A DNA stretch of 7,234 bases. Source: Clostridia bacterium. GTDB lineage: Bacteria; Bacillota; Clostridia; Oscillospirales; Butyricicoccaceae. Every line of letters begins with the position of its first letter. The stretch's first letter is position 1. The notes beneath the pieces were generated by a model. The model was given only the letters and a program-made list of their open reading frames with translations, made no database searches and was not told where the DNA came from. The position numbers and the translations under genes are program-made. Positions 1-7,234 of the stretch are shown here, piece after piece. The stretch lies in NCBI GenBank assembly GCA_017407765.1, contig JAFQVZ010000296.1, forward strand, positions 1 through 7,234. Direction: 5' to 3'.

Positions 1-309
1 AACGGAGTGCCGAGGGTAAGTGTGGGCATAAAGGCAGATTTCCGCCTTAGGGATATGCCGGAGCATACAGCAGAGGTATATGAGGCGGCGCTTGAGAAGC
101 GCCTTGTTTCGGAAGGTTATGAGGTGTTTGAGAGGCTCAAAGCCTCGGCCTGTGATGCTTTAGGGGCGGGGCAGCAGCTGAGCCGGCTTTCGCCCTCGGT
201 GTGGGAGCAGACGGAGGGCAGATGGCATGAGCTTTTTTCGCAGGCCGAGCTGGAGCTTGAGGTCGACTGCCGCCTCGAAAGCCGAGGCAAGACGGAGGGA
301 ATGGAATGA
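1..309 (+). CDS. Ger(x)C/GerAC-family spore germination protein, C-terminal fragment (cut by window start)
   Basis: The frame is open from base 1 and ends at TGA 307-309. The visible 102 codons are the C-terminal part of a protein that normally runs to about 370-400 residues, so the real start and the expected lipoprotein signal lie outside the window. A GTG at 7 is not a credible start because the family domain is already under way there. The end shows the GerAC C-terminal pattern: an amphipathic helix (VYEAALEKRLVSEGYEVFER), an 'A-x-D-x-LGxG' element, then 'LSPSVWEQTEGRWHELF' followed by the alternating beta strand 'AELELEVDCRLESRG'. In the family, this subunit is a lipid-anchored part of the germinant receptor in the spore inner membrane and works with GerAA and GerAB. 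The stop overlaps the start of the next gene, as expected for an A-C-B type ger operon. The family call is by pattern recognition, without a database search. Confidence 0.85.
   Translation, partial: NGVPRVSVGIKADFRLRDMPEHTAEVYEAALEKRLVSEGYEVFERLKASACDALGAGQQLSRLSPSVWEQTEGRWHELFSQAELELEVDCRLESRGKTEGME
294..298 (+). promoter_or_regulatory. Ribosome binding site of the GerAB-type gene
   Basis: GGAGG sits 7 nt before the ATG at 306 and lies inside the 3' end of the preceding ger gene. It supports the ATG at 306, whose last two bases begin the upstream TGA (ATGA overlap), so the two genes are probably translationally coupled. Confidence 0.75.
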
Positions 310-1343
310 GCCATAAACTGAGCACATACCGGGTGTTTGCGGCGGTGTTTCTCTTTCTTAACGCAGGCAGCATAAACACCGGTCTCGAGCCGATGGGCAA
401 GGCGACATGGCTGGGATGTCTTGCCGCATCAGCTGTGGCGGCGCTTATGGTGCCGCTTATGATAAAGGTGTGCCGGGGTGCGGATGCTGACGGGCGGGCT
501 GCGAGAGGGGCGGCCTCGGTAATGGCGGCGGCAGCCCTGCTTTCGGGAGGGGTGCTGCTGGGGCAGTTCCGCATATTTGTAGCGACCTATAACGAACTTG
601 TGCCTTCGCCCGCCCTTGTGGCGCTGGTGATCGGCGCCGCGGCCCTTTATCTCAGCTGCCTGAGAGGGCACGGGCTGTGGCGGTATTGCGAGGCGGCCTT
701 TGCCGCGGTCATTTTTCTGCTGGCGGTGTCGGTGTTTATCGGCATAAATGAGGCCGACCCCATGCGTCTTCTGCCCCTTTGGCAGGGAGAGGGCGGCCGC
801 GGCATTGCCGATGTGCTTAAGGTGTACGGCAGCTTTTTTGCCGATGTTTTTGCCGTACTTTATGTGCTGGCAGGCAGCAGCGACGACCGTGAGCTGATCG
901 CGGGCTCGCGGTGGGGCATAGCGGCGGCAGGGCTTATCATGGCGCTGTTCAGGGTCAAGTGTATCGGCATTATCGGATATATCACGGCGCGGCGCTACAC
1001 CTTTCCGGTGTATGCCCTGTCGGGGCTTCAGCGCATAGGCAGCTACGGCATCCATATCGAGGATGTGATCACCTGCGCGCTGGCAGCGGCGAGGATCATT
1101 AAGCTTGCAGTCATCATAAGGTTCTGCGCCGCCTGCTTCGGGGTTCTGAGGGGCCGAAGATCTGAAGGGCCGCTGCCGAATGCGGCGGCTGCAGCCTTCA
1201 TCGTTATATTCGCCGTGTTTGTCATCGGCAGCGATGCCGTTATGGATCTGTGGCTGAACAGGCTTTGGATATCGGGCCTGGCAGCCTTTGTGGCGCTGCC
1301 CCTTGCGGCATATCATTGGATAAAAAGAAGCGGCAGGACATAG
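306..1343 (+). CDS. GerAB-family spore germination permease (APC superfamily)
   Basis: The 345-residue protein is almost entirely hydrophobic, with about ten likely membrane helices (roughly residues 8-23, 34-53, 68-90, 101-118, 126-146, 170-190, 202-226, 254-280, 293-312 and 321-340). Family members are usually 360-370 residues, so this one is slightly short. Recognisable GerAB features are the 'NEADPMRLLPLW' segment after helix 5, where family members have a 'NLLPv' stretch, and 'YTFPVYALSGLQRIG...IHIEDVI' near residues 231-255. The latter corresponds to the 'yPvlel.r.i..gdfl.r.D' region of the spore permease domain. In the germinant receptor, this subunit is the integral membrane protein thought to bind the amino acid or sugar germinant in the spore inner membrane. 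It overlaps the upstream GerC-type gene by 4 bp, and a terminator closes the operon right at its stop codon. The spore-specific (probably sigma-G) promoter would be upstream of the window. The germinant cannot be predicted from sequence. Confidence 0.85.
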   Translation: MSHKLSTYRVFAAVFLFLNAGSINTGLEPMGKATWLGCLAASAVAALMVPLMIKVCRGADADGRAARGAASVMAAAALLSGGVLLGQFRIFVATYNELVPSPALVALVIGAAALYLSCLRGHGLWRYCEAAFAAVIFLLAVSVFIGINEADPMRLLPLWQGEGGRGIADVLKVYGSFFADVFAVLYVLAGSSDDRELIAGSRWGIAAAGLIMALFRVKCIGIIGYITARRYTFPVYALSGLQRIGSYGIHIEDVITCALAAARIIKLAVIIRFCAACFGVLRGRRSEGPLPNAAAAAFIVIFAVFVIGSDAVMDLWLNRLWISGLAAFVALPLAAYHWIKRSGRT

Positions 1344-1359
1344 CGCCCTGCCGCTTTTT
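1329..1359. terminator. Bidirectional intrinsic terminator between the ger operon and the MATE gene
   Basis: A 9-bp GC-rich stem pairs AGCGGCAGG (1329-1337) with CCTGCCGCT (1347-1355) around a 9-nt loop, followed on the + strand by a T run (1355-1359). On the - strand, the same stem is followed by TTCTTTTT, the complement of 1322-1329. It can therefore end both the rightward ger transcript and the leftward MATE transcript. The TAG stop of the permease (1341-1343) lies inside the loop. Confidence 0.85.
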
Positions 1360-1368
1360 GCGGTGAGT

Positions 1369-2667
1369 TCAGTTTCTTTTCATGCAGGATGCGCCATAAA
1401 GCATACATAGCCCTTCGGTGAGGGGGACTGCCAGCCATACACCGTTCATGCCAAACAGCCATGCCATCGCGACGGCAATGGGAACTATCAGCACAAAGCC
1501 ACGCATGAGTGAGAGGGCATGGGCGGGGCCGGGGCGGTTGGACGAGGTGAAGAAGAGGCCGATGACGATGTTGAAGCAGCAGAAAGGCATCATTGTGAAA
1601 TAAAGTCTGAGGCCCGAGGCTGCTATATCCTGCAGAAGGGCGTTGCCCTCGCTGTTGAATACAGAGGTTATGGGGTCTGCAAGAGTGAATACCGTCAGAT
1701 AGACTATGGCCGAGAAGGCAAATCCGGATACCAGCGCATAGCGCAGGGTGGCGTGCATTTTTTCCTCTTCGCCCGAGCCGGAATATCGGCTGAAAAGAGG
1801 CTGGACGCCCTGACCGAGGCCCGAGAAGACTCCGGTTATGACAAGGGCGATGTTTGCTACCACTCCGTAGGCAGCACCACCGGTGCTGCCCGAGATCATC
1901 AGTATAAGAGTGTTGAACAGAATGATTATAACGCCGGCCGAGACCTCGGTCACGAAGGAGGGGAAGCCGAGGGTTATGATCTTTCTGACATCGGGCAGTG
2001 AAAAGGGAGCCTTCATAAGGCGGAAGCCGCATTTGGAGCTGAAATAATGCTTCGACATAATGATGATCGAAACAAGGGGCGAGAAGCCGGTGGCAAGAAT
2101 GGCGCCGAACATACCCATGCCCATGGGGAAGATGAAGACATAGTCGAGGACGATGTTGACAAGGTTGCCCATCAGCTGGGCCGCCATGGTGAGGCGGGGC
2201 TGGCCGTCGTTTCGGACAAAGCTGAGCATGATGCCGTTGAGGATATAGATGGGAGCAAAGATGAGCAGCCAGCGAAGATAGGTGGAGGTCATTTCGAGGA
2301 TATGTCCCTCGGCGCCCAGCAGGGAGGCAAGGGGTCCCGGGAGAAAGAGGCCGCAGAAGACAAACAGCAGAGCGGGCAGCGCCGAGGCGGCAGCGACATT
2401 GGTGAAGATAGGGGCGGCATCCTCTTCGCGGCCCTGCGCCCTGAGGATGGTGTAGCGGGTCGCGCCGCCCATGCCGAACATCAGGCCGCAGCCGTATACT
2501 ACATTATAAAGAGGAATGGCAAGGTTAAGGGCGGCAAGGCCGTCGGTGCCCAGACCGGCCGAAACGAAGAAGGTGTCGGCAAGAATGTAAAGAGACACTC
2601 CCAGCGTTCCCAGCACGCTGAGAAGGGAATATCTTATAAAATCGTGCAGAACGATGTTTTTTTTCAT
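1369..2667 (-). CDS. MATE-family multidrug efflux transporter, MepA-like
   Basis: The 432-residue protein has the length and hydrophobic pattern of a 12-helix MATE antiporter, which exports cationic drugs or metabolites across the cytoplasmic membrane using the Na+ or H+ gradient. The N terminus has the hallmark 'SLYILADTFFVSAGLG' (about residues 25-40, with Asp31) followed by 'LAALNLAIPLYNVVYGCGLM' and 'GMGGATRYTI', typical of the MepA-like subgroup. A second MatE repeat begins near 'IITLGFPSFVTE' and includes 'FSGLGQGVQPLFSRYSGSG'. The start is set at the ATG at 2665-2667 because GGAGGA lies 6 nt upstream. An in-frame ATG at 2760 would add 31 non-homologous residues translated through a structured leader. 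The gene stands alone, is convergent with the ger operon and divergent from typA, and has its own promoter and a leader with attenuator structure. That leader suggests expression induced by a small ligand, guanidine being the best candidate. Substrate specificity is inference. Confidence 0.9.
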   Translation of the reverse strand: MKKNIVLHDFIRYSLLSVLGTLGVSLYILADTFFVSAGLGTDGLAALNLAIPLYNVVYGCGLMFGMGGATRYTILRAQGREEDAAPIFTNVAAASALPALLFVFCGLFLPGPLASLLGAEGHILEMTSTYLRWLLIFAPIYILNGIMLSFVRNDGQPRLTMAAQLMGNLVNIVLDYVFIFPMGMGMFGAILATGFSPLVSIIIMSKHYFSSKCGFRLMKAPFSLPDVRKIITLGFPSFVTEVSAGVIIILFNTLILMISGSTGGAAYGVVANIALVITGVFSGLGQGVQPLFSRYSGSGEEEKMHATLRYALVSGFAFSAIVYLTVFTLADPITSVFNSEGNALLQDIAASGLRLYFTMMPFCCFNIVIGLFFTSSNRPGPAHALSLMRGFVLIVPIAVAMAWLFGMNGVWLAVPLTEGLCMLYGASCMKRN

Positions 2668-2673
2668 AATAAG

Positions 2674-2679
2674 TCCTCC
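2674..2679 (-). promoter_or_regulatory. Ribosome binding site of the MATE gene
   Basis: On the - strand, GGAGGA is followed by 6 nt (CTTATT) and then the ATG at 2667. This fixes the MATE start and rules out the upstream in-frame ATG at 2760. It lies just after the leader terminator's T tract, so the terminator separates the promoter from a free translation start. Confidence 0.8.
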
Positions 2680-2686
2680 AAAAACC

Positions 2687-2737
2687 AAAAAAGCGCCGGA
2701 CCCTGTCTTCTGTGGCCTAATGACAGGATTCCCGCGC
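2687..2737 (-). terminator. Leader (attenuator) terminator upstream of the MATE gene
   Basis: On the - strand, the 5' arm GCGCGGGAATCCTGTC (2737-2722) pairs with the 3' arm GACAGGGTCCGGCGC (2707-2693). The pairing is 6 bp, a G-U pair, a bulged A, 3 bp, a G-G mismatch and 4 bp of GCGC, closing a 14-nt loop. A run of six T (2692-2687) follows directly. The hairpin lies between promoter and start codon and would abort transcription before the gene unless it is disrupted, for example by the competing stem described for the leader RNA. Confidence 0.75.
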
Positions 2738-2756
2738 GTCTGTCCTCTACCCGGCG
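2687..2756 (-). ncRNA. Candidate riboswitch controlling the MATE gene, possibly guanidine-IV (mepA motif)
   Basis: The leader RNA can form two mutually exclusive folds. In one, CGCCGGGT (2756-2749) pairs with GTCCGGCG (2701-2694), 8 bp with two G-U pairs. This sequesters the 3' arm of the terminator. In the other, the terminator hairpin forms. A third element, GACAG (2744-2740), can pair with CTGTC (2726-2722), which is also part of the terminator 5' arm. The loops ACGCGCGGGAATC and ATTAGGCCACAGAA are the sort of unpaired purine-rich segments that form a ligand pocket. It is established that guanidine-IV riboswitches in Clostridia sit upstream of MepA-type MATE genes, use two hairpins and overlap an intrinsic terminator, and this region matches in position, size and downstream gene. 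The class was not confirmed against a covariance model. A protein-dependent or other ligand-dependent attenuator is the alternative. The extent given covers only the paired elements. Confidence 0.6.
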
Positions 2757-2787
2757 GCAAAGGAAGAGTTTATTCTTTATCGGCCCT

Positions 2788-2816
2788 ATGATAGCACATT
2801 TTTTAGCTGTAATCAA
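2788..2816 (-). promoter_or_regulatory. Sigma-A-type promoter of the MATE gene
   Basis: On the - strand, TTGATT (-35, 2816-2811) is followed by a 17-nt spacer and TATCAT (-10, 2793-2788). The spacer ends in TGC directly before the -10, giving an extended -10 (TGn). Transcription would start near 2781 and give a leader of about 114 nt before the ATG. The -35 box is only 8 nt from the -35 box of the typA promoter on the other strand. Confidence 0.75.
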
Positions 2817-2824
2817 GAAATTAT

Positions 2825-2854
2825 TTGACAGTCCTATAAAGATGGCGCTATAAT
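2825..2854 (+). promoter_or_regulatory. Consensus sigma-A promoter of typA
   Basis: TTGACA (2825-2830) and TATAAT (2849-2854) are both perfect consensus hexamers with an 18-nt spacer. Transcription should start near 2861, leaving a 5' leader of about 33 nt that contains the ribosome binding site AAGGGG (2878-2883), 10 nt before the typA ATG. This predicts strong constitutive expression. Confidence 0.9.
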
Positions 2855-2893
2855 AAGACGTTAAAAATCTGAGAATTAAGGGGATATATTTAA

Positions 2894-4720
2894 ATGAAAA
2901 GAGAAGATTTGAGAAATATTGCCATTATCGCTCACGTCGACCATGGCAAGACAACTCTTGTCGACCAGATGCTCAAGCAGTCGGGCACCTTCCGCGAAAA
3001 TCAGGAAGTAGCCGACCGCGTAATGGACTCGAATGACCTCGAGCGCGAGCGCGGCATCACCATCCTTGCAAAAAACACAGCTGTATATTATAAGAACACA
3101 AAGATCAACATCATCGACACTCCGGGCCATGCCGACTTCGGCGGCGAGGTAGAGCGCGTTCTCAAGATGGTAAACGGCGTTATCCTGCTGGTCGACGCAG
3201 CCGAGGGCACAATGCCTCAGACACGCTTCGTCCTTCAGAAGGCCCTTGCTCTGGGCCATAAGGTCGTTGTTGTAGTCAATAAGATCGACCGTCCCGATGC
3301 CCGCATCAACGAGGTCATCGACGAGGTGCTCGACCTGCTTATCGACCTCGGTGCCGACGACGAACAGCTCAACTCTCCCGTTCTCTTCTGCTCGGGCCGC
3401 GAGGGCACAGCTTCGCTGACACCCGAAGGACCTCACGAGAACTTTGCGCCCCTCTTTGATGCCATCCTTGATTATATCGACTGCCCCGAGGTAGACGAAG
3501 AGGCTCCCGCACAGATGCTGATCTCCTCCATCGACTATAACGAGTATGTTGGCCGAATCTGCATCGGCCGTGTCGAGCGCGGCACCATCCGCAAGAACCA
3601 GGATATCATGGTCTGCCACTATCACAACAACCACGATCCCTATAAGTCCAAGATCGTCAACCTCTATTCCATCGAGGGCCTTGGACGCGCACCCATCGAA
3701 GAGGCCCATGCCGGCGAGATCGTCTGCCTTTCGGGCATTGCCGACGTCAATATCGGCGACACGCTCTGCAGCGTCGACTGTGTCGAGCCCCTGCCCTTCG
3801 TAAAGATCTCCGAGCCCACGGTCGAGATGACCTTCTCGGTCAACAACGGCCCCTTTGCCGGCCGCGAGGGCAAGTTTGTCACCTCCCGTCATCTGCGCGA
3901 CCGACTGATGCGCGAGCTGCTCAAGGACGTATCCCTCCGTGTCACCGAGACCGACTCTACCGAGAGCTTCAAGGTCGCAGGCCGCGGCGAGATGCACCTG
4001 TCCATCCTTATCGAAACCATGCGCCGCGAGGGCTATGAGTTCTGCGTAGGCGCTCCCCGCGTTCTCTATCAGGAGATCGACGGTGTTATGAGCGAGCCTG
4101 TCGAGACCCTTGTCTGCGACGTTCCCAACGACTATGTCGGCGCCGTCATGGAAAAGATCGGCTCCCGCAAGGGCGAGCTTATCCAGATGAACCCCCAGGG
4201 CGACACACGCATGCGCATCGAATACACAGTTCCTTCCCGCGGCCTCTTCGGCTATCGTAACGAGTTTATGACCGATACACGCGGCGAGGGCATCATGAGC
4301 TCGGTGTTTGCCGGCTATGTTCCCTATAAGGGCGATATCATGACACGCACTACCGGCTCGCTGATCGCCTTCGAGACGGGCGAAGCCGTTACCTACGGCC
4401 TCTTCAATGCTCAGGACCGCGGCGTTCTGTTCATCACACCCGGCACAAAGGTATACGAGGGCATGGTAGTAGGCCAGTCGCCCAAGGCCGAGGACATCAA
4501 CGTCAACGTCTGCAAGAAAAAGCACGTCACCAATATGCGCGCATCGGGCAGCGACGAGGCAATGCGCCTTGTTCCTCCCCGCCAGATGAGCCTTGAGGCC
4601 TGCATCGAGTTTATTGCAGAGGACGAGATGATCGAGGTCACACCCAAGAACCTCCGTATCCGCAAGACCATCCTCGACAACCAGCTCCGCGCCAAGAGTA
4701 TGGCTAAAAAGAACAAGTAA
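2894..4720 (+). CDS. typA: Translational GTPase TypA/BipA
   Basis: The 608-residue protein is full length for TypA/BipA, a ribosome-binding GTPase of the EF-G/EF-Tu superfamily involved in ribosome assembly and stress or cold adaptation. All GTPase motifs are present: G1 HVDHGKTT (residues 14-21), G2 ERGITI (52-57), G3 DTPGH (75-79), G4 NKID (129-132) and a G5 SGREG (167-171). A beta-barrel domain II follows at about 200-300. Next is the EF-G-like domain with the TypA signature '[20 protein letters not shown]', then domain V-like '[20 protein letters not shown]', and the TypA-specific C-terminal domain ending '[20 protein letters not shown]' plus a basic tail. It lacks the EF-G domain IV, as expected for the family. 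The ATG at 2894 is supported by AAGGGG upstream, a nearby consensus promoter and the fit of the N terminus '[19 protein letters not shown]' to the family. It is transcribed alone and closed by a strong terminator. Confidence 0.97.
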
Positions 4721-4730
4721 TGACCCCTAT

Positions 4731-4762
4731 AAGGGCTGCTTCCGTACGAAGCGGCCCTTTTT
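4731..4762 (+). terminator. Intrinsic terminator of typA
   Basis: A 12-bp stem (4731-4742 with 4748-4759, one G-U pair) encloses the 5-nt loop CGTAC and runs into a T tract at 4758-4762. It begins 10 nt after the typA stop codon. It isolates typA from the nfnAB operon, which therefore needs its own promoter. Confidence 0.9.
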
Positions 4763-4805
4763 CATATTACCGGCAAAGATTAGCCGGCGGCAACCGATGA
4801 ACTTA

Positions 4806-4836
4806 ACGAAAAAACAACAAAAATAGTGTTTTTCGT
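4806..4836. repeat. AT-rich inverted repeat upstream of nfnAB
   Basis: ACGAAAAA (4806-4813) is the exact reverse complement of TTTTTCGT (4829-4836), with a 15-nt A-rich spacer. It lies about 25 nt upstream of the putative -35 box of nfnA. It could be a regulator binding site or a curved upstream promoter (UP-like) element. It is probably not a terminator because the stem is only 8 bp and mostly A-T. Confidence 0.45.
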
Positions 4837-4858
4837 GCAAAATTGTGGGTTTTGCTTG

Positions 4859-4887
4859 TTGACAAAAAAAGCATTTGGAGATACCAT
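4859..4887 (+). promoter_or_regulatory. Probable promoter of the nfnAB operon
   Basis: A perfect -35 TTGACA (4859-4864) is followed after 17 nt by TACCAT (4882-4887), a 4/6 match to the -10 consensus. An alternative -10, CATAAT (4885-4890), matches better but has a 20-nt spacer. Transcription would start near 4894-4897, leaving a leader of about 52-55 nt. The -10 region overlaps a GATACC repeat, so it may be controlled. Confidence 0.6.
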
Positions 4888-4928
4888 AATGATGTGTGCA
4901 ATAACTTTGGTATCTTGTCTTTGATACC
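4880..4928. repeat. Alternating GATACC/GGTATC repeats over the nfnAB promoter and leader
   Basis: GATACCA (4880-4886) is complementary to TGGTATC (4908-4914). GGTATC (4909-4914) is also complementary to GATACC (4923-4928). The middle copy can thus pair with either flank. The last two copies also sit in a direct repeat, CTTTGGTATCT (4905-4915) and CTTTGATACCT (4919-4929). The first copy overlaps the -10 and the last ends 6 nt before the ribosome binding site. Regulator operators or a small leader hairpin are both possible; no known binding-site consensus was recognised. Confidence 0.5.
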
Positions 4929-4934
4929 TATATT

Positions 4935-4940
4935 AAGGAG
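4935..4940 (+). promoter_or_regulatory. Ribosome binding site of nfnA
   Basis: AAGGAG lies 8 nt before the ATG at 4949, which fixes that start. No competing start with a comparable site is in frame upstream. Confidence 0.8.
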
Positions 4941-4948
4941 AGTACAGA

Positions 4949-5803
4949 ATGAAGAAATACGAAATCGTTTTGAAGAAAGCTCTCAAGCCCGACATCACAA
5001 TGATGGAGATCTATGCACCCCTTATCGCCAAGAAGGCTAAGGCTGGTCAGTTCATCATCTTCAGAGTTGATGCTGAGGGCGAAAGAGTACCCCTGACTAT
5101 CGCTTACACAGATAAGGAAAAGGGTTCCGTTGCTATCATCTTCCAGAAGGTCGGTGCTTCGACACTTGCTCTGGACGAGCTCAACGAGGGCGATTGCCTG
5201 CATGACTTCGTAGGTCCTCTGGGCGTTCCCACAGAGATCGAGAAGATGGGCAAGAAGGTTGCTGTCGTTGGCGGCGGCGCCGGCTGCGCTATCGCATATC
5301 CCATCGCTAAGGCTCTGCACGAGGCTGGCGCTGAGGTTCATACAATCGCAGGCTTCCGTAACAAGGACCTCATCATCCTCGAAGAGGAGATGGGCAAGGC
5401 TTGCACAGAGCTGCACATGTGCACAGATATCGGTGACTACGGCTTCCACGGCTTCGGCACAGATATGCTGAAGAAGCTCATCGAAGAAGGCCACAAGTTC
5501 GACCACGTTGTCGCTATCGGCCCCCTCATGATGATGAAGTTCGTCTGCAAGCTCACAAAGGAGTATGACATCCCCACAACCATCTCCATGAACCCCATCA
5601 TGGTAGACGGCACAGGCATGTGCGGCTGCTGCCGTGTAACAGTCGGCGGCGAGACAAAGTTTGCATGTGTTGACGGTCCTGACTTTGACGGTCACCTCGT
5701 AGACTTTGACGAAGTCATCGCTCGTAACAATTCCTACAAGCCCTTCGAGGCCAAGAAGAAGGAAGAACATATCTGCAGATTGAGAGGTAAGACAAATGCC
5801 TAA
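4949..5803 (+). CDS. nfnA: NfnA, small subunit of NADH-dependent reduced ferredoxin:NADP+ oxidoreductase
   Basis: The 284-residue protein belongs to the ferredoxin-NADP+ reductase-like family shared with PyrK and sulfide dehydrogenase SudB. It has an FAD-binding beta barrel with 'ERVPLTIAY' (about 45-53), an NAD(H)-binding Rossmann fold with 'VAVVGGGAGCAIAYPIAKAL' (104-123), and a C-terminal [2Fe-2S] site. That site aligns with the PyrK C-x4-C-x2-C-x11-C motif, but the first position is Asp220, followed by Cys225, Cys228 and Cys240. One Asp plus three Cys is the ligand set known for NfnA, which favours this over PyrK. Together with NfnB it forms the soluble complex that couples NADPH oxidation or formation to NAD(H) and ferredoxin by flavin-based electron bifurcation. 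In this family, the small-subunit FAD exchanges electrons with NAD(H). No pyrD neighbour is visible and nfnB overlaps by 8 bp. Without the partner gene the annotation would be 'sulfide/dihydroorotate dehydrogenase-like FAD/NAD-binding protein'. Confidence 0.92.
   Translation: MKKYEIVLKKALKPDITMMEIYAPLIAKKAKAGQFIIFRVDAEGERVPLTIAYTDKEKGSVAIIFQKVGASTLALDELNEGDCLHDFVGPLGVPTEIEKMGKKVAVVGGGAGCAIAYPIAKALHEAGAEVHTIAGFRNKDLIILEEEMGKACTELHMCTDIGDYGFHGFGTDMLKKLIEEGHKFDHVVAIGPLMMMKFVCKLTKEYDIPTTISMNPIMVDGTGMCGCCRVTVGGETKFACVDGPDFDGHLVDFDEVIARNNSYKPFEAKKKEEHICRLRGKTNA
5783..5787 (+). promoter_or_regulatory. Ribosome binding site of nfnB
   Basis: AGAGG lies 8 nt before the ATG at 5796, inside the end of nfnA. 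The next in-frame ATG (5805) would be 17 nt away, so the start at 5796 is preferred. The overlap with the nfnA stop suggests coupled translation and a balanced subunit ratio. Confidence 0.65.
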
Positions 5804-7190
5804 CATGTCGCTCACAAAGGTAAAGATGGCAGAGCAGGAGCCCAACGTAAGAAACGCTAACTTCCTCGAAGTTGCACAGGGCTACACACTCGAGCAGGCT
5901 AAGGAAGAAGCCGAGCGCTGCCTCAATTGTAAGAATGCTATGTGCGTTCAGGGCTGCCCTGTAAACGTACCCATCCCCCAGTTCATCGCTAAGATCCGCG
6001 AGGACGATCTGGAGGGCGCATATAAGATCCTCTCCAACGCAAACGCTCTGCCCGCAGTTTCCGGACGTGTATGTCCCCAGGAGACACAGTGCGAGAGCAA
6101 GTGCATCAGAGGCATCAAGGGCGAGCCCGTTGCTATCGGCCGCCTCGAGAGATTCGTTGCTGACTGGGCTCGTGAGAACGGCATCGTCAACATCGAAACA
6201 GCAGAAGCTACAGGCCATAAGGTCGCAGTCATCGGTTCCGGCCCTGCCGGCCTGACATGCGCAGGCGAGCTGGCAAGAAAGGGCCATGACGTAACAGTCT
6301 TCGAGGCTCTGCACGTTGCCGGCGGCGTTCTGTCCTATGGTATCCCCGAGTTCCGTCTCCCCAAGGAGATCGTAAACAAGGAAGTTGAGAACCTCGAGAA
6401 GATGGGCGTTAAGATCGAGACCAACATGGTCATCGGTAAGGTCCTGTCCATCGACGAGCTGCTCGAAGAGATGGGCTTTGAGGCCGTATTCATCGGCTCC
6501 GGCGCCGGTCTCCCCATGTTTGCTAAGATCCCCGGTGAGTCTCTCTGCGGCGTATACTCCGCTAACGAGTACCTCACACGTATCAACCTGATGAAGGCTT
6601 TCCGCGGCGCAGACAACTGCACAACACCCGTACTCGAGAGCCAGAGCGTAGCAGTCATCGGCGGCGGTAACGTTGCTATGGACGCTGCTCGCTGCGCTAA
6701 GAGAATGGGCGCTAAGGAAGTCCATATCGTATACCGCAGAGGCGAGGCAGAGCTTCCCGCACGTAAGGAAGAAGTTCACCACGCTATGGAAGAAGGCATC
6801 ATCTTTGACTTCCTCACAGCTCCCGTATCCATCGAGGGCGATGAGAAGGGCCGTGCATGCAAGCTGCACTGCGTAAAGATGGAGCTGGGCGAGCCCGATG
6901 CTTCCGGCAGACATCGTCCCATCCCCGTAGAGGGCAGCGACTTCGCTATCGAAGTTGACACAGTTATCCCCTCGCTGGGCACATCTCCCAACCCCCTCAT
7001 CCGTTCGACAACACCCGGTCTTGACACAAACAAGAAGGGCTGCATCGTAACAGCTGAGAACGGCTCCACATCGAGAGCTGCTGTCTTCGCAGGCGGCGAC
7101 GCTTCGACAGGTGCTGCTACAGTTATCCTCGCTATGGGCGCAGGCAAGACAGCTGCTGCTTCCATCGACGAGTATCTGAGAAACAAGTAA
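5796..7190 (+). CDS. nfnB: NfnB, large subunit of NADH-dependent reduced ferredoxin:NADP+ oxidoreductase (GltA/GltD-like)
   Basis: The 464-residue protein has the usual length of NfnB and of 'NADPH-dependent glutamate synthase, homotetrameric' database entries, a name that is misleading when nfnA is adjacent. An N-terminal helical domain carries eight or so iron-sulfur ligands for two [4Fe-4S] clusters: Cys42, Cys45, Cys50, Cys54, then Cys93, Cys99 and Cys103. By analogy with dihydropyrimidine dehydrogenase, a non-Cys ligand is expected about 20 residues later; Glu118 in 'GRLERF' fits. An FAD-binding fold follows with GSGPAG (147-152), 'GGVLSYGIPEFRLPKE' (176-191) and a C-terminal FAD motif 'VFAGGDASTGAATVI'. 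The NADP(H)-binding fold inserted between has GGGNVAMDAAR (289-299) and the nearby YRRGEAELPAR. This subunit holds the bifurcating FAD, receives electrons from NADPH and passes one branch to ferredoxin through its clusters. The net reaction links 2 NADPH to NADH and reduced ferredoxin, reversibly, in the cytoplasm. A true glutamate synthase would also need a glutaminase/synthase subunit, which is not seen here. Confidence 0.93.
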   Translation: MPNMSLTKVKMAEQEPNVRNANFLEVAQGYTLEQAKEEAERCLNCKNAMCVQGCPVNVPIPQFIAKIREDDLEGAYKILSNANALPAVSGRVCPQETQCESKCIRGIKGEPVAIGRLERFVADWARENGIVNIETAEATGHKVAVIGSGPAGLTCAGELARKGHDVTVFEALHVAGGVLSYGIPEFRLPKEIVNKEVENLEKMGVKIETNMVIGKVLSIDELLEEMGFEAVFIGSGAGLPMFAKIPGESLCGVYSANEYLTRINLMKAFRGADNCTTPVLESQSVAVIGGGNVAMDAARCAKRMGAKEVHIVYRRGEAELPARKEEVHHAMEEGIIFDFLTAPVSIEGDEKGRACKLHCVKMELGEPDASGRHRPIPVEGSDFAIEVDTVIPSLGTSPNPLIRSTTPGLDTNKKGCIVTAENGSTSRAAVFAGGDASTGAATVILAMGAGKTAAASIDEYLRNK

Positions 7191-7193
7191 TCA

Positions 7194-7210
7194 TTAAGCT
7201 TTTAGCTTAA
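7194..7210 (+). other. Weak AT-rich hairpin after nfnB
   Basis: TTAAGCT (7194-7200) pairs with AGCTTAA (7204-7210) around a 3-nt loop. It begins 3 nt after the nfnB stop. No T run follows on either side, so it is a poor terminator. It may be an RNA 3'-end stabiliser or an intercistronic processing site. Confidence 0.4.
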
Positions 7211-7228
7211 AATAGGAAAAGCCATCCG

Positions 7229-7234
7229 AAAGGA
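7229..7234 (+). promoter_or_regulatory. Possible ribosome binding site of the next gene
   Basis: The window ends in AAAGGA, 39-44 nt after the nfnB stop. With no strong terminator in between, a third co-transcribed gene may start just past the window. This cannot be decided from the bases given. Confidence 0.35.

Follow-up and report, generated by a model that had tools for sequence, protein, structure and literature searches.

What kind of RNA precedes the gene for a MATE-family transporter on the minus strand of the DNA analysed here (the window, a stretch of 7,234 nucleotides from a genome of the Butyricicoccaceae), and to which signal does it respond? The leader, positions 2766-2687 of the minus strand, is very probably a guanidine-IV riboswitch that likely switches transcription of the MATE gene on, and guanidine would be what the transporter exports; the ligand, the direction of the switch and the exported substrate are all assigned by analogy with the class. 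The class itself has already been described, and the leader is a new example of it. This agrees with the preliminary description of the locus, in which a guanidine-IV riboswitch before a MATE gene had been proposed, and it is carried by a covariance model from which the window was left out and by strong compensatory change in related leaders.

A consensus scan places a promoter-like site at 2816-2788 of the minus strand (TTGATT at 2816-2811, a spacer of 17 nt and TATCAT at 2793-2788, with the TG of an extended -10 element); on both strands of 2600-2900 the scan found 3 such sites versus 0.7 in shuffled sequences. Transcription would begin near 2781. The leader contains two hairpins, both supported by sequence, fold and model alignment. 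The P1 hairpin (2764-2743) has the stem 2764-2757 : 2750-2743 and a loop 1 of the sequence CGCCGG (2756-2751). The second hairpin has an upper stem (2728-2722 : 2707-2701) that closes a loop 2 of 14 nt, ATTAGGCCACAGAA (2721-2708), and a bulged lower stem within 2737-2731 : 2700-2693; upper stem, loop 2 and lower stem together, followed by six T (2692-2687), form the intrinsic terminator (2737-2687), as judged from sequence and fold. Between P1 and the closed terminator lies a linker of 5 nt (2742-2738), which is 14 nt long (2742-2729) when only the upper stem of the second hairpin is formed. If P1 is counted as 4 pairs, as in the model, the two linkers are 8 and 18 nt in the window, the medians of 66 leaders being 7 and 18 nt. 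A ribosome-binding-site-like GGAGG (2679-2675) stands before the ATG (2667-2665) of the MATE gene (2667-1369, 432 aa). The leader from 2781 to 2685 folds with -39.1 kcal/mol (z -4.14), a value reached by none of 200 shuffles, and the margin is smaller when the fold is extended past the start codon to 2664 (z -2.52, 4 of 200 shuffles as good). A simple terminator scan, which accepts loops of 3-8 nt, returned 0 sites, the loop of the terminator in the MATE leader being 14 nt. The promoter with its extended -10 and the strong hairpin 2737-2693 with its six T had been pointed out before and are both present; the P1 hairpin was absent from that earlier description.

The upstream regions of related MATE genes share a common pattern, CCGGRT ... 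YAGGYCNNNGAAG ... terminator. When named genomes were scanned with it, at least 115 stretches were obtained, of which 107 were kept and eight (L081, L100, L118, L126, L128, L157, L173, L175) were dropped by eye as chance matches, their hairpins being missing. Because the pattern fixes most loop letters, conservation of these letters in the 107 leaders is by construction; the purine (R) of loop 1 and the pyrimidine (Y) of loop 2 were, however, left free of each other. Among the matches listed, this R-Y kissing pair is A-U in 80 and G-C in 27 of the 107 leaders, with no mismatch, and with the eight dropped stretches restored the at least 115 stretches give A/T 81, G/C 29, G/T 3 and A/C 2. A looser pattern, which matched in 47 of the 87 genomes of the window's family, many of the matches being chance, was discarded since a control with the reversed pattern was also positive.

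Forty of the 107 pattern-found leaders, the window left out, served to build a covariance model (R1). It matches the window over the full length of riboswitch and terminator (2766-2687, minus strand) with 60.4 bits (E 8.7e-16; genome-wide E 2.1e-13). In A2, for which 40 leaders were aligned and the pseudoknot was annotated, 97.8% of 870 cells are paired and changes on both sides are seen in 17 of the 22 pairs. The covariation score of A2 is 0.657, compared with a mean of 0.263 in shuffled alignments (0 of 500 as high) and with 0.08-0.12 for slid partners. Both-side changes occur at 2 of the 4 modelled pairs of P1, at 6 of the 7 pairs of the upper stem of the second hairpin, where 100% of the cells are paired, and at 8 of 8 modelled pairs of the terminator lower stem, and the other two kissing pairs (C-G) are invariant by construction of the pattern. 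The kissing pair is predicted to join G2755 C2754 C2753 of loop 1 to G2717 G2716 C2715 of loop 2. Sixty-six R1 matches, found by the model rather than by the pattern, carry (with the window counted in and certain loci present in duplicate) the kissing triplets GCC/GGC (34), ACC/GGU (25), GCC/GGU (6) and CCC/GGG (1).

Within the window's family R1 finds a match at E 0.001 in 43 of 87 genomes, and at the loci around relatives of the MATE protein a strong match (E <= 3.2e-10) in 8 of 30, the window's own locus counted; three further matches among these 30 loci (E 0.07-0.1) were taken as chance. Weaker matches, one elsewhere in the window (12.3 bits at 4782-4728) and two in the same genome (C228, 22.0 bits; C334, 19.5 bits), lack loop 2 and were set aside as plain hairpins.

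Some related leaders have other loop letters. The genome of Raoultibacter timonensis holds a weaker second match (L183:1501-1587, minus strand) with loop 1 CCCCGG and loop 2 GTAGGGC, whose kissing pair is C-G, a further pair type. Three leaders (L265, L266, L269) have loop 1 TGCCGA and loop 2 GTCAGGTCTTNGCA and are possibly a further sub-type; radical SAM proteins (PF04055) are encoded after L265 and L269, and the protein after L266 starts alike.

The genes that follow the 107 leaders, assigned via blastp with one reference per class and with a Pfam check of one representative each of PnuC, SugE, GNAT and PNPOx-like, are among the matches listed PnuC-like in 57 cases, MATE in 22, SugE in 11, PNPOx-like in 4 and GNAT in 1, with 6 others and 6 leaders for which no ORF was found. 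SugE, PnuC and MATE are named as guanidine-IV genes in the text of PMC7736828 and GNAT in that of PMC9788692; a PNPOx-like gene is not named for guanidine-IV in the text of either. The window has the gene context of guanidine-IV, namely a MATE gene, and one of the leader-bearing clade described below. Among the leaders found is also the sugE leader of R. timonensis (L120), which is presumably the same RNA as 92 Rti, the R. timonensis emrE (sugE) leader that binds guanidine with a KD of 190 uM (PMC7736828); the identification goes by organism and gene, since the text of that paper prints no sequence. Loop 1 of L120, CGCCGG, is identical to that of the window, and its loop 2, GTTAGGCCATAGAA, departs from ATTAGGCCACAGAA at two places, the first base and a base of the spacer. 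The gene behind L120 encodes an SMR exporter (PF00893), whereas that in the window encodes a MATE protein.

With guanidine-IV (GGAM-1, mepA motif), as portrayed in the text of PMC7736828 and PMC12186494, the leader shares the two hairpins, of which the 3' one is the terminator, and the MATE gene downstream; it also shares the loop-loop pseudoknot, here predicted between GCC (2755-2753) and GGC (2717-2715), and conserved loop nucleotides. It differs in that the first base of loop 2 is A rather than the commoner G, and in that the terminator arm is GC-rich and could also pair with loop 1. Mutations are on record for 95 Lla, the RNA of L. lactis, in which according to the text of PMC7736828 mutation of G66 or G72 abolished binding; in loop 2 of this RNA G66, U67 and G72 are highly conserved, G62 is 90% conserved and thus not absolute, and replacing G62 by C made the response much weaker and altered the fold as well. 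If the numbering is matched as we assume, the window keeps the equivalents of G66 and G72 (G2716 and G2710), position 67 would be C2715, opposite G2755 in the kissing pair, a combination that R. timonensis shows too, and the equivalent of G62 would be A2721; the affinity may therefore be lower. Among the matches listed the first base of loop 2 is G in 84, A in 20 and C in 3 of the 107 leaders, the three C rows having a loop one base shorter. An A is found in 5 of the 11 SugE-linked leaders listed (L098, L113, L154, L159, L167), and A therefore fits a guanidine sensor, even if it may change the affinity.

The A in loop 2 is also one of the points that could speak for Gd4v, a variant of guanidine-IV with unknown ligand and an extra hairpin on the terminator, most often found before genes for PRK07324 aminotransferases (more than half of its members) and sometimes before MATE genes (text of PMC9788692). 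If the leader were a Gd4v RNA, guanidine would not be the signal. The overall architecture is the same, Gd4v RNAs before MATE genes are also on record and the variant is enriched in guts (text of PMC9788692), and the window's own genome contains a Gd4v-like leader before a PRK07324 gene. The window lacks, however, the extra hairpin in loop 2 (D2): its loop 2 has 14 nt, as against 31 nt in the Gd4v-like leader of the same genome (L177), and among the 66 R1 matches loop 2 measures 13-14 nt in 62 and 24-31 nt in 4, two of the latter being PRK07324-linked, one GNAT-linked and one SugE-linked. The window moreover keeps GAAG and the C after GGY, whereas the two PRK07324-linked leaders have A after GGY and have lost the first G of GAAG. 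The gene downstream is MATE and not PRK07324, which is weak evidence because MATE occurs with both motifs. Since loop 2 has 14 nt and both C after GGY and GAAG are kept, the window groups with guanidine-IV, and we regard a Gd4v identity as quite improbable.

Two other readings do without a ligand-binding kissing loop. The preliminary description had put the switch into a direct helix, 2756-2749 : 2701-2694, exclusive with the terminator hairpin, and the leader could in principle be a plain attenuator that works through this helix. In the window all 8 pairs can indeed form (6 G-C, 2 G-U), and at least 7 are possible in 8 of 29 leaders of the family. Yet 8 of 8 pairs are reached by only 1 of 75 pattern-found leaders (the first 75 of the 107) and 1 of the 29 others from the family, several of which are the same places twice, and the MATE leader of the same genus (L191) reaches 5 of 8. 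It is the kissing pair that is conserved instead, which makes the plain attenuator very unlikely. A further short helix of the preliminary description, 2744-2740 : 2726-2722, exists with its 5 pairs, but over 66 leaders helices of this kind do not exceed in length those obtained after shuffling the linkers (mean 3.80 versus 3.96 pairs; for the window 5 versus 4.62). As far as comparison of sequences goes, the conserved interaction is the loop-loop kissing pair and not the direct antiterminator helix. In the other reading the leader would be only a constitutive terminator that resembles the aptamer by chance. Rfam 15 has no match in the window: neither at the gathering score nor with E relaxed to 10 did a search give anything but a chance snoRNA. 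The same was obtained around the R. timonensis sugE leader, and the miss on the window is therefore uninformative; the scan with Rfam covariance models that had been suggested for this locus stays silent, and it is our own model R1 that scores. Given the genome-wide E value of R1 and the fact that related MATE genes of other genera are preceded by leaders that match, a chance likeness is extremely improbable. That Rfam 15 overlooks even the R. timonensis yardstick means that switches of this sort can escape an annotation which relies on Rfam only.

The guanidine-IV reading suggests how the switch would work. In the published model guanidine stabilises the kissing of the loops, and the linker blocks closure of the lower stem (text of PMC7736828, PMC11611296 and PMC12186494). 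From its anatomy the window would fit this model, with a linker that measures 5 nt when the terminator is closed and 14 nt when the upper stem stands alone. A guanidinium ion near both loops would stabilise the contact between loop 1 and loop 2; the kissing loops together with the short 5-nt linker would keep the lower terminator stem open, and the polymerase would read on. Without guanidine the full hairpin followed by U6 would form and transcription would stop. The MATE transporter, once made, would export guanidine.

The transporter itself had been called MepA-like. It is a member of the MatE family (PF01554, 111 bits), but with 83.6 bits versus a cut-off of 850 for the MepA model NF000131 the narrower name is loose, and the protein fails to reach the cut-off of any of the 10 NCBIfam models listed for it, MepA included. 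A tree was computed from 39 MATE proteins: that of the window, those of 28 of the 30 relative loci (L001 being left out as identical with the window and L007 as truncated at the end of its contig), and 10 of 15 leader-linked MATE proteins, these 10 being chosen for having the leader. In it 17 of the 18 leader-bearing proteins, that of the window included, fall into one clade (99/99), which contains none of the 21 leaderless rows and spans several families of the Bacillota. The sole exception is L012, which has the leader and lies outside the clade. The MATE protein is likely a guanidine exporter, by analogy with the riboswitch-linked SugE proteins (discussion of PMC7736828). Since the sampled leader-bearing MATE proteins form one clade with a single exception, guanidine export is a concrete and testable substrate proposal for such transporters. 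One more MATE gene would thereby be tied to guanidine, where such transporters are otherwise annotated only as MATE efflux.

The Gd4v-like leader in the window's genome (G000:C95:1865-1968 = L177:1501-1604, plus strand) is a weaker match to R1 (29.4 bits), has an added hairpin in its loop 2 and precedes a gene whose protein scores 539.7 bits with PRK07324 (cut-off 476). The next-best models for this enzyme, both below their cut-offs, are GntC (280 bits) and VioD (242.2 bits). GntC is the gamma-hydroxyarginine cyclodehydratase and VioD the capreomycidine synthase; this hints that the substrate of the enzyme, and perhaps the ligand of Gd4v, may be an arginine-derived guanidino compound. A Gd4v-like leader was found upstream of the PRK07324 gene at 2 of 7 loci (L214, a twin of L177, and L274). 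It was not found with R1 at locus L215, nor with a regular expression at L273, L275 and L277. At the remaining locus a Gd4v-like leader lies behind the PRK07324 gene and before an ORF for a membrane protein of 149 aa (L276:2659 onward, plus strand); R1 gives no match at this locus at E 0.001. Another leader of Gd4v-like form, with 24 nt in loop 2 and a predicted extra hairpin (L272:1501-1593, plus strand; from a genome belonging to the same class as Veillonella sp. R32), precedes a SugE-like ORF of 90 aa (52.5% to SugE of R. timonensis).

Since one genome holds both a guanidine-IV leader and a Gd4v-like one, the two make a matched pair for the question of the Gd4v ligand. One may even think of two sister sensors, guanidine-IV on the MATE gene and Gd4v on an arginine-type aminotransferase gene, with the leader carrying A2721 tuned to a substituted guanidine, although we hold this extension to be unlikely.

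Other features of the window may be mentioned. At 306-1343 (plus strand) an ORF matches an endospore germination permease model weakly (30.8 bits versus a cut-off of 139.55). A sigma-70-type promoter with 12 of 12 consensus positions and an 18-nt spacer (2825-2854, plus strand) adjoins the MATE promoter and belongs to a divergent typA/bipA gene. Further downstream on the plus strand, the product of 4949-5803 is over the cut-off of PRK06222 (sulfide/dihydroorotate dehydrogenase-like FAD/NAD-binding) and that of 5796-7190, a gene overlapping the former, over the cut-off of gltA (NADPH-dependent glutamate synthase), an overlapping pair which we take to be arranged as in NfnAB-type enzymes.
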